Assembly (NCBI RefSeq): GCF_009807095.1
Contig: NZ_WUCC01000006.1
Location: forward strand, 248,001 to 312,000
Direction: 5' to 3'
Origin: Rathayibacter sp. VKM Ac-2754
GTDB taxonomy: Bacteria > Actinomycetota > Actinomycetes > Actinomycetales > Microbacteriaceae
Length of the DNA stretch: 64,000 bases
Below, in pieces: positions 1 to 64,000 of the stretch. The number at the start of each line of letters is the position of its first letter. Positions within the stretch are counted from its first letter, which is position 1. The position numbers and the translations under genes are program-made. The notes under the pieces are model-generated. The model searched no databases and was not told the origin of the DNA. It saw only the letters and a list, made by a program, of their open reading frames with translations.

Positions 1-1
1 G

Positions 2-853
2 GGCAAGGGCGTCAACGTCGCCCGGGCCCTCGCCCGCAACGGAGTCGAGGCCACGGCGGTCTACCCGGCGGACGCCTCCACCGGGCTCGACCTCTCGACG
101 ATGCTCGAGGCGGCGGGAGTGGCGTCGGCCAGCACGCCGATCGCCCAGCCCATCCGCACCAACATCACCGTCGTCGACGACCGCACCGGCCGCACCACCA
201 AGATCAACGAGCCCGGCCCGGCCGTGACCCCGGAGGAGGCGAAGGCCTTCTCGCAGCTGATCTGCGACCACGTGGTCGGCGCCCCCCGCTGGCTCGTCGC
301 GTGCGGCAGCGTCCCTCCCGGACTCGGCGACGACTTCTACCCGGCCCTCGGCCGGCTCGCCCTGCACTTCGGCGTCCCTCTCGCCGTCGACACCTCGGGT
401 GCCCCGCTGACCGCGATCATCGCGGCCGGCACCGCCACCCTGGTGAAGCCCAACCTCGAGGAGCTCGAAGAGCTCCTCGGCCGCTCCCTGCCGACGGTCG
501 GAGACGTCGTCGCGGGAGCCCGTGCGCTGCTGAAGCTTCCGGACGCGCGAGCGCTCGTCAGCCTCGGCGAGCACGGCGCCCTCCTCGTCACGGCGGACTC
601 GTCGTGGTGGGCGGGCGCCCCCGCCGTCGTGCCCCTCAGCACCGTCGGCGCCGGCGACAGCACCCTCGCGGGCTATCTCTCGGCGACCGACGCCACGGAG
701 GCGGAGCGCCTCACGACCGCCGTCGCCTGGGGCACCGCCGCCGTCCAGCTCCCGGGCAGCGAAGCCCCGGGACCCGATTCCCTCCGCCTCGGCGACGTCA
801 CCGTCGTCGAGAACCCCGATTCACACCTCCCGATTGGAGAACTGAGCGCATGA
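2..853 (+). CDS. fruK: 1-phosphofructokinase (FruK), 5' end cut by window
   Basis: PfkB-family kinase that phosphorylates fructose 1-phosphate to fructose 1,6-bisphosphate in the cytoplasm. The frame is open from base 2, and the visible 283 residues begin inside the substrate-binding GKGVNVARAL motif, so roughly the first 30-40 residues lie outside the window. The C-terminal PfkB signature STVGAGDSTLAGYL with its catalytic Asp is present near residue 215 of the visible part. The stop overlaps the next start by 4 bp (ATGA), as expected for an operon with the two PTS genes. The upstream promoter and any DeoR-type regulator are not visible. Confidence 0.93.
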   Translation, partial: GKGVNVARALARNGVEATAVYPADASTGLDLSTMLEAAGVASASTPIAQPIRTNITVVDDRTGRTTKINEPGPAVTPEEAKAFSQLICDHVVGAPRWLVACGSVPPGLGDDFYPALGRLALHFGVPLAVDTSGAPLTAIIAAGTATLVKPNLEELEELLGRSLPTVGDVVAGARALLKLPDARALVSLGEHGALLVTADSSWWAGAPAVVPLSTVGAGDSTLAGYLSATDATEAERLTTAVAWGTAAVQLPGSEAPGPDSLRLGDVTVVENPDSHLPIGELSA

Positions 854-1302
854 CTGCTCTCACCGAGGCGTCGACGGTCATCGTCGACCTCACCGCCGCC
901 ACGAAGGACGAGGCCACCGCGCAGCTCGCGAAGACGCTCGCAGACGCCGGCCGCGTCACCGATCTCGACGGCTTCCTCGCCGACGTCCGCGACCGCGAGG
1001 CCCAGATGGCCACCGGCATGCCCGGCGGCATCGGGATCCCCCACGCCCGCTCGTCGCACGTCGTCTCGCCCAGCGTCGCCGTCGGCATCGCGAAGCAGGG
1101 CGTCGACTTCGGCGCCCCCGACGGGCCCGCCGACCTGATCTTCCTGATCGCCGCTCCGGACGGCGCCGACCAGGCGCACCTCAAGATCCTCGCCCAGCTC
1201 GCCCGCAAGCTGATCCACGAGTCCTTCACCGGCTCCCTCCGCGCCGCCACCAGCGGCCAGGAGGTCGCGGACATCATCGCCCGAGAGGTCGTCGTCTCAT
1301 GA
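850..1302 (+). CDS. PTS fructose-type EIIA protein
   Basis: A 150-aa stand-alone EIIA (mannitol/fructose class) that takes phosphate from HPr and hands it to the EIIB domain encoded next. The phosphorylatable histidine is H65 in GIGIPHARS, and the C-terminal part carries the typical LKILAQLARKL helix. The ATG at 850 overlaps the fruK stop and its own stop overlaps the EIIBC start by 4 bp (ATGA), so the three genes are translationally coupled. The frame stays open further upstream, but that extension lies over fruK and is spurious. No HPr domain is fused and no ptsH follows in the window. Confidence 0.92.
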   Translation: MTALTEASTVIVDLTAATKDEATAQLAKTLADAGRVTDLDGFLADVRDREAQMATGMPGGIGIPHARSSHVVSPSVAVGIAKQGVDFGAPDGPADLIFLIAAPDGADQAHLKILAQLARKLIHESFTGSLRAATSGQEVADIIAREVVVS

Positions 1303-3128
1303 GGATCGTCGCCGTCACCAGCTGCATCGCCGGCATCGCGCACACCTACATGGCGGCTGAGGCCCTCGAGCAGGCCGCCAAGAAGAAGGGCTACGAGATC
1401 CAGGTCGAGACCCAGGGCGCAGCAGGCTCCGACCCCATGTCCGACCGGACGATCGCCGACGCCGACGTCGTGATCCTCGCCGCCGACCTCGAGGTCCGCG
1501 GCAAGGAGCGCTTCGCCGGCAAGCCGACCCTCGAGGTCGGCACCTCGGAGGCTCTCGCCAAGGCCGCGGACGTCATCGACCGCGCCGTCGCGAAGGTGCA
1601 GGACGCGCCCGCCGCGGCCGTCTCCTCCGACGCACCGCGGTTCGTCGCCGTGACCAGCTGCATCGCCGGCATCGCTCACACCTACATGGCGGCGGAGGCG
1701 CTCGAGCAGGCCGCGAAGAAGCGCGGCTACCCGATCCACGTCGAGACGCAGGGGGCCGCGGGCTCCGAGGAGATGACCGCGGGCGACATCGCCGCCGCCG
1801 ACGTCGTCATCCTCGCCGCCGACCTCGAGGTGCGCGGCAAGGACCGCTTCGCCGGCAAGCCGATCCTCCAGGTCGGCGTCGCCGAGGCGCTCGCCAAGCC
1901 CGACGAGGTGCTCGACCGCGCCCTCGCGCTGCGCTCCGCGAAGCCGGCCGCCGGCGCCCCCGCCCGCACGGCCGCGCCCGCGCCCGCCGCCGCCCCGAAG
2001 AAGGTCGGCGTCGGCACGCGCATCCGGCAGAACCTGATGACCGGCGTCTCGTACATGATCCCGTTCGTCGCCGCGGGCGGTCTGCTGATCGCCCTGTCGT
2101 TCCTCTTCGGCGGCTACCAGATCGTCGACTTCTCGGCGCAGCAGATCATCGACAACGGCTTCGACGCCTTCAACATCACCGACTGGGCCGGGGTGATGTT
2201 CCTGATCGGAGGCGCGACCTTCGCGTTCCTGGTCCCCGTGCTCTCGGGCTTCATCGCCTTCGGCATCGCCGACCGGCCCGGTATCGCGCCCGGCTTCCTC
2301 GGCGGCGCCGTCGCGGTCACCGTCGGCGCGGGCTTCCTCGGCGGCCTCGCCTCCGGCTTCATCGCGGGCTATGCGGCGCTCTACATCTCGCGGATCAAGC
2401 TGCCCGCGGCGTTCAAGTCGCTGATGCCCGTCGTGATCATCCCCCTGATCGCGACCTTCATCACCGGGTTCCTGATGTTCGTGGTGCTCGGCGCTCCGCT
2501 GCGCGCGCTGAGCGAGGGTCTCTCGGCCTGGCTGTCGGGACTCTCGGGCGGCAACCTCGTCATCCTCGGCATCATCCTCGGACTGATGATGGCGTTCGAC
2601 ATGGGCGGACCGGTCAACAAGGTGGCCTACGCCTTCGCGACCACCGGTCTCGCCTCCGTCCCGGCCGACGGCGACCCGAACTCGGTGCAGTTCAAGGTGA
2701 TGGCGATCGTGATGGCGGCGGGCATGACGCCTCCGCTGGGCCTCGCCCTCGCGACCACCCTGCGCAAGCGCCTCTTCACCGATGCGGAGCGCCAGAACGG
2801 CAAGGCGGCGTACCTGCTCGGCGCGTCCTTCATCTCGGAGGGGGCCATCCCGTTCGCGGCGGTCGACCCGCTGCGCGTGATCCCCTCGGCCATGATCGGC
2901 TCGGCCGTGACGGGCGCGCTCGTCGCGCTGTTCGGCTCGACCCTCCGCGCCCCGCACGGCGGCGTCTGGGTGACCGGTCTGGTCGGCCAGCCGATTCTGT
3001 ACCTGGTCGCGATCCTCGTCGGCATGGTGGTCACCGCGATCGCCGTGATCATCGCGAAGAGCATCAAGCGCGCTCCGATCGTCGCCGAGGTGCCGGAGCC
3101 CGCCGCGGCCCGCGCCGTAGCGGTCTGA
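1299..3128 (+). CDS. fruA: PTS fructose transporter EIIB-EIIB-EIIC
   Basis: A 609-aa membrane permease that imports fructose and phosphorylates it to fructose 1-phosphate. Two EIIB domains stand in tandem (about residues 1-105 and 113-218), each with an intact TSCIAGIAHTYMAAEALEQA motif and its active-site cysteine (C9 and C121). An Ala/Pro-rich linker leads to the EIIC membrane domain (about 235-600) with hydrophobic segments and the DMGGPVNKVAYAF and FISEGAIPFA loops typical of the family. Related enterobacterial FruA proteins also carry a duplicated B domain, but there the first copy is usually described as non-catalytic. Last gene of the operon, followed by a strong terminator. Confidence 0.95.
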   Translation: MRIVAVTSCIAGIAHTYMAAEALEQAAKKKGYEIQVETQGAAGSDPMSDRTIADADVVILAADLEVRGKERFAGKPTLEVGTSEALAKAADVIDRAVAKVQDAPAAAVSSDAPRFVAVTSCIAGIAHTYMAAEALEQAAKKRGYPIHVETQGAAGSEEMTAGDIAAADVVILAADLEVRGKDRFAGKPILQVGVAEALAKPDEVLDRALALRSAKPAAGAPARTAAPAPAAAPKKVGVGTRIRQNLMTGVSYMIPFVAAGGLLIALSFLFGGYQIVDFSAQQIIDNGFDAFNITDWAGVMFLIGGATFAFLVPVLSGFIAFGIADRPGIAPGFLGGAVAVTVGAGFLGGLASGFIAGYAALYISRIKLPAAFKSLMPVVIIPLIATFITGFLMFVVLGAPLRALSEGLSAWLSGLSGGNLVILGIILGLMMAFDMGGPVNKVAYAFATTGLASVPADGDPNSVQFKVMAIVMAAGMTPPLGLALATTLRKRLFTDAERQNGKAAYLLGASFISEGAIPFAAVDPLRVIPSAMIGSAVTGALVALFGSTLRAPHGGVWVTGLVGQPILYLVAILVGMVVTAIAVIIAKSIKRAPIVAEVPEPAAARAVAV

Positions 3129-3159
3129 CGCTCCCCGACCGACCGTCCTGAGCGGTCCT

Positions 3160-3228
3160 GCCGGCGGTGCCACCGCTGTCGCCTCCCCTTCTCCGAGGGC
3201 GGCGGCGGCTCTGGCACCGCCGGCTTTT
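3160..3228 (+). terminator. Probable intrinsic terminator of the fructose operon
   Basis: Perfect 13-bp inverted arms at 3160-3172 and 3212-3224 (GCCGGCGGTGCCA and its complement), with a long GC-rich loop that can itself fold, followed directly by TTTT at 3225-3228. It lies 31 bp after the fruA stop. Confidence 0.75.
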
Positions 3229-3273
3229 CCGTCCGCGGTCCGCGGCAGCCAGCGGCGCGTTCTCCTCAAGGTC

Positions 3274-3388
3274 GAGGCGAACCGGGAATTCGCGTGGCAG
3301 CGAATTCTCTTAGCCGGGCGCAACCCGCTCTGTGGAGCGCACCGCGTCGAGAAGCCGACCGCGCCGCGGCGGGCGAGGACCGCCGCGG
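3274..3388 (+). repeat. Dispersed ~115-bp repeat, copy 1, ending in a 9-bp-stem hairpin
   Basis: Aligns over its length with 6718-6833 (roughly 75-80% identical by eye). The 3' end forms a perfect hairpin: arms 3364-3372 and 3380-3388 around the 7-nt loop GCGAGGA. Copy 2 has the same loop but one base pair of the stem changed on both sides (G-C to A-T), which indicates that the structure rather than the sequence is kept. This copy sits between the fructose operon terminator and the xthA promoter. The minus strand of both copies can encode AVLARRGAVGF, but the frames diverge afterwards, so I do not call a gene. Confidence 0.7.
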
Positions 3389-3411
3389 AAGAGCAGCGCA
3401 GCTGCTCCAAA

Positions 3412-3417
3412 TAGAAT
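3412..3417 (+). promoter_or_regulatory. -10 box of a leaderless xthA transcript
   Basis: TAGAAT followed by exactly 6 nt and then the GTG start of xthA, so transcription would begin at the start codon. No Shine-Dalgarno sequence precedes the gene. Confidence 0.65.
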
Positions 3418-3419
3418 GA

Positions 3420-5321
<1,902 letters not shown>

Positions 5322-5322
5322 C

Positions 5323-6048
5323 GTGACCCTCCGGCTGGCGCTCTTCGACCTCGACGACACCCTCTTCGCTCACGCCCACGCGGTGCGCGAGGGCATCGTC
5401 GACCAGGTCGCGGCGCTCGGTGCGCCCTACGCCGCGACCCGGGACGACGTCCAGCGCCGCTGGTACCTGCTCGAGGAGGAGCACTACCACCGCTACCTCG
5501 CCGGTGAGCTCGACTACGAGGGCCAGCGTCGCGCCCGGGCGACCGCGTTCGCTGCGGAGTCGGGAGTCGCGCTCTCACCGGAGCAGGCGAGCGAGTGGTT
5601 CGCGGCGTATCTCGAGCACTACACGGCCAACTGGACCCTGCACGAGGACGCTCTGCGTGTGCTCGACCGCCTCGACGCCTCCGGTGCGCGGATCGGGATC
5701 ATCACGAACGGCGACCTCGCCTTCCAGCAGAACAAGGTCGAGAAGCTGGGTCTGACGCCGTGGATCGAGCACTTGATCGCCTCGGGCGAGGTCGGAGTCA
5801 CCAAGCCCGACGCCGGCATCTTCGAGCTCGCCTGCGAGCGCTTCGGCGTCGCCGCCTCCGACGCCCTGTACGTGGGCGACCGCCTCACCACCGACGCCCT
5901 CGGCGCCGCCCGCGCCGGCCTCCGCGGCGTCTGGCTCGACCGGCCCGGCGGCCCGGAGCACGGCCGCGAGCTCCCCACGGAGGCGGTGGCTCTCGGCGTG
6001 CGGCGCATCGGCACCCTCGACGACCTCCCGCCGCTGCTCGAGCGCTGA
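5323..6048 (+). CDS. HAD-superfamily hydrolase (phosphatase-like)
   Basis: A 241-aa HAD phosphohydrolase. Motif I is LFDLDDTLF (nucleophile Asp and acid/base Asp, residues 8-12), motif II is IITNGD, and motifs III/IV are GVTKPDAGIF and YVGDRLTTDALGA. The helical cap between motifs I and II makes it subfamily I, resembling YjjG-type pyrimidine nucleotidases or phosphoglycolate phosphatases; the substrate cannot be read from sequence. The GTG start lies 1 bp after the trpS stop, so the two are probably co-transcribed. The 3' side opens into a repeat-rich spacer without genes (6049-6841). Confidence 0.88.
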   Translation: MTLRLALFDLDDTLFAHAHAVREGIVDQVAALGAPYAATRDDVQRRWYLLEEEHYHRYLAGELDYEGQRRARATAFAAESGVALSPEQASEWFAAYLEHYTANWTLHEDALRVLDRLDASGARIGIITNGDLAFQQNKVEKLGLTPWIEHLIASGEVGVTKPDAGIFELACERFGVAASDALYVGDRLTTDALGAARAGLRGVWLDRPGGPEHGRELPTEAVALGVRRIGTLDDLPPLLER

Positions 6049-6131
6049 CGGCGCCCTCGGGCGTGCGGACGGAGTTCGGAGGGAGAGGGGTCTCTCAAGA
6101 GAAGCGACTTCTTGCGCGTGGTCCCCTCCTC

Positions 6132-6224
6132 GCTGATCGAGTAGCCCGCGCAGCGGGCGTATCGAGATCCACGTCCATCAGAAGGCGACGGCAGACGCCT
6201 CACCTGCTGACGCCGGTGGGTCTC
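6132..6224 (+). repeat. REPIN-like palindromic element, right end truncated
   Basis: The left half-element (6132-6172) is the GTCGAGTAGCCCGCGCAGC-type REP module with an internal GCCCGC/GCGGGC hairpin. The matching right half starts at 6204 (CTGCTGACGCCGGTGGGTCTC) but stops at 6224, where unrelated sequence begins. The complete version lies at 6262-6387. Confidence 0.7.
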
Positions 6225-6261
6225 CTAGGAAAAGTGACCTCCTGCGTGTGGTCCCTGCCTT

Positions 6262-6387
6262 GCTGATCGAGTAGCCCGCGCAGCGGGCGTATCGAGATCC
6301 ACCAGCGCCAGAAGTCCAGATCAGAAGCCCGATCTGCTGACGCTGGCGGGTCTCGATACGCCCCTGCGGGGCTACTCGACCAGCATG
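6262..6387 (+). repeat. REPIN-like element, 126 bp, complete
   Basis: Two REP-type modules in inverted orientation. The left module reads GCTGATCGAGTAGCC...GTATCGAGATCCACCAGCG and the right module CGCTGGCGGGTCTCGATACG...GGCTACTCGACCAGCATG. The centre is a short variable segment. The same 126-128 bp architecture recurs at 19391-19518 and 45254-45379. No coding capacity. Confidence 0.75.
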
Positions 6388-6574
6388 CAGGGCGACGGGC
6401 GCCCCTTTTCCCTCACCACAGAGACGCAGCGCGGCTTCGCCGCTCGATACGCCCCTCCGGGGCTACCCGACCGGCATGCATGGCGACGAGCGCCGACTTC
6501 TCCCTCACCACCGAGACGCGACGCGGCTTCGCCGCTCGATACGCCCCTGCTGGGCTGCGGGCTGGACCAGCATG
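6381..6574 (+). repeat. Two ~90-bp tandem units built on the right REP module
   Basis: Unit 1 (about 6381-6471) and unit 2 (about 6472-6567) each read GGCATGCA-like start, then TCCCTCACCAC, GAGACGC, GCGGCTTCGCCGCTCGATACG and a REP right arm ending near a new CAGCATG. The array directly continues the complete REPIN, so the right arm seems to have been amplified together with its flank. It contains no believable gene. Confidence 0.6.
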
Positions 6575-6644
6575 GAAGGCGGACCGGACGGCTCCGCCTC
6601 GCGGGAGCGGGCCTCGCGGGAGCGTGCCTCGCCGGAACGCCGAA

Positions 6645-6680
6645 GCGCCCCGGCCCGACCCGAAGGTCGAACCGAGGCGC
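6645..6680 (-). terminator. Candidate terminator downstream of glpK
   Basis: Imperfect hairpin with GCGCCCCGG opposite CCGAGGCGC and an inner CGACC/GGTCG stem around CGAA. It lies about 160 bp past the glpK stop on the minus strand and has only a short T stretch, so termination is plausible but not certain. Confidence 0.35.
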
Positions 6681-6717
6681 TCCGCCGGTCGATGACCGGA
6701 CAGCAGCAGACAGGGCC

Positions 6718-6833
6718 GAGGCGAACGGAGAGATCGCGTGTCAGCCATTTCTCCTAGCCGGACGCGAGACGCTCCTCGGGACGCAACCGCCCCGTGAAGC
6801 CGACTGCGCCACGGCGGGCGAGGACCGCCGTGG
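6718..6833 (+). repeat. Dispersed ~116-bp repeat, copy 2, with compensated hairpin
   Basis: Second copy of the element at 3274-3388, in the same orientation. The hairpin arms are 6809-6817 and 6825-6833 around the identical loop GCGAGGA, and the stem carries CCACGGCGG/CCGCCGTGG instead of CCGCGGCGG/CCGCCGCGG, a paired change. It ends 8 bp from the 3' end of glpK, so on the minus strand it lies at the tail of the glycerol transcript. Confidence 0.7.
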
Positions 6834-6841
6834 ACATGAAC

Positions 6842-8356
6842 TCAGACGACGTCGTCGTCGACCCAGTCGAACGTCTTGGTGACGGCCTTCTTCCAGAGGC
6901 GGTACTGGCGCGCGGCCTCGTCCTGGTCCATCTGCGGGGTCCAGCGCGAGTCCTCCTGCCAGTTCTGGCGCAGGTCGTCGAGGTTCTCCCAGAAGCCGAC
7001 CGCGAGCCCCGCGGCGTAGGCGGCACCGAGGGCGGTGGTCTCGGCGACGACCGGTCGGACGACCGGGACGCCGAGGATGTCGGCCTGGAACTGCATGAGC
7101 AGGTTGTTGGCGATCATGCCGCCGTCGACCTTGAGCTCCTGCAGGGGCACTCCGGAGTCGGCGTTGACGGCGTCGAGGACCTCGCGGGTCTGGAACGCGG
7201 TCGCCTCGAGCGCGGCGCGGGCGATGTGGCCCTTGTTGACGTAGCGGGTCAGACCGACCAGCGCACCGCGGGCGTCGGAGCGCCAGTACGGCGCGAAGAG
7301 TCCCGAGAACGCGGGGACGAAGTACGCGCCTCCGTTGTCCTCGACCGTGGCGGCCAGCGCCTCGACCTCGGGGGCCGAGCCGATGAGGCCCAGGTTGTCG
7401 CGCAGCCACTGGATCAGCGAGCCGGAGACCGCGATCGAGCCCTCGAGCGCGTAGTGCACCTCGCCGTCGCCGAGCTTGTAGCCGATGGTCGTGAGCAGAC
7501 CGTTCTTGGAGTGCACGATCTCGGTGCCGGTGTTGAAGATCAGGAAGTTGCCGGTGCCGTAGGTGTTCTTGGCCTCACCCGGATCGAACGCCGCCTGGCC
7601 GAACGTCGCGGCCTGCTGGTCGCCCAGGATGCCGGCGATCGGCACCTCGCGCAGCAGCGAGGACGCCTCCACGTGGCCGTAGACCTCGGACGAGGAGCAC
7701 ACCTCGGGCAGCATCGACTTCGGAACGCCGAACGCCTCGAGGATGTCGTCGCGCCACTCGAGGGTCTCGAGGTCGAGGAAGAGCGTGCGGGAGGCGTTGG
7801 TGACGTCGGTCTTGTGGACGCCGCCGTCGGTGCCGCCGGTGAGGTTCCAGAGGACCCACGTGTCGGTGGTGCCGAAGAGCAGGTCGCCGGCCTCCGCCTT
7901 CTCGCGGGCGCCCTCGACGTTCTCGAGGATCCAGACGATCTTGGTGCCCGAGAAGTAGGTCGCCAGCGGCAGGCCGACGATCGACTTGAAGCGGTCGGCG
8001 CCCTCGTCGCCCGCGAGGCGGTCGACGATCGACTGGGTGCGGGTGTCCTGCCAGACGATGGCGTTGTAGACGGGCTCGCCCGTGGTCTTGTCCCAGACCA
8101 CGGCGGTCTCGCGCTGGTTGGTGATGCCGACGGAGGCGATGTCGTGGCGGGTCAGGTCGGCGCGGGAGAGCGCCTGGCCGATGACCTCGCGGACGTTGTT
8201 CCAGATCTCGATCGGGTCGTGCTCGACCCAGCCCGCGCGGGGGAAGATCTGCTCGTGCTCCTTCTGGCCCGTCGAGACGATCGATCCCTTCTTGTCGAAG
8301 ATGATCGCGCGGGACGACGTGGTCCCCTGGTCGATAGCGATGACGTAGTCAGCCAT
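6842..8356 (-). CDS. glpK: Glycerol kinase
   Basis: A 504-aa FGGY-family kinase that converts glycerol and ATP to glycerol 3-phosphate. The N-terminus has the ATP-binding [16 protein letters not shown], followed by the FGGY motifs around [13 protein letters not shown] and [11 protein letters not shown]; length matches GlpK (about 500 aa). The start is preceded by GAAGGAG 9 nt upstream. It is the last gene of a minus-strand set glpD - glpF - glpK, 45 bp after glpF, so imported glycerol is trapped by this enzyme and then oxidised by GlpD. Confidence 0.97.
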
Positions 8357-8401
8357 GTGTGATTACTCCTTCGTAATGGGGGTGAAGTGGAGTGCGTCTG
8401 C

Positions 8402-9157
8402 TCAGAGGATGGGGAGCAGCGCGGTGGACGCGAGGCCCGCCAGCACACCACCGACGATGGGTCCGGCGACCGGGACCCACGCGTAGCTCCAGTCGCTCGA
8501 GCCCTTGCCCTTGATCGGCAGCAGGGCGTGCGCGATGCGCGGGCCGAGGTCGCGCGCCGGGTTGATGGCGTAGCCGGTCGGGCCACCGAGGGAGGCGCCG
8601 ATCGCGATCACGAGGATGGCGACGGGCAGAGCGCCGAGTGCGGCGAGCCCGCCGGCGTCGCCGTTCCGGCCGAAGCCGATGACCACGAAGACGAGGACGA
8701 AGGTGCCGATGATCTCGGTGACGAAGTTCCAGCCGTAGGAGCGGATCGCGGGACCCGTCGAGAAGACGCCGAGCTTGTTGGCCGCGTCGGGCTCCTCGTC
8801 GAAGTGCTGCTTGTAGGCCAGCCAGCAGAAGACGGCGCCGAGGATGGCTCCGATCATCTGAGCCAGGATGTACATGAGGATCGAGACGATGTTGACCGGG
8901 ACGCCCGATCCGAACTCCGTCGCTCCGCTCGCGACCAGACCGAGCGTGACCGCCGGGTTCAGATGCGCACCCGAGTTGTAGGAGACGATCACACCGGCGA
9001 AGACCGCGAAGCCCCAGCCGATGTTGACCATCAGGAATCCGCCGTTGAAGCCCTTGTTCTTGACGAGCGCGACGTTGGCGACGACACCGCAGCCGAGCAG
9101 GACGAGCATCGCCGTCCCCACCAGCTCAGCAAGGAAGACCACTCCGAGATTGTCCAC
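8402..9157 (-). CDS. glpF: Glycerol facilitator / aquaglyceroporin (MIP family)
   Basis: A 251-aa membrane channel with six expected transmembrane helices. The two half-helix NPA motifs are present: LNPAVTLGLV in the first half and INPARDLGPR in the second, the Arg and Asp after the second NPA being typical of glycerol-conducting members. The GTG start at 9157 has AGGAAAAGG just upstream. Expressed toward glpK with a 45-bp gap; a 200-bp spacer with a perfect palindrome separates it from glpD, so it may have its own promoter. Confidence 0.94.
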   Translation of the reverse strand: MDNLGVVFLAELVGTAMLVLLGCGVVANVALVKNKGFNGGFLMVNIGWGFAVFAGVIVSYNSGAHLNPAVTLGLVASGATEFGSGVPVNIVSILMYILAQMIGAILGAVFCWLAYKQHFDEEPDAANKLGVFSTGPAIRSYGWNFVTEIIGTFVLVFVVIGFGRNGDAGGLAALGALPVAILVIAIGASLGGPTGYAINPARDLGPRIAHALLPIKGKGSSDWSYAWVPVAGPIVGGVLAGLASTALLPIL

Positions 9158-9204
9158 GTTGACCTTTTCCTCTTGTTAGAACGGACGCACGCGGGCGTCC
9201 GCAG

Positions 9205-9220
9205 CGGGCATCGATGCCCG
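9205..9220. promoter_or_regulatory. Perfect 16-bp palindrome upstream of glpF, candidate operator
   Basis: CGGGCATCGATGCCCG reads identically on both strands. It sits about 50 bp upstream of the glpF start, next to a second inverted repeat (9182-9201). The position suits a repressor site for glpFK, but no bound regulator can be named. Confidence 0.4.
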
Positions 9221-9295
9221 ACGTGTGTGAAGTTATCCGCGCCCCGACCCTCCGACAAGGAGCGACGCGTGCACGTTTGTGCGGAGTCGCGACTG

Positions 9296-9331
9296 GAGCC
9301 CCGGCCCGAGGTCCTGCCTCGGCCGGGGCTC
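9296..9331 (-). terminator. Probable terminator after glpD
   Basis: Hairpin with 15-16 nt arms (9296-9311 and 9317-9331, one bulged base) and a 5-nt loop, 27 bp beyond the glpD stop on the minus strand. No clear T tract follows. Confidence 0.5.
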
Positions 9332-9357
9332 CCGTCGTTCTGCGCCAGTCGCCGTGT

Positions 9358-11115
9358 CTAGGACGCGGGGACGGCGGTCGGGGTCTGGACGGAGGAGCCT
9401 CCGACATCGACCCCGTTGTACTGCTTGAGGTGCGCGATGGTCGCGTCGACCTCGGAGGCGCGGGCGGCCTCGTCCCAACCCAGGACCGCCCCGGTGTGCT
9501 CGGCGAGCTCCTCGAGCAGCTCGCGGCTGAGACCACCGGTGAACGCATGGTTGGTGCGGCGCATCACGAGGTCGATCAGGTGCACGACGCTCTCGCGCTG
9601 GGCGAGGTAGCGGATCTCTCCGGTCGTGAAGTCCTTGTCGAAGTCGAGGGCCTCGTCGTGACCGTCGGCGAGCGCCTCGATGACCTCCTGCGCACGGGTG
9701 CCGTAGCGCTCGAGCAGCTGGCCGGTGCGGGCGGAGGAGAGACCCGAGCGGTGCTGGCTGATCCACTGCGCGCGGGACGCGTCGGTGCGAGGGAAGCCCT
9801 TGCCGCCTCCGATGGGCGTCTTCACGGTCGAGACCCGGCGGGTGACGCCGATCCGCTTGAAGACCTCGTTGGAGAGGTGCTCCGAGAGGGCGCGGAACGT
9901 GGTCCACTTGCCGCCGACCAGGCTGAGCACGGTCGCGCCGCCCGCTCCGGGGAGCGTGGAGGGCTCGATGCGGTAGTCGCGGGAGACGAATCCGGGCGCC
10001 TCGTCGTCGTGACGGGGCAGCGGGCGGATGCCCGAGAACTTGAAGACGATCTGCGAGCGGTCGACGGGGATCGACGGGAAGACGTGGTTGACCAGCTCGA
10101 AGAAGTAGTCGATCTCCTCCTCGGTGCAGACGGCAGGCTCGTTCGGGTCGGCGTCGATGTCGGTCGTGCCGACCATGACGCGGCCCTTGAGCGGGTAGAT
10201 CAGGACGATGCGGCCGTCGCTGTGCTCGAAGAACATCTCGCGGCCCTCGCAGGCCTCGACCAGCTCGGGGTTGTCGAGCACGATGTGCGAGCCCTTGGTG
10301 CCGCCCATGAACCTCGTGGTCGTCCCGAGCGCGGTGTTGGTGAAGTCGGTCCAGGGGCCGGACACGTTGACCACGACGTCGGCCTCGAAGGTGAACTCCT
10401 CGCCGCTCTCGCGGTCTCGGAGGACGACGCCCTTCTCGTCGGCGCCGACGGCCTCGACGTAGTTGGCCGCGCGGGCCTTCTTGCCGCCGATGAGCGCGTC
10501 GTGGAGGACGTCGAGCGCGAGGCGCTCCGGCTCGTGCACCGAGGCGTCGAAGTAGGTCGCCGTGTACTTGATCTTCGGGTCGAGCTTGGGCAGCTCGGCC
10601 AGCGAGCGCTTGCGCCCGTGGAACTGGTGACGGGGAACGGAGCCGCCGTCGCGCGAGAAGAAGTCGTACAGGGTGAGGCCCACCTTGATCAGCAGCGCGC
10701 CTCGCTCCTGGGGCGCTCCGGACTTGTGGGTCAGGAAGCGCAGCGGGGCCGCGAGGATCCCGGAGAAGGTCGAGTAGATCGGGATGGTGGTCTGCAGCGG
10801 CTTCACGTAATGCGGAGCGATCTTCAGCAGACCGTTGCGCTCGTGCACGCCCTCGTTGACGAGACGGAACTCGCCGTTCTCGAGGTAGCGGATGCCGCCG
10901 TGGATCATGTGGCTCGAGGCGCTGGAGGCGCCCGAGACGTAGTCGCCGCGCTCGACGAGGGCGACATCGACGCCGTTGAGAGCGAGCTCGCGGAAGGTCC
11001 CGATGCCGTTGATGCCGCCTCCGATCACGAGGACGGTCGCTCGGGGGTTGTCGCGCAGGGCGGTGACGCTCTCGCGGAGGTCGGTGTTTCCGGGAGTTCC
11101 GGCAGACTGTGCCAC
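9358..11115 (-). CDS. glpD: Aerobic glycerol-3-phosphate dehydrogenase (FAD)
   Basis: Membrane-associated flavoenzyme that oxidises glycerol 3-phosphate to dihydroxyacetone phosphate and passes electrons to quinone. The FAD-binding Rossmann motif VLVIGGGINGIGTFREL is near residue 28, followed by the GASSASSHMIHGGIRYLE signature; the C-terminal DAO_C domain covers roughly 400-550. I take the GTG at 11115 (585 aa), which has GGCGAG 6 nt upstream; an in-frame GTG at 11160 would add 15 residues. Divergent from a SorC-type regulator. Confidence 0.94.
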   Translation of the reverse strand: MAQSAGTPGNTDLRESVTALRDNPRATVLVIGGGINGIGTFRELALNGVDVALVERGDYVSGASSASSHMIHGGIRYLENGEFRLVNEGVHERNGLLKIAPHYVKPLQTTIPIYSTFSGILAAPLRFLTHKSGAPQERGALLIKVGLTLYDFFSRDGGSVPRHQFHGRKRSLAELPKLDPKIKYTATYFDASVHEPERLALDVLHDALIGGKKARAANYVEAVGADEKGVVLRDRESGEEFTFEADVVVNVSGPWTDFTNTALGTTTRFMGGTKGSHIVLDNPELVEACEGREMFFEHSDGRIVLIYPLKGRVMVGTTDIDADPNEPAVCTEEEIDYFFELVNHVFPSIPVDRSQIVFKFSGIRPLPRHDDEAPGFVSRDYRIEPSTLPGAGGATVLSLVGGKWTTFRALSEHLSNEVFKRIGVTRRVSTVKTPIGGGKGFPRTDASRAQWISQHRSGLSSARTGQLLERYGTRAQEVIEALADGHDEALDFDKDFTTGEIRYLAQRESVVHLIDLVMRRTNHAFTGGLSRELLEELAEHTGAVLGWDEAARASEVDATIAHLKQYNGVDVGGSSVQTPTAVPAS

Positions 11116-11214
11116 TTCGTACTCGCCTTCGTGTCGTAGGTGTTTCGTCGAGGCCTTCACGGAGTGTCCATCTCAGAGGTGGACGATTGATTTCGCGGAG
11201 GAATACAGCCATCC

Positions 11215-11239
11215 TTGACCCGACAACACATCCGGTCAA
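11215..11239. promoter_or_regulatory. Dyad TTGACC-N13-GGTCAA between glpD and its regulator
   Basis: Inverted repeat in the 154-bp divergent spacer. The left arm can also serve as a -35 hexamer for the rightward regulator gene with an AATACG-type -10 17 nt later. It would allow the SorC-type regulator to control itself and perhaps glpD; binding is inferred from position only. Confidence 0.4.
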
Positions 11240-11269
11240 TACGGGTGGAAATACGTGCAAGGAGCGGCA

Positions 11270-12268
11270 ATGACCCCTGTCCGACCGGTCGTCGAACTCG
11301 ACGAGACGACGCACGCGACCCATCCGGACAAGACGCGGGATGCGCTTCGTGCGGCGCAGCTCTACTACATGCAGGACCTGACGATGGACGCCATCGCGCA
11401 CGAGCTGCACACCTCGCGCTCCTCCGTGTCGCGGCTGCTCTCGCACGCGCGGGCGACCGGACTCGTCGACATCCAGATCCGCTCCCCTCTCGACCGGGCG
11501 AGCGCGCTGTCGGCCGAGGTGCGGGCGCACTACGACATCACGGCGCACATCGTGCCGGTGCCGGATCACACCAGCGAGATCGACCGGCTCGAGCGGGTCG
11601 CGCTCTCGGCCGCGCGGATCCTCGGGCAGTTCATCGACTCCAACATGATCGTCGGCATCGCCTGGGGCTCGACGATGAGCGCGATCAGTCGGCACCTGAT
11701 CGCGAAGGAGACGCACAACACCCAGATCGTGCAGCTCAACGGCGCCGGCAACACCGAGACGACGGGCATCAACTACTCGAGCGAGATCCTCCGGCGCTTC
11801 GGCGACGCGTACGCGGCCAAGGTGCAGCAGTTCCCGGTGCAGGCGTTCTTCGACGACCCGCTCACGAAGCAGGCGGTGTGGCGCGAGCGCTCGACGAAGC
11901 GGGTGCTCGAGCTCCAGCAGCGGATGGACGTGGCGCTCTTCGGCCTCGGCTCACCCTTCGCCGCGGTGCCGTCGAAGGTCTACATCGGCGGGTACCTCGA
12001 GGCGAGCGACTTCACCTCGCTGAGCGAATCGGGCGTGGTCGGCGATGTGGCGACGGTGTTCTATCGCGCGGACGGGACATGGGACGACATCCCCATGAAC
12101 GAACGTGCAAGCGGTCCGGACCTCTCCACGGTGCGACGCGCGGCGCGGCGGATCTGCGTGGTCTCGGGCTCGTCGAAGCTGCCGGGGCTGCGCGGGGCGC
12201 TGGCCGCCGGCCTCATCACGGACCTGATCCTCGACGAGGGCACGGCGCGCGCGCTGATCTCCTCCTGA
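11270..12268 (+). CDS. SorC/DeoR-type sugar-binding transcriptional regulator
   Basis: A 332-aa DNA-binding regulator. The N-terminal helix-turn-helix (MDAIAHELHTSRSSVSRLLS, about residues 38-57) is followed by a SorC sugar-binding domain with SNMIVGIAWGSTMSAISRHL and ALFGLGSPF. This family binds phosphorylated sugars or polyols to release DNA. ATG 11270 is chosen because AAGGAG lies 6 nt before it; an in-frame GTG at 11255 would precede the ribosome-binding site. It diverges from glpD, suggesting that it controls the glycerol genes in place of the usual GlpR, but the effector is not known from sequence. Confidence 0.85.
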   Translation: MTPVRPVVELDETTHATHPDKTRDALRAAQLYYMQDLTMDAIAHELHTSRSSVSRLLSHARATGLVDIQIRSPLDRASALSAEVRAHYDITAHIVPVPDHTSEIDRLERVALSAARILGQFIDSNMIVGIAWGSTMSAISRHLIAKETHNTQIVQLNGAGNTETTGINYSSEILRRFGDAYAAKVQQFPVQAFFDDPLTKQAVWRERSTKRVLELQQRMDVALFGLGSPFAAVPSKVYIGGYLEASDFTSLSESGVVGDVATVFYRADGTWDDIPMNERASGPDLSTVRRAARRICVVSGSSKLPGLRGALAAGLITDLILDEGTARALISS

Positions 12269-12282
12269 CCTCTGGCGGGCTC

Positions 12283-12343
12283 CGCGAGATGCCCTTTGAG
12301 TACGCCCGCATCGGCGCGTCGCGTACTCAAGTGGCATCTCGCG
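12283..12343. repeat. 61-bp palindromic repeat, left copy
   Basis: Arms 12283-12305 (CGCGAGATGCCCTTTGAGTA...) and 12321-12343 are inverted and nearly perfect. It has the same length and consensus as 13296-13356, and the two enclose the DUF559-like gene. It lies between that gene's stop and the stop of the SorC-type regulator, so it could also act as a bidirectional terminator. Confidence 0.75.
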
Positions 12344-12359
12344 AGGGGTATTCAGGGAG

Positions 12360-13214
12360 TCACCGGGCGGCGAGCAGGGCGTTGCGCACTCGCGCGACCG
12401 TCGCCTCCGGGTGGTCGTAGATGCCGGAGGCCCGCACCCGGATCCTCCGGTAGCCGAGGGCCTCGATCGCCTCCATCCGGGCGATGTCGCGCTCGTACTG
12501 CCGCTTGTCGGTTCTGTGGTGGTCGCCGTCGTACTCGATGACGAGCCACTGGTCCCGATAGAGCAGATCCACCCGGGCGACGAACGTTCCGTCGGCGTCG
12601 AAGAGCCGCACGTTCAGTTCGGGTTCGGGCAGTCCGGCGCGGATCAGCAGCAGCCGGAGCCGCGTCTCCATCGGCGACTCGGATCCCACGCGGACGAAGC
12701 CGATCGCCTCGCGAGCGCGTCTACCTCCCCTCCCCCGGAACCTCGACGCTCGCTCGGCGAGGATCTCGAGGTCGACCCTCAGTCCCCGGCGTCCGGCCCC
12801 CTCATCGGGGCGGACGAGCGCATCACCCAGTACGACGAGCTCGTCGGCGGAGCGGGAATCGCTGAGGTGGCAGAAAGTCGACGCCGGGTCCGCGACGGGG
12901 AAGCCGGCGTCGACGACCGAGACAGCCTCGTCCCACAGGTGATGAGAGCGCACGCCCAGGCGCCTCGCGGCGCGCAGCGGAGGCGCCACCGAGACGTGCA
13001 GCGGCGACAGCTCCGTGAGGATCGGACCAGGGAGGCCGAGGAGATGGGCGGCGGTGTCGTGCGAGAAGAACTCGCCGGGTCGCATGATCGCGCTGTAGGC
13101 CGCGATCCTCTCGTCATAGCTGCCCGGTTCGACATCCGTGCGTGCTCCTCGGAAGGCGACGACCGGGTACTCGGCGGCGAGGCGGCGCCGCGACTCACCA
13201 TCCCGGGACGCCAT
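12360..13214 (-). CDS. AbiEi-like / DUF559 domain protein (Vsr-like nuclease fold)
   Basis: A 284-aa protein of unknown role. The N-terminal half resembles the AbiEi-type region seen in actinobacterial proteins of this kind (FFSHDTAAHLLGLPGP, then a helical part around FCHLSDSRSADELVVLGDAL). The C-terminal part (about 195-284) is a DUF559/very-short-patch-repair-like PD-(D/E)XK region: SPMETRLRLLLIRAGLPEP, a metal-binding Asp in ARVDLLY, then WLVIEYDGDHH and an RDIARMEAIEALGYRRIRV tail. ATG 13214 has GAGGAG 7 nt upstream; ATG 13238 is a weaker option. It sits alone between two 61-bp palindromes and may be a small mobile or selfish unit. Confidence 0.75.
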   Translation of the reverse strand: MASRDGESRRRLAAEYPVVAFRGARTDVEPGSYDERIAAYSAIMRPGEFFSHDTAAHLLGLPGPILTELSPLHVSVAPPLRAARRLGVRSHHLWDEAVSVVDAGFPVADPASTFCHLSDSRSADELVVLGDALVRPDEGAGRRGLRVDLEILAERASRFRGRGGRRAREAIGFVRVGSESPMETRLRLLLIRAGLPEPELNVRLFDADGTFVARVDLLYRDQWLVIEYDGDHHRTDKRQYERDIARMEAIEALGYRRIRVRASGIYDHPEATVARVRNALLAAR

Positions 13215-13295
13215 GACGTGACTCTCCTCGTGCTCCATGCACGAGAGCGTGCCCGGAGCGCACCCTCCCCCGCTCGAGTTGTCCACAGCCCCCTC

Positions 13296-13356
13296 CGCGA
13301 GATGCCACTTGGGTACGCGACACGCCGGTGCACGCGTACCAAAGTGGCATCTCGCG
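13296..13356. repeat. 61-bp palindromic repeat, right copy
   Basis: Arms 13296-13319 (CGCGAGATGCCACTTGGGTA...) and 13333-13356 pair over 24 bp with few mismatches around a 13-nt centre. It is the second copy of the element at 12283-12343, with matching outer arms (CGCGAGATGCC) and a different inner part. It lies 5' of the DUF559-like gene and just past the stop of the RamB-like gene. Confidence 0.75.
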
Positions 13357-13371
13357 AAGCCGACCAGGGGG

Positions 13372-14820
13372 TCAGGATTCGCGGGCGTGGGCGTCGAGGA
13401 AGGCGTAGACCTCGGCGTCGTCGATGCCGGGGAAGGTGCCGGAGGGCAGCGGGGCGAGCACATGGGCGTGCAGGCGCGCGCTGGGCCAGGCGTTGCCGTC
13501 CCAGCGTGCGGCGAGCTCGGCGGGGGCGCGGCGGCAGCAGGACTCGTCGGGGCAGCGCGAGAGCTCGCGGCGGTCGGTGTCGCGGCCTCGGAAGAAGCGG
13601 GCCTCGGCGAAGGGGACGCCGACGGTGATCGAGAACTCCTCCGTCGCGGTCGTGCCGGTCTGCGACGCCGACCAGAAGGTGCCGGCGGGCGTGTCCACGT
13701 ACTGGTAGTACTCCGTCGTGCGATTCGTGCGGCTGAAGGCCGAGCGGGCCGACCAGTAGCGGCAGACCGTCTGACCCTCGACGGCCCCGGTCACATCGGT
13801 CGGCAGCGGCAGGCCGTCGTTCTCGTACGCCTTCTGGATCGAGCCGTCGCCGAGGACCCGCAGGAAGTGCATCCGGATGTCGAGGTGCGAGGTCAGGAGG
13901 TTCGTGAAGCGCAGCGCCGCGGCCTCGTGCGTGACGCCGAAGCCGTCGCGGAAATCCTCGACCGAGATGTCGCGCTCGCGCTTCGCGTCCTGGAGGAAGG
14001 CGACGGCCGGCTCGAGCGGCATCAGGCAGGCGGCGGCGAAGTAGTTGATCTCGAGGCGCTGTCGGAGGAAGTCGGCGTAGGTCACCGGGCGCTCGTGCCC
14101 GAGGAGTCGGTGCGCCATCGCCTGCAGGGCGAGCGCTCGCAGCCCGTGGCCGCCCGGGATCGAGGCGGGCGGGAGGTAGATCCGCCCGTTCGCCAGGTCG
14201 ATCACCGAGCGCGCCGAGTGCGGCAGGTCGCCGACGTGGATGATCTCGAAGCCGAGGTGCCGCGCCATCTTCGAGACCGAGCTGTGGGTGAGTGCGCCGC
14301 CGCGGTGGCCGACGGTGCGGAGCATCTCGCCCGCGATCGTCTCGATCTCGGGCAGGTGGGCGTTGCGCTCGCGCAGCTGGAGGCGCTGAGCCGTGTTGGC
14401 CCGGCGGGCCTCCTCCGGTGTCGCGCTGGCCTCGCTCTTGCGGCGGGCCAGCTCGCGGTACACGCCGAGGAACGCCTCCAGGACGGGCGTGGACAGCGCC
14501 TTGTTGACCTTGAACTCCTGCAGGCCCAGGGAACGGTACAGCGACCCCTTCTGCACCCGGGCGAGCTCGATCTCGAGGGCCGCCCGCTCGCTCGGCGGCT
14601 CGTCCGAGAGCAGCGCGGCGAGCTCGACGCCGAGCGCGGAGGCGAGGCGCTGCAGGAGCGAGAGCCGCGGCTCCCTCCGGCCGGTCTCGATCAGGGAGAG
14701 CTGGCTCCCCGACACCCCGACCTGCTCGGCGAGCTGTCCGAGCGTCAGCCCTCGACGGGTGCGGAAGTGGCGGATGCGCTGCCCCAGCAGGGCGGCATCG
14801 GTACCGGCGGTGTCGGTCAC
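13372..14820 (-). CDS. RamB/ScfR-type transcriptional regulator
   Basis: A 482-aa regulator of the short-chain acyl-CoA/acetate type. It has an XRE helix-turn-helix (residues about 12-66, [20 protein letters not shown]), a middle ImmA/IrrE-like region (about 210-300) in which the usual HExxH reads HRLLGH, and a C-terminal DUF2083 region ending with a cysteine cluster (CPDESCC). Length agrees with RamB of Corynebacterium (about 475 aa), which controls acetate and anaplerotic genes. It diverges from pckG with 191 bp between them, which suggests direct control of gluconeogenesis; no canonical RamB site is obvious in that spacer. Confidence 0.85.
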
Positions 14821-15011
14821 GGCGAGCTCCAGTGATCGGTTGTGACAGAGGCGAAAAAACGGCCGTTCTTGATTGCATCAGTCCCGGGAATACGTCCCGA
14901 TCCTCCTCCATTCTGGCTCCAGGCGCCACAGAGTGCCCCTCGACCGCGGCGACACCGCTCGAGGACGACTCCCCACCCGTCGACGACGACAGACAAGAAA
15001 GCGGAGCCACC

Positions 15012-16898
15012 ATGAGCATCTTCACCAACACCGTCCGGATCGAGCCGGCCACGATGACCGCCCCGACCGCCGTCGCGGCGCCCACAGTCCCCGCCGCTCC
15101 CCTGGCGCTGCGCCGCTGGGTGCGCGACATGGCGGCGATCCTCGAGCCCGACGCGATCGAGTGGAGCGACGGCTCGCCCGCCGAGTGGTACCGCCTCACC
15201 GGCCGCATGGTCGCGGAGGGCAAGCTCATCGCTCTGAACCCGGAGTGGCGCCCCGGCTCGTTCCTCGCGCGCACCGATCCCGACGATGTCGCCCGGGTCG
15301 AGGACCGCACGTTCATCTGCACGAGCGACGAGGCCGACGCGGGCCCCACGAACAACTGGCGCGAGGCCTCCTCGATGAAGGACGAGATCGCCCCCTACTT
15401 CCGCGGCGCGATGCGGGGCCGCACGATGTACGTCGTCCCGTTCTCGATGGGACCCGTCGGCGGTCCGCTGTCGCAGCTCGGCGTGCAGCTGACCGACTCG
15501 GCGTACGCCGTGCTCAACATGCGGATCATGGCCCGCGTCGGCGCCGCTCCGCTGGCCGCCTTCACCGAGGACACCGCGTTCGTCCGGGGCGTGCACTCGG
15601 TCGGGTTCCCCCTGCGCGATGCGGACGGCACGACGCGCGACGACGTCGCCTGGCCGTGCAACGAGACGAAGTACATCACCCAGTTCCCCGAGACCCGCGA
15701 GATCTGGTCGTTCGGCTCGGGCTACGGCGGCAACGCGCTGCTCGCCAAGAAGTGCTTCGCCCTGCGGATCGCCTCGGCGATGGGCCGCGAGGAGGGCTGG
15801 CTCGCCGAGCACATGCTGCTCATCCGCATCGTCTCGCCCGAGGGCCGCCGCTACCACGTGGCGGCGGCGTTCCCGAGCGCGTGCGGCAAGACCAATCTCG
15901 CGATGATGCAGCCCGCGATCCCGGGCTGGCGCGTCGAGACCCTCGGCGACGACATCACCTGGATGAAGAAGGGCGAGGACGGGCGCCTCTGGGCGATGAA
16001 CCCCGAGACCGGGTTCTTCGGAGTCGCCCCCGGGACCGGTCAGTCCTCGAACCCGAACGCCGTGCAGACCCTGTGGGGCAACACGATCTTCACCAACGTC
16101 GCGCTCCGCGAGGACGACGACGTCTGGTGGGAGGGCCTGACCGACGAGACGCCCGAGCGTCTGACCGACTGGCGCGGACAGCCGTGGACCCCCGCCTCCG
16201 GCACCCCCGCCGCCCACCCGAACGCCCGCTTCACCGCTCCGGCCCTGCAGTGCCCGTCGCTCTCGGACGACTGGGACTCGTTCGAGGGCGTGCCGCTGGA
16301 CGCGATCGTCTTCGGCGGCCGGCGCGCGACCAACGTGCCCCTCGTGACGCAGGCCACCTCGTGGCAGCACGGCGTCTTCATGGGGGCGACCATCGCCTCC
16401 GAGAAGACCGCCGCGGCCGAGGGCACCGTGGGCGAGCTGCGACGCGACCCCTTCGCGATGCTGCCCTTCTGCGGGTACAACATGGCCGACTACTTCGCGC
16501 ACTGGCTCTCGGTCGGCGAGGACCTCGGCGAGAAGGCTCCCGCGATCTTCCAGGTCAACTGGTTCCGCAAGGGCGCCGACGGATCCTTCCTCTGGCCCGG
16601 CTTCGGCGAGAACGCCCGCGTCATCCAGTGGCTCGTCCGCCGGGTCGAAGGGCTGGCGGAAGCGCGTCCCAGCGCGATCGGCGACCTCCCCCTCGCGATC
16701 GACACGCACGGGCTGAACCTGCCGGCCGACGTGAAGGAGGAGCTCTTCTCGGTGCCGGTCGAGGCCTGGCTCGACGAGTGCGACCTGACCGAGCGGTTCT
16801 TCGCGCGGTTCGGCGACCGCCTCCCCAGCGCTCTGACCGCCGAGCTGAGCGCGCTGCGCCTCCGGCTGCTGGCCGCGCGACTGCCGGTCGCCGCGTGA
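15012..16898 (+). CDS. pckG: Phosphoenolpyruvate carboxykinase (GTP)
   Basis: A 628-aa cytoplasmic enzyme that makes PEP from oxaloacetate and GTP, the entry to gluconeogenesis. Recognisable segments are the substrate-binding [18 protein letters not shown], the P-loop [14 protein letters not shown], the Mn-binding [10 protein letters not shown], and the [12 protein letters not shown] and FQVNWFRKG regions. ATG 15012 follows GCGGAGCCACC, and upstream in-frame starts would add a non-conserved extension. Diverges from the RamB-like gene. Confidence 0.97.
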
Positions 16899-17001
16899 CA
16901 CCCTGAACCTGCCGGCGCTCCCGGCACTCCCTGTGGCCCGCGGAGGGGACATCCCCCCTTTCCTCGCACCCCTCTCCGCGGGTCCACTCCCCTCCCGATC
17001 G

Positions 17002-17952
17002 ATGGACGTCATGGACCGCATCACCCTCCGCTTCCTCGCCGCCCCGCAGGATGCGACCGCCGACGGCCGCAGCGCCCAGGCCGGCCGCGTGCTCGAGTGG
17101 ATCGACAAGGCGGGCTACGCCTGCGCGGTCGGCTGGAGCGCCGGCTACTGCGTCACCGCCTACGTCGGCAACGTGCACTTCACCCGGCCGATCGCGGTCG
17201 GCAACCTCATCGAGGCCAGCGCGCGGATCATCCACACCGGGCGCACGAGCATGCACGTCCTGGTCGAGGTCGCACAGGCGGACCCGCGGACCGGCCGCTA
17301 CGAGGAGGCGACCCACTGCCTCCTGATCTTCGTCGCCGTCGACGAGGAGAAGCGGCCGCGCGCGGTGCCGGAGTGGCGGCCGCAGTCGGTCGAGGACTCG
17401 GCGCTCGCCGAGGGCGCCGCTGCCCGCATCACCGGCCGGCGAGCGCTGCACGAGGTGATGCGCGAGCAGGAGTACACGGCGGCGGGCACCGGGCCTCGGA
17501 TCGTCTTCCGCTTCCTCGCCGCTCCCGGCGACGTCAACTGGGGCGGGAACGCCCACGGCGGCATCGTGATGCGCTGGATCGACGAGGCGGCGGACGCGGT
17601 CGCGATGGGCTGGACGCGGCGCGACACCGTCGCCGTCTACTCCGGCGGCATCCACTTCTACCGGCCGGTGCGGATCGGGCATCTCGTGGAGGTGGAGGCG
17701 CGGCTCATCCACACGGGCCCGCGGAGCATGCACCTCGCGATCCACGTGCGCTCGGGCGATCCGCGGACGGGGGTGCTCGAGCTGACCACGCAGTGCATGA
17801 GCGTGTTCGTCGTACGCGGGTCCGACGGTGCTGCGGAGGCTGTGCCGCCGCTCCCGCTGCACTCGGACGAGGACCGGCGGCTCGATGCGCACGCGCGGGA
17901 GCTGATCCGGCTGCGGGCGGAGCTGCCGCCGCTGCCGATCGCGACCCGGTGA
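17002..17952 (+). CDS. Acyl-CoA thioesterase with two hotdog domains
   Basis: A roughly 316-aa double-hotdog thioesterase that hydrolyses acyl-CoA. The two halves are clear internal repeats: NVHFTRPIAVGNLIEASARI...HTGRTSMHV in the first and GIHFYRPVRIGHLVEVEARL...HTGPRSMHL in the second. The second carries NAHGGIVMRWIDEAAD with the catalytic Asp; the first has the equivalent QAGRVLEWIDKAGY. The start is uncertain: ATG 17002, ATG 17011 and GTG 16933 are all possible and none has a convincing ribosome-binding site. Confidence 0.85.
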   Translation: MDVMDRITLRFLAAPQDATADGRSAQAGRVLEWIDKAGYACAVGWSAGYCVTAYVGNVHFTRPIAVGNLIEASARIIHTGRTSMHVLVEVAQADPRTGRYEEATHCLLIFVAVDEEKRPRAVPEWRPQSVEDSALAEGAAARITGRRALHEVMREQEYTAAGTGPRIVFRFLAAPGDVNWGGNAHGGIVMRWIDEAADAVAMGWTRRDTVAVYSGGIHFYRPVRIGHLVEVEARLIHTGPRSMHLAIHVRSGDPRTGVLELTTQCMSVFVVRGSDGAAEAVPPLPLHSDEDRRLDAHARELIRLRAELPPLPIATR

Positions 17953-18079
17953 GCCTCGGCTCGGCGTGCAGTACAGAGGGTGAGCGGGGCCGACGGCGCG
18001 CTGAGGGGAGCTTCGGGAGTGCGGACCTCGGTTCTGCACGGGTCGAGCGCCCCACTCCGCCCGACGCGGAGGCCCGCAG

Positions 18080-18085
18080 TAGGGT
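18080..18085 (+). promoter_or_regulatory. -10 box of a leaderless aroQ transcript
   Basis: TAGGGT, then 6 nt, then the GTG start of aroQ. Confidence 0.6.
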
Positions 18086-18091
18086 CGGACC

Positions 18092-18547
18092 GTGACCCTC
18101 CCGATCCTCGTCGTCAATGGCCCGAACCTGAATCTGCTCGGCACGCGCGAGCCCGAGCTCTACGGCTCCGACACGCTCGCCGACGCGGAGGCGCTCGCCG
18201 CCGATCGCGCCCGCGCTCTGGGCCTCGAGGTCGAGGTCTTCCAGAGCAGTGCGGAAGGGGCGATCATCGACCGCCTGCACGCGGCCCGCGGCACCTCCTC
18301 CGGGATCGTGCTGAACGCCGGGGCCTACACGCACACGTCGATCGCGATCCGCGACGCGGTGCTCGCGACGGAGCTGCCGATGGTCGAGGTGCACGTCAGC
18401 AACGTGCACCGGCGCGAGGAGTTCCGGCAGCACTCCTACCTCTCCGACATCGCGGTCGCGGTCATCGTCGGCGCGGGGATCGCCGGGTACGGCTACGCGG
18501 TCGACGTGCTGGCCCGCCGCCTGGAGGCGGACACCCGCCAGGCGTAG
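18092..18547 (+). CDS. aroQ: Type II 3-dehydroquinate dehydratase
   Basis: A 151-aa dodecameric enzyme of the shikimate pathway that dehydrates 3-dehydroquinate. The signature is intact: [17 protein letters not shown] with the catalytic Tyr, [16 protein letters not shown], and [20 protein letters not shown] with the catalytic His. Length is exact for the family. It starts leaderlessly at GTG 18092. It stands apart from other aro genes here and is followed after 10 bp by a methyltransferase. Confidence 0.96.
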
Positions 18548-18557
18548 CGTCGGGGGC

Positions 18558-19355
18558 ATGACCGACTCCGATCTCTCCCGCTCCTTCGGCACCGCCGTCG
18601 ACGCCTACGACCGCGGACGGCCCGGGTACCCGGACGACGCGGTGGACTGGCTGGTCGCGCACGCGCCGGCGCGCGTGGCGGGGGCCTACGTGCCGGAGCG
18701 CGCGCGGGAGGCGGGTGCGGACGCCTCCGACCGGGTGCGGGTGGTGGATCTCGGCGCCGGGACGGGCAAGTTCACCGCGTCGCTCGTCGCGCGCGGGCTG
18801 ACGGTGACGGCCGTCGAGCCCGATGCGACGATGCTGGCGCGGCTCGGCGAGCATCTGCCGACGGTCACGGCGGTGGAGGGGACGGCGGAGGCGCTGCCGC
18901 TCGCCGACGCGTCCGTCGAGCTGGTCACGGCCGCGCAGTCGTGGCACTGGGTCGACGCCGAGCGGGCGAGCTCCGAGGTCGCGCGGGTACTCGTGCCGGA
19001 GGGTGTGCTCGCGCTGGTCTGGAACATCCGCGACGAGTCGGTGCCGTGGGTGCGCCGGCTGGGCGAGGTCGCCGGATCCTCGACCGCGGAGCGGTTCGAG
19101 ACGGTGCAGCCGCCTCTCGGCTCCGCGCTGACGCGAGTGGCGTACGCCGAGTTCGACTGGGTGTTCGAGCTCGACCGGGCGGGCGTGCTCGACATGTTCG
19201 CGTCGCGGAGCTACGTGATCGCGATGACGGAGGAGGAGCGCGCGGCGACTCTGGCGGCCGTCGGGCGGGTGCTCGACGAGGAGTTCGGCGCGGAGGGGCG
19301 CGTCGCGATGCCGTACGCGACGCGGGTGACGATCGCGCGGCGGGCCTCCCGCTGA
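18558..19355 (+). CDS. Class I SAM-dependent methyltransferase (UbiE/Methyltransf_11 type)
   Basis: A 265-aa methyltransferase. The SAM-binding motif I is VVDLGAGTGKFTASLVARG, preceded by a FGTAVDAYDRGRPGYP opening common to this subfamily; motif II is AVEPDATML and the post-motif region is VTAAQSWHWVD. The substrate is unknown. ATG 18558 is 7 nt after a TAGCGT box, so it may have its own leaderless transcript although it lies 10 bp behind aroQ. A REPIN-like element follows it. Confidence 0.85.
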   Translation: MTDSDLSRSFGTAVDAYDRGRPGYPDDAVDWLVAHAPARVAGAYVPERAREAGADASDRVRVVDLGAGTGKFTASLVARGLTVTAVEPDATMLARLGEHLPTVTAVEGTAEALPLADASVELVTAAQSWHWVDAERASSEVARVLVPEGVLALVWNIRDESVPWVRRLGEVAGSSTAERFETVQPPLGSALTRVAYAEFDWVFELDRAGVLDMFASRSYVIAMTEEERAATLAAVGRVLDEEFGAEGRVAMPYATRVTIARRASR

Positions 19356-19390
19356 TCGAGCCCGGAGCCCGCGGAGCGCGGCGTGTCCCC

Positions 19391-19518
19391 GCTCATCGAG
19401 CAGCCCGCGCAGCGGGCGTATCGAGATCCACCAGCGTCAGCAGAAGGTTCTGCATGCTCCATCTGCTGACGGCGGTGGGTCTCGATACGCCGCCTGCGGC
19501 GGCTACTCGACCAGCATG
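19391..19518 (+). repeat. REPIN-like element, 128 bp
   Basis: Complete two-module inverted repeat: left GCTCATCGAGCAGCC...GTATCGAGATCCACCAGCGTC, right GACGGCGGTGGGTCTCGATACG...GGCTACTCGACCAGCATG. Stem changes in the right module (CCGCCTGCGGCGG) are internally paired. It lies between convergent genes (methyltransferase and aldo/keto reductase). Confidence 0.75.
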
Positions 19519-19561
19519 AGGGGCCGCACGCCGCGGCTGCTCGAGCAGCGGGCCACGGGGG

Positions 19562-21036
<1,475 letters not shown>

Positions 21037-21118
21037 GCGCCTCGAGGGAGTCGCTTCTCAACGAGACGTTGCCGCGGACGCACGCTTCGCCATCGACGAC
21101 CGACGTGACCGCGAGTTG

Positions 21119-21237
21119 GTCACTTCTCGCCCTCTCCGGAGCGGGGAAACGGCAGAAGCTGTCGAATCGATCCGGGCCCGCGTCGGCGTTCGGCACTTCT
21201 CGCCCTCACCGCAGTCGCGAAACGGCGGATCCTGTCG
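21119..21237 (+). repeat. Imperfect direct repeat of about 45 bp
   Basis: CACTTCTCGCCCTC...GAAACGGC..AA/GAxCTGTCG occurs at about 21121-21164 and again at about 21194-21237. The spacer after rnhA (21037-21280) holds nothing else that I can identify. Confidence 0.45.
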
Positions 21238-21280
21238 GACCGGCGTTCTCCGCCCACGGAGGGACGGGCAGCGCCGAAGA

Positions 21281-22873
21281 TCAGGGCAGGTGCAGCAGGC
21301 CCGTCGCGATGAGCTCGCGCACGGGCGGCAGCACCGACTCCAGCACCGCCGCCTCGTCGACGTGCAGGAGCGACGCCACGGCCGACGCGATCGCCGCGAG
21401 CGACAGTTCGCCGTCTGAGGCGCCGACGACTGCGGCGAGCGCCGTGTCGACGTCCTCGACGCGTGCGAAGCCGCCGCCCTGCCGCAGCCGCAGGACCGTC
21501 GGGTCGTCGTTGCCGGGCCAGTAGTGCCGCTCCTCCGTCACGTCACCCGCGACCGTGAGCGCGAGACCGGCGAGAGCCGCGTCGTCGAGGCCGGCCAGGG
21601 CCTCCCCCGCGTCGAGGCAGTGCGCCAGGTGCCCACCGAGACCCGCGGTGGCGAACGCCGCGTCGATCCGCTCGAAGCGCCGGAGCGGCGGGCGGGCCGT
21701 CGCGGGCAGGCGCAGCGTCACGTAGCCGAAGCCGACGCCCGTGACTCCGCGGCGCTCGAAGTCGCCGACCCACGCGTCCACGAGCTGGTCGAACTCCGCG
21801 CCGCGGGTCGTGCCTCCGTCGCGGATCCACGTCTCGGCGTACACCGCCGGATCCTGGCGCTCGCGCTCGACGATCCAGACGTCGAGCGGTGAGGCGGCGC
21901 CCTCGATCCAGGCGTCCAGCCCCTCGGGGCCCGGCTCGAGCGCCTGCACGAGGGGGCTCCTGACGTCGTCGAGCCAGCCCCGCACGCGGTCGAAGGCGTC
22001 GGCCGATGCGCGGTACTCCCAGTTGCCGAGCAGCTGCGCCACTCCGCCCGGGACGAGGTGGTCGGCCGCGCCGACGATCACGCGGTGAACGATCTCGTCG
22101 CCCTCGAGGCCGCCGTCGCGGTACTCGTAGGAGGGGACCCCCGCGGCACGGGGCGTGATCACGAACGGCGGGTTGGTCACGATGTGGTCGAAGCGCTCCC
22201 CCGCGACGGGCTCGTAGAGGCTGCCGAGCCGGAACTCGATGCTCTCGATCCCGTTCAGCGCCGCGTTGAACGCCGCGAAGGCGAGCGCCCGCTCCGAGAT
22301 GTCGGTAGCGACGACCCGCTCGGCGTGGCGGGAGGCGTGCAGCGCCTGGATCCCGCAGCCGGTGCCCAGGTCGAGCACGCTGCCGACCGGTCGCTGGATC
22401 ATCAGGCCGGTCAGGGTCAGGCTCGCGCCGCCGACTCCCAGCACGTGGTCCTCCGACAGAGCGCGGCCGAGAGCCAGCTCGCCCAGGTCGGAGGCGATCC
22501 ACCACGAGGCGGCACCGCGCAGGTCGACGAGGTCGTACGGACGCAGGTCGACCGCGGCGGTCACGACCGCTCCCGCCTCCGACTGCACAAGACCCAGCGA
22601 GATCGCCCCCTCGAGACCGAGCAGCGAGAACGCGGCGAACGCCGCCTCCGTCGAGACCGGGTCGGCGAGGAGGAACAGCCGGGCGAGCGTCGCCAGCGGG
22701 GAGTCGTCGGCCGCGAGGGCGCGCCGGGCGGGCACGCGGTCGCCGCGGTGCAGCGCCTCGCCGGCCGCCTCGCCCCACAGCTCGCGGACCGCGTCGACGC
22801 GGTAGTGGGCGTGGTCGAGGTCGTCGCGGAGGAGCGCGAGGAGCGCACGGTCGAGCTGGTCTGCAGGCTGCAC
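21281..22873 (-). CDS. Large class I methyltransferase with NPPF motif
   Basis: A 530-aa protein. The central part (about residues 155-300) is a HemK/RsmC-like methyltransferase: [19 protein letters not shown] (SAM motif I), [17 protein letters not shown] and the catalytic loop [11 protein letters not shown], which in this family methylates an amide or amino group on protein, RNA or DNA. The flanking N-terminal and C-terminal domains are of the kind found in uncharacterised actinobacterial homologues. GTG 22873 has GAGG 8 nt upstream; an in-frame GTG at 22891 adds 6 residues. The target is unknown. Confidence 0.82.
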
Positions 22874-22971
22874 CGGACCATCCTCGTGCACGGGCGATCC
22901 GCAGACCGTCCGCCACGAGGACCTCTCGCAGCTCGCCGGCGGACTCGGCCGACGTGGTGCGACACCGGTCG

Positions 22972-22977
22972 TACGAT
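22972..22977 (+). promoter_or_regulatory. -10 box of a leaderless Ddn-like transcript
   Basis: TACGAT, then 6 nt, then ATG 22984. Confidence 0.6.
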
Positions 22978-22983
22978 CGGAGC

Positions 22984-23421
22984 ATGCCCCTCACCGGAGA
23001 ATACGAACCGAGCACGTCGACCTGGGCCCGCGAGCAGGCGGAGCTGTACGAAGCCACGAACGGCCAGGAGGGGAACCTCCTCCGCGGCAAGCCGATCATC
23101 GTCCTGACCACGGTCGGCTCGAAGAGCGGCAAGCTGCGCAAGACGGCCCTCATGCGCGTCGAGCACGACGGGGAGTACGTCGTCGTCGCGTCGAAGGGCG
23201 GTGCCCCCGAGCACCCCGTCTGGTACGGCAACATGCTCAAGGAGCCGCACGTCGAGCTGCAGGACGGCGCGGAGAAGAAGGACTACACCGCGTCCGTGCT
23301 CGAGGGCGAGGCGCGCTCGATCTGGTGGGAGCGCTCCGTCGCCGCCTGGCCCGACTACGCCGAGTACCAGACGAAGACCGAGCGCGAGATCCCGCTCGTG
23401 CTGCTCACCCCCTGGGCCTGA
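22984..23421 (+). CDS. Nitroreductase-family deazaflavin (F420)-dependent oxidoreductase
   Basis: A 145-aa split-beta-barrel protein of the DUF385/Ddn type, which uses reduced coenzyme F420 to reduce quinones or other electrophiles. Typical features are the [23 protein letters not shown] phosphate-binding stretch, [18 protein letters not shown] and a C-terminal PLVLLTP. The window also encodes an F420 source (FO synthase, 62312) and an F420-reducing dehydrogenase (61230), so the cofactor should be available. Convergent with the next gene (3 bp apart). Confidence 0.9.
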
Positions 23422-23424
23422 CGG

Positions 23425-24129
23425 TCACGCCGGGTCGACCCGCTCGGCGATGAGGTCGAGCACTCGCGGATGCGACAGCAGCGCGAAGTGCCCGACCACC
23501 GAGACCGCGATGTTCTCGCGCGCACCGACGAGCCGGCTCCCGCCCGGGATGTACTGATCGCGCATCCCGTAGATCGACGTGATGCGGGAGTCGGCGTCGC
23601 GCTCGGCGAGCAGCGTGCGGATGACCGGCCGGTGCGGTGCGAACTCGCGCAGCGCCCTGGCCGGCGCGATGCGGGCGAGCGGTGACCCGTTGAACGGGGT
23701 CGACACCGCGATCATCCGCTCGATGCGCTGATCGTCGCGGTCGTCGACGACCATCATGTGCTTGCCGATCAGGCCGCCTTTGCTGTGCGCGACGATCACG
23801 ACTCCGCGCAGGTCGTTCTCGCGCAGGTACTCCTGCCCCAGGGCGGCGGAGGCGACGATCGGCCGGGTGTTGTAGCCGAGGGCCGGCAGCACGTGGATCG
23901 GATGGCCGGCCGCGTGCAGCCGGTCGGCGATCGGCTGGAGGAACTGCCACGTCTCGTAGACACCCGGGACGAGCAGCACGGGTGCGCCGTCTCCGGAGGC
24001 GTAGTGCGACACGTCCCAGCCGTCGCGCAGGTGCGCGAAGCGCGACGAGTAGGCGTAGCGGTAGTCGCGGAGGTAGGCGCGGCGCATCGAGGTGGAGCGG
24101 CGCGGGCGCCCGGACTCACGCGCCGGCAT
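23425..24129 (-). CDS. Alpha/beta-hydrolase, lipase-like
   Basis: A 234-aa serine hydrolase. The oxyanion segment PVLLVPGVYETWQFLQPIADRL and the nucleophile elbow VIVAHSKGGLIGKHM (Ser in HSKGG) are clear; the C-terminal catalytic His is probably in SVVGHFALLSHP. It resembles the triacylglycerol lipase/esterase group, but the substrate is unknown. No signal peptide is visible. Its start overlaps the end of the upstream VOC gene by 14 bp, suggesting coupled translation. Confidence 0.82.
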   Translation of the reverse strand: MPARESGRPRRSTSMRRAYLRDYRYAYSSRFAHLRDGWDVSHYASGDGAPVLLVPGVYETWQFLQPIADRLHAAGHPIHVLPALGYNTRPIVASAALGQEYLRENDLRGVVIVAHSKGGLIGKHMMVVDDRDDQRIERMIAVSTPFNGSPLARIAPARALREFAPHRPVIRTLLAERDADSRITSIYGMRDQYIPGGSRLVGARENIAVSVVGHFALLSHPRVLDLIAERVDPA

Positions 24130-24589
24130 AGGCCTCTTCGAGGGTCTGGATGTCGAGACGGTTCATGGCCAGCATCGCCTGCAGGGCACGCCGTCCACCC
24201 TCGGGGTCAGGACCGCCGAGGAGGGATCCGAGCACGCTCGGCACGATCTGCCAGGAGAGGCCCCAGCGGTCCTTGAGCCAGCCGCAGCGGCTCTCCTGCC
24301 CGCCGTCGGCGACCAGCGCGTCCCACAGCCGGTCGAGCTCGGCCTGGTCCTCGACCGAGACGACGATCGAGATCGCCTCGGTGAAGGAGAACTGCGGCCC
24401 CGCGTTGATCGCCTGGAAGCGCTGACCGTCGAGCTCGAAGGTCACCGACAGCACGGTGCCGGGCGCGGGCGAGCCCTCCGGCAGCACCTGCCGATCGAGG
24501 ATGCGGGAGTTCGGGACGAGGCTCGTGTAGAGGTCGACCGCCTCTCCCGCCGCGTTGTCGAACCAGAGGAACGTGCTGACCGAACCCAT
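24116..24589 (-). CDS. VOC-superfamily protein (PhnB / 3-demethylubiquinone methyltransferase-like)
   Basis: A 157-aa two-module VOC-fold protein: STFLWFDNAAGEAVDLYTSL at the N-terminus, FQAINAGPQFSFTEAISIVV in the middle, and CGWLKDRWGLSWQIVPSVLG before a C-terminal MLAMNRLDI helix. These proteins are often annotated as 3-demethylubiquinone-9 3-methyltransferase domain proteins, but most have no proven activity. ATG 24589 follows AAGGAG with 6 nt spacing. First gene of a pair with the downstream lipase-like gene. Confidence 0.85.
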   Translation of the reverse strand: MGSVSTFLWFDNAAGEAVDLYTSLVPNSRILDRQVLPEGSPAPGTVLSVTFELDGQRFQAINAGPQFSFTEAISIVVSVEDQAELDRLWDALVADGGQESRCGWLKDRWGLSWQIVPSVLGSLLGGPDPEGGRRALQAMLAMNRLDIQTLEEAYAGA

Positions 24590-24660
24590 GAGCGTCTCCT
24601 TCGTCGAGGCCGGTGCGGCCCGGAGCGTCGCGTACCGCGAGCACCCCCGGCCGGACGGGG

Positions 24661-25521
24661 TCAGAGCGGGTTCACGCCGAACGCGGCCGCGAGCTTGTCG
24701 ATCTTCTTGGCCCGTCCGAGGCGGGGCAGGTCGCTGCCGTCGCGGATCACGCGGCCGCGCGCCTCGAAGTCGTCGAGGAAGTCGCGTGCCCACGCCACGT
24801 CCGACGGGGTGGGGCTGATGACCTCGTTGATCACCGCGAGCTGCTCGGTGTCGAGGCAGAGCTTGCCGGTGAGGCCGAGCGAGACGGTGAGCGCCGACTG
24901 CTCGCGGAGCACGGGGTGGCTGTTCGAGACGGTCGGGCCGTCGATCGGGCCGGGCAGGTCGCCGATGCGCGAGGCCACGACGAGGCGCGAGCGGGGGTAG
25001 GCCATCGCCAGGTCGTCGGCGCTGGTTCCGGTGTCGCGGCGGTAGTCGCCGCTGCCGAAGGCGAGTCGGAAGCAGCCGCGGGCGCGGGCGATCGAGACCG
25101 CCTCCTCGATGCCGAGCGCGGACTCGACGAGGGCGAGGACGGGGGTGGAGCCGCCGAGGCGGTCGAAGGTCTCGGTGACGTGCTCGGCCGCCTCCGTCTT
25201 GGCGAGCATCACGCCGGCCAGGCCCGGGAGGCCCTTCAGCGCATCGACGTCGTCCGACCAGAACGGGGTCGAGTGGTCGTTGATGCGGACCCAGGCGCGC
25301 TTCTCGCCCTTCAGCCACTCGACGACATCGGCGCGGGCGTCGGGCTTCGCCTTCGGGTCGACCGCGTCCTCGATGTCGAGCACGATCTGGTCGGCGCGCG
25401 ACGCGTGAGCGGCGTCGAACGTCTCGGTGCGGGTCGCATTGACGAGCAGCCACGAGCGCGCGATCTCGGGGGCGACGTCGCGCCCCTTGCGAACCAGGGG
25501 GGTGGGGATGGTCGACGTCAC
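24661..25521 (-). CDS. HpcH/HpaI aldolase / citrate lyase beta-like protein (CitE-like)
   Basis: A 286-aa TIM-barrel CoA-ester lyase. It contains SRADQIVLDIEDAVDP (Mg-binding Glu-Asp), AWVRINDHSTPFW, LAKTEAAEHV, LALVESALGIEEA (second metal-binding Glu) and LAFGSGDYRRDTG. No citF/citD partners are nearby, so a malyl- or citramalyl-CoA-type activity is more likely than citrate lyase. The GTG at 25521 is preceded by GAGAGGA; the reading frame is open far upstream without conserved sequence. Confidence 0.87.
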   Translation of the reverse strand: MTSTIPTPLVRKGRDVAPEIARSWLLVNATRTETFDAAHASRADQIVLDIEDAVDPKAKPDARADVVEWLKGEKRAWVRINDHSTPFWSDDVDALKGLPGLAGVMLAKTEAAEHVTETFDRLGGSTPVLALVESALGIEEAVSIARARGCFRLAFGSGDYRRDTGTSADDLAMAYPRSRLVVASRIGDLPGPIDGPTVSNSHPVLREQSALTVSLGLTGKLCLDTEQLAVINEVISPTPSDVAWARDFLDDFEARGRVIRDGSDLPRLGRAKKIDKLAAAFGVNPL

Positions 25522-25619
25522 GTGGGTGTGTCCTCTCGGTGGCGCGGTCCTCGCTCCGCGAGCCCCGCCGCGAGCGACGGTGCCGGGGTCAAGGGTAGCG
25601 GGAGGCGACGGCCGTCGGC

Positions 25620-26138
25620 TCAGCGGCCCGCGCGCTCGGCGAGGCCCTTCACGAAGGCGGCCTGGCCGGCGTGCTGGATGTCGTCGTCGACGACCGACAC
25701 CAGGCGCACCGCGAGGGTGACCGGAGGGTCCCATCGGGTGTCGACGACCCGCGCCAGCTCGTCGTCGGCGAGCGTGTCGAGATAGGCGAGCGTCTTCTCG
25801 TGCACGGCGTCGACGTAGGAGGAGAGCAGGTCGGCCGGCATCGCGGCGAGCGCCGCCACCTCGGCCGGCGAGTGGCCGTAGCCGCTCGCCTCCGGCGCGA
25901 ACGGCAGACCGGAGCGCTCGTGGAAGCCGTCGGCGGTCCAGACCTGCTCGCGCTCGGCGAGAGGCGCGAGGTGGTCGTCCTGCACGCGGGTCAGGTGCCA
26001 GATCAGCCAGGCGGCGGAGTTGGCCTGGGGGTCGGCGCGGAACGCCAGCTGCTCGGGGGTGGAGTCGTCGAGGACGGCGTGCACGGTCTCGTGCACCCGG
26101 CCGAAGGCGTCGCGGAGGAGGTCGATGGCTGCGCTCAT
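25620..26138 (-). CDS. DinB-superfamily protein (DUF664-like)
   Basis: A 172-aa four-helix-bundle protein of the DinB/mycothiol-dependent type. Metal-binding histidines are suggested by WLIWHLTRVQDDH and by the C-terminal DDDIQHAGQAAFVKGL. Members act as thiol transferases or isomerases; the activity here is not known. ATG 26138 has a CAGACT box 6 nt upstream, consistent with a leaderless start. Confidence 0.82.
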   Translation of the reverse strand: MSAAIDLLRDAFGRVHETVHAVLDDSTPEQLAFRADPQANSAAWLIWHLTRVQDDHLAPLAEREQVWTADGFHERSGLPFAPEASGYGHSPAEVAALAAMPADLLSSYVDAVHEKTLAYLDTLADDELARVVDTRWDPPVTLAVRLVSVVDDDIQHAGQAAFVKGLAERAGR

Positions 26139-26229
26139 GGCGCCAGTCTGCTCGCGGAGGGGGTGAGCCCGGCACCCCTTGCGCCCGGCTCGGAGGATCC
26201 GCCGAGGCAGGTGCCGGATACTCGCACGG

Positions 26230-27939
26230 GTGACCCCCGGAACCCCCGACCTGGCGACGAAGCCGTGGCTGTCCTCCTACGCGGAGGGCGTCCCCACCGA
26301 GATCGATCCGCCCACCCAGACTCTCGTCGATCTGCTCGAGGACTCGGTGGCCCGCTACCGGCGCGGCACCGCCCTCGAGTTCTTCGGCGCCGAGACCAGC
26401 TACGCCGAGCTCGGCGAGAAGGTGGCGCGGGCCGCCGAGGGGCTGCGGCGCCTGGGCGTGCGGCCCGGCGACCGCGTCGCGCTCGTGCTCCCCAACTGCC
26501 CCGAGCACGTCATCGCCTTCTATGCGGCGCTCCGACTCGGCGCGATCGTCGTCGAGCACAATCCGCTCTACACGCCGCGGGAGCTGCGCCGGCAGTTCGA
26601 GGACCACGGCGCGCGCTTCGCGGTGGTCTGGGACAAGGTCGCCGACGTCGTCGCGACGATGCCGGCCGACGTCGGCATCGAGCGGGTCGTCTCGGTCGAC
26701 ATGACGGAGTCGTTCCCGCTCGCCAAGCGCCTCGCGCTGCGCCTCCCGCTCCCCACGGTCAGGGAGACGCGCGCGAAGCTGACCGCGAAGCCCCGAACCC
26801 GCACTCTCATCCCGTTCGACCGCCTCCTGGGCACTCGGCGCCTCGCGCGGTCGCACCCGCGGCCCTCGCTCGGCGACACCGCCCTGCTGCAGTACACGAG
26901 CGGCACCACGGGCACCCCCAAGGGCGCGATCCTCTCGCACGCCAACCTCCGCGCCAACGCGATGCAGGGGCGCGCCTGGGTGCCGGGCCTGCGTGAGGGC
27001 GACGAGACCTTCTACGCGGTGCTGCCGCTCTTCCACGCCTACGGACTGACGCTCTGCCTCACCTTCGCGATCAGCATCGGCGCGAAGGTCGTGCTGTTCC
27101 CCACCTTCGACGTGGCGCTGGTCAAGGGTGCGGCGAAGACGTCTCCCCCGACGTTCCTGCCCGCGGTGCCGCCGGTCTACGAGGCGCTCGCGCGCGCCTC
27201 CGAGCGGGGCGAGCTCGACCTGCGCAGCATCCGCTTCGCCATCTCGGGCGCCATGGGGCTCCCGGTTGCGACCGTCGACCGCTGGGAGCGCGCCAGCCGC
27301 GGCCTGCTCGTCGAGGGCTACGGGATGACGGAGTCCTCCCCCGTCGCACTGGGCAATCCGGTCGGTCCGACCCGGCGCCCGGGCACGGTCGGTGTGCCGT
27401 TCCCGAGCACCGAGATCCGCCTGGTCGACCCGGCCGACCCCTCCGTCGATCGCAGGGCCGGCGAGTCGGGCGAGCTGCTGCTGCGCGGCCCGCAGGTCTT
27501 CCAGGGCTACTGGAAGCGTCCCGACGAGACGGCCGAGACGCTCCTCGCGGGCGGCTGGCTCCGCACCGGCGACATCGCGACCATCTCGGCCGACGGCTTC
27601 GTCACGATCGTCGACCGCGCCAAGGAGCTCATCATCACGGGCGGCTTCAACGTCTCGCCCTCCGAGGTCGAGGGCGTGCTCGAGTCGCACCCCGACGTCG
27701 TGCGCGCCGCGGTCGTCGGGCTCCCCCGCGCTGACGGAGGCGAGAGCGTGGCCGCCGCGGTCGTGCTGCGCCCCGGCACGGCGGTCGACACCGAGGCGCT
27801 CCGCGACTTCTGCCGCGGGCACCTCACCCCCTACAAGGTGCCGAAGCGGGTCGACGTCGTCACCGAGCTGCCGACGTCGCTGATCGGCAAGGTGCTGCGG
27901 CGCGAGGTGCGCCAGCGGCTGATGGCCACGAACAGCTGA
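26230..27939 (+). CDS. AMP-forming long-chain acyl-CoA synthetase
   Basis: A 569-aa adenylate-forming enzyme that activates fatty acids to acyl-CoA. Conserved motifs: LLQYTSGTTGTPKGAILSH (P-loop), AISGAMGLPVATVDRW, EGYGMTESSP, GWLRTGDIATISADGFVTIVDR (hinge) and LPTSLIGKVLRRE with the catalytic Lys. GTG 26230 is chosen because it gives the FadD-like opening PWLSSYAEGVPTEID and lies 7 nt after a GATACT box; the frame is open 17 codons further. It heads a plus-strand set with an oxidoreductase (15 bp) and a thiolase (29 bp). Confidence 0.93.
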   Translation: MTPGTPDLATKPWLSSYAEGVPTEIDPPTQTLVDLLEDSVARYRRGTALEFFGAETSYAELGEKVARAAEGLRRLGVRPGDRVALVLPNCPEHVIAFYAALRLGAIVVEHNPLYTPRELRRQFEDHGARFAVVWDKVADVVATMPADVGIERVVSVDMTESFPLAKRLALRLPLPTVRETRAKLTAKPRTRTLIPFDRLLGTRRLARSHPRPSLGDTALLQYTSGTTGTPKGAILSHANLRANAMQGRAWVPGLREGDETFYAVLPLFHAYGLTLCLTFAISIGAKVVLFPTFDVALVKGAAKTSPPTFLPAVPPVYEALARASERGELDLRSIRFAISGAMGLPVATVDRWERASRGLLVEGYGMTESSPVALGNPVGPTRRPGTVGVPFPSTEIRLVDPADPSVDRRAGESGELLLRGPQVFQGYWKRPDETAETLLAGGWLRTGDIATISADGFVTIVDRAKELIITGGFNVSPSEVEGVLESHPDVVRAAVVGLPRADGGESVAAAVVLRPGTAVDTEALRDFCRGHLTPYKVPKRVDVVTELPTSLIGKVLRREVRQRLMATNS

Positions 27940-27954
27940 ACTGAGGAGGACACC

Positions 27955-28899
27955 GTGGCGAGGATCGTGCAGTACCGCGAGATCGGCGGACCCGAGGTGC
28001 TCGAGGTGGTCGACGCTCCCGAGCCGGAGGCGCCCGCCGACGGCGTCGTCGTCGCGATCCGCGCGGCAGGCGTCAACCCGATCGAGTGGAAGATCCGCTC
28101 GGGGCTCCGACCGAGCCCGCCCCTCACGTCGCCCCGCCGACTCGGCGCTGACGGGGCGGGAGTCGTCACCGCGGTCGGTGCCGACGTCTCCGGCTGGAGC
28201 ATCGGCGACGAGGTGATCGTGACCGGCGCGACCGGGACGTACGGCTCCTCCGTCGTCGTGGCGCCCGAGGCGCTCGACGCGAAGCCCGCGGGCCTGGGGT
28301 TCGAGGAGGCGGCGGCGCTCGGCATCCCGATCGGCACCGCCTACCAGGCCGTCGTGTCGCTCGGAGTCGCGGAGGGATCGACCTTCGTCGTCCACGCGGG
28401 AGCCGGCGCGGTCGGGCAGGCGGCGGTCCAGTTCGCCCGCGAGCGCGGCGCGACCGTGATCGCGACGGCCAGCCCGGCGAACCACGATCGACTCCGCGAG
28501 CTGGGTGCCGTGCCCGTCGCCTACGGGCCGGGGCTCGAGGAGCGACTGCGCGAGGCCGCCCCCGACGGGGTCGACCGCGTGCTCGACGCGGCGGGCACCG
28601 ACGAGGCGATCGCCGCCTCCCTCGCGCTCGTGGACGACCCGCAGCACGTCGGGACGGTCGTCGTCGGTGCGCGAGCGGCCGAGCTGGGCATCAGAGCGTG
28701 GATGGGCGGCAGCCCGGTGCCGCTCACCGACGAGGAGCAGCGCCTGCGCCGCGAGGCGGTGCCGCACGCGGCGCGGCTCGCCGCCGAGGGGCGCTTCTCG
28801 GTCGAGACCGGGCCGCGGTTCTCGCTCGACGAGGTCGCGGAGGCGCACCGGCTGAGCGAGGACGGCCACGTCCGCGGGAAGATCCTCCTGGTGCCGTAG
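27955..28899 (+). CDS. Zinc-free MDR oxidoreductase (quinone oxidoreductase-like)
   Basis: A 314-aa medium-chain reductase. The N-terminal GroES-like half begins ARIVQYREIGGPEVLEVVD, and the Rossmann half has FVVHAGAGAVGQAAVQFARERGATVIATAS for NADPH binding. The structural-zinc cysteines of alcohol dehydrogenases are absent, so a quinone/enone reductase is expected. GTG 27955 follows GAGGAGGA closely. It is second in the acyl-CoA synthetase operon. Confidence 0.9.
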   Translation: MARIVQYREIGGPEVLEVVDAPEPEAPADGVVVAIRAAGVNPIEWKIRSGLRPSPPLTSPRRLGADGAGVVTAVGADVSGWSIGDEVIVTGATGTYGSSVVVAPEALDAKPAGLGFEEAAALGIPIGTAYQAVVSLGVAEGSTFVVHAGAGAVGQAAVQFARERGATVIATASPANHDRLRELGAVPVAYGPGLEERLREAAPDGVDRVLDAAGTDEAIAASLALVDDPQHVGTVVVGARAAELGIRAWMGGSPVPLTDEEQRLRREAVPHAARLAAEGRFSVETGPRFSLDEVAEAHRLSEDGHVRGKILLVP

Positions 28900-28928
28900 G
28901 CGCCCCCACCGCACCGAAGGAGCCCGCC

Positions 28929-30119
28929 GTGCCGGACGATGCCACCACCCCCGTGATCCTCGGAGGAGCGCGGACTCCGTTCGCGCGCTTCTCAGGGGCC
29001 TTCGCCTCGCTGTCGGCGGTCGAGCTCGGCGCCGCCGCCGTACGGGCGGCCCTCGAGCGCTCGGGTGCGTCGCCGGCCGACGTCGATGCGGTGATCCTCG
29101 GGCAGGTGCTGCAGGCGGGGGCCGGGCAGGGTCCGGCGCGGCAGACGTCGGTCCGCGCGGGGCTGGGCTGGGACGTGCCGACCGTCACGATCAACAAGCT
29201 CTGCCTGTCGGGCCTCACCGCCGTCATCGACGCGGCGCGTCTCATCCGCACCGGAGAGGCGTCGGTCGTGGTCGCCGGCGGTCAGGAGTCGATGACCGGC
29301 GCCCCGCACCTCCTGCTCGGCGCGCGATCGGGTCTCGGAGTCGGTGCACGCCCGCTCGAGGACGCGCTGCTGCACGACGGGCTGCTCGATCCCTTCGACG
29401 ACCGCATCATGGGGCGGGTCACCGACGACGGCAACGCCGAGCGGGGCATCCGCCGCGAACGGCAGGACGCCTACGCTGCCCTCTCGCACCAGCGCGCCGC
29501 CACCGCACGGGCCTCGGGCGTCCTGGCCGAGGAGATCGCGCCGGTCGCGGTGCCCCAGCGCCGGGGCGACGACCTGGTCGTCACCGAGGACGACGGGATC
29601 CGGCCCGGGACGACGGTCGGGATCCTCGCGGGGCTGGCCCCCGCCTTCTCCCCGGAGGGGACGATCACGGCAGGCAGCTCCTCTCCACTCAGCGACGGGG
29701 CGGCCGCGCTCGTCGTCGTGTCGAAGGGCTGGGCTGCGGCGCGCCGGCTGCCCTGGATCGCCGAGATCCTCGAGCACGGGCAGGTCGCCGGACCCGACAA
29801 CTCGCTGCACTCGCAGCCGTCGGCCGCCATCCTCCGTGCCCTGGCCCGCCGCGGGGCCGCGGTGGCCGACCTCGACCTGATCGAGATCAACGAGGCGTTC
29901 GCCTCGGTGGTGCTGCAGTCGGCCGACGATCTCGGCGTCGCTCCCGAGTCGGTCAACGTCGACGGAGGCGCGATCGCGCTCGGGCACCCCGTCGGCGCCT
30001 CCGGGGCGCGCCTCGCCCTGCATCTCGCGCTCGCCCTCCGGCGGCGCGGCGGAGGCCTCGGGGTCGCCGCGCTCTGCGGCGGCGGCGGACAGGGCGAGGC
30101 GCTGCTGCTGCGGGTGTGA
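28929..30119 (+). CDS. Acetyl-CoA C-acetyltransferase (thiolase)
   Basis: A 396-aa thiolase that condenses or cleaves acyl-CoA. Catalytic elements: the nucleophile Cys in TINKLCLSGLTA, EINEAFASVVLQ, the His in ALGHPVGASGARL and the second Cys in AALCGGGGQGEALL. The GTG start at 28929 follows AAGGAGCCCGCC. The frame is open upstream across the previous gene, but that part is out of register with it. Convergent with the ABC permease gene (8 bp). With the preceding synthetase it suggests a small acyl-CoA degradation or synthesis operon. Confidence 0.94.
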   Translation: MPDDATTPVILGGARTPFARFSGAFASLSAVELGAAAVRAALERSGASPADVDAVILGQVLQAGAGQGPARQTSVRAGLGWDVPTVTINKLCLSGLTAVIDAARLIRTGEASVVVAGGQESMTGAPHLLLGARSGLGVGARPLEDALLHDGLLDPFDDRIMGRVTDDGNAERGIRRERQDAYAALSHQRAATARASGVLAEEIAPVAVPQRRGDDLVVTEDDGIRPGTTVGILAGLAPAFSPEGTITAGSSSPLSDGAAALVVVSKGWAAARRLPWIAEILEHGQVAGPDNSLHSQPSAAILRALARRGAAVADLDLIEINEAFASVVLQSADDLGVAPESVNVDGGAIALGHPVGASGARLALHLALALRRRGGGLGVAALCGGGGQGEALLLRV

Positions 30120-30127
30120 CCGTTCGC

Positions 30128-31207
30128 TCATCGGCCCCGCAGCGCCTCCAGGCCTCGGCCGCGCGGAGAGAGGGCGAGGCCCGCCAGGGGGATCAGAGCG
30201 GTGAGCGCCAGCAGTGCTCCGACATCGCTCGCGGCGAGCCGGAGGGCGAGCGGTGACCACGGGAGGAGGACCGCTGCCGCACCCACTCCGATCAGCAGCC
30301 CCACTCCCGTCTGCAGGGCCGTCTCGACGGTGAGGGCGAGCAGGAGGCGCGGGCTCGACATCCCGAGGCTGCGGTACAGGGCGAGGTCGCGGCGTCGAGC
30401 GAGCCAGGTCGCGCCGATGCCCAGCGCGCCGAGCGCGGCTCCGAGCGGTGGGCCGGCCGCGGAGAGGCGACCGGCCAGGCGGGAGTCGAGCGCGTCGCCG
30501 GGGCCGAGAGCGGGATCGAAGGGCGCGATCGTCGACTCGTACTCGGCGGGGAACCACGAGAGGGCGATCGCCTCGACTCCCGCGAGCGCCTCGTCGTCGG
30601 CCTCGACGAAGCACTCGACGACCGTCCCGGTGGCGGGTTCCGCGACGACGACGGCTCGATCGAGGAAGGGGATCCGGGGTGACGCGGCGGCCACCTGATC
30701 GATCCGGAGGGCGCGGGACTCGCCGTCGACGACGACGCCCGCCAGGGTGCCTGATCCGCTGAGTCCGGCGCGGGAGCCGAGGAGCGAGCCCGCCACAGCC
30801 GATCGCGACTCGTCCCGTCGGAGTGCCGCGCCGGGCCAGACCACCTCCGCGTAGCCCGGTGTCGCCGTGACCAGGGTGACGGACGAGCCGTCGGCCGCCG
30901 GCACCGTGGCGCTCTCGGTGACCCCTCCCGCCCCGGCCACCCCGGCGACGGACCGGAGTGCGTCGCAGCGGGCTGCGGGGAGAGGGACGCGATCCTTCGC
31001 CGAGATCGTCAGGACGGTGGAGCCCGCGAGGACGCGCTCCGCCGCCTCCGTCTCGACGGCGCCGACCTCGGCGCCGGTGAGCGCGGGCACCAGCAGACCC
31101 GCGAGGAGCGCGGTCGACACCGCCAGCGCGCTCAACGCCGAATGCCCGGCGACTGTCCGGACCGCCTCCTGCGCGAGGACGCCTCCACGGAAGCGCCGGT
31201 CAGCCAC
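30128..31207 (-). CDS. FtsX-like ABC transporter permease of the secreted-peptide locus
   Basis: A 359-aa membrane protein with one N-terminal transmembrane helix (about residues 18-42, LSALAVSTALLAGLLVPAL), a large extracytoplasmic domain (about 45-245) and a C-terminal membrane part with about three helices (GAALGALGIGATWLA, LLLALTVETALQTGVGLLIGVG, LLALTALIPLAGLAL). It has half of the MacB/LolC layout, so it probably works as a dimer with the ATPase encoded just upstream. The GTG start overlaps the ATPase gene by 8 bp. Last gene of a five-gene minus-strand operon. Confidence 0.85.
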   Translation of the reverse strand: MADRRFRGGVLAQEAVRTVAGHSALSALAVSTALLAGLLVPALTGAEVGAVETEAAERVLAGSTVLTISAKDRVPLPAARCDALRSVAGVAGAGGVTESATVPAADGSSVTLVTATPGYAEVVWPGAALRRDESRSAVAGSLLGSRAGLSGSGTLAGVVVDGESRALRIDQVAAASPRIPFLDRAVVVAEPATGTVVECFVEADDEALAGVEAIALSWFPAEYESTIAPFDPALGPGDALDSRLAGRLSAAGPPLGAALGALGIGATWLARRRDLALYRSLGMSSPRLLLALTVETALQTGVGLLIGVGAAAVLLPWSPLALRLAASDVGALLALTALIPLAGLALSPRGRGLEALRGR

Positions 31208-31829
31208 TGCGGGCCTCCCGAGGGTCGACGAGCAGCCCCGCGTCGATCCGGAGGAGGCGGTCGCAGGCCTCGGCGACGACGGGATCGTGAGTGGCGACGA
31301 CGACCGCCGCGCCCTCCTGCGCCGCCCTCGTCAGGGCGTCGATCACGAAGGATCGCGACACCGCGTCGAGCGCGGCGGTGGGCTCGTCGGCCAGGATCAG
31401 CGCGCTCTCCGCGGCCATCGCCCGGGCCACGGCCACTCTCTGCCGCTCACCGCCGGAGAGCCGGTGCACCGCCTGCGGAGCGAGCGTCTCGATTCCGAGA
31501 GCCGTCATCACCCCGATCGCCGTTCTCTCCGCCGCACGGCGGGTGGATCCCGAGGAGAGAGCCCCCAGGGCGACGTTGTCGAGGGCGCTGCGGCGGGCGA
31601 GCACGGGGGTCGACTGGACGATCCAGGCAGCACTCTCCCGCGCCACCGTCCGCACGGTGCCGCGGGTCGGGCGGAGGTCTCCCGCCACGACGCCGAGGAG
31701 GGTGGACTTGCCTGCTCCGGACGGGCCGACGAGGGCGACGGTCTCTCCGGACGAGAGGGCGAGCGACACGTCCTGGAGGATCGGGCGGGAGCCGCGGACG
31801 ACCCCCACGCCGTCGAGCGTCACGAGCAC
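31200..31829 (-). CDS. ABC transporter ATP-binding protein (LolD/MacB type)
   Basis: A 209-aa ATPase of the macrolide/lipoprotein export class. Walker A is LVGPSGAGKSTLLGVV (about residues 33-48), the signature is RLSGGERQRVAVARAM, Walker B is ALILADEPTAALD and the H-loop is VVVATHDPVV, all intact. The GTG at 31829 overlaps the adaptor gene by 10 bp and the end overlaps the permease gene, so the three are translated as one unit. In this family ATP hydrolysis drives export or extraction from the membrane surface rather than import. Confidence 0.93.
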   Translation of the reverse strand: MLVTLDGVGVVRGSRPILQDVSLALSSGETVALVGPSGAGKSTLLGVVAGDLRPTRGTVRTVARESAAWIVQSTPVLARRSALDNVALGALSSGSTRRAAERTAIGVMTALGIETLAPQAVHRLSGGERQRVAVARAMAAESALILADEPTAALDAVSRSFVIDALTRAAQEGAAVVVATHDPVVAEACDRLLRIDAGLLVDPREARSG

Positions 31830-32932
31830 GGCGGCTCCCCCGTCGCGGAGGCGACGAGCACCTCGTCGTCGTCGCCGAGCGGACCCGAGACGGTGCTGCG
31901 ACCGAGCGCGCTCGACTCGACGGTGACCTCGACCGGCTCCCCGCTCGCCCCCGCCCGCCGCCTGAGGAGGCAGGCCGCGCCCGACCCGCTCTCGTCGACA
32001 GCGGTGCTCGGGACCACCCAGGTGCCGGGGGTCGGCTCGGCGATCAGCACGGCGTCGATCCTCGCCAGAGCGGGGTCGATCATCTCGTCGAGCGCACCCC
32101 AGCCGGTGGCGTCGACACCCAGCCGGTCGACCGACAGGGGGAGCTCCCGCCCGCCGATCTCGAGCCGCTCCCCCGCGGCCGCGACGACGGCGCTCTGCAC
32201 GGTCGCTTCGGCGCCCTCGCCCGCCTCCGAGGTCCCCACCGCGTCGAGCAGCGCGGACGAGAGGGGCGGCCGGCTCGTCGCCACGGCGTCTCCCGGGACG
32301 GGCGCCGGCGCTCCGACGCGGAGCGTCGTCGTCGCGATGCGCACCTCCGGCTGCGGCAGGAAGACCAGCCAGGCGGGGTCGAACGCCTCGAGCGCGTCAG
32401 ACCCCGGCACCCCCAGATCGTCCGCGAGGGAGCGGACTCCGGTCAGGGTCCGAGCGGTGAACTCATCCGAGTCGGACGCGGAGAGGTCCCGGCGGGCGAG
32501 CAGGCGGTTGAGCGAGGCGACGTCCGCCCCCTCGTCGCCGCGCCGGAGCTCCCGGCCGAACGGTCGATCGGAGGCGACGGCCGGCCGGTCGATCCCGCCG
32601 ACGGTCGCCACGACGTCTCCGTCGCGCAGGAGGGTGCCCGGCGCGATCCCGGTCGCCTCGACGATCCCGCTCCACGCCGGGGCGTAGAGCTCGACGGCGG
32701 CACGCCTGCCGACGACGACGCCGACCGCGCGCCGGGACGCGGCCGTGCTCGCCTGCACCGGCGACCAGACGTCGATGCTCGGTGCGAGCCCCGCCGTCCG
32801 GGTGGACTCCGCGAGCACGAGGTACCCGCCGATGGGGAGCGCGATCCACGCGAGCAGCCCGAGTGCGAGGGAAGCGCGCACGATCACGGAACCCGCGGAG
32901 ATCCGCGATCGCCGCGCCGCTCCTCGCACCAC
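31820..32932 (-). CDS. Membrane-anchored adaptor with peptidoglycan-binding segment
   Basis: A 370-aa protein with one N-terminal membrane helix (about residues 17-40, ASLALGLLAWIALPIGGYLVL) and a long extracytoplasmic part. A biotinyl-lipoyl-like stretch (APAWSGIVEATGIAPGTLLRDGDVVATVGG) is followed by a PG_binding_1-like segment (RGDEGADVASLNRLLARRDL, about 133-175), and the C-terminal half has the beta-rich pattern of HlyD-type adaptors. Such fusion proteins couple an ABC exporter to the cell wall. It starts (GTG 32932) just after the lipoprotein stop and overlaps the ATPase start. Confidence 0.8.
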   Translation of the reverse strand: MVRGAARRSRISAGSVIVRASLALGLLAWIALPIGGYLVLAESTRTAGLAPSIDVWSPVQASTAASRRAVGVVVGRRAAVELYAPAWSGIVEATGIAPGTLLRDGDVVATVGGIDRPAVASDRPFGRELRRGDEGADVASLNRLLARRDLSASDSDEFTARTLTGVRSLADDLGVPGSDALEAFDPAWLVFLPQPEVRIATTTLRVGAPAPVPGDAVATSRPPLSSALLDAVGTSEAGEGAEATVQSAVVAAAGERLEIGGRELPLSVDRLGVDATGWGALDEMIDPALARIDAVLIAEPTPGTWVVPSTAVDESGSGAACLLRRRAGASGEPVEVTVESSALGRSTVSGPLGDDDEVLVASATGEPPCS

Positions 32933-32933
32933 G

Positions 32934-33545
32934 TCAGTACCCCGCCGAGAGCGACGTCATCTCGGGGTAGAGGCGCGAGGCCTCGCTCAGCACGCAGTCG
33001 ACCGCCTCCTCGGCCTCGGCCTCGCCGACGGAGTCGACGAAGTCGGCGACCTCGGTCTCCTCGCCCGTCGCCGTGAGCCCCTTGCCGCGCAGGCACTCGG
33101 CGGTCGCCTCCGCCAGAGGTGCGTCCATCACCTGCGGCTGCGACAGCTCGTAGGCCTGGGCCGCGCTCGTGCGGTGGACGGCCTCGCACTCGTCGATGTC
33201 GGCCAGCGCGGCGGTCTGCTCGCGCGTGCCGATGTCGACCGAGGACTGGTACCTCACCCCGTCCACCGGGCTGATCTGCGGGCCCTCGACGCTCAGGCCC
33301 TTGTCGGTGAGACAGCGGGCGTAGAGGACGAACGACGCGTCGTACTCCTCGAAGGTCACGACGCCGTCCTCGAGGAGCTCCGCCTGCTCCTCGTGCCCGG
33401 CGTCCCGCTCCTGGGCCGCGAGCGCCTCGATCCGACCGGACGACATCGGCTCGTGACGGACGGAGCCGCTCGGGCCTCCGGCGGCGCAGCCGGCGAGCCC
33501 GAGGAGCGCGGCGAGACCGGCGAGCGCGGTGATGGATCGTCGCAT
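32934..33545 (-). CDS. Lipoprotein of the secreted-peptide module A
   Basis: A 203-aa predicted lipoprotein of unknown family. The signal peptide ends in the lipobox LAGC (Cys20). The mature part is acidic and has four further cysteines (YARCL, IDECE, TAECL, AVDCV), enough for two disulfides. It is strongly similar to the module B lipoprotein (34103-34720), especially in LLEDGVVTFEEYDASF and ISPVDGVRYQSS. Its ATG shares bases with the stop of the small secreted protein gene (TGATG), so it is made in a fixed ratio with it. A role in immunity, chaperoning or reception is an inference from this pairing. Confidence 0.75.
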   Translation of the reverse strand: MRRSITALAGLAALLGLAGCAAGGPSGSVRHEPMSSGRIEALAAQERDAGHEEQAELLEDGVVTFEEYDASFVLYARCLTDKGLSVEGPQISPVDGVRYQSSVDIGTREQTAALADIDECEAVHRTSAAQAYELSQPQVMDAPLAEATAECLRGKGLTATGEETEVADFVDSVGEAEAEEAVDCVLSEASRLYPEMTSLSAGY

Positions 33546-33910
33546 CACGTGTTCCGCGGGTATCCGCCGTTGATCGAGTGGTTGCCGTAGACCGTCGCGG
33601 ACTGCGGGTTCGACCGGCTCGCGGTGACGCTCCCCCAGTTGTACTGCCACGATCCGACCGAGGCTCCGGCGATCGCGCGGGCACCCGCGGACTTGTTGCC
33701 CCAGCAGTACCCGTTGAAGGACGTGAAGGCGACGGCCTGGCCTCCGCTCGGGTTGCTGCGGTAGTAGTACGCGCCCGAGTTGCAGCCGCCGCCCGGCGTG
33801 ATCTGACTCGACCCCGAGCCGTAGGCGAGAGCCGTGGGCGCGGCGAGACCTGCGACGAGGGCCGCCGAGGCGAGGGCGACCAGAGCTGTGCGCCGTGATC
33901 GACGAGACAT
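33545..33910 (-). CDS. Small secreted two-cysteine protein, module A
   Basis: A 121-aa precursor with a Sec signal peptide (cleavage expected after TALA, residue 29), leaving a 92-residue glycine-, serine- and aromatic-rich protein. The mature part starts YGSG, has ITPGGGC and GYCWGNKSAGA with the only two cysteines (one likely disulfide), then GASVG-WQYNWGSV and a C-terminal ATVYGNHSINGGY block. About 75% of the mature residues match module B (hand count). AAGGAGG precedes the ATG. I do not recognise the family; size, export and the linked ABC genes suggest a bacteriocin-like or signalling protein. First gene of the five-gene operon. Confidence 0.75.
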   Translation of the reverse strand: MSRRSRRTALVALASAALVAGLAAPTALAYGSGSSQITPGGGCNSGAYYYRSNPSGGQAVAFTSFNGYCWGNKSAGARAIAGASVGSWQYNWGSVTASRSNPQSATVYGNHSINGGYPRNT

Positions 33911-33927
33911 GATTCCTCCTTGATGGC

Positions 33928-33948
33928 GGGGCGGGTGGGATCCGCCCC
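33928..33948 (-). promoter_or_regulatory. Leader hairpin of module A
   Basis: 7-bp stem (GGGGCGG with CCGCCCC) around 7 nt, lying between a conserved CTCACCTCG (minus strand, 33948-33956) and the ribosome-binding site. Module B has a hairpin of different sequence at the same place. Confidence 0.5.
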
Positions 33949-34102
33949 GAGGTGAGTAGTGCTCAGATCGTAGGACTCAGCCTCCCATACTCGGATGGTG
34001 ATCGGCACGTCTCGGGACGACTGCGTGCTCTTCCGCTCCTGTGGAGGAGCGAAGCGTCAATCGCGGGCCCGCCGATGCCGCTCCCCGCGGTCCGGTGCCG
34101 CC

Positions 34103-34720
34103 TCAGTACCCCACCGAGAGGGCGGGCATCTCGGGATAGAGGCGGGTCGCCTCATCGAGGACGCAGTCCATCACCACGTCGTCCTCGGCCTCTCCGACCG
34201 ACTCGACGAAGTCGACGACGTTCGCCTCCTCCCCCGTCGCGGAGAGGCCCCTCCCGGTCAGGCACTCCCCGGTCGCCGTCGCGAGCGGGGGATCCATGAC
34301 CTGCGGTCGGGACAGCTCGTAGGCCTGGGCGACGCTCGTCGAGTACCTCGCCTGGCACTCGTCGATGTCGGCGAGCGCGGCGGACCGCTCCCGCGTGCCG
34401 ATGTCGGTCGACGACTCGTATCTGACACCGTCCACCGGGCTGACCTGAGGACCCTCGACCGTGAAGCCCTTGCCGGTCAGGCACTCGGCGTAGCGGGTGA
34501 AGGACGCGTCGTACTCCTCGAACGTCACGACGCCGTCCTCGAGGGACTCCGCCTGCTCGTCGTGACCCGACTCGCGCTCCTGCTCCCCGAGGGCCTCGAT
34601 CTGCGCGGACGACAGCGGCTCGTGCCGGACGGAGTCGTCCGGCACCGCTCCCGAGCAGCCCGCGAGCACGAGCAGCACGACGGCTCCCGAGCCGGAGAGC
34701 GCGAGACCTCGACGCCCCAT
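34103..34720 (-). CDS. Lipoprotein of the secreted-peptide module B
   Basis: A 205-aa lipoprotein paralogous to the one at 32934-33545. Lipobox LAGC (Cys22) is followed by SVRHEPLSSAQIEALGEQE and the shared EDGVVTFEEYDASF and SPVDGVRYES blocks; the four extra cysteines are in the same places. As in module A, the start overlaps the stop of the small secreted protein by TGATG. The frame is open upstream across that gene, but the lipobox fixes the start. A 192-bp gap with its own leader separates it from module A, so module B may be transcribed separately or read through. Confidence 0.75.
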   Translation of the reverse strand: MGRRGLALSGSGAVVLLVLAGCSGAVPDDSVRHEPLSSAQIEALGEQERESGHDEQAESLEDGVVTFEEYDASFTRYAECLTGKGFTVEGPQVSPVDGVRYESSTDIGTRERSAALADIDECQARYSTSVAQAYELSRPQVMDPPLATATGECLTGRGLSATGEEANVVDFVESVGEAEDDVVMDCVLDEATRLYPEMPALSVGY

Positions 34721-35079
34721 CAGGTGCTCCGCACGTATCCGCCGTTGATGGAGTGGTTGCCGTACACCGTGGCGTTCGCGGGCTTCGTGATCGAGGCGCT
34801 CACCGAGCCCCAGTTGTACTGCCACTTGCCGACCGACGCTCCGGCGATCGGCTGCGCCCCCGCCGACTTGTTGCCCCAGCAGTACCCGTCGAACGAGGTG
34901 AAGGCGTTGGCTCTGCCGCTGCCCGCATCGCTCCGGTAGTAGTAGGTGCCGGCATTGCAGCCGCCTCCCGGGGTGATCCTGGCCTGGCCCGACCCGTACG
35001 CCTCCGCCGGAGCGGCGACCGCTCCGGCGAGAAGAGCGGCGGCGATCGCTGCCGCGATCCGACGTGTGCGCAGTGACAT
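34720..35079 (-). CDS. Small secreted two-cysteine protein, module B
   Basis: A 119-aa precursor with a Sec signal peptide (27 residues, APAEA before YGSG) and a 92-residue mature part, the same length as module A. Cysteines lie in ITPGGGCNAG and GYCWGNKSAGA, and the C-terminal ATVYGNHSINGGY is identical to module A. Differences cluster at about residues 5-7, 23-29 and 67-73 of the mature protein, as expected for diverging surface or specificity regions. GAGGAGG lies 5 nt before ATG 35079. No transporter genes directly follow module B, so it probably shares the module A exporter if one is needed. Confidence 0.75.
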   Translation of the reverse strand: MSLRTRRIAAAIAAALLAGAVAAPAEAYGSGQARITPGGGCNAGTYYYRSDAGSGRANAFTSFDGYCWGNKSAGAQPIAGASVGKWQYNWGSVSASITKPANATVYGNHSINGGYVRST

Positions 35080-35097
35080 GGTGTTCCTCCTCGATGC

Positions 35098-35116
35098 GAG
35101 ACGGCCGATCCGTCTC
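35098..35116 (-). promoter_or_regulatory. Leader hairpin of module B
   Basis: 7-bp stem (GAGACGG with CCGTCTC) around a 5-nt loop, between CTCACCTCG (minus strand, 35119-35127) and the ribosome-binding site. Position and size equal those of module A while the stem bases differ in pairs. Confidence 0.5.
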
Positions 35117-35241
35117 GACGAGGTGAGCATATGTCGCAGTACCATCTCAGTATGCACTCCGCGACGCCGGCCGTGCACAGGCAACCAAGTGCGACGCCGT
35201 GGAGGAGCACCGAGCCCGAGGGCCGCAGCTCCGCTCCCGGA

Positions 35242-35247
35242 TACGCT
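35242..35247 (+). promoter_or_regulatory. -10 box of a leaderless PPOX-gene transcript
   Basis: TACGCT, then 6 nt, then ATG 35254. Confidence 0.6.
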
Positions 35248-35253
35248 CGACGG

Positions 35254-35640
35254 ATGAGCATCCTCAGCGCCGACGGCCTCGCCTTCGTGACCGATCGCCA
35301 CCTGGCCACCCTCTCGACCCCGTGGCAGCAGGGGCGCCTCCACGTCGTCGCCGTCGGGTTCACCTATGAGGACGGAGTGGTGCGCGTCATCACCTCGCGC
35401 GAGAGCCAGAAGGTGCTGAACGTCCGTCGCGGCGGCACCGCGACCGTCAGCCAGGTCGACGGCATCCGCTGGCTCAGCCTCGGCGGCCCCGCGACGATCG
35501 AGGAGGAGCCCGATGCCGTCGCGCACGCGGTCGAGCTCTACTCCGCTCGGTACCGGACGCCGCGCCCGAACCCGCTCCGCGTCGCCATCCGCATCGACGT
35601 CGACTTCGCCCTCGCCTCCTCGGGCCTCCGCGCGGAGTAG
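35254..35640 (+). CDS. PPOX-class F420-dependent oxidoreductase-like protein
   Basis: A 128-aa split-beta-barrel flavin/deazaflavin protein of the pyridoxamine-phosphate-oxidase superfamily: FVTDRHLATLSTPWQQGRLHVVAVGFTY, then VITSRESQKVLNVRRGGTATVSQVDG and WLSLGGPATIEEEPDAV. Size and motifs fit the short F420-binding members rather than true PdxH. Leaderless ATG at 35254. The next gene begins 4 bp later. Substrate unknown. Confidence 0.85.
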   Translation: MSILSADGLAFVTDRHLATLSTPWQQGRLHVVAVGFTYEDGVVRVITSRESQKVLNVRRGGTATVSQVDGIRWLSLGGPATIEEEPDAVAHAVELYSARYRTPRPNPLRVAIRIDVDFALASSGLRAE

Positions 35641-35644
35641 CCGG

Positions 35645-36523
35645 GTGCCCCGCTCCGACGCCCTCGGCCGGGGTGCACCCGTCTCGTCGCAGCGCACCTA
35701 CCGCTACGTCCGCGTCTCGCTCTGCGCAGCCGTTCTCCTGCTCGGCGTCGGCGTCGTCTGGCACCTGATCGCTCTCGGTCCCCTCCGCTCGATCAGCGCC
35801 GCGTACTACACGCCGGCGCGCAGCGTCTTCGTCGGCGCCCTCGTCGCCGTAGCCGTCGCGCTCGTCGTGCTGGCGGGCCGCAGTGTCCGGCGCTACCTGC
35901 TCCTCCTGGCCGGGATGATCGCGCCGATCATCGCGCTGGTCCCCGTTCCGCTCGACGCCGGCGAGCTGCCCGGCGCCGGCTGCGCCGACGGCGCCGCGCG
36001 CTGCCTGCCCGCGGGCACTGTCGACGAGGTCGCGGTGGGGATGCTCGCCTACCTGACCGTGTCGGCCGCGGTGCTCGCCGCCTCCGTCGTCTTCCTCGCA
36101 CTCGACCGCTCCCTCGACCGCTGGGCCGTCCTGCGCTGCGGCATCGCCGCGCTCCTGCTCGCGGCCGTCGGGCTCTGGTCGACGCAGCCGTCGTTCGGCC
36201 TCGTCGCGCACTACGCGGCCGCCGGTGCCTTCTTCGTGCTGATCGCCGCCGTCGCCGGGATCCACGCGGCGGAGGTCGGCGCCGAGGGGGTCACCGGACC
36301 GGGCTCGCCCGTCGTCTACGCGCGCTGCTACGCGGCCCTCGCGGCCCTGATCGCTCTGGTCGAGGTGCTGCTGATCGCGCTCGTCGCCACGGGCAGCGGC
36401 GCGAGTCTGCTGGGCGACCAGTGGCTCCTGATCGGCGAGGCGGCCGCGCTGGCGCTGTTCGCGGCGTTCTGGGTGCTGCAGACCGTCGAGAACTGGGACG
36501 AGCCGGACGCGACCGTGCGCTGA
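35645..36523 (+). CDS. Polytopic membrane protein (DUF998-like)
   Basis: A 292-aa membrane protein with about eight hydrophobic helices, in four pairs separated by short loops; the loop after helix 3 contains two cysteines (GAGCADGAARCLP) that could form an extracytoplasmic disulfide. The hydrophobic pattern resembles DUF998 proteins, but I see no diagnostic motif. GTG 35645 follows the PPOX gene by 4 bp; the open frame begins earlier, inside that gene. Function unknown. Confidence 0.7.
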   Translation: MPRSDALGRGAPVSSQRTYRYVRVSLCAAVLLLGVGVVWHLIALGPLRSISAAYYTPARSVFVGALVAVAVALVVLAGRSVRRYLLLLAGMIAPIIALVPVPLDAGELPGAGCADGAARCLPAGTVDEVAVGMLAYLTVSAAVLAASVVFLALDRSLDRWAVLRCGIAALLLAAVGLWSTQPSFGLVAHYAAAGAFFVLIAAVAGIHAAEVGAEGVTGPGSPVVYARCYAALAALIALVEVLLIALVATGSGASLLGDQWLLIGEAAALALFAAFWVLQTVENWDEPDATVR

Positions 36524-36584
36524 CACATCGTGTCCCCCGAATACGGCGCACTCTCTCGCGCGGCGGGGGGAGCTGTCAACCTCC

Positions 36585-36613
36585 GTGACCTCTCGGGATC
36601 CCGGTCATACGGT
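36585..36613 (+). promoter_or_regulatory. Candidate promoter of the PRC-barrel/YihY operon
   Basis: GTGACC and TACGGT hexamers separated by 17 nt, about 108 bp upstream of the PRC-barrel start. The 197-bp spacer has no other recognisable feature. Confidence 0.4.
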
Positions 36614-36720
36614 CGGGATCGACGACGCCGCTCTCCCCTCACCCCCACCGGACGGTCACCACCGCCCGGTGATCGGCGGCGCGTCAGCGCGACCCCACCC
36701 TCGACGAAGAAGGAAGTCAC

Positions 36721-37560
36721 ATGATCGACAGCACTGCGATCGACAGCATCATCGGATCCCCCGTCCACGGCTCCGACGGAGACAAGATCGGCTCGGTCGA
36801 GCAGGTCTACGTCGCCGACGAGAGCGGAACGCCCGTCTGGGCGACCGTCCGCACCGGTCTCTTCGGCACCTCGGAGTCGTTCGTCCCGCTCGAGGGCGCC
36901 TCGTTCGACGACGGCCGCCTGAGCGTCGCCTACGACAAGTCGTTCGTGAAGGACGCACCGCGGATCGACGCCGACGGCGCGCTCAACGCCGACGAGGAGG
37001 CGGACCTCTACCGCTACTACAACCTCGGCGGCGCGGCCTCGGCCTCCGAGACCGAGAACGTCGACAGCGCGGCCGGCTTCGGCGGGACGACCGACGTCGA
37101 CACCACTCCCGACCACGCCACCACCACCGGCGTCGACACCACCGTCGGCCACGACACCTCCGGCCCGACCACCGACGACGCGATGACGCGCTCCGAGGAG
37201 CAGCTGCACGTCGGCACCGAGCGCGTGGAGGCCGGGCGCGCCCGCCTCCGCAAGCACGTCGTCACCGAGCAGGAGACCGTCACCGTGCCGGTCAGCCACG
37301 ACGAGGTCCGCGTCGTCCGCGAGCCGATCACCGATGCGAACATCGGCTCGGCGACCGCCGGCCCGGACCTCAGCGAGGAGGAGCACGAGGTCGTCCTCAC
37401 CGAGGACCGCGTCGTCGCCGCCAAGGAGACCGTCCCGGTCGAGCGCGTCTCGCTCGGCACCGAGACGGTCACCGAAGAGCGCCAGGTGACCGAGGACGTC
37501 AGCCACGAGGAGATCGAGATCGACGACGCGACCTCGCGCCGCACGACCGACGGCGTCTGA
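36721..37560 (+). CDS. PRC-barrel and DUF2382 (YsnF/AvaK) stress protein
   Basis: A 279-aa soluble acidic protein. The N-terminal PRC-barrel domain (about 1-95) begins IIGSPVHGSDGDKIGSVEQVYV; a Thr/Asp-rich linker follows (about 110-155), and the C-terminal DUF2382 domain (about 160-265) has LRKHVVTEQETVTVPVSHDEVRV and ERVSLGTETVTEERQVTEDV. Homologues are general stress proteins of unknown mechanism. GAAGGAAG lies before ATG 36721. Next come a YihY-type protein and a second DUF2382 protein, a set that suggests envelope stress. Confidence 0.88.
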   Translation: MIDSTAIDSIIGSPVHGSDGDKIGSVEQVYVADESGTPVWATVRTGLFGTSESFVPLEGASFDDGRLSVAYDKSFVKDAPRIDADGALNADEEADLYRYYNLGGAASASETENVDSAAGFGGTTDVDTTPDHATTTGVDTTVGHDTSGPTTDDAMTRSEEQLHVGTERVEAGRARLRKHVVTEQETVTVPVSHDEVRVVREPITDANIGSATAGPDLSEEEHEVVLTEDRVVAAKETVPVERVSLGTETVTEERQVTEDVSHEEIEIDDATSRRTTDGV

Positions 37561-37674
37561 CGACTCCGAGAACACCACGTCGCAGCGGCGGGGGCGATGA
37601 CCGCCTCCGCCGCTGCGGCGTTCGCAGCACCCCGGCCGCAGCAGCGCCCGCCGGGAGGACCACCGAGGAGAACC

Positions 37675-38730
37675 GTGTCCCAGACCAGCACCGAGCGCGA
37701 GCAGACCGCTCCCGATCCTGACGACTCCCGCAAGCCCGACGATCCGACGGATGTCACCGCGCGCTCCTGGGGCTACGTCCTCAAGAAGACGCTGCGCGAG
37801 TTCGGCGCCGATCAGTGCACCGACCTCGCCGCGGCGCTCACCTACTACGCGGTCCTCGCCCTCTTCCCGGGCCTCCTGGCGATCGTCTCGATCCTGGGGC
37901 TCTTCGGGCAGGCCGAGTCGACCACGAGCACCGTGCTCGAGCTCGCGGGCGGCTTCGTCTCCCCCGACGTCCTCGACACGGTCCGCGGCCCGCTGCAGGA
38001 GCTGACCTCCTCGAACGCCGCCGGCGTCGCCTTCGTCGCCGGCCTGCTCGGCGCGCTCTGGTCGGCCTCCGGCTACGTCGGCGCCTTCGGCCGCGCGATG
38101 AACCGGATCTACGGGATCGACGAGGGGCGCCCGATCTGGAAGCTCCGCCCGACGATGCTCGGCATCACCCTCGTGACGGTCGCGCTGCTCGTGATCGCCG
38201 GCCTCATCCTCGTGCTCAGCGGACCGATCGCCGAGACCATCGGCGACGCCATCGGCCTGGGCGAGGTCGCTCTCACGGTGTGGAGCATCGCGAAGTGGCC
38301 GGTCCTGATCGTGATCATGGTGGTCATCGTCGCCGTGCTCTACCACTGGTCACCCAATGTGAAGCAGCCGAAGTTCGCCTGGACGAGCCTCGGCTCGGTC
38401 CTCGCCCTCGTGATCTGGGCCCTCGCCTCCGCCGGCTTCGCCTTCTACGTCGCGAACTTCAGCAACTACAACAAGACCTACGGCGCACTGGGCGGCGTGA
38501 TCGTCTTCCTCCTCTGGCTCTGGATCACGAACCTTGCGCTGCTGTTCGGCGCCGAGTTCGACGCCGAGCTCGAGCGCGGCCGTCAGCTGCAGGCCGGCAT
38601 CGAGGCGGAGGAGGTCCTCCAGCTCCCGCCGCGCGACACCCGCCTCAGCGAGAAGAAGGCGAAGAAGCACGCGGACGACGTGGCCGACGGCCGCGAGCTG
38701 CGCGAGAGCGCCGGGAAGCCGCAGAAATGA
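37675..38730 (+). CDS. YihY/BrkB-family membrane protein
   Basis: A 351-aa inner-membrane protein with about six helices. The family pattern DLAAALTYYAVLALFPGLLAIVSILGLFG, LWSASGYVGAFGRAMNRIY and a conserved LYHWSPNVKQPKFAWTSLGS before the last helices are present. Such proteins were once called ribonuclease BN, which is not supported for this family; the role is unknown. The charged C-terminal tail is cytoplasmic. The GTG at 37675 has GAGGAG 4 nt upstream. Its stop overlaps the next gene (ATGA). Confidence 0.9.
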   Translation: MSQTSTEREQTAPDPDDSRKPDDPTDVTARSWGYVLKKTLREFGADQCTDLAAALTYYAVLALFPGLLAIVSILGLFGQAESTTSTVLELAGGFVSPDVLDTVRGPLQELTSSNAAGVAFVAGLLGALWSASGYVGAFGRAMNRIYGIDEGRPIWKLRPTMLGITLVTVALLVIAGLILVLSGPIAETIGDAIGLGEVALTVWSIAKWPVLIVIMVVIVAVLYHWSPNVKQPKFAWTSLGSVLALVIWALASAGFAFYVANFSNYNKTYGALGGVIVFLLWLWITNLALLFGAEFDAELERGRQLQAGIEAEEVLQLPPRDTRLSEKKAKKHADDVADGRELRESAGKPQK

Positions 38731-39110
38731 GCGACCCCGTCTCGGTGATCCGCTCGGAGGAGCGGCTCGAGGTCACGACGGTCCGCACCGCGACCGAGCG
38801 CCTGCGCATCCGGAGGGTCATCGTGACGGAGGAGCGCACCGTCACGGTCCGCCTCCGCCGCGAGGAGCTGGTGATCGAGCGGGAGCCGGTCGAGAGCTCG
38901 CCGGTCGGCGACTCCCCGGTCGCCGGCCCGGTGACGATGGTCCTGCACGCGGAGGAGCCCGTCGTCACCACCCGCGTCGTCCCCGTCGAGCGCGTCAGTG
39001 TGATCGTCGACCGCATCACGGCGATGCGGACGGTCAGCGACTCGGTCCGCAAGGAGCGCGTCGACGTGCACCGCTCGGTCTCGGCGCTGCTCGACGAGAA
39101 CGCGGAGTAG
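38727..39110 (+). CDS. DUF2382 domain protein (stand-alone)
   Basis: A 127-aa protein made of the same DUF2382 module as the C-terminus of the PRC-barrel protein two genes upstream: SEERLEVTTVRTATERLRIRRV, then HAEEPVVTTRVVPVERV. It lacks the PRC-barrel. ATG 38727 overlaps the YihY stop by 4 bp, so it is translated with it. Function unknown; probably the partner or a paralogue of the upstream stress protein. Confidence 0.8.
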   Translation: MSDPVSVIRSEERLEVTTVRTATERLRIRRVIVTEERTVTVRLRREELVIEREPVESSPVGDSPVAGPVTMVLHAEEPVVTTRVVPVERVSVIVDRITAMRTVSDSVRKERVDVHRSVSALLDENAE

Positions 39111-39123
39111 CCGGCCGTCCGCG

Positions 39124-40329
39124 TCAGGCGAGGAACTCGGCGAGCGCGGCGAGCAGGCGATCGACGTCCTCCTCGTCGGTGTACGGAGCCACACCGATGC
39201 GCAGTCCCGCCGAATCCTCGAGGCCGAGACGGTCGAAGGCCTCGCGCGCGTAGAACGAGCCCGCCGGTGCCAGGACGTCGCGCTCCGCGAGGAACCGCGA
39301 GGCGTCGGCGGAGGCGTGCGACGCGAACGTCACCAGCAGCGTCGGGGTGCGGTCCCGCGCCCTCGAGTGCACGGTGACCTCGTCGCCGAGGGCCGCCAGA
39401 CCCGACTCGAGTCGTGTCCGCAGCGCGAGCTCGTGCTCGTGGACGGCCTGGGCCGACGCCAGCAGTCGCGCCCGCCGACCGATCGCGTCGCCCGGTGCGA
39501 TCGCGGCGAGGAACTCCACCGCGGCCGTCACTCCCGCCAGGATCTCGTAGGGCAGCGTGCCGAACTCGAACCGCTCGGGGACGACGTCGGTCGAGGGCAG
39601 CAGCTTGTCCGGATGCAGCGATTCGAGCAGCTCCGGGGCCGCGACGAGCACGCCGCAGTGCGGACCGAGGAACTTGTACGGCGAGCAGACGAAGAAGTCC
39701 GCGCCGAGCGCGCTCACGTCGACCGCCGAGTGCGCGGTGTAGTGCACGCCGTCGATGTAGACGAGAGCGCCGACGGCGTGCGCCGCGTCGGCGATCGCGC
39801 GCACGGGCGGGATCGTGCCGAGCAGGTTGGAGGCGGCCGTGATCGCCACGAGCCTCGTGCGCTCCGTGATCGCGCCGGCGACCGACCCCGGGTCGATCTC
39901 CGCTGTCGCGGGATCGAAGTCGATCCAGCGCACCGTGGCGCCGGCCGCCGCAGCCGCCTGGATCCACGGGCGCACGTTCGCGTCGTGATCCAGCCGCGAC
40001 ACGACGACCTCGTCGCCCGGCGCCCAGGTCTTGGCCAGGTGCCGCGAGAAGTCGTAGGTGAGCTGGGTCGCGCTCCGGCCGTGGACGACACCCCTGCCGT
40101 CGTCGCCCAGGAGATCGGCGATCGCGGAGCGGAACCCGGCGACGCACTCCTCGGCGTTGCGCTCGGAGACGGTCGCTGACCCGCGGATCGACAGCGGCCC
40201 CGTGATCGTGCGGAGGATCGCCTCGCCGACCGCGGTGGGAGTCTGCGTCCCGCCCGGCCCGTCGAAGTGCGCGATGCCGGACTGGAGACTGGGGAAGTGC
40301 GCGCGGAGGGCGGCGATCTCGAGGGCCAT
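39124..40329 (-). CDS. Cysteine desulfurase-like aminotransferase class V
   Basis: A 401-aa PLP enzyme of the SufS/CsdB-like group. The PLP lysine is in FVCSPYKFLGPHCGVLVAA, preceded by the VYIDGVHYTAHSAVDVSAL cofactor-Asp region; the N-terminus (FDGPGGTQTPTAVGEAI) matches cysteine-desulfurase-like proteins. No obvious mobile catalytic Cys loop is present and no suf genes are nearby, so the physiological reaction is uncertain. A GACAGT box lies 6 nt before ATG 40329. Convergent with the DUF2382 gene. Confidence 0.87.
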   Translation of the reverse strand: MALEIAALRAHFPSLQSGIAHFDGPGGTQTPTAVGEAILRTITGPLSIRGSATVSERNAEECVAGFRSAIADLLGDDGRGVVHGRSATQLTYDFSRHLAKTWAPGDEVVVSRLDHDANVRPWIQAAAAAGATVRWIDFDPATAEIDPGSVAGAITERTRLVAITAASNLLGTIPPVRAIADAAHAVGALVYIDGVHYTAHSAVDVSALGADFFVCSPYKFLGPHCGVLVAAPELLESLHPDKLLPSTDVVPERFEFGTLPYEILAGVTAAVEFLAAIAPGDAIGRRARLLASAQAVHEHELALRTRLESGLAALGDEVTVHSRARDRTPTLLVTFASHASADASRFLAERDVLAPAGSFYAREAFDRLGLEDSAGLRIGVAPYTDEEDVDRLLAALAEFLA

Positions 40330-40393
40330 GCCCTCACTGTCGCAGACGCAGGTCGGAGGCGCGGGATCGACTCCGGACGGCCCGGGAACGACG

Positions 40394-40419
40394 AAGGCCC
40401 GCTCTCACGAGCGGGCCTT
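40394..40419 (-). terminator. Hairpin terminator after tRNA-Ala
   Basis: Perfect 11-bp stem (AAGGCCCGCTC / GAGCGGGCCTT) with a 4-nt loop, 22 bp beyond the tRNA 3' end; it may serve both this transcript and the aminotransferase side. Confidence 0.65.
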
Positions 40420-40441
40420 CACGTGCTGATCTGATCAGCAC

Positions 40442-40517
40442 TGGTGGATCCGAGGGGATTCGAACCCCTGACCTCTTCATTGCGAACGAAGCGCGCTACC
40501 AACTGCGCCACGGACCC
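40442..40517 (-). tRNA. tRNA-Ala (anticodon CGC)
   Basis: 76 nt with encoded CCA. The acceptor stem GGGTCCG / CGGATCC contains the G3-U70 pair that identifies alanine tRNAs. The D-arm is GCGC-AGTTGGTA-GCGC, the anticodon stem CTTCG/TGAAG encloses TTCGCAA (anticodon CGC), and the T-arm is AGGGG-TTCGAAT-CCCCT. Transcribed on the minus strand and followed by a hairpin terminator. Confidence 0.97.
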
Positions 40518-40590
40518 GTGCCCTTCGAACCGTCACCGGCCCGAACAACTCGTCCACACTAGCACGCGGCGAGCCGGGGCTCGGACGGGC

Positions 40591-41550
40591 TCAGGCCCCG
40601 CGACGGCGCTGCAGCGCCTGGTCGAGATCGATCGCGTCGACGCCCTCGACGACGCCCATCGAGGCGAACCGCGACGACGGTCGGGGCGCCTCCGGGGCCG
40701 GAGCCGAGGGGCGCGGCGCGCGGATCGGTGCGACCTCAGGGGCCGCAGCCGCAGCGCGCTGGGCGAGCTCCGCATCCGCTGCCGCCGCACGCAGTCGCTC
40801 GACCGCGTCGATGGACGCCATCGCGCTGGCCGCGACGGTGCCGCGGGAGAGGTAGAGGGGCTTCGGGAGCGGCTGCGGGGTCCAGCGTGCCTCGGCGGCG
40901 ACGGGCGCCTCCTCGACGTCCTCGGACTCCTCGGCGAGCTCCGCCTCGAACACCTCCGCGCGCCGACGGGCGATCTCGCCCGTGTCGGTCGCGACCGCGG
41001 CCGGGGCGCTCTGCCGGCGGCGACCCGGAGCGAGCAGGATCAGCGTGCTCAGCCCGGCCGCGAGCACGAGGGCTCCGACCAGGGGCACCGCTCCGGTGCC
41101 GCCGAAGGGCAGCATCACGAGCCCCACCAGCGCGGCCACGAAGCCCACGAGCACCGTCAGCGCCGCACCCTGGCGCCAGCGCAGCGCGCTCGGCCCGGAC
41201 TGGGTGCTCCGCCTCGTGCTCGCGGCCGCCCGCCGCAGCGCCTCGCGCGCCGCCTTCTCCGCCTGTGCCAGCTCCATCGCCTGTGCCTTCTCTTCGGCTC
41301 GTCGTCGTGTCTCGGTCACCCGGAGCCTGCGCTGCTGGAGCGCGACCTCTCGGGCCGTCGCCTCCGCACGCACGTGCTCGGGCACTTCCGCGGTCTCGGC
41401 GAGGATGCGCAGGGTCTGCTGCAGTCTCACCGCGTTGCGCTCGGTCGCGTTGAACGACCGGCGGCGCATCCACGTGGGGATGAGGTAGGCGACCCACAGA
41501 ACGGCGGCGAGCGCCCAGACGACGCCCCCACCCAGCCAGTCGCTACTCAT
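40591..41550 (-). CDS. SepX-like actinobacterial membrane protein
   Basis: A 319-aa protein with an N-terminal transmembrane helix (residues about 9-27, GVVWALAAVLWVAYLIPTW), a basic helical cytoplasmic region likely to be coiled coil (about 50-115), two central helices (about 125-170) and a Pro/Ala-rich cytoplasmic tail ending DLDQALQRRRGA. Position beside the rimJ-like acetyltransferase and galU matches that of SepX, a conserved actinobacterial divisome protein (Rv0996 in M. tuberculosis). Assignment rests on topology and synteny. A TAGCGT box lies 7 nt before ATG 41550. Confidence 0.65.
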   Translation of the reverse strand: MSSDWLGGGVVWALAAVLWVAYLIPTWMRRRSFNATERNAVRLQQTLRILAETAEVPEHVRAEATAREVALQQRRLRVTETRRRAEEKAQAMELAQAEKAAREALRRAAASTRRSTQSGPSALRWRQGAALTVLVGFVAALVGLVMLPFGGTGAVPLVGALVLAAGLSTLILLAPGRRRQSAPAAVATDTGEIARRRAEVFEAELAEESEDVEEAPVAAEARWTPQPLPKPLYLSRGTVAASAMASIDAVERLRAAAADAELAQRAAAAAPEVAPIRAPRPSAPAPEAPRPSSRFASMGVVEGVDAIDLDQALQRRRGA

Positions 41551-41589
41551 GGAGCCAACGCTAGGAGTACGCGGTGCCTGCGTCCGTGA

Positions 41590-42315
41590 TTACGGGTAGG
41601 TGTGTCCGTACGGATCGCGGATCAATCGGGCCCCCGACGAGGGGACGCCCGCGCCGTCGGGCGGGCCCGAGAGCCCGGAGCGACGCGACGCGCGGACGTC
41701 GGCGTCGGTCGGCACGCCGACGTCGGCCGGCACCTGGCCGTCGAGGTAGCGGCGCAGGACCCCGCGCGGCACCTCCTCCGACACCAGAGCGAAGCAGAAG
41801 TGGTCGCGCCAGTCGCCGTTGATGTGGATGAAGCGGCGGCGCAGCCCCTCGTAGCGGAATCCGAGCTTCTCGACGACCCGCAGGCTCGGCCGGTTCTCGG
41901 GGCGGATGCAGATCTCGATGCGGTGCAGCCCGAGGTCGAAGAAGGCGTGGTCGGTCGCCAGAGCCACCGCGATCGGCGTGATGCCGCGACCGGCGAAGCG
42001 CTCCGAGACCCAGTAGCCGATCGATCCGGAGGAGAGCGAGCCGTAGCCGATGCCGGAGATGTTCAGCTGTCCCGCGAGCTCGCCGTCCCAGTCGATGAGG
42101 AAGGGAGCTCCTCCGCCGGCGCGGGCGTTCTGCTGCAGAGCGCGGATGCTCGCGCGCACGTCGAAGGCGGCGCCGCCGCGGGGGTCGGACGCCTCCCACT
42201 GCCGCAGCCACGCCCGGTTGGCGATCAGCTCGCGCTCGAGCGGACGGGCGTCCCTGACCCTGATCGGGCGGAGGGTGACACGACCCTCGGAGAGGGTCGG
42301 TATCGGCAGTGGCAT
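41590..42315 (-). CDS. GNAT N-acetyltransferase (RimJ/RimL type)
   Basis: A 241-aa acetyltransferase of the ribosomal-protein-alanine type. It has VTLRPIRVRDARPLERELIANRAWLRQWE at the N-terminus and the acetyl-CoA region RGITPIAVALATDHAF, with HRIEICIRPENRPSLRVVEKLGFRYEG at the C-terminal side. The target is unproven. The start lies 6 nt after a TAGGGT box (42322-42327), suggesting a leaderless message. Its neighbours are SepX-like downstream and galU upstream on the same strand, as in other actinobacteria, although the moeA often found between galU and rimJ is absent. Confidence 0.85.
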   Translation of the reverse strand: MPLPIPTLSEGRVTLRPIRVRDARPLERELIANRAWLRQWEASDPRGGAAFDVRASIRALQQNARAGGGAPFLIDWDGELAGQLNISGIGYGSLSSGSIGYWVSERFAGRGITPIAVALATDHAFFDLGLHRIEICIRPENRPSLRVVEKLGFRYEGLRRRFIHINGDWRDHFCFALVSEEVPRGVLRRYLDGQVPADVGVPTDADVRASRRSGLSGPPDGAGVPSSGARLIRDPYGHTYP

Positions 42316-42321
42316 GCCCCG

Positions 42322-42327
42322 ACCCTA
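42322..42327 (-). promoter_or_regulatory. -10 box of a leaderless rimJ-like transcript
   Basis: TAGGGT on the minus strand, 6 nt before ATG 42315. Confidence 0.6.
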
Positions 42328-42389
42328 CTGCGCACTCGCGACCGCAGAAGGGGCTGGACTCGCGCGGGTCAGTCGCTCACGCCTCACGC

Positions 42390-42436
42390 GCGAACGGCCG
42401 GGATCCCCGTGTCGCCAGGGGATCTCGGCCGTTCGC
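42390..42436 (-). terminator. Terminator of galU
   Basis: 19-bp stem with a single mismatch (42390-42408 with 42418-42436) and a 9-nt loop, 20 bp after the galU stop. Confidence 0.65.
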
Positions 42437-42456
42437 ACGCCTCTCGCGGCGAGGCG

Positions 42457-43347
42457 TCAGAGGGTCGCGGCGAACTCCTTGAGCCAGGGCTTGAGGTCGA
42501 CGCCGAGGTCGTCGCGGTCGGACGCGAGCTGCACGATCGCCTTGATGTAGTCGAGCTTGTCGCCGGTGTCGTAGCGGCGGCCGCGGAAGACGACGCCGTA
42601 GACGCCGCCGAACTCGGCCGGATCCTGCGCCATGCGCTCGAGGGCGTCGGTCAGCTGGATCTCGCCGCCCTTGCCGGGCGCGGTCTCGTCGAGGACGCCG
42701 AAGACGTCGGGCTTGAGGACGTACCGGCCGATGATGGCGAGATTCGACGGAGCGTCCTCCTTCGAGGGCTTCTCGACGAGGCCGGTGATGCGCACCACGT
42801 CGTCCTCGTCGGTCGTCTCGACCGCGGCGCAGCCGTAGAGGTGGATCTGATCGGGGTCGACCTCGAGCAGGGCGACCACCGTGGTGTCGCGCTGCTCGGC
42901 GACGTCGATCATCCGGGTCAGGAGAGGGTCGCGCGCGTCGATCAGATCGTCGCCGAGGAGCACCGCGAACGGCTCGTCACCGACGTGGCGCTGAGCGCGC
43001 GAGACGGCGTGGCCGAGGCCCTTCGGCTCGCCCTGGCGGACGAAGTGCACATCGGCCAGGTCGCTCGCGTACTTGACGTGGGCGAGCTTCGCGTCGTCGA
43101 GCTTCTTGGCGAGGTTGTGCTCGAGCTCGGGGACCGAGTCGAAGTGGTTCGCGAGCGCGTTCTTGTTGCGACCGATGATCACGAGGACGTCCTGCAGACC
43201 GGCGTCGGCGGCCTCCTCGACCACGTACTGGATCGCGGGCTTGTCGACGACGGGGAGCATCTCCTTCGGGATGGCCTTGGTCGCCGGCAGGAACCGGGTG
43301 CCGAGACCGGCGGCGGGGATGACGGCTTTGCGGATTCGAGTGCCCAT
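42457..43347 (-). CDS. galU: UTP-glucose-1-phosphate uridylyltransferase
   Basis: A 296-aa nucleotidyltransferase that makes UDP-glucose from glucose 1-phosphate and UTP, feeding cell-wall and glycan synthesis. The N-terminal AVIPAAGLGTRFLPATKAIPKEML signature and VVDKPAIQYVVEEA are textbook; FAVLLGDDLIDA carries the metal-binding Asp, and GLVEKPS and GGEIQLTDAL follow. ATG 43347 gives the conserved start; the frame is open upstream without similarity. A TACTAT box lies 8 nt before the start. Divergent from 5-FCL. Confidence 0.96.
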   Translation of the reverse strand: MGTRIRKAVIPAAGLGTRFLPATKAIPKEMLPVVDKPAIQYVVEEAADAGLQDVLVIIGRNKNALANHFDSVPELEHNLAKKLDDAKLAHVKYASDLADVHFVRQGEPKGLGHAVSRAQRHVGDEPFAVLLGDDLIDARDPLLTRMIDVAEQRDTTVVALLEVDPDQIHLYGCAAVETTDEDDVVRITGLVEKPSKEDAPSNLAIIGRYVLKPDVFGVLDETAPGKGGEIQLTDALERMAQDPAEFGGVYGVVFRGRRYDTGDKLDYIKAIVQLASDRDDLGVDLKPWLKEFAATL

Positions 43348-43491
43348 GGGGCGCCATAGTAGCGGAGCCGGTGGTCGGTGATGTTTCCGCGGTCGGGCCG
43401 GTGTGCGGAGCTCGCGCGCCCCCTTTCCCGGGCCATCGTTGCGCAGAGAGCGCGCTCTCCCGCGCCGCCTCGGGGCCGAACCGCCCGGATC

Positions 43492-43497
43492 TAGACT
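43492..43497 (+). promoter_or_regulatory. -10 box of a leaderless 5-FCL transcript
   Basis: TAGACT, then 6 nt, then ATG 43504. Confidence 0.6.
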
Positions 43498-43503
43498 GGG
43501 CGC

Positions 43504-44088
43504 ATGCCCGCCGACATCACGCACGAGAAGCGCGCGCTCCGTGCCGAGCTGCGCGAGCGCCGACGCACGCAGACCGCGACGGCCCGCGAGCAGGCCGCCG
43601 CCCGCATCACGGAGCACCTGATCGAGCTGGCCACCCGGACGAAGGCCACCTCGCTCGCCTGCTACCTCTCGGCGCCCGACGAGCCGAGCACCCGTCCGTT
43701 CCTCGGCTGGGCCGAGGGCCGCGGCATCCGCGTCCTCTTCCCCATCTCCCGGCAGGACGGCCTCCTCGACTGGGCCGTCGGCGACGGCCACACCGAGACG
43801 CAGGGCCTGTTCGGCATGCCGGAGCCGGTCGGCAAGCTGCTCGGACCCATCGCCATCAACGACGTGGACCTGATCATCGTCCCTGCCGCCACCGTCGACC
43901 GTCAGGGCATGCGGATGGGCTGGGGCCGCGGCTACTTCGACAAGACGCTCGGCTCGATGGAGAAGTGCCCGCCGGTCTACGCGGTCGTGTTCGACAGCGA
44001 GCTCGTCGACCGCGTGCCGAGCGAAGTGCACGACCAGGCCGTCGACGGAGTCGTGACTCCCTCCGGCATCGTCGACCTGCGCCGCTGA
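43504..44088 (+). CDS. 5-formyltetrahydrofolate cyclo-ligase
   Basis: A 194-aa enzyme that converts 5-formyl-THF with ATP to 5,10-methenyl-THF. Motifs are KRALRAELRERRR at the N-terminus, FPISRQDGLLDW in the middle and VPAATVDRQGMRMGWGRGYFDKTL, the ATP-binding loop of the family, then the C-terminal HDQAVDGVVTPSGIVDL. Leaderless start. The order with the FmdB-type zinc ribbon and MscL that follow matches M. tuberculosis Rv0992c, Rv0991c and Rv0985c. Confidence 0.93.
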   Translation: MPADITHEKRALRAELRERRRTQTATAREQAAARITEHLIELATRTKATSLACYLSAPDEPSTRPFLGWAEGRGIRVLFPISRQDGLLDWAVGDGHTETQGLFGMPEPVGKLLGPIAINDVDLIIVPAATVDRQGMRMGWGRGYFDKTLGSMEKCPPVYAVVFDSELVDRVPSEVHDQAVDGVVTPSGIVDLRR

Positions 44089-44128
44089 TCCCCTCCTTCC
44101 CCTGATCCGCCCTCCTGAGGAGCCACCC

Positions 44129-44515
44129 GTGCCCACCTACTCCTACCGCTGCACGCAGTGCGGCAACGCCTTCGACATCCAGCAGAAGTTCACCGACGAC
44201 ACGCTCACCGAGTGCCCGAGCTGCCAGGGAGCGCTCCGCAAGGTGTTCAGCGCGGTCGGCGTGACCTTCAACGGCTCCGGCTTCTACCGCACCGACTCGC
44301 GCTCGTCGGAGTCGAAGTCGGGCGAGAAGTCGTCGTCGGGCTCGGGCGAGTCGTCGCCATCGGTCTCCGGCGAGAAGTCCGGAGGCGCTGCCGCGCCGGC
44401 ATCGACCTCGACGGCGTCCAGCGGGTCGGGATCGTCGTCCTCCTCCTCGTCCTCCAGCTCGGGATCCTCCTCCTCGGGATCCTCCTCCTCCGGGTCGTCC
44501 TCCTCCGGGAGCTGA
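44129..44515 (+). CDS. FmdB-type zinc ribbon protein with Ser-rich tail (Ruc-like)
   Basis: A 128-aa protein. The N-terminal FmdB zinc ribbon has paired cysteines C8/C11 and C29/C32 (YRCTQCGNAF and TECPSC), followed by a serine/glycine-rich, presumably disordered tail (residues about 55-128) that ends in repeated SSSSG units. This layout and the position after 5-FCL match M. tuberculosis Rv0991c, described as the redox-regulated chaperone Ruc; the same function here is inferred. The repetitive tail DNA (TCCTCCTCGGGATCC units) is prone to length change. Good spacing to GAGGAG upstream. Confidence 0.85.
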   Translation: MPTYSYRCTQCGNAFDIQQKFTDDTLTECPSCQGALRKVFSAVGVTFNGSGFYRTDSRSSESKSGEKSSSGSGESSPSVSGEKSGGAAAPASTSTASSGSGSSSSSSSSSSGSSSSGSSSSGSSSSGS

Positions 44516-44557
44516 GCCGACCCCCTCCCCCGCCCGCCGGCAGAAACGGACCAGACC

Positions 44558-45010
44558 ATGATCAACGGCTTCAAAGAGTTCATCCTGCGAGGCAACGTCA
44601 TCGACCTGGCCGTGGCCGTGGTCATCGGCGCTGCGTTCACCACGATCGTCAACGCCATCGTCACCGGGATCTTCAATCCGATCATCGGGCTGCTGTTCGA
44701 CGCGTCCTCCCTCTCCGCCCTGGTCTGGACCGTCCGCGAGGGAACGGGCGGAGAGGACCCGACGGTCATCGCCTACGGAGCGGTCGTCTCGGCGCTCATC
44801 CAGTTCGTGATCGTCGCGTTCGTCCTCTACTTCGCCTTCGTCGTGCCCATCAACCACCTCAAGAACAACGCCTTCAAGAAGAAGATGGACGACGCCCCCG
44901 CCGCCGAGGACAAGGCCCCCACCGAGCTCGAGCTGCTCGCCGACATCCGCGACCTCCTCGCCAACGGCGGCACCGCAACCACCGCCAACACGGGGAAGCA
45001 CGTGGACTGA
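44558..45010 (+). CDS. mscL: Large-conductance mechanosensitive channel
   Basis: A 150-aa pentameric channel that opens under hypo-osmotic stress. The first helix has FKEFILRGNVIDLAVAVVIGAAFTTIVNAIV (pore-lining), a periplasmic loop of about 30 residues follows, then the second helix (GAVVSALIQFVIVAFVLYFAFV) and a charged cytoplasmic helix (ELELLADIRDLL). Length is standard. It follows the FmdB-type gene by 42 bp and ends before a perfect hairpin. Confidence 0.96.
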   Translation: MINGFKEFILRGNVIDLAVAVVIGAAFTTIVNAIVTGIFNPIIGLLFDASSLSALVWTVREGTGGEDPTVIAYGAVVSALIQFVIVAFVLYFAFVVPINHLKNNAFKKKMDDAPAAEDKAPTELELLADIRDLLANGGTATTANTGKHVD

Positions 45011-45018
45011 GTTGTTCT

Positions 45019-45047
45019 GTTCTTTCTCGCCAGCGGCGAGAAAGAAC
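45019..45047 (+). terminator. Perfect hairpin after mscL
   Basis: 13-bp perfect stem (GTTCTTTCTCGCC / GGCGAGAAAGAAC) with a 3-nt loop, 9 bp after the mscL stop. No U tract follows. A second hairpin (CCGAAACGC / GCGTTTCGG) lies near 45100. Confidence 0.6.
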
Positions 45048-45253
45048 CGCGGTCGGCTTCGCGAGATGGGGAGTTCCGCAGAGCGTTGTGCGGACGGAGC
45101 GGCCGAAACGCTGGCACGCGTTTCGGACGACTCCTATTCCCCAGGGAGGTCGGCCTCTCGGCCTTCCGGGATGTGTCTCGCGGTGCGGTTCAGAGCGGCT
45201 GAGGGAGTCGCCCTGGCGGGCATCCGGATCCAGGCGCGGGGGCCGTCGCCCTC

Positions 45254-45379
45254 CATGCTGGTCGAGTAGCCCCGGAGGGGCGTATCCAGGCCCACCGGCG
45301 TCAGTGGATCGGGCTTCTGACCATGCCTTTTGACGCTGGTGGATCTCGATACGCCCGCTGCGCGGGCTACTCGATCAGC
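45254..45379 (+). repeat. REPIN-like element, 126 bp
   Basis: Starts CATGCTGGTCGAGTAGCC and ends GGCTACTCGATCAGC, with internal hairpins CCCCGGAGGGG and CCCGCTGCGCGGG in the two modules and a variable centre (GGCGTCAGT...TTTTGACGCTGG). It lies in the 524-bp gene-free spacer 45011-45534, where I see no other feature. Confidence 0.75.
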
Positions 45380-45534
45380 GAGGGAGGCGGCATCCTGCGT
45401 CCCGGGGGCGGCGCACTGCAGAGAGGCCCTTCCGAGGGAACCCTGAACCGTCGAGGGGGGCCGCTGTTTCGGGCGGGTTCGACGGGCCGGGGTTCCCTCA
45501 GTGCTGCAGCAGCCAGGGGTGGCGTTGCGGAGCG

Positions 45535-45738
45535 TCAGTAGTGCGGGGGAACGTCCTGGCGGAGGCGGGCGTCGTTCGGGCCGGTGTCCGGGCGAGCGCG
45601 CGGCGCCTCCGGGTCGGGGACGGGAGCGTCGTGGGGCGCCGGGTCGGTGCCGGGCTTCGCCGGCAGGGTCGCCCGCCGACCGCCGCGCGACCGGCGCAGC
45701 GGCCGGTCGGAGCCGGCGGGCGACGAGCCCTCGCCCAC
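45535..45738 (-). CDS. Small polar protein behind the helicase-like gene
   Basis: A 67-aa protein rich in Pro, Arg, Asp and Gly, without hydrophobic segments, so probably disordered. It ends NDARLRQDVPPHY; a D-x-RL-x(2-4)-PPH[YW] ending is, as far as I remember, recurrent in short actinobacterial proteins of unknown function. GTG 45738 lies 2 bp after the stop of the helicase-like gene (TGACCGTG), so translation would be coupled. Called because of tight spacing and a clean short frame; no function proposed. Confidence 0.55.
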   Translation of the reverse strand: MGEGSSPAGSDRPLRRSRGGRRATLPAKPGTDPAPHDAPVPDPEAPRARPDTGPNDARLRQDVPPHY

Positions 45739-45740
45739 GG

Positions 45741-48700
45741 TCAGTCGCGCGCCAGCGGCGGCATCGGGTGCGTCTCGTTCGGTCCGGCGCCCGCCGGGAC
45801 CGTGATCGGTCCGGTGGCGCCCTCCTCCGTCGGCGCGCCGATCAGCCCGGCGACCCGGGCGGCGACCGCCTCGGGGTCGGCGAACAGCTCGAAGTTGTGC
45901 ACCCGGAGGTAGTGCCAGCCGAGTCGGCGCAGCAGCTCGGGACGCAGGCGCAGCGACACGCGCAGGCTCTGCGTGCTGACGTCGCGGTCGGTCTCGACCA
46001 CCACCGCGCGGGTGCCGTGCGCCGCGACCAGGGCGAGCTTGCCCTTGTGCCCGATGTTGACGCGGAGTCCACGGCGCTCGAGGCGCGCGGCGAGGTCGAC
46101 GAGCATCGGCTCGGAGTAGTCGTCGCGATCGCTCGGCTGGACGCGGTCCTCCGCCTCCTGCAGCACCTGCGCGAGCGCGACCATGCCGTAGCGCATCCGC
46201 GACTCGTCGATGTCGCCCGGGCGGAAGCACGAGACGATGTCCATCGAGCGGCGCGCCCGCGTCATGCCGACGGCGAGCAGGCGCTCTCCCCCCGGCTCCG
46301 CGAGGGCGCCGAAGTTCGACAGCAGGCGGCCGTGGGGCGTGCGTCCGTAGCCGATCGAGAAGATCACCCGGTCGCGGCTCTGCGCCACCGACTGCTCGAG
46401 CGTCACCACCGCGAACGGCTCGGACCGGTCGCCCAGGATGAAGTCGTTGAGGTCGGCGCGCTTGGCGAAGGCCGTGAGCACCGCCTGCTGCACCCGCACG
46501 GCGTGGCGCGGGCTCGCGGTGATGACCATCAGCGACTCCCGCGGCCTGATGACCGCGTGCTCGAGCACCAGCTCGACCACCTTCGCGACCTCGGCGTCGA
46601 CCGACTCGACCGCCCCGGAGTCGTTCTCGGGCATGCCGTGCCCGCTGGCGATGTAGTGGAAGCGGAGCGAGTCGTGGCCGAGGAAGGAGCCGGCCCACGG
46701 CAGCGAGTCGATGCGCCCGCCGTAGAAGCGGCGGTTCACGAGCTCGGCGAGATCCTCGCCACCCGCCCGGTAGCTGCGGGTCAGGGTGACGGTGTTGAGC
46801 AGCTCGCCGAGGCGGGCCAGCGCCGACTGCGCGTGCAGCGCCTCGACGTCGGTGCGCGACGCGGCGTTGCCGAACTCGACGGCCTCGTCGACCCGGAGGC
46901 CGAACGGGGTCGGGGTCTGCGTGACCGGGTCGCCGAAGGCGACGACCTGCTTCGCGCGGCGTATCGCTCCGACGTTCTCGGCGAGGGTCGTGGCTCCGGC
47001 GTCGACGAGGAAGACCGCGTCGAACGTGGTCTCGGTGCCGATCCGGTGCACCTCGTAGGGCGAGGCGAGCCAGGCCGGGGCGAGCACGCGCGAGAGGTGC
47101 GGCGCCGCCTTCTGCAGCTCCTGCGGCGTCGTCGCCGACTCGGTGCGGAGGAGCGCCCGCAGCGCGTCGCGCTCCTGCGGCCAGTCGACGAGGCCGATCT
47201 TCCAGGTCTCGGACAGCTTCCAGGCGAGCAGCTCGGCGCTCGAGGCGGCGTGCGCCTCGTCGACGAGCTTGAAGTCGGCTTCGAGGCGGTCGAGCACGCC
47301 GGTGTTGCCGCCGAGGAGTGCGCGCTCGTCGGTGAGCATGATCTCGAGGGCCGAGCGCCACCAGGCGAGGTCGAGCTCGATCGCGACCAGCTCGGCCGGC
47401 ACGTGGCGGCGGGAGAGGTCGGTGAGCAGCGGGTCGAGGCCCCATTCGCGGAGCGTCGAGAGCAGCGTGGTGCGCTCCTGGAGGTTCGCGAGCACCTCGC
47501 TGTCCTCGGCGAGACCCGAGACCATCGAGACGAGCTCCGCGAGTGGGAGCGAGGCGAGCTGGTTCGTGCCGCCCAGGCGGCCGAGCGGCTCGTCGAGTCG
47601 CCCGAGCTGGTCGGAGACGTGCTGGAAGGCGACCTGGACGTCGGCGACGCCGACCGGCACCTCCGGCACCGTGCCGGCGACCGCGTAGCGCTGCCAGAGC
47701 GTGCGCTGCTGCTGCACGCGACGCAGCGCCGCGTTGAGGTCGGTGACGTGGGCTCCGGGCCGCATGTACTCGCGGGCGAGCTTCTTCAGTCGCCGACGGT
47801 TGGTCGAGGACATCTCGGCCGCGTCGCGGCGCGGGGACGTCGCGACGATCAGGTCCTGGATCGAGCGGTCGAAGACGGCGGGCTGGAACTTGTCGAGCGT
47901 GTCGCGGACGTCCTGCAGCAGGCGCAGGTAGATGCCGAGCTCGGCGACGGACTCGAAGGGACGCATCCTCGTCTGGCCGATGACGTCCTGCGCCCGGTCG
48001 AGCAGACGGGGCAGGTCGCGCAGGTGCAGGCGCTTCGCCAGCTCGTGGGCGGCCTCGGCGTCGGTGGTCGACTCGAAGTGGGCGCCGTACCAGGGCGAGT
48101 CGCCCGGTCCGTAGCGGAACTCGCCGAGGCGAGCCGACTCGATGAGCATGCGCGTCGCCTCGGGGCGGCTGTGCGCGAGCGCGGTGACCGAGCGGCGGTC
48201 GAGACGGGCGGTGCTCGACGGAGGCGTGCGCAGCTGCGAGAGGCGCGCCAGCTCCTCGAGGGCCTGCAGCGCCGACACTCCGAAGCTGCCGTCGCGGCGC
48301 GAGAGCGCGCCGCGGTAGTCGAGCAGCACCTTGCGCAGGCGCAGCAGGGCGTCGTCGATCTCGCTGACGGAGGGGCGCGCCGACTTCTCGTTGCGGCCGA
48401 TCGACTGGATCAGATCGCGGCGCAGGGTCCGGGGGCTGACGGCGATGCCGCCGAGCCCGGCCGAGAGCAGGCGCTGGTGGATGCTGTCGAGGCTGGAGCG
48501 GCGCGCGCTGACGACGAGGACGCGCTTGTGCTGCGCGGCGAGGGCGCCGATCGCGTTGACGATCGTCTGCGTCCCTCCGGTGCCCGGGAGGGTCTTCACG
48601 ACGAGCGAGTTGCCGGCCGCGATGTTCGCGATGACCTGCTCCTGCTCGGCGTCGGCGTCGAGGAGGAGGTTGTCGGTCGCGGGAGGACGCTCGTCCTGCG

Positions 48701-49565
48701 GGATGATCGACGCCACCTTCTGCGACTGCTGCAGCGCTCGCTTGGCGGCCGGGTTGCCCGCGACCGCGTCGAGGACGGGGTGCTCGAGCATCCGGGCGTC
48801 GCGGAGCATGTCGCCCGCGACGTCGGCGAAGCTCGACACGACGAGGCGCGGGTGCACGGCGAACCAGGGCAGGTGCGAGGTCAGGCCGCGCAGCTGGTCG
48901 ATGACCGGCTGGGGCTTGAAGACGCCGTTCTGCACGGCGAGCTCGACGAACTGCTCGGGATCGATCGTGATGCCGAACTGCTGCTTGAGGGCGCGGGCGA
49001 GCTGCGGGTTGAAGTAGGGCTGGCCCTTGAGCTTGAGCTCGAAGTCGCGGCCGTAGCGGCGGATCGCGAGCGGGCGCAGGAGGACCGGGGCGGTGAACTC
49101 GGTCTCGCCGGCGCGCCACTGGGCGAGGCCGATCGCGAGGTGCACGCCCTCGATGCCGCGAACCGAGCGCAGCTCGATCCCCTTGTCGGTGATCGCTGCG
49201 GCGGCGTTCTTCGCGGTCCGCAGGGCCAGCTCGTCGCGGATGAGGGACGAGAGCAGGGTCGTCTTGCCCGAGATGAAGGGCGGCAGGCCACCGGGGTGGG
49301 TCGTCGAGAGCTCGATGCGCGTCCGCGGCGAGTCGACGAAGTGGAGGAGCGGAGAGGGGCCGCCCACCTTGGCGAGCTCGTCCCGCCACGACTGCCACAC
49401 GGGATCGGCGACGTTGCCGCTCTGGTAGCCGGCCTCGCCGCTGGTCACCTGACCGGGGGTGGTGGAGGTGGAGGGGAGCTGGAGGGAGGACGCCTCCCGC
49501 GGGTCACCGGATTCGGGTGAGGTCGCCACCGGTCCGGCTCCTGGGAAATCGTCGACACGTTGCAC
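45741..49565 (-). CDS. Large SF1 helicase-like protein with degenerate ATPase motifs
   Basis: A 1274-aa protein with the layout of UvrD/Upf1-like superfamily 1 helicases: motif I region VKTLPGTGGTQTIVNAIGAL (about 323-342), a long alpha-helical insert (about 390-840), motif II-like AVFLVDAG, motif III-like VVAFGDPVTQTP, a TRSYRAGGEDLAELVNRRFYGG region, VVTLEQSVAQSRDRVIFS and VGMTRARRSM near the end, then a Vsr/DUF559-like tail (about 1160-1250). In motif I the essential lysine is replaced by Gly331, and motif II lacks DEx[ST]. ATP hydrolysis is therefore doubtful. GTG 49565 is leaderless (TAGGGT 6 nt before). Confidence 0.8.
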   Translation of the reverse strand: MQRVDDFPGAGPVATSPESGDPREASSLQLPSTSTTPGQVTSGEAGYQSGNVADPVWQSWRDELAKVGGPSPLLHFVDSPRTRIELSTTHPGGLPPFISGKTTLLSSLIRDELALRTAKNAAAAITDKGIELRSVRGIEGVHLAIGLAQWRAGETEFTAPVLLRPLAIRRYGRDFELKLKGQPYFNPQLARALKQQFGITIDPEQFVELAVQNGVFKPQPVIDQLRGLTSHLPWFAVHPRLVVSSFADVAGDMLRDARMLEHPVLDAVAGNPAAKRALQQSQKVASIIPQDERPPATDNLLLDADAEQEQVIANIAAGNSLVVKTLPGTGGTQTIVNAIGALAAQHKRVLVVSARRSSLDSIHQRLLSAGLGGIAVSPRTLRRDLIQSIGRNEKSARPSVSEIDDALLRLRKVLLDYRGALSRRDGSFGVSALQALEELARLSQLRTPPSSTARLDRRSVTALAHSRPEATRMLIESARLGEFRYGPGDSPWYGAHFESTTDAEAAHELAKRLHLRDLPRLLDRAQDVIGQTRMRPFESVAELGIYLRLLQDVRDTLDKFQPAVFDRSIQDLIVATSPRRDAAEMSSTNRRRLKKLAREYMRPGAHVTDLNAALRRVQQQRTLWQRYAVAGTVPEVPVGVADVQVAFQHVSDQLGRLDEPLGRLGGTNQLASLPLAELVSMVSGLAEDSEVLANLQERTTLLSTLREWGLDPLLTDLSRRHVPAELVAIELDLAWWRSALEIMLTDERALLGGNTGVLDRLEADFKLVDEAHAASSAELLAWKLSETWKIGLVDWPQERDALRALLRTESATTPQELQKAAPHLSRVLAPAWLASPYEVHRIGTETTFDAVFLVDAGATTLAENVGAIRRAKQVVAFGDPVTQTPTPFGLRVDEAVEFGNAASRTDVEALHAQSALARLGELLNTVTLTRSYRAGGEDLAELVNRRFYGGRIDSLPWAGSFLGHDSLRFHYIASGHGMPENDSGAVESVDAEVAKVVELVLEHAVIRPRESLMVITASPRHAVRVQQAVLTAFAKRADLNDFILGDRSEPFAVVTLEQSVAQSRDRVIFSIGYGRTPHGRLLSNFGALAEPGGERLLAVGMTRARRSMDIVSCFRPGDIDESRMRYGMVALAQVLQEAEDRVQPSDRDDYSEPMLVDLAARLERRGLRVNIGHKGKLALVAAHGTRAVVVETDRDVSTQSLRVSLRLRPELLRRLGWHYLRVHNFELFADPEAVAARVAGLIGAPTEEGATGPITVPAGAGPNETHPMPPLARD

Positions 49566-49571
49566 ACGGAC

Positions 49572-49577
49572 ACCCTA
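49572..49577 (-). promoter_or_regulatory. -10 box of the leaderless helicase-like transcript
   Basis: TAGGGT on the minus strand, then 6 nt, then GTG 49565. Confidence 0.6.
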
Positions 49578-49643
49578 AGCCGGGGACATCCGAAAGACCG
49601 TAGCGACGCGGAGGGGCGTCGATCGCGTCGCGGAAACCGCTCG

Positions 49644-50036
49644 TCAGGCGCGCCAGGAGCCGAGCGGCGGCGCGATCTCGACGAGGCGCTGCCCGTCGAC
49701 GACGCGGATCCGGCCGGCCGCTCGGTCGTGCCCGCCGGCGCAGGCGACGGCGGTCATCACCAGCTCGGCGTGGTCGCGGGTGAGGTAGCCGAGCGCGCTG
49801 CGGAGGTCGACGGGGCGCCCGGTCGCGAGCGAGAGGGCGATGCGGACGACCGCCTCCTCCGACAGATCGAGGAGGCAGGCGTGCCGTTCGAGGAGGGCGA
49901 AGTCGACCACGGGCGCGTCGCCGGCGGCGAGCACCCACGGGTGCTCGGGGCGGAGGCAGCCCGCTCGGCCGAGGAGCTCCTCCGCGAGCTCGACCGACGG
50001 ACCGGCGAGGGGACGGGGACTGGTCGACGCGCTCAC
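49644..50036 (-). CDS. Hypothetical protein, 130 aa
   Basis: A soluble, mostly helical protein without recognised motifs (LAEELLGRAGCLRPEHPWVLAAGD, VVDFALLERHACLLDLSEEA, RPVDLRSALGYLTRDHAELVMTAVA). The composition resembles short actinobacterial HEPN-like helical proteins, but I cannot support that assignment. The GTG start at 50036 overlaps the stop of the upstream membrane protein gene by 4 bp (GTGA), indicating a two-gene unit. Confidence 0.6.
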   Translation of the reverse strand: MSASTSPRPLAGPSVELAEELLGRAGCLRPEHPWVLAAGDAPVVDFALLERHACLLDLSEEAVVRIALSLATGRPVDLRSALGYLTRDHAELVMTAVACAGGHDRAAGRIRVVDGQRLVEIAPPLGSWRA

Positions 50037-50365
50037 GCGCCGGCCTCCGACCGGTCTGCCGAGCGGCGGGCGACGAGGCGCGCACCGACCGCGACAGCGG
50101 GGGCGAGGACGCAGACCGCACCGGCGATCAGCGGCGCGAGCCAGCCGAGCACGCTCACGCTGTCGACGTCGGGACCGAGGTACTGCCACTGGGTCACGGC
50201 GAAGACGAAGAGGGAGAAGAACGCGAGGGCGATGCCGGTGAGCGCCGAGACGAGATCGGCGGGGCGGACGACGCGCCGATCGGCGTCGTCGGCCTCGGGG
50301 GCGGGGGCGCTCAGGAGCGCGGGCGGGACCTGCGCGAGCGTGCCGGTGGACGGAGAGGTGCTCAT
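50033..50365 (-). CDS. Small membrane protein, 110 aa
   Basis: A protein with a Pro/Ala-rich cytoplasmic N-terminus (about 1-38) and two hydrophobic helices (about 42-62, SALTGIALAFFSLFVFAVT; about 72-98, VSVLGWLAPLIAGAVCVLAP), ending in a basic tail. No family recognised. Its frame remains open upstream, but ATG 50365 is the first sensible start. Coupled to the hypothetical protein downstream. Confidence 0.6.
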   Translation of the reverse strand: MSTSPSTGTLAQVPPALLSAPAPEADDADRRVVRPADLVSALTGIALAFFSLFVFAVTQWQYLGPDVDSVSVLGWLAPLIAGAVCVLAPAVAVGARLVARRSADRSEAGA

Positions 50366-50445
50366 GGGCTCGATGCAACCAGTCCGCGAGGGGCGGCGGC
50401 ATCCTCCGCTGGCATGACGGCGCGCGACTCCGGTAGCGGTTGTCG

Positions 50446-50871
50446 CTAGGGGCCGAGCCGTCGACCCACCGACGACTGGAAGCGGAGGAGGTACCCGTCG
50501 GGATCGGTGACGAGGACCTGGCGGACGCCCGCCTCCTCCTCGCCCACGCGGTACCAGCGGGTCTCGGGCGGCGCGAAGGGCTCGATCCCGGAGGACGCCA
50601 GCGCGGCGGCGACGGCGTCCGCGTCGTCGACCCGGATCTGCAGGTTGAGGCCGCGGCCCAGGGGTCGCTCGAGCGGGGCGGTGACCCAGTCGCGGGTGTG
50701 ACCGATCTGATCGAGCATCACGTGGGCGCCGCCCGAGACGAGGTACGCGAAGCCCTCGTCGGGCCGCGAGTAGCGGACGGTGAAGCCGCAGGGCCCGCAC
50801 CAGAAGGCGAGGCTGCGGCCGAGATCCTCTACCAGCAGCTCGGGGACGAGGTCGGGGTCGGAGTCGGGCAC
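50446..50871 (-). CDS. VOC-family glyoxalase/bleomycin-resistance-like protein
   Basis: A 141-aa protein with two beta-alpha-beta-beta-beta modules: VPELLVEDLGRSLAFWCGPCGF and YLVSGGAHVMLDQIG in the first, LNLQIRVDDADAVAAALASSGI and RQVLVTDPDGYLLRFQ in the second. The final Asp-Pro-Asp-Gly motif is typical of the family. It may bind a metal and a small substrate; activity unknown. GTG 50871 lies 6 nt after a CAGCAT box. Confidence 0.85.
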   Translation of the reverse strand: MPDSDPDLVPELLVEDLGRSLAFWCGPCGFTVRYSRPDEGFAYLVSGGAHVMLDQIGHTRDWVTAPLERPLGRGLNLQIRVDDADAVAAALASSGIEPFAPPETRWYRVGEEEAGVRQVLVTDPDGYLLRFQSSVGRRLGP

Positions 50872-50925
50872 ACGGCCATGCTGGCACGGGCACCGAGGGT
50901 CATCGCCGGGCGATGCCCCGGGGCG

Positions 50926-51477
50926 TCAGTCCTTCTTCGTGCGACCCGGCAGCAGCAGCAGGCCCGAGACGCCGACGACGATCAGGAGGATCGCGACGAC
51001 GGTCACGAAGGAGGCCAGCGCGAGCACGGGCATGATGATCGTCAGCACGCCCGCGATCACCGAGGCGATGCCGGCGGCGATCGGCAGCCAGGCGGGGCCG
51101 GCGACGGTGCGGCCGCTGGTGATGCTCGAGACTCCGTCGAGGATCCAGCCCGCGCCGATCACGAGACCGAGCACGCTCAGCGACTCGAACGGGTTCGAGA
51201 GGCACAGGATGCCGGCGACGAGGATCAGCGCGCCGAGAAGCCCTGCCACCCAGCGCACCCGCGTCTCGAGGCGCGACGCGGTGAACGCGAGCAGGAGGCG
51301 GAACACCCCTGCCGCGATCAGGTGGATGCCGAACACGATGGCGACGGTGAGCAGCGTCGGCCCCGGGATGAGGACGGCGATCACCCCCAGCACGATGGCG
51401 ATCAGGGAGACGCCGATGATCCAGCCGCGCTCGACGGCGGTGCGGGACATCGTGGGCGCGGGGGTGGTCTCGGACAT
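50926..51477 (-). CDS. HdeD-family membrane protein (DUF308)
   Basis: A 183-aa membrane protein with about six helices arranged as repeated pairs with short loops: GWIIGVSLIAIVLGVIAVLIPGPTLL, LIAAGVFRLLLAF, RWVAGLLGALILVAGILCLSNP, VLGLVIGAGWILDGV, and a C-terminal SFVTVVAILLIVVGVSGLLLLP. This is the DUF308/HdeD pattern linked to acid stress in enterobacteria; the role here is unknown. ATG 51477 has AAGGA upstream; a longer frame gives no conserved sequence. Confidence 0.85.
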   Translation of the reverse strand: MSETTPAPTMSRTAVERGWIIGVSLIAIVLGVIAVLIPGPTLLTVAIVFGIHLIAAGVFRLLLAFTASRLETRVRWVAGLLGALILVAGILCLSNPFESLSVLGLVIGAGWILDGVSSITSGRTVAGPAWLPIAAGIASVIAGVLTIIMPVLALASFVTVVAILLIVVGVSGLLLLPGRTKKD

Positions 51478-51568
51478 GGAGTTCCTTCGCGTCGGAGGGG
51501 CGGGACAGGGCACTTCGAACGTTAGGGCACCCGGACGCCGCCGGGGACGGCCTTGCGCACCGCGACGA

Positions 51569-53629
51569 TCAGAGGCGGAGGCGGCGCAGGAGCTGGGCGT
51601 TCACCGCCACGACCACGGTGCTGGCGCTCATGAGGAGGGCGCCGACCTCCATCGGGAGCACGAACCCGATCGGTGCGAGGACACCGGCGGCGAGCGGCAC
51701 CGCGACGACGTTGTAGCCCGCACCCCAGGCGAGGTTCTGCCGCATCTTCGCGTACGAGGCGCGGGACAGCGTGAGGATCCGCAGCACGCCGCGGGGGTCG
51801 TCGGAGGCGAGCACGAGCCCGGCCGAGGCGATCGCCACCTCCGTCCCCGCCCCGATCGCGATGCCGACGTCGGCGCCGGCCAGCGCGGGGGCGTCGTTGA
51901 CGCCGTCGCCGACCATCGCCACGCGCCGACCCTCGCGGCGCAGCCGCTCGACGACCTCGCTCTTGCCGCCGGGCAGGACGCCGGACACGACCTCGGCGAT
52001 CCCGAGCTCGCGGGCGACGCGGCGCGCGACCGGCTCCGCGTCTCCGGTGACCAGGGCGACCCGCAGGCCGGCCGCGCGCAGTGACGCGACCGCCTCCGCG
52101 GACTCCGGCCGGACGGCGTCGTCGAGGGCGAGGGCGCCGACGATCTCGCGTCCGCGGAGCACGTGCAGCACGGTCGCTCCGCGCTCCGCCGCCGAGGCCG
52201 CCGCGGGGAGGGGCTCGAGGCCGCGCTCGGCCAGGAGCGCGGGGCCGCCAACGGCGATGCGGTCGCTCCCGACGAGCGCCTCCACTCCGATGCCGCCCCG
52301 GGTGGTGAAGCCCTCGGAGCGCGGTGCGCCGTCGCCGGCGGCGCGCGCGATCGCGGCGGCCAGCGGATGCTCGCTCTCGCGCTCGACGGCGGCGGCCAGC
52401 GCGAGCGTGTCGGCGGCGCCCACGACCTCGACGACCTCCGGGCGGCCCACGGTGAGCGTTCCCGTCTTGTCGAAGAGCACGGTGTCGACGGTGCGCATGG
52501 CCTCGAGGGCACCGCGGTCGGTGACGAGGATGCCGGCCCTCGCCGCCTTCTCGGTCGCGATCGACACCACCAGCGGGATCGCCAGACCGAGCGCGTGCGG
52601 GCAGGCGATCACGAGGACGCTGATCGCGCGGACGAGGGCCGTGTCGGGTGCGCCGAGGGCGAACCACACGACGGCCGTGATCGCGGCGGAGCCCAGGGCG
52701 AACCAGAACAGGAGGGCGGCGAAGCGGTCGGCGAGCGCCTGCGCCCGCGAGGTCGAGGCCTGCGCGGCGGCGACGAGCCGACGGATCCCCGCGAGCGCCG
52801 TGTCGTCGCCGGTGGCGACCACGCGGAGGCGCAGTCGCGCGTCCGTCACGACGCTGCCGGCGGCGAGGCGGTCGCCGACCGAGCGCGCGACGGTGCGGGA
52901 CTCCCCCGTCAGGATCGACTCGTCGACCTGCGCCGCCCCCTCGAGGATCTCGGCGTCGGCGGGGACGCGCCCGCCCGGGCGGACGAGGACGAGGTCGTCG
53001 ATCCGGAGCTCGTCGGGACGCACGGGCTCGGATCCCTCGTCGAGGAGCCGCTCGGCCTCGTCGGGCAGGAGCTCGGCGAGGGAGTCGAGGGCGCTGGAGG
53101 CCTGGGCGAGCGAGCGCATCTCGATCCAGTGCCCGAGGAGCATGATCACGACCAGCAGCACCAGCTCCCACCAGAAGTCGAGCTCGTGCGGGAGGAGCCC
53201 GACGCTCGCGCCGAGCGAGGCGGCGAACGCCACGGTGATCGCGAGGGCGATCAGGAGCATCATGCCGGGGGCGCGAGAGCGGATCTCGTCGACGGCTCCG
53301 CTGAGGAACGGACGGCCGCCGACGGCGAAGACGACCGTGCCGAGCACGGGCGAGACCCAGTCGACCCAGGCGGCGTCGGGCAGCGGGTAGCCGAGGAGCG
53401 CCGCGAACATCGGGCTCGCGAGCACCGTCGGGACGGCGAGGACGAGCATCGCCCAGAAGAGGCGCCGGTACTGCGCGACGTGACCGGCGTGGTGACCGGC
53501 GTGATCGCCTCCGCCGGCGCGGTCGTGCGCGGCGTGGGCGTGACCGCCTCCGACCTCGCCCGAGTGGTCGTGCTCGTGCTCGCCGACGACGGGCGCGTGC
53601 TCCGTCGTCCCCTGCGGCCGCTGCTCCAT
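51569..53629 (-). CDS. Copper-type P1B ATPase (CopB-like, CPH motif)
   Basis: A 686-aa heavy-metal efflux ATPase. A histidine-rich metal-binding N-terminus (about 10-50: EHEHDH, HAHAAHDR, HAGHHAGH) replaces the usual CXXC domain. Membrane motif CPH is at about C343-P344-H345 (ACPHALGLAIP), the phosphorylated Asp is D387 in DKTGTLT, the TGES loop is present, and GDGVNDAPALAGADVGIAIG closes the ATP domain. CPH marks the CopB-like P1B-3 group. A CsoR-like operator lies 16 bp upstream. No cognate repressor or chaperone gene is in view. Confidence 0.93.
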   Translation of the reverse strand: MEQRPQGTTEHAPVVGEHEHDHSGEVGGGHAHAAHDRAGGGDHAGHHAGHVAQYRRLFWAMLVLAVPTVLASPMFAALLGYPLPDAAWVDWVSPVLGTVVFAVGGRPFLSGAVDEIRSRAPGMMLLIALAITVAFAASLGASVGLLPHELDFWWELVLLVVIMLLGHWIEMRSLAQASSALDSLAELLPDEAERLLDEGSEPVRPDELRIDDLVLVRPGGRVPADAEILEGAAQVDESILTGESRTVARSVGDRLAAGSVVTDARLRLRVVATGDDTALAGIRRLVAAAQASTSRAQALADRFAALLFWFALGSAAITAVVWFALGAPDTALVRAISVLVIACPHALGLAIPLVVSIATEKAARAGILVTDRGALEAMRTVDTVLFDKTGTLTVGRPEVVEVVGAADTLALAAAVERESEHPLAAAIARAAGDGAPRSEGFTTRGGIGVEALVGSDRIAVGGPALLAERGLEPLPAAASAAERGATVLHVLRGREIVGALALDDAVRPESAEAVASLRAAGLRVALVTGDAEPVARRVARELGIAEVVSGVLPGGKSEVVERLRREGRRVAMVGDGVNDAPALAGADVGIAIGAGTEVAIASAGLVLASDDPRGVLRILTLSRASYAKMRQNLAWGAGYNVVAVPLAAGVLAPIGFVLPMEVGALLMSASTVVVAVNAQLLRRLRL

Positions 53630-53644
53630 GCGACTCTCCTCTCA

Positions 53645-53661
53645 ATACCCCCGGGGGGTAT
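53645..53661. promoter_or_regulatory. CsoR-type copper operator
   Basis: ATACCCCCGGGGGGTAT, a G-tract palindrome of the kind bound by CsoR/RcnR-family repressors. It starts 16 bp before the CopB-like start, so bound repressor would block transcription until copper releases it. A half-site-like CCCCCCGGTATT is nearby at about 53675-53686. Confidence 0.7.
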
Positions 53662-53807
53662 CAACGAGGGAGGCCCCCCGGTATTCCCGAGAGAAGAGGC
53701 GAGGAGGCGCGATCGCGCAGGTGGAGGGAGGCGGCGCGAAGCCCCCCGCTCAGTCGAGCGCGTTCGCGCGGGCGACGCCTCCGCACCAGTGCTGGTCGGG
53801 GCGCCGC

Positions 53808-54506
53808 TCAGCGCCGCCCGCGGATGCCGGCCGCGCGGTGACGACGCAGGCTGCGGATCACCAGGGCGATCACGAGCACGCCGATGGCGCCGTAGATGAT
53901 CGCGTCGAGCACGCCCGCGTACTGGTCGACGAGCTCGTACTGCGTGCCGAGCGCGGCACCGAGACCGATGAGCAGGCCGTTCCAGACACCCGAGCCGAGG
54001 ATCGTCAGACCCGAGAACAGGAGGAGGTTCATCCGCTCCGATCCCGCGGGCAGCGAGATGAGACTCCGGACCCCCGGGATCAGCCGGCCGAACAGCACCG
54101 CCCAGGTGCCGTGACGGCGGAACCAGCCGACGGCCTTCTCGAAGTCCTCGCGGTCGACGAGAGGCAGCTTCGAGAGGAGGCGGATCGAGCGCTCCGTGCC
54201 GATGCGGTAGCCGAGCCAGTACAGGATCAGGCCGCCGAGGTAGGCGCCGAGGGTCGCCGTGACGACGACGAGGATCAGGTTCATCCGCCCCTGCTGCGCG
54301 AGGAACCCCGCGAGCGGCAGCACCAGCTCGCTCGGGATGGGCGGGAACACCGTCTCGATCAGGGTCAGCAGACCGACTCCGACCTCGCCGAGAGCGGCGA
54401 TCACCCGCGCGGCGACGCCGACGAGCCCGGAGAGCTCGTCGATGCTGTCGGAGGAGGAAGCGGTGGCCAGGGACGCCGGGGCGAGGGCGAGGGTCGCGAT
54501 CGTCAT
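53808..54506 (-). CDS. DedA-family membrane protein
   Basis: A 232-aa integral membrane protein of the DedA/VTT family, implicated in lipid carrier flipping. The conserved signature ETVFPPIPSELVLPLAGFLAQQG (about residues 51-73) and the GRLIPGVRSLISLPAGSERMNLLLF region are intact. About five to six helices and a basic C-terminus. ATG 54506 is preceded by a TAGCTT box 7 nt upstream, embedded in a dyad (54507-54526). Confidence 0.9.
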   Translation of the reverse strand: MTIATLALAPASLATASSSDSIDELSGLVGVAARVIAALGEVGVGLLTLIETVFPPIPSELVLPLAGFLAQQGRMNLILVVVTATLGAYLGGLILYWLGYRIGTERSIRLLSKLPLVDREDFEKAVGWFRRHGTWAVLFGRLIPGVRSLISLPAGSERMNLLLFSGLTILGSGVWNGLLIGLGAALGTQYELVDQYAGVLDAIIYGAIGVLVIALVIRSLRRHRAAGIRGRR

Positions 54507-54526
54507 GACTGAGAAGCTACTCAGTC
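54507..54526. promoter_or_regulatory. Dyad over the DedA -10 region
   Basis: GACTGAG-N6-CTCAGTC inverted repeat enclosing the TAGCTT box that precedes ATG 54506. Possible repressor site at a leaderless promoter; no regulator is known. Confidence 0.35.
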
Positions 54527-54560
54527 CTCCGCGGCGGCGCCTGGGAAAGCGGCCGCCGGG

Positions 54561-55268
54561 TCAGGGCGCACCGGTGAGGACGACCGTGCCGGAGCCCTGC
54601 ACCCGCACCTCGACGGCGGCGATCTCGGCCAGCGAGAGGCCGGTGGCGAGGGTCGGGTGCACGGTGCTGCCCGGCGTGCTCGTCCACGAACCGACGGGCG
54701 CGGTCTCTCCGGAGGTGTCGGTCACGTACATGACGTAGCCGACGCCGCCCGCGTACGCACCGGTCTCGCCGTCGGCGGCGCCCCAGGTGCAGTCCATGTC
54801 GATCCGCGTGCCCCACTCCTCCGCGACGAACTCGACGGTCGCCTCGACGGGCACGCCGGGGGCGCCCGCCAGCGCGACGGTGGCGCTCGCTGTCTCGACG
54901 CTCTGGAGCGCCGGGGCCACCATCATCGGCAGGGCCACCGCGGCCGCGGCCGAGACTCCGGCCGCCGCGAGGACCAGGCCGGCGATCTTGAGCCGCGTGC
55001 GCCGGCGGGCGGACGCGGTCGCCGCGGCCAGGCTCGACAGGAGGGCGGGCGGCGACGCCTCGACCGCGCGCTCCTCGGGGGTCTCGAGGAGGCCCAGCGC
55101 CTCGTCGTGCGACAGGTGCGAGAGGATCCCGGGCAGGGGCACGAACTCGGCGAGCGCGTCGCGGCAGCCGCCGCAGGCGCGCAGGTGCAGCTCGTACGCC
55201 CGGCGGTCGGCCGCCGACAGTGCGCCGAGCAGGTAGGCGGCGTCCCAGTCGTCGAAGTCGTCCTTCAC
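54561..55268 (-). CDS. Anti-sigma-K-type factor
   Basis: A 235-aa membrane anti-sigma factor. The N-terminal zinc-binding anti-sigma motif is H28-x3-C32-x2-C35 (HLRACGGC), one transmembrane helix follows (about residues 93-115), and the extracytoplasmic RskA-like domain contains TWGAADGETGAYAGG and STVHPTLATGL. The GTG start overlaps the sigma-factor stop (GTGA), so the pair is made together and the sigma factor is held until an envelope signal triggers release. Confidence 0.87.
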   Translation of the reverse strand: MKDDFDDWDAAYLLGALSAADRRAYELHLRACGGCRDALAEFVPLPGILSHLSHDEALGLLETPEERAVEASPPALLSSLAAATASARRRTRLKIAGLVLAAAGVSAAAAVALPMMVAPALQSVETASATVALAGAPGVPVEATVEFVAEEWGTRIDMDCTWGAADGETGAYAGGVGYVMYVTDTSGETAPVGSWTSTPGSTVHPTLATGLSLAEIAAVEVRVQGSGTVVLTGAP

Positions 55269-55774
55269 AGCTCGGTCACCCCCCGCTCCTGCAGCGCCAG
55301 CTTGAGGGCCCGCATCCCGTAGTGCATCCGCGACTTGACGGTGCCGGGGGCGATGTCGAGCAGCTCCGCGATCTCGCTCACGCTGCGCCCGCCGTAGTAG
55401 GCGTGCACGATGACCGCGCGGTGGTCGTGGCTGACCTCGCTCAGCGCCTCCGAGAGCAGCCAGGCGTCGAGCACCTGGTCGGTGCGGTCGCCGTGCGCGC
55501 GCTCGGGGACCTCGTCGGTCCCGAACTCGCGGGCGTGACGGGCGCTGCGGCGGTCGTCGATGACGAGGTTGCGCGCCACGGTGTAGAGCCAGGAGCGGGC
55601 GGCCGCCTCGCCCTGCGCGAGGATCTCGGGGTGCTTCCACGCGCGCAGCAGCGCCTCCTGCACCACGTCCTCCGCCAGATGGCGGTCGCCCGTGAGCCGG
55701 AGGACGAACCTCCACAGCGCCGCCGAGTGCTCGTCGTGCAGCGCACGCAGCATCTCGGCCTGATCCTCGGACAT
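55265..55774 (-). CDS. ECF RNA polymerase sigma factor (SigK-like)
   Basis: A 169-aa sigma-70-family ECF factor. Region 2 (about 15-80) has LAEDVVQEALLRAWKHPEI and WLYTVARNLVIDDRR; region 4 (about 110-165) has VIVHAYYGGRSVSEIAELLD and APGTVKSRMHYGMRALKLAL. ATG 55774 with AGAGGTGG upstream is preferred to a GTG at 55780. Partner of the anti-sigma factor that follows. A TACGTT box further upstream is a candidate promoter, and autoregulation is common in this class. Target promoters were not identified. Confidence 0.9.
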   Translation of the reverse strand: MSEDQAEMLRALHDEHSAALWRFVLRLTGDRHLAEDVVQEALLRAWKHPEILAQGEAAARSWLYTVARNLVIDDRRSARHAREFGTDEVPERAHGDRTDQVLDAWLLSEALSEVSHDHRAVIVHAYYGGRSVSEIAELLDIAPGTVKSRMHYGMRALKLALQERGVTEL

Positions 55775-55879
55775 CTCCACCTCTTTCCCTGGTCAACGTA
55801 GCGGGGCGGTGTTCGGTTCACTCGGCGCGCGCGGCCGGCCGGTTCGCGCCGACGCCCGCACTCTGGTACTCCGGGTACG

Positions 55880-57076
55880 GTGACCTTCCCCGATGCCGCC
55901 GACGCCGCCCGCGTGCGCACTTTCCTGCGTGACCACCGCGGGCACATCCTCGACGACATCCGCCACCTGGTCATGATCGAGAGTCCCAGCGACTCGCTCG
56001 ACGCGCTCGAGGAGCTGCACGCCTACCTCGTGCACTGGGTCGGCGAGCGCCTCGGGCACGCGGCCGAGATCGAGCACCTGCGCGAGCAGGACGCCCCCCG
56101 CGCCACGAGCTGGACCTTCCCCGGCTCGGCCCCCGGTCGCGGCGCGCGCGGCTCGCGGGCCTTCCTCGCGCTCCTCGGCCACTACGACACCGTCTGGCCG
56201 CTCGGCACGACCCGCTCGTGGCCGTTCGCCGTCGACGGCGACCGGCTGAGCGGCCCCGGCACCTACGACATGAAGGTCGGCCTCGTGCAGATGGTCTGGC
56301 TGGTCGCGGCGCTGCGGCACGCCCGGCTCGCCCACCCCGCGGTGCGCCTGATCGTGAACGGCGACGAGGAGGTGGGCAGCCTCTCCTCCCGCGGGTTCCT
56401 CGAGCGCCAGAGCAGGGGCGCGGAGGCGGCGCTCGTCTTCGAGGGCGCGATCGGCGACGCGGTGAAGACGGCGCGCAAGGGGATCGGCAACTTCGTGGTG
56501 GACATCGTCGGGGTCGAGGCGCACGCGGGTGTGGAGCCCGAGAAGGGCGCGAGCGCGATCCACGAGCTCGGCGCCCTCATCCCGCGGGTACTGGCCATCG
56601 CGCGGCCCGACGCGGGCACGACCGTCAACATCGGGCTCGTGGGCGGCGGCCAGCGCGTCAATGTGACCACCGGGCGGGTGCGGCTCGAGCTGGAGGCGCG
56701 CATCCGCGGCGCCGCGGAGGCCGCCCGGGTGGAGGCCGAGATGAACGCGCTCGCGGCGTCGGATCCGCGCATCCGGATCGAGGTCCGCGGCTCGTGGCAG
56801 CGACCGGTCTTCGAGCGGACGGCCGCCGTCGCCGCGCTGTTCCGCCGGGCCGAGCGGATCGCGCGCACCATCGACGTGCCGCTGACCGAGACCGCGGTCG
56901 GCGGCGCCAGCGACGGCAACCTGATCGCGGCGCTCGGCGTCCCGGTGCTCGACGGGCTCGGCGCCCCGGGCGAGGGCGCGCACGCCCGCAGCGAGTCCGT
57001 CAGCATCGAGGGGATCCTGGAGCGGATCACGCTGTCCTCGCTGCTGGTCGCGAGCTTCGCGGCCGAGGCCGACTGA
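55880..57076 (+). CDS. M20-family metallopeptidase (carboxypeptidase G2-like)
   Basis: A 398-aa zinc peptidase. Metal ligands are in LALLGHYDTVWP (His and Asp), GPGTYDMKVGLVQM (bridging Asp) and VNGDEEVGSLSS (Glu-Glu); the lid domain is about residues 190-300 with VEAHAGVEPEKGASAI. Members remove C-terminal glutamate or N-acyl groups; the substrate is unknown. No clear ribosome-binding site precedes GTG 55880. It heads a plus-strand series (SRPBCC protein, NCS1 transporter, cysteine hydrolase) with short gaps, perhaps for a nitrogen-containing compound. Confidence 0.87.
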   Translation: MTFPDAADAARVRTFLRDHRGHILDDIRHLVMIESPSDSLDALEELHAYLVHWVGERLGHAAEIEHLREQDAPRATSWTFPGSAPGRGARGSRAFLALLGHYDTVWPLGTTRSWPFAVDGDRLSGPGTYDMKVGLVQMVWLVAALRHARLAHPAVRLIVNGDEEVGSLSSRGFLERQSRGAEAALVFEGAIGDAVKTARKGIGNFVVDIVGVEAHAGVEPEKGASAIHELGALIPRVLAIARPDAGTTVNIGLVGGGQRVNVTTGRVRLELEARIRGAAEAARVEAEMNALAASDPRIRIEVRGSWQRPVFERTAAVAALFRRAERIARTIDVPLTETAVGGASDGNLIAALGVPVLDGLGAPGEGAHARSESVSIEGILERITLSSLLVASFAAEAD

Positions 57077-57106
57077 CGTGATCGACGAGACGATGAGGAG
57101 CACTGG

Positions 57107-57529
57107 ATGACCCTGTTCGAATCCCGCCCGGTGGGCGTCGTGATCGACGCACCCGCCGACGAGGTCTACTCCTTCGTGGTCGACCCGGCGAACCTGCCGC
57201 TGTGGGCCGCGGGGCTCGCCTCCTCCGCCGTCGAGGAGGTGGACGGCCGCTGGTTCGCCGACTCGCCGATGGGGCGCGTCGAGGTGCGCTTCGCCCCGCG
57301 CAATCAGTTCGGCGTGGCCGACCACGTGGTGACGCTGCCCGACGGCACCTCGGTCGACAATCCGCTCCGGATCCTCGTCAACGGAGACGGGGCCGAGGTC
57401 GCCTTCACGGTGCGCCGCCGGCCGGGGATGAGTCTCGACGACTGGGACGACGACTGCGCCCGCGTGGCCGACGACCTCGAGACGCTCCGCGGGCTCCTGG
57501 AGCGCGAGGACTCCTCCCCAGGCGCCTAG
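57107..57529 (+). CDS. SRPBCC-family protein
   Basis: A 140-aa START/SRPBCC-fold protein (polyketide cyclase/dehydrase-like) with a hydrophobic ligand cavity: GVVIDAPADEVYSFVVDPANLPLWA at the N-terminus, VDGRWFADSPMGRVEVRFA in the sheet and a long C-terminal helix (DWDDDCARVADDLETLRGLL). Ligand unknown. Its ATG has AGGAG upstream and lies 30 bp after the peptidase stop. Confidence 0.78.
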   Translation: MTLFESRPVGVVIDAPADEVYSFVVDPANLPLWAAGLASSAVEEVDGRWFADSPMGRVEVRFAPRNQFGVADHVVTLPDGTSVDNPLRILVNGDGAEVAFTVRRRPGMSLDDWDDDCARVADDLETLRGLLEREDSSPGA

Positions 57530-57633
57530 ACCCACCCGATCGCGGGCGGCGGCCGATCGGGCGCCGATGCGGGGCTAGATTCGTCTCACCGTCGGCGCTC
57601 CGGCGGCCACTCCGCGCGAGAACGAGGGACGCG

Positions 57634-59079
57634 ATGACCTCTCCCCAGCCGACCACCCGCCCCGCCGGCGGCATCGAGCTCAACGGCCTCGACACCATCC
57701 AGGAGTCGGAGCGGCACGGCCGGCCCCGCGACCTGTTCTGGCCGTGGTTCGCGGCGAACGTCTCGGTCCTCGGGCTGAGCTACGGCTCGTTCCTGCTGGG
57801 CTTCGGGCTGTCGTTCTGGCAGGCGACCGCGGTCGGCGTGATCGGCATCGTCGTCTCGTTCCTCTTCTGCGGCTTCGTCGCGGTGGCGGGCAAGCGCGGA
57901 TCGGCGCCGACGATGGTGCTCAGCCGGGCGGCGTTCGGCGTCGACGGCAACCGCCTGATCGCCGTGGTCTCGTGGCTGCTCACGGTGGGCTGGGAGACGG
58001 TGCTCGCCTCCCTCGCGGTGCTCGCGACGGCCACGGTGTTCGAGGAGTTCGGCTGGGACGGCGGCGTGCTGACCAAGGTCGTCGCGCTGATCGTCGTCGC
58101 CGCGCTGATCGTGATCGCGGGGATCGCCGGGTTCCGGCTGATCATGCGCCTCCAGCTGGCCATCACCATCGCCACCGCGGTGCTCACCGTGGTCTACGTC
58201 GTGCTGGTGCTCGACCGCATCGACCTCGGCGCCGTGGCGAGCCTGCCCGCCGGGTCGACGGCGGCCGTGATCGGCGGGCTCGTGTTCATGATGACCGGCT
58301 TCGGACTCGGCTGGGTCAACGCCGCGGCCGACTACTCCCGCTACCTCCCCCGCACGGCGGGCACCGCCGGGGTCATCGGCTGGACCACGATCGGAGGCGC
58401 CGTCGCACCGGTCGTGCTCGTGATCGTGGGCCTCCTGCTCGCGGCCTCGTCGACCGAGCTCTCCGACGCCATCGCCGCCGACCCGATCGGGGCGCTCGCG
58501 AGCATCCTGCCGACCTGGTTCCTGCTCCCCTTCATCGTCGTGGCGCTCCTGGGCCTGATCGGCGGAGCGGTGATGGACATCTACTCCTCGGGTCTCGCGC
58601 TGCTGAGCACGGGGCTCAAGGTCTCCCGTCCGGTCGCCGCCGGCATCGACGGCGTGCTGATGGTCCTCGGCGCGATCTACGTGGTGTTCATCGCGGGCGA
58701 CTTCCTCGGCCCCTTCCAGGGCTTCCTGATCACGCTCGGCGTGCCGATCGCGGGCTGGCTCGGCGTGTTCCTGGCCGACCTGATCCTCCGCCGTCGCGAC
58801 TACGACCAGGAGGCGCTCTACGACTCCCGCGGCCGCTACGGCAGCGTCTCGATCGCGCCGGTGCTGCTCGTCGTCATCGGCGCCGTCGTGGGCTGGGGGC
58901 TCGTCGTCAACTACTCCCCCGGCTTCGAGTGGGAGGGCTACCTCCTCGGCCCGATCGGCGGCCGAGACGGTGCCTGGGCGGGGGCGAACCTCGGTGTGCT
59001 CGTGGCGCTCGTGATCGGCTTCGTCGGCACGCTCGCTCTCTCGCGCTCGGCCGTGCGCCGCCAGGAGTCGCGCGCATGA
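57634..59079 (+). CDS. NCS1-family nucleobase/hydantoin transporter
   Basis: A 481-aa permease with about 12 helices. Features include the N-terminal GIELNGLDTIQESERHGRPRDLFWPWFAAN, GKRGSAPTMVLSRAAFGVDGN, and GWVNAAADYSRYLPRT, the typical cation/substrate site segment of cytosine-purine permeases. The substrate is likely a nucleobase, hydantoin or allantoin-like compound. ATG 57634 has GAGGGA 4 nt upstream. Its end overlaps the following cysteine hydrolase gene by 4 bp. Confidence 0.9.
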   Translation: MTSPQPTTRPAGGIELNGLDTIQESERHGRPRDLFWPWFAANVSVLGLSYGSFLLGFGLSFWQATAVGVIGIVVSFLFCGFVAVAGKRGSAPTMVLSRAAFGVDGNRLIAVVSWLLTVGWETVLASLAVLATATVFEEFGWDGGVLTKVVALIVVAALIVIAGIAGFRLIMRLQLAITIATAVLTVVYVVLVLDRIDLGAVASLPAGSTAAVIGGLVFMMTGFGLGWVNAAADYSRYLPRTAGTAGVIGWTTIGGAVAPVVLVIVGLLLAASSTELSDAIAADPIGALASILPTWFLLPFIVVALLGLIGGAVMDIYSSGLALLSTGLKVSRPVAAGIDGVLMVLGAIYVVFIAGDFLGPFQGFLITLGVPIAGWLGVFLADLILRRRDYDQEALYDSRGRYGSVSIAPVLLVVIGAVVGWGLVVNYSPGFEWEGYLLGPIGGRDGAWAGANLGVLVALVIGFVGTLALSRSAVRRQESRA

Positions 59080-59624
59080 CGCTGCTGGTCGCGATCGACC
59101 TGCAGCACGTGTTCGCCGACCCGGAGTCGCCGTGGGCGTCGGGCGAGTTCGCCCGGGCCGCCGACGGCACGCGGCGCCTGCTCCCGGTCTTCGGCGAGCG
59201 CGTCGTGACGACCCGCTTCGCGGCACCGGCCGAGCCGGCCGGGGCGTGGATCCCCTACTACCGCGACTGGCCCTTCGCCCTCGTCCCCGGGAGCGACCGC
59301 CTCTACGAGCTGGTCCCCGGATTCGAGGGGCACCGGACCCTGACCGCGACGACGTTCGGCAAGTGGGGCCCCGAGCTCGAGGCACTGCTCGACGGCGGAC
59401 CGCGCGAGCTGGTGCTCACCGGCGTCTCGACCGACTGCTGCGTGCTGTCGACGGCGCTCGCCGCGGCGGACGCGGGGGTGCACGTGCGGGTGGTCGCGGA
59501 CGCCTGCGCGGGCGCCTCCGAGACCGATCACCGGCGCGCGCTCGACGCGATGGCGCTGTACGCGCCGCTGATCACGCTGACGACGGTCGACGAGGTGCTG
59601 GCGGGCGTGCAGGACCGAGGGTGA
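59076..59624 (+). CDS. Isochorismatase-like cysteine hydrolase
   Basis: A 182-aa hydrolase. The catalytic triad of the family is visible: Asp in LLVAIDLQHVF, Lys in TTFGKWGPEL and Cys in LTGVSTDCCVLSTALAA. Typical substrates are ureido acids, nicotinamide or N-carbamoyl compounds; the direct coupling to the NCS1 transporter (ATGA overlap) suggests a carbamoyl or cyclic-amide substrate imported by it. Confidence 0.87.
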   Translation: MTLLVAIDLQHVFADPESPWASGEFARAADGTRRLLPVFGERVVTTRFAAPAEPAGAWIPYYRDWPFALVPGSDRLYELVPGFEGHRTLTATTFGKWGPELEALLDGGPRELVLTGVSTDCCVLSTALAAADAGVHVRVVADACAGASETDHRRALDAMALYAPLITLTTVDEVLAGVQDRG

Positions 59625-59723
59625 GGACGGCCGACGCGCTTCGGATCGCCGGAGTCGCGCGTCCCGCCCTCGGTTGCGCCCGACCGCTCGCCCTGAGAAC
59701 GAGCGACGCGGCATGATGGCGGG

Positions 59724-60635
59724 ATGTCCTCCGAGAACGACCGCGACAGCGCGGCGCCCCGAGTCCTGGTCGTCGGCGAAGCGCTGATCGACGTCGTCGA
59801 GCGCGACGGCGCGAGCAGCGAGCACGTCGGCGGCTCTCCCGCCAACGTCGCGCTCACGCTCGCCCGGCTCGGACGCACGGCGACCCTCGTCACCGACATC
59901 GCCGACGACGCGCGCGGCCGCCGCATCGCCGAGCACCTCGGCGCATCGGGTGTCGAGGTGCTGCGCGGTGACTCCGAGCGCACGTCGACGGCGCGCGCGG
60001 TGCTCCAGAGCGACGGCTCCGCCGAGTACGTCTTCGACCTGTCGTGGAACCCGCCCGCCGCGGACCCGGCCGGAGCCGCCCACGTGCACACCGGCTCCAT
60101 CGCGATCTACCTCGAGCCCGGCGGCTCCGCGGTGCTGGAGCTGCTCGAGGCGCTGCCCGCCGGTGTCACCGCGAGCGTCGACGCGAACATCCGCCCCGCG
60201 CTCGTCGGCGAGCACAACGACGCCCTCGCGCGCTTCGAGCGCGTGGCCGCCGCCTGCGAGATCGTGAAGCTGAGCGACGAGGACGCCGAGTGGCTCTACC
60301 CGACGATGCAGCTCGACGAGGTGCTCACGCGGCTGCTCTCGCTCGGAGCGCAGCTCGCCGTGGTGACGCGCGGCGGTGACGGGCTGCTGCTCGCCTCCGC
60401 TGTCGCACGGGCGACGGTGCCGGCGGCGCGGATCGTCGTGGCCGACACGATCGGAGCGGGTGACTCGGCGATGGGCGCGATCCTCGACGAGGCCTTCCGG
60501 CAGGGGCTGGGAGCGCCGAACGGGATGCTGCTCGACGAGCCGGCGCTGCGGGCGATCGGGCACTGGGCGGCCCGTGTGGCGGGGATCACGACGTCGCGCT
60601 CGGGCGCGAACCCGCCGACGCGCGCGGAGCTCTGA
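59724..60635 (+). CDS. PfkB-family sugar kinase (fructokinase-like)
   Basis: A 303-aa carbohydrate kinase. N-terminal VGEALIDVVE and GGSPANVALTLARLGR (substrate region) and C-terminal DTIGAGDSAMGAILDEA (catalytic Asp and anion hole) are intact; AKLSDEDAEWLYP-like segment as KLSDEDAEWL. The family phosphorylates fructose, ribose or related sugars; fructokinase is the best guess. A CATGAT box lies 6 nt before ATG 59724 (leaderless). Confidence 0.87.
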   Translation: MSSENDRDSAAPRVLVVGEALIDVVERDGASSEHVGGSPANVALTLARLGRTATLVTDIADDARGRRIAEHLGASGVEVLRGDSERTSTARAVLQSDGSAEYVFDLSWNPPAADPAGAAHVHTGSIAIYLEPGGSAVLELLEALPAGVTASVDANIRPALVGEHNDALARFERVAAACEIVKLSDEDAEWLYPTMQLDEVLTRLLSLGAQLAVVTRGGDGLLLASAVARATVPAARIVVADTIGAGDSAMGAILDEAFRQGLGAPNGMLLDEPALRAIGHWAARVAGITTSRSGANPPTRAEL

Positions 60636-60724
60636 GGCGGGGGCTCCGCCGGCCCGTCCCCGTGCCGTTGCAGACCCGCCCCCGCGGGCAGATACTGGGC
60701 GCGTTCCCGACAGGAAGGCACCTC

Positions 60725-61141
60725 ATGTCCACGAGTCTCAGCCCCTACATCGGCTTCCGCGACAACGCTCGCGAAGCGATGGAGTTCTATCGGTCGGTCT
60801 TCGGAGGCGAGCTCCAGTCGAGCACCTTCGCCGACTTCCACGCGAGCGACGATCCGGCCGAGCAGGACCTGATCATGCACTCGCAGCTGACCACGCCGAG
60901 CGGCCTCATCCTGATGGGATCGGACACCCCCTCGTCGATGGAGTACGTCGAGGGCGCCCGCATCACGATCGCGATCTTCGGCGAGGACGCCGAGGAGGCG
61001 GGCGGGTACTTCGACGCCCTCGCCGACGGCGGCTCCGTCACGATGCCGCTCTCCGACTCCCCGTGGGGGGATCGCTTCGGGATGCTCGTCGACCGATACG
61101 GCGTCGGATGGATGGTCAACATCTCCGGCCCGTCCGCCTGA
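60725..61141 (+). CDS. VOC-family protein (PhnB/YjdN-like)
   Basis: A 138-aa single-chain VOC-fold protein: LSPYIGFRDNAREAMEFYRSVFGGEL at the N-terminus, LIMHSQLTTPSGLILMGSD in the middle and SPWGDRFGMLVDRYGVGWMVNI at the C-terminus. Members are of unknown function despite PhnB labels. ATG 60725 has AGGAAGG about 6 nt upstream. Confidence 0.85.
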   Translation: MSTSLSPYIGFRDNAREAMEFYRSVFGGELQSSTFADFHASDDPAEQDLIMHSQLTTPSGLILMGSDTPSSMEYVEGARITIAIFGEDAEEAGGYFDALADGGSVTMPLSDSPWGDRFGMLVDRYGVGWMVNISGPSA

Positions 61142-61229
61142 CCCGTCCCGATCGGCGCCCGAGCAGGCGCAGAATGGAGAGACCGCGCTGCTTCCGGGCG
61201 CGGTCCCTCCCCTCTGACGAAGGCTGCAG

Positions 61230-62246
61230 ATGACGATCACGCTCGGGTACAAGGCATCAGCGGAGCAGTTCGGGGCACGTGAGCTCGTCGAGCTCGCGGT
61301 CGCCGCCGAGCGCCACGGCTTCGAGAGCGCCGTCGTCTCCGACCACTTCCAGCCCTGGCGGCACACCGGCGGGCACGCGCCGTTCTCGCTCGCCTGGCTC
61401 GCCGCGGCCGGCGAGCGGACCTCGACCATCCGCCTCGGCACCTCCGTGATGACGCCGCACTACCGCTACAATCCGGCCGTGATCGCGCAGGCGTTCGGCA
61501 CCCTCGGCGTGCTCTACCCCGACCGCATCATGCTCGGCGTCGGTACGGGCGAGGCGCTCAACGAGGTCGCGACCGGCTACCAGGGCGCCGGCGAGCAGAC
61601 CTGGCCCGACTTCAAGGAGCGCTTCGCGCGCCTCCGCGAGGCCGTGCGCCTGATGCGCGCCCTCTGGGCCGGCGACCGCGTCACCTTCGACGGCGAGTAC
61701 TACTCGACCCACGAGGCGTCGATCTACGACAAGCCCGCCGACGGCGTCCCGGTCTACATCGCCGCGGGCGGCCCCGTCGTCGCGAAGTACGCCGGGCGTG
61801 CGGGCGACGGCTTCATCTGCACCTCGGGCAAGGGCATGGAGCTCTACACCGAGAAGCTGCTCCCCGCCGTGGAGGAGGGGCTGGCCGCGGGTGGTCGCGG
61901 CTCCGCGGCGATCGACCGGATGATCGAGATCAAGCTCTCGTACGACACCGACCCCGCGCTCGCCCTCGAGAACACGCGCTTCTGGGCGCCGCTGTCGCTC
62001 ACTCCCGAGCAGAAGCACTCGCTGACCGACCCGGTCGACATGGAGCGGGCCGCCGACGAGCTGCCGATCGAGCAGGTCGCCAAGCGCTGGATCGTCGGCT
62101 CCGACCCCGACGAGACGGTCGCGCAGATCAAGCCGTACGTCGACGCGGGCTTCACGCACCTGGTGTTCCACGCGCCGGGAGACGACCAGCAGCGCTTCTT
62201 CGACGCGTTCGAGCGCGACCTGGCCCCGCGGCTGCGCGCGCTCTGA
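61230..62246 (+). CDS. fgd: F420-dependent glucose-6-phosphate dehydrogenase
   Basis: A 338-aa luciferase-like TIM-barrel enzyme that oxidises glucose 6-phosphate and reduces coenzyme F420. Clear family features are [39 protein letters not shown] (active-site Asp, His and Trp), [34 protein letters not shown] and [16 protein letters not shown]. Length is that of FGD (about 336 aa). GAAGG lies 6 nt before the ATG. It is followed after 65 bp by the FO synthase gene, making a local F420 production and reduction unit. Confidence 0.93.
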
Positions 62247-62311
62247 CCCGCCCGACCTCCTCGCCCGCCGACTCCGCGTCGGCCGACCCTCTTCGGAAGA
62301 GCCGCACCCGC

Positions 62312-64000
62312 ATGACCGCTCCCGCCGTCCTCGCCCGCCTCGACGAGGGCGAGCCGATCACGCGCGCCACCGCCGAGATCCTCCTCGGCGCGCGCGGCGC
62401 CGATCTCGACGCGCTCCTCGAGGTCGCGGGTCGCCTCCGTGACGAGGGCCTCGCCCGCCGCGGCCGACCGGGAGTGGTCACGTACTCGCGCAAGGTCTTC
62501 GTCCCGCTGACCAAGCTCTGCCGCGACCGCTGCCACTACTGCGTCTTCGTCGAGACCCCCGGTGGCCTCGCGGCCAAGCGCGAGTCGACGTTCATGGAGC
62601 CGGAGGAGATCCTCGAGGTCGCCCGCGCGGGAGCGGCCCTCGGCTGCAAGGAGGCGCTGTTCACCCTCGGCGACCGCCCGGAGGACCGCTGGCCGATCGC
62701 CCGCGCCTGGCTCGCCGAGCACGGCTACTCGTCCACTCTCGAGTACGTGCGCGCCATGGCCGTGCTGGTGATGACCGAGACGGGGATGGTCACGCACCTG
62801 AACCCCGGCGTGATGTCGTGGGCCGAGCTGCAGCGCCTCCGCCCGGTCGCGCCCTCGATGGGCATGATGCTCGAGACGACCGCCGAGCGGCTGTGGTCGG
62901 AGAAGGGCGGCGTGCACTACGGATCGCCCGACAAGGATCCCGCCCTCCGCCTCCGGGTGCTCGAGGACGCCGGCCGCAGCCGCATCCCCTTCACCACCGG
63001 GGTGCTGCTGGGCATCGGCGAGAACGACGCCGAGCGCGCGGACGCACTGTTCGCGATCCGCGAGTCGCACGAGCGCTGGGGCCACGTGCAGGAGTGCATC
63101 GTGCAGAACTTCCGCGCGAAGCCGCGCACGGCGATGCAGAACGAGGTCGACCTCGAGCTGCAGGAGTACGTCGCCAACGTCGCGGTCGCCCGCCTGGTGC
63201 TCGGTGCCGACGTGACCATCCAGGCGCCGCCGAACCTGACCGACGAGCAGGAGCTGGGGCTCCTCCTCCGCGCCGGGATCGACGACTGGGGCGGAGTCAG
63301 CCCGCTGACCGCCGACCACGTGAACCCCGAGCGCCCGTGGCCGAACATCGACGACCTCGCCCGTCTGACCGCGGTCGCCGGCTACACGCTGCACGAGCGC
63401 CTCACCGCGCACCCGCAGTACCTCCGCGAGGCGCAGACCTGGATCGATCCGCGCGTCGAGCCCTACGTGCTCGCGCTCGCCGATCGTGAGTCGTGGCTCG
63501 CCGACGAGTCGGCCGCGGTGCTGCCGCGGATCTATCACGAGACGCTCGACGCTCCCGCACGCCCGACGGCTCCGACGCTCGCGGCGGTCCTCGCGCGCGC
63601 CGCCGCCGACCCGGCCGGGCTCGACGACTCCGACTACCTGGCGCTGCTGGCCGCCGACGGCGATGATCTGGAGGCGCTCACGGCGCTCGCGGACGACGTG
63701 CGCCGCGAGGCGGTCGGGGAGGCGATCAGCGTGGTCGCCAACCGGAACGTCGACACCTCGCTCTGGGGCTCGGCTCTGAGCATCGAGCGGCTGGAGGCCC
63801 TCGCCGACGAGGCCGTCTCGCTCGGTGCGACCGAGCTCTGCCTCCAGGGCGCACTGCCGCCCGAGAACTCGGGCGACGACCTGCTCGTGATCGCCCGCAC
63901 GCTGAAGGCGCGGCAGCCCTCGCTCCACCTGCACGCGTTCCGCCCCGCCGAGATCCTCGACGCCGCCGCGCGGACCGGTCGCAGCCTGCCCGCGATGCTC
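62312..64000 (+). CDS. fbiC: FO synthase CofG-CofH fusion (FbiC-like), 3' end cut; CofH half lacks the Fe-S motif
   Basis: 563 residues visible. The N-terminal CofG half (about 1-370) is a complete radical SAM domain with CRDRCHYC (C70, C74, C77) and TGVLLGIGE, QNFRAKP and TIQAPPNL segments; with CofH it builds the deazaflavin FO, precursor of coenzyme F420. After a helical linker the CofH half starts with VVANRN (residue 477), but runs straight into VDTSLWGSALSIERLEALAD and GATELCLQGALPPE: the NxCxxxCxxCxF segment expected there is missing. No stop or frameshift is present. The rest of CofH lies beyond the window. Confidence 0.85.
   Translation, partial: MTAPAVLARLDEGEPITRATAEILLGARGADLDALLEVAGRLRDEGLARRGRPGVVTYSRKVFVPLTKLCRDRCHYCVFVETPGGLAAKRESTFMEPEEILEVARAGAALGCKEALFTLGDRPEDRWPIARAWLAEHGYSSTLEYVRAMAVLVMTETGMVTHLNPGVMSWAELQRLRPVAPSMGMMLETTAERLWSEKGGVHYGSPDKDPALRLRVLEDAGRSRIPFTTGVLLGIGENDAERADALFAIRESHERWGHVQECIVQNFRAKPRTAMQNEVDLELQEYVANVAVARLVLGADVTIQAPPNLTDEQELGLLLRAGIDDWGGVSPLTADHVNPERPWPNIDDLARLTAVAGYTLHERLTAHPQYLREAQTWIDPRVEPYVLALADRESWLADESAAVLPRIYHETLDAPARPTAPTLAAVLARAAADPAGLDDSDYLALLAADGDDLEALTALADDVRREAVGEAISVVANRNVDTSLWGSALSIERLEALADEAVSLGATELCLQGALPPENSGDDLLVIARTLKARQPSLHLHAFRPAEILDAAARTGRSLPAML

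Follow-up and report, generated by a model that had tools for sequence, protein, structure and literature searches.

What is the function of a gene set in which two paralogous pairs of a secreted peptide and a lipoprotein run into a three-component transport complex? In the window, that is, the whole 64,000-nucleotide stretch of Rathayibacter sp. VKM Ac-2754 DNA that was analysed, positions 30128-35079 carry seven genes on the minus strand. The first four make up two paralogous modules, each consisting of a peptide with a Sec-type signal and a four-cysteine lipoprotein, and the other three encode an adaptor, an ABC ATPase, and a permease of the FtsX/MacB type. All seven genes described in the earlier note were confirmed in place and strand. 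The features of the cassette and its borders are as follows.

34720..35079, minus strand: module 1 peptide; precursor of 119 aa, 92 residues when mature, two cysteines; no family above cut-off
34103..34720, minus strand: module 1 lipoprotein; lipobox cysteine and four more cysteines; proposed cognate immunity protein
33545..33910, minus strand: module 2 peptide; precursor of 121 aa, 92 residues when mature, two cysteines
32934..33545, minus strand: module 2 lipoprotein; paralogue of the module 1 lipoprotein
31820..32932, minus strand: adaptor of the membrane-fusion type; single hydrophobic stretch at the N-terminus; embedded peptidoglycan-binding segment (segment seen in homologues)
31200..31829, minus strand: ABC ATPase (PF00005, 1.8e-28)
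30128..31207, minus strand: FtsX/MacB-type permease; N-terminal hydrophobic stretch, outer domain of about 200 residues, C-terminal hydrophobic stretches
35097..35117, minus strand: GC-rich hairpin in the module 1 leader, directly upstream of the ribosome-binding site (z -2.56)
33927..33949, minus strand: GC-rich hairpin in the module 2 leader (z -2.05)
28929..30119, plus strand: left border gene, outside the cassette; thiolase-like (named by eye)
35254..35640, plus strand: right border gene; PNPOx-like (named by eye, no family search behind the name)

In both modules, the stop codon of the peptide gene and the start codon of the lipoprotein gene overlap by one base (TGATG). The second lipoprotein gene is separated from the adaptor gene by 1 base, the adaptor and ABC genes overlap by 10 bases, the ABC and FtsX genes overlap by 8 bases, and the FtsX gene ends 8 bases short of the stop codon of the left border gene, which runs towards it. 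The peptides of the two modules are 71% identical and the lipoproteins 69%, and each peptide is paired with one lipoprotein.

The locus is present or absent as a cassette at one chromosomal site: it was found in 4 of 15 genomes of the genus, and the genes that flank it lie adjacent to each other in 9 of the 11 genus genomes without it. The same gene order is repeated in the three further genus genomes, with one module each. The single copies in one of these genomes (G003) share 79% identity with the module 2 peptide and 83% with the module 2 lipoprotein. In the comparison between the window and G003, dN/dS was 0.24 for both of these proteins and highest, 0.44, for the ABC ATPase; the cassette proteins (0.24-0.44) change faster than the border genes (0.09 and 0.02). 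The cassette genes evolve as coding sequence, under purifying selection.

For both peptides, inspection and our own rule-based finder gave a Sec-type signal, with a basic start, a hydrophobic stretch, and an AxA motif, and putative cleavage between AxA and the following Y would leave 92 residues. The earlier note was unable to place the peptide in a family, and profile searches of Pfam and NCBIfam likewise gave no match above cut-off; the sole NCBIfam matches, to NF038083 (0.034) and NF058595 (0.85), were both far under their cut-offs. Neither peptide matched PF09683 or TIGR01653 at E≤1, and a profile of the window peptides reached a probability of just 0.35-1.4% against 18 members of the lactococcin 972 family. 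Direct homology with lactococcin 972 was rejected because family-model matches and profile similarity were both lacking, and membership of the window peptides in that family is not supported by their sequences. For peptide 2, solved structures yielded no match below E 1.4 and plasmids none at E≤1, and an AlphaFold model of the peptide from three sequences had low confidence (pLDDT 33), too poor for a fold search. A PADLOC search with six of the seven cassette proteins returned nothing at E≤0.01.

Among 394 genomes of the class, the peptide profile matched four, namely, the window's own, G082, G102, and G305. The G082 match was weak, and none of the companion genes was found there when they were looked for, and the G102 and G305 matches (E 5.4e-4 and 2.0e-4) were set aside. 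The weak peptide matches set aside comprise L006/L023 (G082), L008, L024, and L025, and L007 (G080, the same locus as L013) was retained because of its lipoprotein-adaptor-ABC-FtsX context. With four of 394 genomes matched, the peptide family does not show a wide distribution without the lipoprotein and ABC genes, which would have spoken against the earlier reading.

No Pfam or NCBIfam model matched the lipoproteins above its cut-off, and Pfam gave no match even at E≤1. Lipoprotein 2 matched nothing among plasmids at E≤0.001, and a profile of 13 lipoproteins found no NisI or LanI among solved structures at E≤0.1. The AlphaFold model of lipoprotein 1 from a single sequence (pLDDT 59.5) was mostly helical and too poor for a fold search. 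Two matches to the lipoprotein model, L149 and L169, whose neighbours resemble sigma factors by eye, were treated as different proteins.

For the adaptor, the peptidoglycan-binding segment claimed previously is borne out by homologues and not by the window protein itself, in which Pfam gave no peptidoglycan-binding domain. PF01471 is above cut-off in the L029 adaptor and below it in those of L051 and L013, and a profile of nine adaptors matches solved peptidoglycan-binding domains. The same profile matched lipoyl/biotinyl domains with E 0.001-0.002, and TIGR01730 matched the L029 adaptor at 0.00042, far under its cut-off. The ABC ATPase scored 144 bits against TIGR03608 (L_ocin_972_ABC), compared to a cut-off of 254.85, second to AztA (146.6). 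The assignment of the permease to the FtsX type holds above the Pfam cut-off of 25.5 bits for the L051 homologue (27.3 bits), whereas the window protein stays below it (21 bits, E 0.00036). Its hydropathy peaks are in windows that begin around residues 22-33 and 288-331, and, as in MacAB-like systems, the permease carries an outer domain that follows helix 1. When a nine-sequence permease profile was compared with solved structures, the sole match at E≤0.01 was 5xu1 (0.0058), which we take to be the Spr0694-0695 structure.

Through the lipoprotein, a large set of other loci was reached. Of 48 complete loci, 19 have a lactococcin-972-type gene, as assigned by our own 18-sequence model and clustering, next to the lipoprotein. 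In 23 further loci, the neighbour encodes a different short peptide that is secreted and mostly has two cysteines; 4 of these peptides are of the type seen in the window, and 19 fall into ten other clusters. No peptide was called in the remaining 6 loci, two of which (L029, L174) contain candidates by eye. The loci were mostly picked through lipoprotein matches; L013 and L167 have the full gene set and stand outside the 48, owing to a spurious adaptor pairing (L013) and to an overlap filter that dropped the adaptor (L167). L051, one of the lactococcin-972-type loci, comes from another part of the genome that contains the window, and its peptide passes both PF09683 (34.8 bits, cut-off 22) and TIGR01653 (33.4 bits, cut-off 32.1). 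No homology was found among the peptide clusters of the slot, the best probability being 14% over 41 columns.

A lipoprotein match lies within 3 kb of 40 of the 42 best adaptor matches (E≤7.8e-33, counted by hand, with the cut chosen after seeing where the linkage ends), and of one more (L192) on rescan. Among the 90 loci examined, 11 had an adaptor without a lipoprotein, consisting of ten weaker adaptor matches and one strong one (L191, G537), and 26 had a lipoprotein without an adaptor according to the script, which lost the adaptor of L167. Of 69 system lipoproteins, 44 had a secreted peptide with 2-4 cysteines upstream, versus 3 of 308 control genes. In the class sample, the lipoprotein was present at only 2 of 20 PF09683 places.

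When the peptides were divided into lactococcin-type and others, the lipoprotein and FtsX trees needed 2 changes, as compared to a shuffled mean of about 14, and the adaptor and ABC trees needed 7 each for the same two-way split. With all peptide classes kept apart, the four trees were alike (12, 13, 12, and 13 changes). The tracking of peptide type by the lipoprotein and FtsX lineages in the two-way split, together with the presence of more than one lipoprotein in 12 of the 53 lipoprotein-plus-adaptor loci, fits the specificity diversification proposed previously. The extra lipoproteins, some of which have no peptide that could be found, look like stored immunity genes.

With slightly more confidence than doubt, we interpret the cassette as a bacteriocin-type antagonism system, in which the lipoprotein provides peptide-specific immunity and the adaptor-ABC-FtsX complex is an immunity pump. 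We infer that each module yields a short Sec-secreted protein, probably with one disulphide between its two conserved cysteines, which would kill related bacteria by acting on their envelope. The lipoprotein on the outer face of the membrane would neutralise the peptide of its own module, and the shared complex would work as a MacAB-like pump that frees the producer's membrane or cell wall of the peptide, with lipoprotein and pump protecting jointly, like NisI and NisFEG for nisin. The doubled module may broaden the toxin and immunity repertoire, with a single pump serving both. The bacteriocin and immunity idea was already present in the earlier note, and it gains from the 19 complete loci, out of 48, in which lactococcin-972-type genes adjoin the same lipoprotein-adaptor-ABC-FtsX set; one such locus lies in the same genome.

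The exporter role assigned to the complex in that note was its weak part, since both peptides have N-terminal Sec-type signals and the excerpts of PMC11796350, PMC4055356, and PMC4887032 point elsewhere. A dedicated exporter, acting in a handover after Sec or in transit from membrane to wall, with the lipoprotein as a surface chaperone or immunity protein, would agree with the tight coupling of all the genes, with FtsX lineages that track peptide type as closely as the lipoproteins do in the two-way split, and with a peptidoglycan-binding segment that could anchor the homologous adaptors in the wall. In addition, the family name of TIGR03608 denotes a putative transporter for bacteriocin export, published annotation labels such ABC genes exporters more often, and the excerpt of PMC4289311 describes the companion LclB as a lactococcin transporter. 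However, lactococcin-972-type peptides are thought to exit by Sec, needing no special exporter (PMC11796350, in excerpt), and G323 has two peptides and a lipoprotein with no pump of the adaptor-ABC-FtsX type in the 19 kb examined. We consider an exporter unlikely and prefer an immunity pump, given that each peptide comes with a Sec-type signal of its own.

FtsX-type complexes can signal, and the one-to-one pairing of peptide and lipoprotein in the window would also suit a pheromone and its receptor, with the FtsX complex relaying the signal as in FtsEX or BceAB-type sensing. Such signalling or kin recognition appears improbable: the seven genes include no sensor kinase or regulator, extra lipoproteins occur without a peptide, and mutually dissimilar peptide clusters and lactococcin-type genes (19 of 48 loci) in one slot fit toxins better than signals. 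A structural or protective surface system, whose peptides would be surface proteins placed by the lipoprotein and the pump, would accord with the wall-binding segment of the adaptor family, and the antibacterial role of the cassette is itself an interpretation. This alternative is very improbable, given the accessory distribution (4 of 15 genus genomes), the faster protein change than in the border genes (dN/dS 0.24-0.44 against 0.09 and 0.02), and the bacteriocin-type genes that occupy the same slot.

The antagonism reading may extend further. Tentatively, and with a little more doubt than confidence, we suggest a general platform for small disulphide-type toxins in Microbacteriaceae and some other actinomycetes, in which a single immunity apparatus, made up of the four-cysteine lipoprotein, the wall-binding adaptor, the ABC ATPase, and the FtsX permease, would accommodate many peptide families, unrelated to one another, in the same slot, and lactococcin 972 would be just one of these families. 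Repeated modules and stored lipoproteins would then be the small-peptide counterpart of polymorphic toxin-immunity systems, and the window peptides would found a new toxin family. Microbacteriaceae are common on plants and in soil. If the suggestion is true, this family holds a large and so far unused reserve of short antibacterial proteins, secreted by the cell, overlooked by current family models, and traceable via the lipoprotein. Furthermore, what the companion genes of lactococcin-972-type loci do would become testable in natural variant loci, which have one, two, three, or four lipoproteins, differing peptides, and split pump genes.

Among known systems, the lactococcin 972 loci (PF09683, TIGR01653, TIGR03608, and TIGR01654, which we take to be another of their families) resemble the cassette in having a short Sec-type secreted protein with adjoining ABC genes, and true members of the family occupy the same gene set in related genomes. 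The window differs in having a lipoprotein, an adaptor, and an FtsX permease instead of a large membrane protein, and its ABC ATPase is below the TIGR03608 cut-off. Lactococcin 972 itself has a beta-sandwich fold, binds to lipid II, and inhibits septum formation. In the excerpted literature, the companion genes of such loci are presumed to act in immunity and transport, roles that are not experimentally verified (PMC11796350), a putative ABC transporter is tied to immunity (PMC4055356), and the lactococcin-972-like loci of Propionibacterium acnes differ in gene order from the known one (PMC4289311). A paper that mentions Microbacteriaceae names a lactococcin 972 cluster of Frigoribacterium, and its excerpt does not bring up companion genes (PMC12823222). 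TMcin (PMC12328743, in excerpt) was dropped as a match, as its peptide and gene content differ.

The self-immunity of nisin offers a precedent for protection by a lipoprotein plus an ABC transporter: NisI on the outer face and NisFEG are encoded with a secreted antibacterial peptide (PMC4828448, in excerpt), whereas the cassette is without lanthionine genes, its transporter is of the FtsX type, and its lipoprotein has no NisI match. The Gram-positive MacAB-like systems YknWXYZ and Spr0693-0695 likewise have an adaptor, an ATPase, and a permease as separate proteins, and the outer domain of the permease follows its first helix (PMC5768738, in excerpt); YknWXYZ of Bacillus protects against the secreted one-disulphide SDP toxin (PMC4887032, in excerpt). 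In contrast, the adaptor family of the window has an embedded peptidoglycan-binding segment, peptide and lipoprotein genes lie alongside, and the sequence similarity of the pumps is only remote. Overall, these sequence comparisons suggest that the window cassette is a variant of known bacteriocin-type loci, with a peptide type that is itself new to family models.

The earlier note had claimed two pairs of a peptide gene and a lipoprotein gene (here, modules 1 and 2) with an adaptor, an ABC ATPase and an FtsX-like permease, and all seven genes were found. The junctions in the second unit, claimed to be gapless, overlap or abut, as do those within each module. The features are as follows.

30128-35079, minus strand: peptide 1, lipoprotein 1, peptide 2, lipoprotein 2, adaptor, ABC ATPase and FtsX-type permease, in order of transcription
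35097-35117: GC-rich hairpin just before the ribosome-binding site
33927-33949: GC-rich hairpin just before the ribosome-binding site, different in sequence from leader to leader

Both peptides start with basic residues and run through a hydrophobic stretch to an AxA site; their mature parts of 92 residues contain two cysteines each, which are invariant in an alignment of five members. In the lipoproteins, the lipobox cysteine and four more are invariant among 13 aligned members. In the model-covered part of a wider set (n = 47), the lipobox was present in 45, and four, three and two further cysteines followed it in 25, 18 and 2, respectively. Neither the peptides nor the lipoproteins matched a Pfam or NCBIfam model above its cut-off, and AlphaFold prediction for the window peptide gave no usable model.

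An invariant CTCCTCCAC block and a CATAC-GTATG-like near-palindrome recur in the leaders of all five close peptide genes. The leader features lie at 35097-35117, at 33927-33949 and some 60-90 nt before each peptide gene begins. The hairpin z values in the five leaders were -2.6, -2.1, -0.6, -0.5 and -2.6, two of which are not significant. These elements are possibly a shared regulator site or an attenuator.

Among 15 genomes of the genus, the peptide is present in four (G000, G002, G003 and G012), with two modules in the window's genome (3.97 Mb) and one in each of the others. The right border gene was matched in 15/15, and the two border genes adjoin without the cassette in nine (G001, G005, G006, G007, G008, G010, G011, G013 and G014); within reach, G004 and G009 gave only a border gene of 55-56% identity, unaccompanied by the left one. 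This pattern makes the cassette an accessory element that occupies a fixed chromosomal site. The single G003 copy is nearer to window module 2 than to module 1 in both peptide and lipoprotein. Between the window and G003, dN/dS was 0.24 for the module 2 peptide and lipoprotein, 0.33 for the adaptor, 0.44 for the ABC ATPase and 0.27 for FtsX; the left and right border genes gave 0.09 and 0.02. To the right of the cassette, a membrane-protein gene (35645-36523) shows only 56% identity to its copies in G003 and G007, although those two share 94% and the gene before it in the window is 98% identical; it looks like an exchanged allele.

A peptide finder applied upstream of 69 lipoproteins of the system returned a candidate for 47, 44 of them high-scoring with 2-4 cysteines; for 308 control genes of the same loci, the numbers were 58 and 3. 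Exactly two cysteines occur in the mature part of 35 of the 47 peptides, and of 19 of the 27 that are not lactococcin-type. The slot peptides split into many sequence clusters; ten peptides from nine clusters had no Pfam match at E <= 0.01, and profile comparison between clusters joined none (best probability 14%).

In the family-wide survey with wider profiles (E <= 0.001), 138 of 344 genomes had lipoprotein matches, many of the weakest of which span the signal region alone and are not to be counted as members, and 145 had adaptor matches. Of 42 adaptor matches at E <= 7.8e-33, tallied by hand across the lipoprotein and adaptor tables with a cut chosen after weaker matches were seen losing the lipoprotein, 40 had a lipoprotein match within 3 kb and one more did on rescan (L192 in G633), leaving L191 in G537. 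We examined 90 loci: the window, nine earlier ones, 60 picked by lipoprotein match and 20 by weaker lipoprotein or adaptor matches. Lipoprotein and adaptor occurred together in 53, the lipoprotein without adaptor in 26 (including L167, whose adaptor was dropped by the overlap filter) and the adaptor without lipoprotein in 11. ABC and FtsX genes were also present in 48 of the 53.

The peptide was lactococcin-type in 19 of these 48 complete loci, a share of complete loci rather than of peptides with a lipoprotein, since the loci were mostly picked by lipoprotein; the class here means a match to our 18-sequence model plus the same cluster, with public models checked for L051 and G468 only. Another secreted peptide was called in 23 (four of the window's type and 19 from ten further clusters) and none by script in six. 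Among complete loci without a script-called peptide, a candidate is visible by eye in L029 and L174, and L153 lies near a contig end; for L136 and L137, neither script nor eye found one. In L141, peptide-like sequence upstream of the lipoprotein (8202-8594) appears to be split over two frames, the rest of the locus being complete.

Several loci depart from this arrangement. The peptide-lipoprotein pair and the pump genes lie at separate places in G537 (L183 and L191) and G590 (L157 and L137, the latter with its own lipoprotein), reflecting either cooperation at a distance or parts able to live apart. A possible distant peptide relative in G082 (E 7.2e-8) had no companion genes within the 20 kb fetched. 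L026 of G323 (9494-10852) encodes a pair of paralogous short secreted proteins with paired cysteines, plus one lipoprotein of this family, with no adaptor-ABC-FtsX pump in the 19 kb fetched. G586 has nine lipoprotein matches and, on rescan, six loci (L143, L152, L153, L159, L168 and L173), L143 being an array of four lipoproteins with one called peptide. At L149 and L169, lipoprotein-model matches lie without adaptor beside genes that by eye are sigma-factor-like; these are perhaps a different, related group.

A profile (A2) built from the five close lipoproteins matched 7 of 394 class genomes at E <= 0.001, the window's own counted and several weak. A PF09683 search of the 394 genomes found 20 places in 13 genomes, two in the window's own, and the lipoprotein adjoins only two of the 20, in G468 and on contig C19 of the window's genome. 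In G468, one of the genomes reached by the A2 profile, a lactococcin-972-type gene stands upstream of the lipoprotein, adaptor, ABC and FtsX genes; its peptide is above the Pfam cut-off and below that of TIGR01653 (28.1 vs 32.1). The C19 locus (L051) has the complete four-gene set and a peptide above both cut-offs. On contig C8 (L050, 8515-11706), a second lactococcin-972-type gene, above the Pfam and below the TIGR01653 cut-off, precedes a 684-residue protein without NCBIfam match at 1e-5 and an ABC gene below the TIGR03608 cut-off. With this locus, the bacteriocin-type loci of the window's genome seem to number three, each built differently. The window peptide itself showed no detectable membership in the lactococcin 972 family.

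Trees were built from 42 of 47 rows (four lacked an ABC or FtsX call, one was a near-duplicate), the window's two modules having a single adaptor, ABC and FtsX between them. The split between lactococcin-type and other peptides needed 2 changes for lipoprotein, 2 for FtsX, 7 for adaptor and 7 for ABC (2, 3, 7 and 7 with all rows); shuffled labels (300 per tree) needed a mean of ~14, minimum 8. With all classes kept apart, lipoprotein and FtsX needed 12 each and adaptor and ABC 13 each (shuffled, ~23). These near-equal counts indicate that all four genes travel with the peptide class, as read from quick long-branch trees with genome kinship left in; a tighter link of lipoprotein and FtsX is visible in the coarse two-way split only.

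Against solved structures, the permease profile had a sole match at E <= 0.01, 5xu1 (0.0058), a pneumococcal MacAB-like pump. For the adaptor profile, the matches are to peptidoglycan-binding and lipoyl-type domains. Since the peptides bear Sec-type signals, they would leave by Sec and would not need an ABC exporter; they may act on the envelope, with lipoprotein and pump protecting the producer from its own peptide. In the parts of the sources consulted, Sec secretion is assumed for lactococcin-972-type peptides (PMC11796350), and the genes beside them are seen as immunity genes (PMC4055356), as a transporter plus an immunity protein (PMC4289311) or as presumed immunity and transport, stated to be unverified (PMC11796350). 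PMC4828448 describes a lipoprotein and an ABC transporter jointly giving immunity to nisin producers, PMC4887032 describes Bacillus YknWXYZ, in which a fourth protein accompanies an adaptor, an ATPase and a permease whose outer domain is MacB-like, as guarding against a secreted one-disulphide toxin, and PMC5768738 deals with a pneumococcal MacAB-like pump.

That the adaptor-ABC-FtsX pump exports the peptides, as the earlier note had it, would fit the published annotation of such ABC genes as export and the near-equal counts of the four trees when all classes are kept apart, and these moved some weight towards it and away from self-protection; the Sec-type signals argue against it, however, and we consider it rather unlikely. 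Taken together, those signals, the lactococcin, nisin and YknWXYZ precedents and the permease and adaptor matches modestly favour self-protection by lipoprotein and pump against an envelope-acting peptide. Against it stand the failure to link the window peptide to lactococcin 972, its unusable structure prediction, the chance of an exporting pump and the possible G082 relative without companion genes in the stretch fetched. The earlier proposal of a bacteriocin-like peptide with an immunity lipoprotein gains from the lactococcin-type genes in the slot of 19 of the 48 complete loci, and its exporter part loses ground.

Among top matches in open PubMed Central text, we found no description of the gene combination, the adaptor or the many unlike peptides. 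In their peptide slot, these loci are like those of lactococcin 972, and their use of a lipoprotein together with an ABC transporter follows the logic of nisin immunity.
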